Shown: piece after piece, positions 1 through 11,807 of the stretch | Layout of the letters: each line of letters starts with the position of its first letter | Numbering within the stretch: the stretch's first letter is position 1 | Assembly (NCBI GenBank): GCA_023379355.1 | Contig: JAMCUD010000028.1 | Location: forward strand, 1-11,807 | Direction: 5' to 3' | Length of the DNA: 11,807 bases | Source: Thermoplasmatota archaeon | GTDB lineage: Archaea > Thermoplasmatota > Thermoplasmata > Thermoplasmatales > Thermoplasmataceae | Program-made: the position numbers and the translations under genes | Notes under the pieces: generated by a model | What the model saw: the letters and a program-made list of their open reading frames with translations, nothing else | Told to the model about the DNA's origin: nothing | The model's database searches: none

Positions 1-178
1 TGCGGTTTCTCTTAACTTCCGATGCAATTTGATCCAGCGACTTGTCCTCTTTATCGTTCAGTGTGTAGAATATCTTATAATCGATTTCGTTCAAGCCGTA
101 GAGGCATGAGAGAAGATCGCTGCATGCGGATTTCTTCTTTGTGGACTGGATCAGAGATAGCACCCTTAGATATACCAT
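1..178 (-). CDS. Putative HTH transcriptional regulator, N-terminal part
   Basis: The minus-strand frame opens with ATG at 178 (MVYLRVLSLIQSTKKKSACS...) and runs off the left edge after 59 codons. The visible part ends in LNEIDYKIFYTLND followed by SLDQIASEVKRNR. This resembles the start of an archaeal winged-helix domain of the TrmB/MarR sort: a helix, a turn, then the start of a recognition-helix region. Two cysteines sit at residues 19 and 25. The gene is divergent from the thioredoxin genes, so it may regulate them and itself; that is inference. The frame stays open upstream to an ATG at 262. I prefer 178 because a TATA-like box (minus strand, 227-218) would place the transcript start near 198. 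DNA-binding function is likely, but the subfamily cannot be assigned from a fragment. Confidence 0.6.
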   Translation of the reverse strand, partial: MVYLRVLSLIQSTKKKSACSDLLSCLYGLNEIDYKIFYTLNDKEDKSLDQIASEVKRNR

Positions 179-189
179 CTGAATATTTA

Positions 190-214
190 GATATTTCGTG
201 AAATTTGAAATATC
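190..214. promoter_or_regulatory. Inverted repeat, candidate operator of the divergent promoter
   Basis: GATATTTC (190-197) and GAAATATC (207-214) are perfect inverted 8-bp arms with a 9-bp spacer. A smaller palindrome, ATTTCGTGAAAT (193-204), overlaps the left arm. The site lies between the regulator's TATA-like box and its ATG, over the predicted transcript start, where a repressor would block it. It recurs unchanged at 447-471 in the second copy of the duplication. Binding by the neighbouring regulator is inferred. Confidence 0.45.
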
Positions 215-217
215 GTC

Positions 218-227
218 AAATTTATAA
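218..227 (-). promoter_or_regulatory. TATA-like box of the regulator gene
   Basis: On the minus strand the sequence reads TTATAAATTT. A start about 25 bases downstream, near 198, would give a leader of about 20 bases before the ATG at 178. The box is repeated at 475-484 in copy 2. On the plus strand it reads AAATTTATAA and could also serve thioredoxin with a leader of about 90 bases. Confidence 0.4.
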
Positions 228-337
228 CCCCGTTTCCAATCCATAAGGGCAGGAAATTGCATTCGGACCTTGGATGAGCATAATCTTTGCGGGGAAAAAT
301 TACCTGTAAGTTTAAAGTTTGACTGGGGGATGAGAAA

Positions 338-439
338 ATGACAGATGAGGAACTGGAGAATATAAGAAAAAATATGTACAACAGTATTCTGAATGCAAGG
401 AAACTGGATAAAGATAGCACCCTTAGATATACCCTCTGA
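338..439 (+). pseudogene. Truncated thioredoxin start left by the duplication
   Basis: The ATG at 338 begins the same first 25 codons as the intact thioredoxin gene at 595. At base 414 the sequence jumps back to the start of the second repeat copy, and the frame adds eight unrelated residues (DSTLRYTL) before TGA at 437-439. The result is a 33-residue ORF with no redox domain. It keeps a full promoter copy and a start context matching thioredoxin (one base differs, G321/A578), so it could be transcribed and translated. If so, its transcript would lead into the real promoter and gene. It is a duplication by-product, not an independent gene. Confidence 0.85.
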
Positions 440-565
440 ATATTTAGATATTTCGTGAAATTTGAAATATCGTCAAATTTATAACCCCGTTTCCAATCCA
501 TCAGGGCAGGAAATTGCATTCGGACCTTGGATGAGCATAATCTTTGCGGGGAAAAATTACCTGTA

Positions 566-594
566 AGTTTAAAGTTTAACTGGGGGATGAGAAA
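566..594 (+). promoter_or_regulatory. Thioredoxin promoter and start region (copy 2)
   Basis: AGTTTAAAGTTT at 566-577 is TATA-like and centred about 24 bases before the ATG at 595, consistent with a near-leaderless transcript. A purine-rich GGGGGATGAG (582-591) sits just before the ATG and may help ribosome binding if transcription starts further upstream. The same elements at 309-337 precede the truncated copy, with one base changed (G321/A578). Confidence 0.45.
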
Positions 595-1005
595 ATGACA
601 GATGAGGAACTGGAGAATATAAGAAAAAATATGTACAACAGTATTCTGAATGCAAGGAAACTGGATAAAGTGAATAATATGGATGGAAAATCAGTTGAAT
701 TGAATGATGGGAATTTCGACCAGATTGTAAACAGGCCCGGGCTGATGGTAGTTGATTTCTGGGCTGAATGGTGTGCGCCCTGCAGGTTTGTGTCACCAGT
801 TCTTGACGAACTGGCTAAAGAATATGCGGGTAAAATGGTCCTGGGAAAACTGAATGTGGATTTAAACCCACAGGTATCAGCCAGATTTATGATAAGAAGC
901 ATACCGACCATAATGTTTTTCAAGGATGGAAAACCGGTTGACACAGTAATAGGTGCTCTTCCAAAACCTATGATAGAAACAAAGATAAAGAAAAACCTGA
1001 ACTAG
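595..1005 (+). CDS. trxA: Thioredoxin
   Basis: This 136-residue protein has a thioredoxin fold after a charged N-terminal extension of about 30 residues. The active-site stretch FWAEWCAPCRFVSP places the redox cysteines at residues 60 and 63. The motif is WCAPC rather than the common WCGPC. The cis-proline is in SIPT (Pro104), and FFKDGKPV matches the conserved late strand and turn. The protein would act in the cytoplasm as a dithiol-disulfide reductant. Its stop TAG (1003-1005) overlaps the GTG start of the reductase gene by one base, so the two are surely co-transcribed. The first 25 codons lie in the second copy of the 257-bp duplication. ATG 595 is chosen because the coding-like sequence and promoter spacing both begin there, although the conserved domain itself starts near residue 32. 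Confidence 0.95.
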   Translation: MTDEELENIRKNMYNSILNARKLDKVNNMDGKSVELNDGNFDQIVNRPGLMVVDFWAEWCAPCRFVSPVLDELAKEYAGKMVLGKLNVDLNPQVSARFMIRSIPTIMFFKDGKPVDTVIGALPKPMIETKIKKNLN

Positions 1006-2021
1006 TGAATAAGATGCCGAAAAAATATGACGTTATAATTGTGGGAGGGGCCTCGGCGGGCCTCTCTGCTGCCCTTTATACTTCCAGGCAGAACCTAAAA
1101 ACGTTAGTGATAACCAAAGATATTGGTGGCCAGGCGCTTCTAACAGATTCCATACAGAATTACCCCGGGTACCAGAATATAGGGGGCCAGAATATAGGGG
1201 GCTTTGATCTGCTGACTAAGTTTCAGGAACAGGCAATGATCTATGGTGCGGAATTCCTGTACGACGAGGTGCAGAGCATTTCAGAGTCTGAAGAAGGATT
1301 CGCGGTTAAATCGTATTCCGATGAAAGTTTAGCTGAAACGCTCATACTCGCATTTGGAAAGACACCTCGTGATCTTGGCGTATCTGGAGAAAACGAACTT
1401 AAAGGAAAGGGCGTATCATACTGTGCAGTGTGTGACGGTCCTCTTTTCAAATCTAAAAAAGTGGCGGTAGTTGGCAATGGAGATAATGCAATAGAGGCCG
1501 CAAGCTATCTCTCTTCTCTGGCCTCAAGCCTATATATTGTACAGTCAACCGAAAAGATCAGAGGAGATGAGGAAACTGTCAATTCCCTTAAAAGCATGAA
1601 AAATGTAGAGTTCATAAACGGCAGTACAGTAAACAAAATTCTTGGAGAAAACTCAGTCACAGGTCTGGAACTGAAAACCAAAGATGGAAAAAACAGCATT
1701 GAAACTGATGCAGTGTTTATTGAAATGGGGTACATTGCCAGGACAGACCTTGTAAAGGACCTGGTCGAACTTAACAAGATAGGAGAAGTTGTTGTGGATA
1801 AGTTCTGTGCAACCTCCAAGGAAGGGATCTTCGCCTGTGGAGATGTTACTGACACCCCATACAAGCAGGTAGTTATATCTGCCGGACAGGGAGCCATAGC
1901 CGCGCTATCAGCATACAACTATATTCAGAGAAAGAAAGGGAGACCTACCTCCAAAACAGACTGGAAAAGTGTCCGTGTGCAGAAAGAGGATAAATCCGAT
2001 TTCAAACTTTCAAGGACATGA
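1005..2021 (+). CDS. trxB: Thioredoxin reductase-like FAD-dependent oxidoreductase
   Basis: This 338-residue flavoprotein follows the low-molecular-weight thioredoxin reductase plan. The N-terminal FAD motif is VIIVGGASAGLSAA (residues 10-23). The redox pair is CAVC (Cys140, Cys143), the second dinucleotide fold is VAVVGNGDNAIEAA (153-166), and the C-terminal FAD motif is GIFACGDVTD (274-283). It would pass electrons through FAD and the disulfide to the thioredoxin encoded just upstream. The segment that normally reads HRRxxxR in NADPH-dependent enzymes is QSTEKIR here (180-186). Only the last arginine remains, so NADPH is unlikely to be the donor. QNIGG occurs twice in a row (57-66) through a 15-bp in-frame duplication. 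The start is GTG 1005 or ATG 1014; neither has a clear ribosome site. Confidence 0.9.
   Translation: MNKMPKKYDVIIVGGASAGLSAALYTSRQNLKTLVITKDIGGQALLTDSIQNYPGYQNIGGQNIGGFDLLTKFQEQAMIYGAEFLYDEVQSISESEEGFAVKSYSDESLAETLILAFGKTPRDLGVSGENELKGKGVSYCAVCDGPLFKSKKVAVVGNGDNAIEAASYLSSLASSLYIVQSTEKIRGDEETVNSLKSMKNVEFINGSTVNKILGENSVTGLELKTKDGKNSIETDAVFIEMGYIARTDLVKDLVELNKIGEVVVDKFCATSKEGIFACGDVTDTPYKQVVISAGQGAIAALSAYNYIQRKKGRPTSKTDWKSVRVQKEDKSDFKLSRT
1172..1201 (+). repeat. 15-bp in-frame tandem duplication in the reductase gene
   Basis: CCAGAATATAGGGGG is present at 1172-1186 and repeated exactly at 1187-1201. It doubles QNIGG in the protein. Related reductases have a single copy of this FAD-domain segment (NYPG..xIGGF...), so one copy looks like an insertion of five residues. 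Confidence 0.95.
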
Positions 2022-2066
2022 TGCCTGGGATTGAGGTTTTCAATATTTTCTTATTTTTCCCTGATT
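2022..2066. terminator. T-rich convergent intergenic region
   Basis: This 45-bp gap separates the end of the reductase gene from the end of the kinase gene on the other strand. The plus strand carries TTTTCTTATTTTTCC at 2046-2060, a pyrimidine-rich tract typical of archaeal transcription stops. No stable hairpin is apparent. Confidence 0.5.
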
Positions 2067-2603
2067 TCAGTGTTCTTTTTCAAGTTTTTTAATAAATTCC
2101 TGGGCTTTTGTTTTGAACTCTTCAAGTGTTCCATCATTCACTATCATGTAATCTGCCAGTGAAATCACTCTGCCTATTCCCCATGATAGCTCCCTTTCGT
2201 CCCTGCCATTTAGTTCATTTGGGCTTTTCACGTCGTCTTCCCTGTCTCGTTTCAATATTCTGGCGAGGCGGTCGTCGTGGTTTGCATATATTGCAACAAC
2301 CCTTACATTCTCGAACCTGTTCCTGAAGTACTCCAATTCCTCAACGTTTCTCAAGCCGTCAACTATTGTCCTTTCCGGATTGGTGATATTTTCAGAGGTC
2401 CTTTTTGCCCATATGTCCATTCCATGAACCTTCCTTTCAGAACCTGCGAATTTTCCAATGTCGTAGTCTTTCTGATCAATTTTGTGTTCCCTGGAGTATT
2501 TCCTCACGGTATCTCCCATGTGAACGTCCACATAACCCATGGTTCTGGCTACTTTTATGAATTCATCCTTCCCTGATCCAGGCATTCCTGTTACAATAAG
2601 CAT
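2067..2603 (-). CDS. UPF0200 family P-loop nucleotide kinase-like protein
   Basis: This 178-residue protein begins MLIVTGMPGSGKDEF, with the Walker A loop at residues 6-12. Further landmarks of the archaeal UPF0200 family follow: HMGDTVR (28-34), TIVDGLRNVEELEYFR (79-94), AIYANHDDRLARILKRDREDD (104-124), the RDERELSWGIG stretch (134-144) and LADYMIVND (149-157). The fold is that of nucleoside monophosphate kinases and dephospho-CoA kinase, and databases often name it after the latter. The true substrate is not established. Length is normal for the family. Its TATA-like box lies just past the stop of the upstream 96-residue gene, so it can be transcribed alone or with that gene. Confidence 0.88.
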   Translation of the reverse strand: MLIVTGMPGSGKDEFIKVARTMGYVDVHMGDTVRKYSREHKIDQKDYDIGKFAGSERKVHGMDIWAKRTSENITNPERTIVDGLRNVEELEYFRNRFENVRVVAIYANHDDRLARILKRDREDDVKSPNELNGRDERELSWGIGRVISLADYMIVNDGTLEEFKTKAQEFIKKLEKEH

Positions 2604-2610
2604 TTGATTT

Positions 2611-2662
2611 TATCCCCCATAACAATATTATTACATCTCTCAAGTTTGAGGATATTTTATAA
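2611..2662 (-). promoter_or_regulatory. Promoter and ribosome site of the UPF0200 gene
   Basis: On the minus strand TTATAAAATA (2662-2653) is a good TATA box, which would start RNA near 2631. The resulting leader of about 28 bases contains GGGGGAT (2618-2612), about nine bases before the ATG at 2603. This gene therefore appears leadered, unlike most of its neighbours. Confidence 0.5.
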
Positions 2663-2663
2663 C

Positions 2664-2954
2664 CTATCCAAAGAGGAAACCCATCCCACCTTCTGCGTTC
2701 TCTTCCTCTTCCTTTATTTTTCTGTAAATTTCCGCTGCCTCCTTTTCCGGGATAGGATCCATACTTGCCCCAAGCAACTCAGTCACCTTTTCGAATATGT
2801 TCTCCGGCCCTTCTATTACCACAATTGTTGAACCGGGGATGTTGAAACCTGAACCGTCTTTCTGAATTATGGTCTGTCTTCCCACAACGTCATCAGATAA
2901 AAGTTTTTCAACCAGTTTCTTCTGGTCCGAAGCAAGCTTGTAAATTTTGAACAT
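2664..2954 (-). CDS. Uncharacterised 96-residue protein with stalk-like C-terminal tail
   Basis: I do not recognise this family. Residues 1-62 look like a compact alpha/beta domain: MFKIYKLASDQKKLVEKLL, then strands around QTIIQK and STIVVIEG, then a helix ENIFEKVTELLG. Residues 65-85 form a charged helix (PIPEKEAAEIYRKIKEEEE). The end, EEEENAEGGMGFLFG, is an acidic run followed by a glycine/hydrophobic tip ending in LFG. Archaeal ribosomal stalk protein aP1 ends in the same style (acidic run, then GLxxLFG), and eukaryotic P-proteins end GFGLFD. The protein is not aP1 itself, since it lacks the helical dimerisation domain and the alanine-rich hinge. A TATA-like box centred 25 bases before the ATG suggests a leaderless message. 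The gene precedes the UPF0200 kinase by 60 bases on the same strand. Confidence 0.75.
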   Translation of the reverse strand: MFKIYKLASDQKKLVEKLLSDDVVGRQTIIQKDGSGFNIPGSTIVVIEGPENIFEKVTELLGASMDPIPEKEAAEIYRKIKEEEENAEGGMGFLFG

Positions 2955-2972
2955 AGCCGGTTAAGCCCACAA

Positions 2973-2983
2973 CAAATATAAGG
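2973..2983 (-). promoter_or_regulatory. TATA-like box of the 96-residue protein gene
   Basis: On the minus strand the sequence reads CCTTATATTTG, centred about 25 bases before the ATG at 2954. This fits a leaderless transcript starting at or next to the start codon. Confidence 0.45.
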
Positions 2984-3037
2984 ATGTTGACATAAATAGA
3001 GGCGCCAGATCTACTGCAAGAATGGTCTGAGAAAGTT

Positions 3038-3271
3038 TTAACTGTTTGAGGAAATCTTATGAAACGTAGTGACCTCCTCTCCCAGCTTTCGCAGGGACCT
3101 TTCCACTTCAAAGGTTGCAAGCGGATCTCCACGGGCTTGAATTTCCATCGATCGAAGTGCACTGCCCTTCATCCCATGCAATGTGACTTTGCGGATTCGG
3201 GCACCAATGAGACAATATGCTTTCGATCGCTTTCGTCCCCGATTTTGCGAAGGGGAAATTCTTGCTCGCAA
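3038..3271 (-). other. Compositionally foreign open frame, possible gene fragment
   Basis: The 376 bases between the starts at 2954 and 3331 hold no convincing gene. The stretch at about 3059-3270 stands out by being richer in G+C and in CpG than its flanks. A minus-strand frame here starts at TTG 3271 and runs 77 residues, including KVTLHGMKGSALRSMEIQAR. Nine of its eleven arginines use CGN codons, whereas all six arginines of the thioredoxin gene use AGA/AGG. No ribosome site or ATG supports it, and I recognise no family. It could be the remnant of a transferred element, the shadow of an RNA gene, or chance. A competing plus-strand frame (3059-3277) is equally unsupported. Confidence 0.25.
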
Positions 3272-3287
3272 TGTTAAAATTTAACAT
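3271..3287. promoter_or_regulatory. Perfect 17-bp palindrome upstream of korAB
   Basis: ATGTTAAAATTTAACAT has two perfect 8-bp arms around a central A. It lies about 45-60 bases before the korA start and just upstream of its TATA-like tract. That is the usual place for an archaeal activator site, or for an operator next to the B-recognition element. It also marks the right edge of the G+C-rich island. Confidence 0.45.
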
Positions 3288-3290
3288 CTC

Positions 3291-3306
3291 AATTAAAAAA
3301 ATATTT
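3291..3306 (+). promoter_or_regulatory. TATA-like tract of korAB
   Basis: The AT-only stretch AATTAAAAAAATATTT precedes the korA ATG at 3331. Its ATATTT part is centred about 27 bases upstream, suggesting a leaderless message. If the upper part of the tract is used, transcription would instead begin near the alternative ATG at 3322. Confidence 0.45.
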
Positions 3307-3330
3307 GAATTACGTAACAATATGGTATGG

Positions 3331-5256
3331 ATGTCAGAAATTGACCTTAACCTAATAATAGGAGGACCGCAGGGAGGCGGTATCGACACATCTTCCAATA
3401 TGATAAGTCGCTCATTTGCAGCTTCCGGGTACAATGTTTTCGGTGTAAGGGAGTACCACTCCAACATTAAGGGTAGACATAGCTACACACACCTGAGAAT
3501 TAAGAAAGAAAGACCAAGGTCACTGAAATATCCGGTTGATATTCTTGTTGCACTTGATGCAGACACGCTTTTCGAACATCTTGATGATGTCTCTAAGGGC
3601 TCCAGAATAATATACGATGCAAGCTTTGAAAATTCTGAGCTTTCTCAGGCCAGAATGATAATGAGGGATACCTCCAGAAGAATAAGAGAGAAACTGAACG
3701 CTGAGAATCTTCCAAACAATGTGAAGGGAGTACTTGCCTATATGGAAAAGAGAGGAGCCAGGCCCCTAAAGGTTCCATTTGAAAGCATAGTGACCTCTGT
3801 TGTCAAGGATGGTCCTGCAACAAGGTATTTCAATACCCTGGGTGCTGTTATAACACTTTCAATTGCCGGACTTGACCAGAAGTTTGCCGAGGAAGGTATA
3901 AGGGCAGTATTCTCCAACAAGGAGAAAGTTGTCAAAGAGAACATTGCGGTAGTTGAGGCTGCATACAAGTACGCACAGAGTAATTCCATGAGCGGAACAA
4001 ACCTTGAAGTCATCGACACAAAGGAGAGGATGCTTCTCACCGGAAACGATGGGGCAGCCATAGGAAAACTGATGGGTGGGTTGAGATTCCAGACCTACTA
4101 CCCAATTACCCCTGCCAGTGATGAAAGTTCCATACTCGAGGATCATGAAACAGTCAGATGGATAGCCTCAGAAGAGAAAAAGCTCAAGGATTCTGGAGTC
4201 GTTGTTGTACAATGCGAGGATGAACTGTCCGCCATTACAATGGCAGAGGGAGCAGCACTGACCGGCACCAGAACAGCAACTGCTACAAGTGGTCCAGGGT
4301 TTTCACTGATGGCTGAAGCCATAGGCTTTGCAGGTATGGATGAGCTTCCCATTGTAGTTACGTTATACCAGAGAGGCGGGCCGAGCACAGGGCTTCCAAC
4401 GAGAAACGGACAGAGAAACGGACAGTCAGACCTCATGTTTGCACTGAACACCGGACATGGTGAGTTCCCAAGAATCGTAATATCTTCCGGAGACGTTGAG
4501 GAGTGCATTTATGACGCCATGAGATCGCTGAATTACGCTCACAGATACCAGCTTCCAGTGATACATATGATAGATAAGAATCTGGCAAACACAACAGATC
4601 TCATACCTGAAATAGACAGTAAGAAGGTAAAGGTCGTACTCAGCGTCCAGACAATGAAGCAGGAGGATTTCAAGAGATACAACCTGAATACCGAGAATGG
4701 AATTTCAGAAATTGGCTACTTTGGAAAGAACATTTTCTGGATGACAGGAGACGAACACGATGAACTGGGGCATGTTACAGAGGATTCCGAGATAAGAGAC
4801 AGGATGATGAGGAAAAGGTTCAGAAAACTGGAAACAGCCGTTGCTGAGATACCCATGGAAGACCGGGTACAGCTTTTGGGGAATCCGGACGCCGATGTTA
4901 CGTTCGTCACATGGGGAAGCCAGAAGGGCCCCATACTGGATGTAATCGAGAATCTTAAGAAAGAGGATGTTTCAGCAAACCTTCTTTACATAAAGATGTT
5001 CGATCCTTTCCCGTCTGAATTTGTCGAAAAGGTTCTGGGAAAAGCCAAGATAGTAATTGACGTTGAAAGTAATATGACAGCTCAGGCAGCGAAGGTGATT
5101 AAGCAGAACACAGGTCTGAGCATAAGTAGAACAATTCTGAAATATAATGGCAGACACATGACAGAGGATGAGATATTGAAAGGAACAAAGAAAATACTGG
5201 AAGATGTTTCTTCCGGAAGGGAAATCGTTAACGAGGTGCTTGTAGATGGCGCATAA
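3331..5256 (+). CDS. korA: 2-oxoacid:ferredoxin oxidoreductase, fused gamma-alpha subunit
   Basis: This 641-residue protein joins two domains found as separate subunits in many enzymes. The gamma-type domain comes first (LIIGGPQGGGIDTSS, residues 8-22, and EYHSNIKGRHSY, 41-52). The alpha domain starts near residue 234 (LLTGNDGAAIG) and carries YPITPASDES (257-266), the signature of 2-oxoacid oxidoreductases of the Sulfolobus/Thermoplasma type. With the beta subunit it would convert a 2-oxoacid and CoA to acyl-CoA, CO2 and reduced ferredoxin in the cytoplasm. The substrate cannot be read from sequence alone. ATG 3331 is chosen from TATA spacing and because conserved sequence begins at once; ATG 3322 is the alternative, and a longer frame back to 3217 is not supported. 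RNGQ is doubled at 358-365 by a 12-bp duplication in a conserved loop. The stop overlaps the korB start by 11 bases. Confidence 0.93.
   Translation: MSEIDLNLIIGGPQGGGIDTSSNMISRSFAASGYNVFGVREYHSNIKGRHSYTHLRIKKERPRSLKYPVDILVALDADTLFEHLDDVSKGSRIIYDASFENSELSQARMIMRDTSRRIREKLNAENLPNNVKGVLAYMEKRGARPLKVPFESIVTSVVKDGPATRYFNTLGAVITLSIAGLDQKFAEEGIRAVFSNKEKVVKENIAVVEAAYKYAQSNSMSGTNLEVIDTKERMLLTGNDGAAIGKLMGGLRFQTYYPITPASDESSILEDHETVRWIASEEKKLKDSGVVVVQCEDELSAITMAEGAALTGTRTATATSGPGFSLMAEAIGFAGMDELPIVVTLYQRGGPSTGLPTRNGQRNGQSDLMFALNTGHGEFPRIVISSGDVEECIYDAMRSLNYAHRYQLPVIHMIDKNLANTTDLIPEIDSKKVKVVLSVQTMKQEDFKRYNLNTENGISEIGYFGKNIFWMTGDEHDELGHVTEDSEIRDRMMRKRFRKLETAVAEIPMEDRVQLLGNPDADVTFVTWGSQKGPILDVIENLKKEDVSANLLYIKMFDPFPSEFVEKVLGKAKIVIDVESNMTAQAAKVIKQNTGLSISRTILKYNGRHMTEDEILKGTKKILEDVSSGREIVNEVLVDGA
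4401..4425 (+). repeat. 12-bp in-frame tandem duplication in korA
   Basis: AGAAACGGACAG occurs at 4402-4413 and again, exactly, at 4414-4425. It turns RNGQ into RNGQRNGQ. Relatives usually read GLPTRxGQxDL with one copy, so four residues look inserted next to the active-site region of the alpha domain. Confidence 0.95.
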
Positions 5257-6198
5257 TTTCAAAACAGATCTGGCAATAGACTGGTGCCCGGGATGTGGGG
5301 ATTTTGGTATACTTACCTCCATAACCCAGGCTATGTCAGAGTTGAACTTGGGCAGGCTATGTCAGAGTTGAACTTGGGACCACATGATGTGGTGGCCGTG
5401 TCTGGTATTGGCTGTTCTGGAAAGACTCCACACTACCTCAACATTGCAGGGGTTCATACCCTCCATGGCAGATCCATACCCTATGCAACTGGGGTTAAAC
5501 TCTCAAACCCGAACCTGAAAGTTGTAGTTACTGGAGGAGACGGGGACCTCCTGAGCATAGGGGCAGGGCATTTCGTTGCAGAAGGCAGAAGAAACAGCGG
5601 ACTGGCAGTAATCCTATTTGATAATGCAGTTTATGGACTTACAAAAGGACAGGCTGCCCCAACAATGGAACTTGGGGAGAAGACAAAGGGCCTCAGCAGA
5701 GATAATATGTTTGGCAGGGTAAATCCAATAGCACTGGCACTCACATCAGGGTACAGCTTCGTGGCGAGAGGTTTCTCATTCGACATGAAACAGCTCAAGG
5801 AACTTATAAAGAGGGCCATCATGCATGAGGGTTCATCTGTCATAGATGTTCTCCAGCCGTGCCCAACCTACAACAACATAAACAGCATGGAATGGTACAG
5901 GCAGAGAGTTTACAAACTTGAGGATGACAAGACATGGGACCCGGTTATTAATCAGGAAAACAAGACCAGCATTTCCCAAAAATACCAGAACGCTTATAAT
6001 AAGGCACTGGAATGGGGCGACAGAATACCCACAGGAGTGTTCTATGATGACCAGACCCTTGCACCCTTTACCAAGAGGATCAACCGTATAGTTCCATCAT
6101 ACCTTGAAAATCCCCCTGCAGTTCAGGTGGTTTCGACCAGTGAGGGGTATACTGTTGTTGATCCAATGAAAACCTTTGCCGATAAGATCATTAAATGA
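5246..6198 (+). CDS. korB: 2-oxoacid:ferredoxin oxidoreductase beta subunit, frame broken by a 26-bp duplication
   Basis: ATG 5246 overlaps the end of korA. It encodes MAHNFKTDLAIDWCPGCGDFG and then, because of a tandem duplication at 5327-5378, reaches TGA at 5369-5371 after 41 residues. The rest of the protein continues in another frame to TGA at 6196-6198. Removing one 26-bp copy gives a normal 308-residue beta subunit. Its four cluster cysteines would be 14, 17, 48 and 197 (WCPGC, GIGCS, QPCPT), and its thiamine-diphosphate motif would be GGDGDLL (88-94) with DNAVYGLTKGQ (117-127). A GTG at 5284 opens the downstream frame, but that product would lack WCPGC and so should not bind the [4Fe-4S] cluster. 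As written the gene is non-functional; everything else in it looks under selection, which favours a recent event or a sequence error. Confidence 0.9.
5327..5378 (+). repeat. 26-bp frame-breaking tandem duplication in korB
   Basis: The 26 bases at 5327-5352 are repeated exactly at 5353-5378. Both encode QAMSELNLG, the first copy in the upstream frame and the second in the downstream frame. No extra bases are shared at the junctions. Because 26 is not a multiple of three, the reading frame is lost. Confidence 0.97.
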
Positions 6199-6220
6199 TC
6201 TTTCAAAATTTTTATATTAT
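6199..6220. terminator. Short AT-rich convergent spacer
   Basis: Only 22 bases lie between the korB stop and the restored stop of the exporter gene on the other strand. TTTTTATATTAT (6209-6220) continues into TTATTT. Such a T-rich run is a plausible archaeal terminator for korAB. Confidence 0.4.
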
Positions 6221-6887
6221 TTATTTCAGGAAAAGATCAAGACCATAGTATAGAAAAACTATACCGAACGAGATCAGTATTACAAAACTGAACAGCTTGA
6301 TTCCATCAGCCAATTTTTTTCCATACCTCAACACTGACCTGTTTATTGCATATGTCAGAAACGCCACCCATAAAACTATCCCTCAACACTGACCTGTTTA
6401 TTGCATATGTCAGAAACGCCACCCATAAAACTATCCCGATGAAAAGAAAGTAGAAGGGTTCAATGCCGAATCTCTGGAATACGCTTAATCCTGCTGTTAA
6501 CCACCATGCTATCTGCATTGGATTTACAAGTCCCAGAAATAGCCCAGAGAAATAATTCATATTTTTTTCTGGAGATCTAATGCTTTCGGAGTATCTGGAC
6601 CTCAAAACTCCCACTGAAAGGAATATGAAAAAAATTCCCCCAATGAGAAATATGTAACGGTTATATGATCCCAGGTCAATGGAAGATCTGAATCCAATGG
6701 TTATGAGCATGAGTGTGAAGTCTGCAGACATTGCTCCCATTCCAATCATGAATCCTTTGAGAACAGATGTCATGGATCTTTCAACAATCATTGCTGTGAT
6801 TGGCCCTGGTGGTGCTGCCAGCGATACTCCCAGAGACATTCCAAGAACTATTGCCACCCCTATGATCATAAATGTGTGCTGTCCCAC
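6221..6887 (-). CDS. LysE-family exporter, frame broken by a 55-bp duplication
   Basis: The minus-strand gene encodes a membrane protein beginning GVAIVLGMSLGVSLAAPPGPITAMIVERS. The conserved PPGP near the N-terminus and about six hydrophobic segments fit the LysE/RhtB type of amino-acid exporter. After INRSVLR the frame shifts inside a 55-bp tandem duplication and stops at 6308-6306, giving 193 residues with an odd hydrophilic tail. Without one copy it continues YGKKLADGIKLFSFVIL and on to GLDLFLK, which restores the last membrane helix and ends at TAA 6223-6221. That makes 203 residues from GTG 6887, or 197 from ATG 6869. ATG 6869 fits the TATA-like box at 6902-6893 better. Substrate unknown. 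Confidence 0.75.
6326..6435 (-). repeat. 55-bp frame-breaking tandem duplication in the exporter gene
   Basis: The 55 bases at 6326-6380 are repeated exactly at 6381-6435. Two bases, CC, are shared at the right junction. The length is not a multiple of three, so the last membrane helix of the exporter is lost from the frame. Confidence 0.97.
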
Positions 6888-6892
6888 ATTCC

Positions 6893-6906
6893 AAATATGT
6901 TTATTA
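6893..6906. promoter_or_regulatory. Overlapping divergent TATA-like boxes
   Basis: The plus-strand TTTATTA (6900-6906) is centred 26 bases before the methyltransferase ATG at 6929. The minus-strand AAACATATTT (6902-6893) is centred about 28 bases before the exporter ATG at 6869. The two boxes overlap, so the two promoters would compete for binding. Confidence 0.4.
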
Positions 6907-6928
6907 GAGATTTTGCAGTATTGGGATC

Positions 6929-7552
6929 ATGGAATATGAAGGGATCGATACCGTAACGGATTACCTGGGCATTACGGAAGAGGTATTCTGGAAACTGATA
7001 GATTCAGCAGGAGAGATTTTCCAGTATGCAAAAACAGCTACAGGAGGCAACGATTACTGGCAGGTTTCCGAGCCTGAGTTCAGGATCATCTTTGCCATTG
7101 CATCTGCCATGAAGGCTGAAAAAATTGCAGAGACTGGAGTGGGGCCGGGAACCACATCCACTGCCTTTCTCAAGGCAATGGAGCCATTTGGTGGACGGTT
7201 ATACAGTTTTGACCTTGGGAAGAAATATGGAAATTCAGATGAGAAGCCTGTTGGGTTTGTGGTACCGGAGAAACTGAAGGACAGATGGACCCTCACTTTG
7301 GGTGACAGCAGGGAGACTTTAAAACCGGGCCTAGAGAAATACGGGCCATTTGACATCTTCATGCATGACTCTGAACACACTTACGATCATGTGACATTCG
7401 AGCTTGATACAGCCATAAAACACATGAAGGAACACTTCATAATAGTGGTGGATAACTACAACTGGACTGAGGCACCTGATGACTTTGCAGCATCCAGGGG
7501 ACTGAGGCTGATTCATCCAACCGATGATATGTGCCTTATATTCAGGAAATGA
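6929..7552 (+). CDS. Class I SAM-dependent methyltransferase
   Basis: This 207-residue protein has a Rossmann-type methyltransferase core. The SAM-binding loop is AETGVGPGTTS (residues 67-77), followed by the acidic end of strand 2 in LYSFDLG (Asp95) and GDSRETL (125-131). FDIFMHDSEHTYDHVTFEL (141-159) and IIVVDNYNW (171-179) match the Methyltransf_24-type family, whose members act on small molecules or sugars; the substrate here cannot be deduced. The N-terminal 50 residues form a separate helical lead. The gene stands alone, divergent from the exporter and convergent with cdc6. A TATA-like box 26 bases upstream suggests a leaderless message. Confidence 0.8.
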   Translation: MEYEGIDTVTDYLGITEEVFWKLIDSAGEIFQYAKTATGGNDYWQVSEPEFRIIFAIASAMKAEKIAETGVGPGTTSTAFLKAMEPFGGRLYSFDLGKKYGNSDEKPVGFVVPEKLKDRWTLTLGDSRETLKPGLEKYGPFDIFMHDSEHTYDHVTFELDTAIKHMKEHFIIVVDNYNWTEAPDDFAASRGLRLIHPTDDMCLIFRK

Positions 7553-7590
7553 AAGCTGGGAGCGTCTGGTAACATTATCTTCCCGGAGTG

Positions 7591-8895
7591 TTACTCTGAA
7601 GGTGTGGCATCCCAGATGTCCCTGATCTTTTCGTCAATTTTTTCCAGTGGAAGAAAATCTGCCGGTACTGATGTATCGATCCTGGCCTGCTTGCCTATGC
7701 CTTTTCCCTTGAATTTCTCAAGATCCTTGTCCTCAACAAGGTAGCGTTTTACGTCAAAGTAGTTTCCAGCAACCCTTATGAACCTTGTTCTGCCGTATCT
7801 TCCATGACTCTTTGTGCTTGTGGTGAGGAGGCCGAAGTCTTCAAGTTCTGTGAGAATATCACTTATTCTGCGGCTTGAAAGCTGGGCGAAACCAAGTTCA
7901 CGGCATATGCTCTTGTAATTCTCGAAGATCTCCCCTGTGAACATCATGGAACTGTCCATTTCCTGTGTCACGACAGCACTGAGCAATACCATCTTGGATT
8001 GTGGCGGCAAAGTTGCGACCGCTTCCCTCATGACATCCATCTCGAACTTGTCCCTTGCCCTGTAAACCTCCTTATCGGTAACCTTTGTTGTTCCATCCCT
8101 CAGTGAAACTTCAATTGCTATGCGCATTAGCTCAAGTGCTTTCCTTGCATCGCCGTGCTCCTGTGCACCTATTGCAGCGCACAGATTGAGCGCAGAATCG
8201 TCAATTGGCTTGGAACCTGAGATATTGCTTATCCTTAAGGTGAGAATGTCTCTCAGCTCAGATGCATTGTAGGGGGGGAACATTATGCTTTCCTGATTCA
8301 GTCTGCTACGGACCCTGGCATCCAGGGATTCAAGAAAACCGGTGTCATTGGTTATACCTATGAACGACGTTCTGGTAACAGTGGAATCGTCACTGAGTTT
8401 CAGTATGACGTACAGGGCATCCGGGCCATTTTTCTTTATGATCTTGTCAATCTCGTCCAGCACCACGATCATAAATCTCCTTGACCTGTTCATACGCCTC
8501 AGCAGTTCTGAATATATCCTGTCCATTGGCCAACCAAGGCCAGGAATTTTATCCTCATTTGTATTGGTAAGAGCATTGGCTATTTCTACAAGAATTGAAT
8601 ATGGAGAATCGAAAACCTGGCAGTTTACATGGAAGATCTCAATTCCCTCAGGGTCCTTCTCTTTCAGCATTTTTGTGACATAAGTTGTGGTTGAGGTCTT
8701 TCCCGTCCCTGTTTTCCCGTATATGAGAAGATTTGACGGCCTGCTGTTGTGGAAAACACTGCTCAGTGTCCTTGCCATCAGATCAATTTCCCTCTCCCTG
8801 TGGGGAAATATTTCAGGCAGGTATGAACCCTCCAGAACAGTCAGATCAAGCTTATTATTGATCATTTCAGCGGAATATTTTTCAAACGGATTCAT
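7591..8895 (-). CDS. cdc6: Orc1/Cdc6 replication initiator
   Basis: This 434-residue AAA+ protein binds origin DNA and helps load the MCM helicase. Walker A is GKTGTGKT (residues 60-67), Walker B is VVLDEIDKI (144-152), sensor 1 is in GITND (180-184), arginine-finger candidates are in LDARVRSRL (191-199), and sensor 2 is in GDARKALELMR (248-258). A winged-helix domain follows from about residue 293, with ELGFAQLSSRRISDILTELEDFGLL (333-357) as the DNA-reading part. It ends with a less conserved tail of about 40 residues. ATG 8895 is directly followed by NPFEKYSAEM, a usual start for the family. Archaeal origins often lie beside such genes. The 86 bases upstream contain CCAGTGAAAT (8904-8913), only a weak match to the origin recognition box. 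Confidence 0.95.
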   Translation of the reverse strand: MNPFEKYSAEMINNKLDLTVLEGSYLPEIFPHREREIDLMARTLSSVFHNSRPSNLLIYGKTGTGKTSTTTYVTKMLKEKDPEGIEIFHVNCQVFDSPYSILVEIANALTNTNEDKIPGLGWPMDRIYSELLRRMNRSRRFMIVVLDEIDKIIKKNGPDALYVILKLSDDSTVTRTSFIGITNDTGFLESLDARVRSRLNQESIMFPPYNASELRDILTLRISNISGSKPIDDSALNLCAAIGAQEHGDARKALELMRIAIEVSLRDGTTKVTDKEVYRARDKFEMDVMREAVATLPPQSKMVLLSAVVTQEMDSSMMFTGEIFENYKSICRELGFAQLSSRRISDILTELEDFGLLTTSTKSHGRYGRTRFIRVAGNYFDVKRYLVEDKDLEKFKGKGIGKQARIDTSVPADFLPLEKIDEKIRDIWDATPSE

Positions 8896-8953
8896 GTCAG
8901 ATACCAGTGAAATAGCAATAGGTCTTATGAGTACTAAAGATTTTTTGAACCTT

Positions 8954-8971
8954 ATGCAGGATCAACTGCAT
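8954..8971. terminator. Small hairpin after the folC stop
   Basis: ATGCAG (8954-8959) and CTGCAT (8966-8971) can pair around the loop GATCAA, and GATCAA is repeated directly after at 8972-8977. On the minus strand a run of five T follows the folC stop immediately. It may end folC transcription or act in the cdc6 upstream region. A six-base stem is weak evidence. Confidence 0.3.
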
Positions 8972-8981
8972 GATCAAAAAG

Positions 8982-10265
8982 TTAATCTGGTGCATATGGA
9001 ATTACCGGTGACCTTTCTATTTTCTTTATAAGCCCAGCCAGGTACATTGAACCTGTGACCAGCGTGAATTCACCTTTTCCAAGACAGTAGTCATATGCCT
9101 GGTATGGATCCCTGATTGACCTGCTAATGACAAACATGTTTCCGTATAATCTCTGAAGTTTGTCCGGATCTATTGATCTCAGAGGCTCATCTGGCGTGGT
9201 GAACACAATATTTTCTGAAATCTTCCTGAGTTCGCTCAGAAATGAAAACGGATCCTTGTCCGAAAGCATTCCAACCAGAAGTAGGGGTTTTTTATGGGTT
9301 ATTTTTTTCAGTGTTGAGGTTATTGCAAGGGCTGCTGGAGGGTTGTGAGCAGAATCTACCATGACCATTGGATCCTTCCTGATTATTTCCATCCTTGCAG
9401 GCCACCTGGTTTCCCTTATGCCCTTTTCTATGTTCCGTTTTCCCAACTTGATGCCGGAATTCTCCAGTGCAAGTACAGCAGTGGCAATATTCCTGACCTG
9501 AAACTGACCTATCATTGGTGATTTAATCCTGTATGTATCATTGGAAGTCTCAAGCGTGAAACTGTTTCCCTCAATGGACATATCAAGATCCATTGTTTTT
9601 GTATCCGAATCCACAGTGAATAACCTGGAATTACGTCTCTGTGATATGCTTGTAATTGTCTTTACGACCTCGGGCTTATTATCGCTCAGCACAACTGGAA
9701 TTCCATTTTTTATTATTCCTCCTTTCTCGTAAGCAATAGCCGTAAGTGATCCACCAAGCTTATCTGCATGCTCAAACCCTATCTGTGCTATGACACTGAT
9801 GAGGGGATTTATGATGTTTGTTGAATCAAGCCTCCCTCCAAGTCCAACCTCAACTGAAGCATACCTGCATGCTGTGTCTCTGAAATAATTGAATGCCATG
9901 AGGGTTGTAACTTCAAAAAAAGTTGGATTTCTGTTGATCTTTGACAGTTCCTCTATCCTTTCTCTCTGGTTATCTAGAAAGTTTTCAATGTAGCTGTCTG
10001 GAATTGTATCCTTTCCTGCAACTATGCGTTCATTGAAGTTTATCAGGTGTGGTGATGTGTAGAGTCCGGTTTTATATTTCTGCCTCAGAACATTGTAAAT
10101 ATAGGCTGAAACGGACCCTTTTCCATTGGTGCCGGCAACGTGTATGCTCTGGAAGCTGTTCTGTGGATTTCCCAGAAGATCTGCAAATTCTTCAGTCACG
10201 GACAGATCAAGCTTTATTCCCTCTCTTTTGAGACGGTAAAGAAACTCCTCATGGTTGGCGTCCAC
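8982..10265 (-). CDS. folC: Folylpolyglutamate synthase/dihydrofolate synthase (Mur ligase family)
   Basis: With a GTG start at 10265 the protein has 427 residues, usual for FolC. It ligates glutamate to a folate-type cofactor or its precursor using ATP, in the cytoplasm. Landmarks are the ATP loop HVAGTNGKGSVSA (42-54), TSPHL (70-74), EVGLGGRLDSTN (139-150), the AYEKGGIIK stretch (178-186) with the lysine that is carbamylated in this family (Lys181), WPARMEII (288-295), and DSAHNPPA (304-311) opening the C-terminal domain. An in-frame ATG at 10346 would add 27 residues unlike the family. A TATA-like box centred about 25 bases before GTG 10265 supports the shorter form. The gene lies upstream of cdc6 on the same strand, 86 bases apart. 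Whether it acts on tetrahydrofolate or a methanopterin-like cofactor is not visible. Confidence 0.9.
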   Translation of the reverse strand: MDANHEEFLYRLKREGIKLDLSVTEEFADLLGNPQNSFQSIHVAGTNGKGSVSAYIYNVLRQKYKTGLYTSPHLINFNERIVAGKDTIPDSYIENFLDNQRERIEELSKINRNPTFFEVTTLMAFNYFRDTACRYASVEVGLGGRLDSTNIINPLISVIAQIGFEHADKLGGSLTAIAYEKGGIIKNGIPVVLSDNKPEVVKTITSISQRRNSRLFTVDSDTKTMDLDMSIEGNSFTLETSNDTYRIKSPMIGQFQVRNIATAVLALENSGIKLGKRNIEKGIRETRWPARMEIIRKDPMVMVDSAHNPPAALAITSTLKKITHKKPLLLVGMLSDKDPFSFLSELRKISENIVFTTPDEPLRSIDPDKLQRLYGNMFVISRSIRDPYQAYDYCLGKGEFTLVTGSMYLAGLIKKIERSPVIPYAPD

Positions 10266-10286
10266 GGCACGTAATTGAATTGTAAT

Positions 10287-10296
10287 AGATATAACC
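10287..10296 (-). promoter_or_regulatory. TATA-like box supporting the folC GTG start
   Basis: On the minus strand the sequence reads GGTTATATCT, centred about 25 bases before GTG 10265. It lies inside the frame that would open at ATG 10346, which argues against that longer start. The rest of 10297-10398 is AT-rich and shows no feature I can name. Confidence 0.5.
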
Positions 10297-10398
10297 ACGT
10301 TTTGACTTTCAATTGTAACGCAGGCTGAAAATTTGCATTTTACCAACCTACTAAAATTTCAATTTGGAATTCTACCCCTAAGACGAACCCACGCAACT

Positions 10399-10408
10399 TA
10401 ATTAAATA
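10399..10408 (+). promoter_or_regulatory. TATA-like box of the AlaX gene
   Basis: TAATTAAATA is centred about 25 bases before the ATG at 10428, as for a leaderless transcript. Confidence 0.5.
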
Positions 10409-10427
10409 CTGAAGCAATTGAGTTCAC

Positions 10428-11144
10428 ATGCAAACAGATCTACTGTACCTTAAGGATCCATACCAGAAAGAGGGAAAGGGAACTGTAAAATTCTTTGAAT
10501 TTACAGACCTTGTGGTTGACAAGTCGGTATTTTACCCAACGGGCTATGGACAGCCCAATGATCGGGGAAAAGTCATAATAGACGGAAAAGAATATGTGAT
10601 CGTCGATACCTGGAATGACGGGACAGATGTGCATCTGATGTCACATGACACTTTTCCCGATGGAACCAAGGGAAAGGAGGTTCACCAGATTATTGACTGG
10701 GATGTGAGGTATGCGCACATGAGATTCCGCACTGCCCTGAAGATCATCACAGGCATTGTATACCAGAAATACGGTGCTACAACAAGAATAAACCAGACAT
10801 ATGACGATCAGGCGTGGGTAGACATCGAGATGAATGAAGACCTTACTGAAGCAATGGTGAAAGAACTTCAGGATGAAGCAAACAGCTTTGTTGAGAAGAA
10901 CCTTGATGTCACCTTCTATGAGATGCCCAGATCGAAATTCACAGAAGATAAGGAACTCATGAACATCTGCAAGGGCAGGGTTCCTGACTTTGACACCATC
11001 AGAATTATGAAAATTGAAGGGCTTCCGGATCAGGAAGAGTTCGGAACGGATGTCCACAAAACTGGTGAGATTGGAAAAATTGAGTTTAAGACCACAATGG
11101 TGAAGGGAAAGATAAGCAAACGCCTCAACGTATTCCTTCCATAG
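10428..11144 (+). CDS. alaX: AlaX-like alanyl-tRNA editing protein lacking the zinc ligands
   Basis: This 238-residue protein matches the AlaX-M layout: an N-terminal barrel with SVFYPTGYGQPNDRG (33-47; family PxGGGQPxDxG), a middle editing domain, and the C-terminal SAD region IRIMKIEG to TGEIGKIEF. AlaX enzymes remove serine or glycine mis-attached to tRNA-Ala, using a zinc ion held by HxxxH and CxxxH. Here, aligned without gaps to those motifs, HMRFRTALKIITG gives Arg101 and Lys105 in place of the histidines. EFGTDVHKTGEIG gives Glu204 and Asp208 in place of the cysteine and last histidine. All four ligands are gone, so ordinary zinc-dependent deacylation is doubtful. The frame is otherwise intact, and a well-placed TATA-like box suggests an expressed gene. 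The membrane-protein gene follows 26 bases downstream. Confidence 0.82.
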   Translation: MQTDLLYLKDPYQKEGKGTVKFFEFTDLVVDKSVFYPTGYGQPNDRGKVIIDGKEYVIVDTWNDGTDVHLMSHDTFPDGTKGKEVHQIIDWDVRYAHMRFRTALKIITGIVYQKYGATTRINQTYDDQAWVDIEMNEDLTEAMVKELQDEANSFVEKNLDVTFYEMPRSKFTEDKELMNICKGRVPDFDTIRIMKIEGLPDQEEFGTDVHKTGEIGKIEFKTTMVKGKISKRLNVFLP

Positions 11145-11155
11145 TTTGATCAAAC

Positions 11156-11161
11156 GGAGGT
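11156..11161 (+). promoter_or_regulatory. Shine-Dalgarno site of the downstream membrane-protein gene
   Basis: GGAGGT lies nine bases before the ATG at 11171 and matches the archaeal anti-Shine-Dalgarno well. A strong site on an internal gene of a transcription unit is expected, because its start cannot be leaderless. Confidence 0.7.
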
Positions 11162-11170
11162 AACTGAAAT

Positions 11171-11807
11171 ATGGGGAAGCATGATTTCAATGATTTGATA
11201 GGTCATATTTCCTACTATTTCGGTGCAATTTACCTTGTCATTTCCTTAATAACCCTTCTGTATATTCTTCCAGATGTCATCTCCCATTTCCATCAGGTAC
11301 TCTCCATATCAACTTCCCAATATGCCTTTGGAAACTTTGTGAGGGAATCTGGAATCACAATCTCCATAATTTCCATTTTCTTTATTTTCATTGTAATTTC
11401 AACCGGTAGCATGTTTTCACCCGTATCTGGAAAATACCCTTCCTTCGGGAGATCAGGAAACATTGTGTTCTTCAGGCTTTTTTCCATAGCCATTCTTGTT
11501 CAGCTCATAATATCGCTATTTTCCGTGTATCTTCCAGGATCTGCTGCCTCAAATCTTTTCCTGAAAAAGCCCCTTTACTATCAATGGTTCGTAATGGGCG
11601 GATCAGTTATCTTCCAATCCCTATTCTTCCAGTTGATTCCAATATGTGCAATGGTTGCCATAATTCTACTGGCAAGGAAAAACTTTTCATGGGCAAATTT
11701 CATTAAAATGAAGATTGGAGGCTACGGTACAAAAGCGGCCGTGGTGATTGCCGCAACCGTCATACCCTCCGTTATTTTTTCAGGTAGCATTTATGAGTTT
11801 GTTTCTG
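11171..11807 (+). CDS. Uncharacterised multi-pass membrane protein, N-terminal part
   Basis: The ATG at 11171 (MGKHDFNDLIGHISYYFGAI...) opens a frame that reaches the right edge after 212 codons without a stop. It has about five hydrophobic segments: AIYLVISLITLLYIL, ITISIISIFFIFIVIS, FSIAILVQLIISLFSVYL, SLFFQLIPICAMVAIILLA and AAVVIAATVIPSVIFSG. Between the third and fourth is a more polar stretch, and a basic loop (ARKNFSWANFIKMKIGGYG) precedes the last. I do not recognise the family. Membrane proteases of the CPBP/CAAX type have a comparable hydrophobic layout, but their EExxxR motif is not seen in the visible part. A strong ribosome site and the 26-base gap suggest co-transcription with the AlaX gene. 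Confidence 0.75.
   Translation, partial: MGKHDFNDLIGHISYYFGAIYLVISLITLLYILPDVISHFHQVLSISTSQYAFGNFVRESGITISIISIFFIFIVISTGSMFSPVSGKYPSFGRSGNIVFFRLFSIAILVQLIISLFSVYLPGSAASNLFLKKPLYYQWFVMGGSVIFQSLFFQLIPICAMVAIILLARKNFSWANFIKMKIGGYGTKAAVVIAATVIPSVIFSGSIYEFVS

Follow-up and report, generated by a model that had tools for sequence, protein, structure and literature searches.

Five tandem duplications in a contig of a Thermoplasmatales archaeon near Oxyplasma are probably unmerged contig overlaps

The stretch of archaeal DNA analysed here, 11,807 bases long with 43% G+C and referred to as the window, contains five tandem duplications, which are best explained as an assembly artefact in which overlapping contig ends were abutted without the overlap being merged. 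Judged from the duplicated sequences, from background counts, from the state of the same sites in relatives and from published precedent, this reading is given a probability of roughly 0.8. By their protein matches, the window genes belong to a Thermoplasmatales archaeon close to Oxyplasma; among the matches listed, the nearest proteins assigned to a named species come from Oxyplasma meridianum (86% for TrxB and 86% for the LysE-type protein).

An exact scan for tandem units of 8–400 bp recovered four pairs in the window, with units of 15, 12, 26 and 55 bp, and at this range no further exact pair. Tandem Repeats Finder supplied the fifth, a 257-bp unit at about 155–670, whose copies differ by three mismatches (Table 1). 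In every pair the copies directly abut, with no extra sequence in between, and the repeat extends past the unit at the junction by 2, 1, 1, 0 and 2 bases for the 257-, 15-, 12-, 26- and 55-bp units, respectively. The longest exact stretch shared by the copies is accordingly 13, 16, 26 and 57 bases for the 12-, 15-, 26- and 55-bp pairs, and 92 bases for the 257-bp pair. Summed over the five junctions the extension is 6 bases, a total at the level of chance (P = 0.16 for at least 6), and slippage or recombination between repeats was rejected as the source of the pairs, the junctions sharing just 0–2 bases. A preliminary description of this DNA had placed five duplications here, with exact copies in the four short pairs, junctions sharing 0–2 bases and an origin other than simple-repeat slippage, all of which was borne out. 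It had also stressed their clustering and the lack of any pair in the last 5.4 kb: all five do lie in the first 6435 bases, but this left-half clustering is weak (P = 0.048, one-sided), and the right half holds no exact pair but does hold one imperfect tandem 12-mer at 8955–8977, detected by Tandem Repeats Finder and the sole hint of a sixth pair.

Table 1. Coordinates of the tandem pairs and of the genes in which, or beside which, they lie.
Feature	Position	Strand	Remarks
257-bp unit, copy A	155–411	.	boundary free by 2 bases, hence also 157–413
257-bp unit, copy B	412–668	.	3 mismatches relative to copy A
15-bp exact tandem pair	1172–1186 + 1187–1201	+	inside trxB; exact-scan span 1172–1202
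12-bp exact tandem pair	4401–4412 + 4413–4424	+	inside korA; exact-scan span 4401–4425
26-bp exact tandem pair	5327–5352 + 5353–5378	+	inside korB; frame-shifting
55-bp exact tandem pair	6326–6380 + 6381–6435	-	inside LysE-type gene; exact-scan span 6326–6437
trxA (thioredoxin)	595–1005	+	intact, read from copy B; PF00085, E 3.2e-28
trxB (thioredoxin reductase-like)	1014–2021	+	ORF; in frame, 5 extra residues
korA (2-oxoacid:ferredoxin oxidoreductase alpha subunit)	3334–5256	+	in frame, 4 extra residues
korB (2-oxoacid:ferredoxin oxidoreductase beta subunit)	5246–6198	+	frame broken by 26-bp copy
LysE-type transporter gene	6221–6869	-	PF01810, E 1.4e-11; frame broken by 55-bp copy

The effect of the pairs on the genes differs from site to site. 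As the preliminary description had claimed, two of them break genes, the 26-bp pair shifting the korB frame near the start of the gene and the 55-bp pair shifting that of the LysE-type gene near its end. With starts matched to the relatives' proteins P0121 and P0241, the window versions of these genes are longer by exactly 26 and exactly 55 bases, respectively. The PF01810 match came from scanning a longer piece of the LysE-type gene; a shorter piece matched no family (E up to 0.001). The 257-bp unit takes in the opening part of a divergent frame, roughly 24 codons from the beginning of trxA and, between the two, a conserved intergenic stretch; the divergent frame can still be read from copy A and trxA from copy B. 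Two of the four in-gene pair lengths are multiples of three, as overlap lengths indifferent to reading frame could give.

The genomes nearest by TrxB are G001 (85%) and G054 (89% over 188 residues), a TrxB match having been found, at the threshold used, in 61 of the 77 genomes of the family to which G001 belongs. Over the main aligned stretches, DNA identity to the window is 80–83% for G054 and 72–88% for G001. Site by site, the copy number is one in every relative examined: the 15-bp site is single-copy in both covering genomes (contig C44 of G001 and C1 of G054), the 12-bp site in the one genome that covers it (G001 C48), the 26-bp and 55-bp sites each in both covering genomes (G001 C48 and G054 C60), and the 257-bp site in G054 C1, the sole contig covering the whole of it. 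A comparison with closely related genomes, suggested as a check in the preliminary description, therefore returns a single copy wherever contigs of these two genomes cover a site.

Proteins from the same or a near strain give the same picture. TrxB P0001, from another record, is 98% identical to the window's protein and 330 aa long, and is without the five extra residues; KorB P0121, also from another record, is 98% identical and intact at 308 aa; and the LysE-type protein P0241, which stands for three contigs, is 100% identical over the aligned 84% of the query and intact at 197 aa. These three are representatives of 90%-identity clusters, and they cover the 15-, 26- and 55-bp sites; for the 12- and 257-bp sites the comparison was with G001 and G054, which are more distant. 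In viral contigs the 26-bp unit had no match, so these yielded no second record of the window. The pairs aside, gaps relative to G001 inside genes are small and balanced, so the accuracy of the sequence is good outside the pairs. Noisy long-read assembly was considered as a source of the duplications and set aside as unlikely, the frames outside the pairs being clean against G001.

The 257-bp pair, at 98.8% identity, differs from the others in its mismatches, which fall at 177/434, 245/502 and 321/578 and divide it into exact stretches of 22, 67, 75 and 92 bases. At positions 245 and 321 copy A agrees with G054, and at 177 copy B may do so, the alignment being ambiguous there; compared in this way, the mismatch pattern would be as consistent with a pair of strain variants as with ageing of the two copies. 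Contig C44 of G001 starts inside the region matching this pair, and the similarity of C58, from the same genome, to the window also ends in it, 61 bases before the contig end, so that this region is a breakpoint in an independent assembly as well. No corresponding break was found in G001 at any of the four remaining sites.

The duplicated region includes a stretch at 193–229 (again at 450–486), beside trxA, at which G001, G054 and the window do not differ at all, within surrounding alignments of 72% and 81% identity. A promoter or operator shared by the divergent genes is the probable reading. The divergent frame at 2–262, putatively HTH-like, meets stops at this stretch in G054, and the divergent gene may for this reason start further downstream. 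Elsewhere in the window, a degenerate dispersed repeat lies between two genes at 3063–3280. Twelve matches to it were listed, 11 in G001 (at ten places, two of the matches being one copy in C1) and one in G072, at 70–86% identity, scoring being limited to the 40 best candidates in each genome. Stops interrupt most of its reading frames, and one minus-strand frame may resemble the final portion of a TnpB-type transposon protein; the two ORFs overlapping the repeat gave no Pfam match, and an Rfam scan of the whole window gave no match.

Chance is ruled out as the origin of the pairs by shuffled sequences and background counts. Among 300 dinucleotide shuffles of the window (units 8–60), none carried an exact tandem pair with a unit of at least 12, and 70 carried one with a unit of at least 8. 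In 747,606 bases from 39 Thermoplasmata loci around korA (L001–L039 of a set of 80 loci) there was no exact pair with a unit of at least 12, and six with a unit of at least 10; in 448,122 bases from 45 contigs of G001 and G054 there was one of at least 12, a 14-bp pair located at 8614–8642 of L148 (G001 C5). Neither the 39 loci nor the 45 contigs contained a pair of at least 30 bases at 95% identity. On these two sets together, the expected number of exact pairs with a unit of at least 12 in the window is 0.0099, and the probability of four or more is 3e-8 even at three times the background rate.

Low-complexity pairs (periods under 10) were removed from loci and contigs before counting. The control contigs, 23 from G001 and 22 from G054, are a non-random sample that includes those matching the window; about half of the other G001 contigs were taken from a list of matches, and the remainder were chosen by contig number. 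One contig is present in both sets, as L011 and L144, so that about 11.5 kb was counted twice. The other 41 loci of the set, from other groups, hold nine exact arrays with a unit of at least 12 in 675,236 bases, one of them the 27-bp pair of L075, and did not enter the rate; counting them lifts the number expected in the window from 0.01 to about 0.06.

Unmerged overlaps could arise as follows. The window is probably a short-read contig or scaffold from an uncultured Thermoplasmatales archaeon near Oxyplasma, and at up to five places the ends of neighbouring pieces would have overlapped by less than the assembly k-mer (12, 15, 26 and 55 bases); overlaps of 12–55 bp, as in the exact pairs, are shorter than common k-mers. 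The 257-bp overlap would be longer, but broken up by strain differences into exact shared stretches of at most 92 bases. Because its three mismatches cut the longest exact string to this length, which is also the longest in any pair and falls below a large k-mer such as the source assembly presumably used, an assembler working at larger k could not have merged these ends. During subsequent scaffolding, gap closing or merging, the pieces may then have been set end to end with the overlap untrimmed, so that each overlap would now be present twice and reads would be expected to support a single copy. Strain variants, invoked in the preliminary description for overlapping read or contig ends in general, are needed for the 257-bp pair, but the four exact pairs require just short overlaps. 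A variant in which one fixed k-mer overlap was retained whole at each join was rejected, all the lengths being different.

Varied lengths, exact copies, chance-level junctions, indifference to reading frame, single copies in the near-strain proteins at three sites and otherwise clean frames are what would be expected of untrimmed overlaps, and these features favour the artefact. As a counterpoint, five faults within 6.3 kb imply a poor assembly, yet the remainder of the window reads cleanly.

The preliminary description had offered two explanations, and of these the unmerged overlap proves the better supported, whereas there is little to support a duplication-prone process or gene switching, given junctions at chance level and near-identical relatives in which the genes frame-shifted here are whole. 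The main rival is nonetheless that the duplications are real and recent, made in one strain by a microhomology-free process such as offset-nick fill-in and ligation, and are neutral or harmful and unregulated. Copies that are exact, at junctions sharing no more than chance would give, would suit such a process, the 257-bp pair could owe its three mismatches to post-duplication mutation, and passages of two papers on Sulfolobus acidocaldarius, another acidophilic archaeon, list tandem duplications, in pyrE, among its spontaneous mutations (PMC3139894, PMC7785828). It is judged unlikely in view of five duplications in 11.8 kb, where 448 kb from the nearest genomes has one and 747.6 kb of related loci has none, and of the breakage of korB, which encodes a central enzyme subunit and otherwise remains 98% like P0121. 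G001 and G054 do not themselves contradict a recent burst, since they are only 72–88% identical to the window at the DNA level; what speaks against such a burst in this strain is the near-strain proteins alone, which cover three sites out of five. A strain with a genuine homology-independent duplication process, running at more than a hundred times the level of its nearest relatives and breaking, and maybe restoring, genes such as korB, is a considerably more doubtful proposition.

It is very improbable that the pairs are scars of insertion sequences with long, variable target duplications, of the IS1634/IS1549 kind, from which the element was lost or dropped by the assembler. The reported range of such duplications, 8 to 514 bp in the relevant passage of PMC2266710, includes all five units, and the transposase domain PF01609 is found at eight places in the more distant relative G072, six of them over the cut-off. 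Nevertheless, the copies adjoin with nothing between them, PF01609 matches in the nearest genomes number one in G001 and none in G054, and five insertions within 6.3 kb, two of them in kor genes and none left in place, would be implausible; in addition, no Pfam match to a transposase was found among the 13 window pieces scanned. Least probable of all is a reversible switch, in which the trx region, korB and the LysE-type gene would be toggled as tandem copies come and go. A reading frame is indeed shifted by two of the five pairs, and the 26- and 55-bp pairs could in principle be lost again, but the remaining pairs are in frame or leave genes still readable, the affected genes look housekeeping in nature, and the sites are single-copy in the near-strain proteins at three sites and in the nearest genomes wherever covered.

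The main significance of the unmerged overlaps is as a warning that, in metagenome contigs, exact tandem pairs that cluster and lack microhomology can mimic biology, since such joins can pass for gene inactivation, extra enzyme residues or phase variation. They also suggest a cheap screen for such joins, namely a scan for exact tandem pairs of at least 12 bp against the low Thermoplasmata background. If both copies prove real, the window would instead be a rare example of an extremely duplication-prone genome.

A narrow literature search on short tandem duplications, archaea and microhomology found no paper, and no claim about the literature rests on it. Several known systems resemble the window in part. 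The pyrE duplications of S. acidocaldarius are, as there described, likewise short, tandem and in a gene of an acidophilic archaeon, but concern a single reporter gene, whereas the window has five in a row in unselected genes (PMC3139894, PMC7785828). The target duplications of IS1634 and IS1549 span all five unit lengths, but in the account given in PMC2266710 the element sits between the copies, where the window has nothing. Nearer to the preferred reading are the false segmental duplications described in part of Kelley and Salzberg (2010, PMC2864568), which consist of duplicated overlapping contigs from haplotype variants: as in the window, variant ends of adjacent contigs stand side by side, at 98.1% identity there and 98.8% in the 257-bp pair. 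Those cases come from diploid vertebrate genomes and were tested with mate pairs; the window is from an archaeon, with strain variants in the place of haplotypes and without mate pairs. Also close is the second type of local assembly error set out in a section of Chen et al. (PMC7111523) for IDBA-UD and CLC metagenome assemblies, in which an overlap between flanking sequences is kept as duplicate sequence. There the join carries Ns, while the window has none, so that any Ns would have been closed or never inserted; in both, the overlap is kept twice and a direct repeat marks the join.
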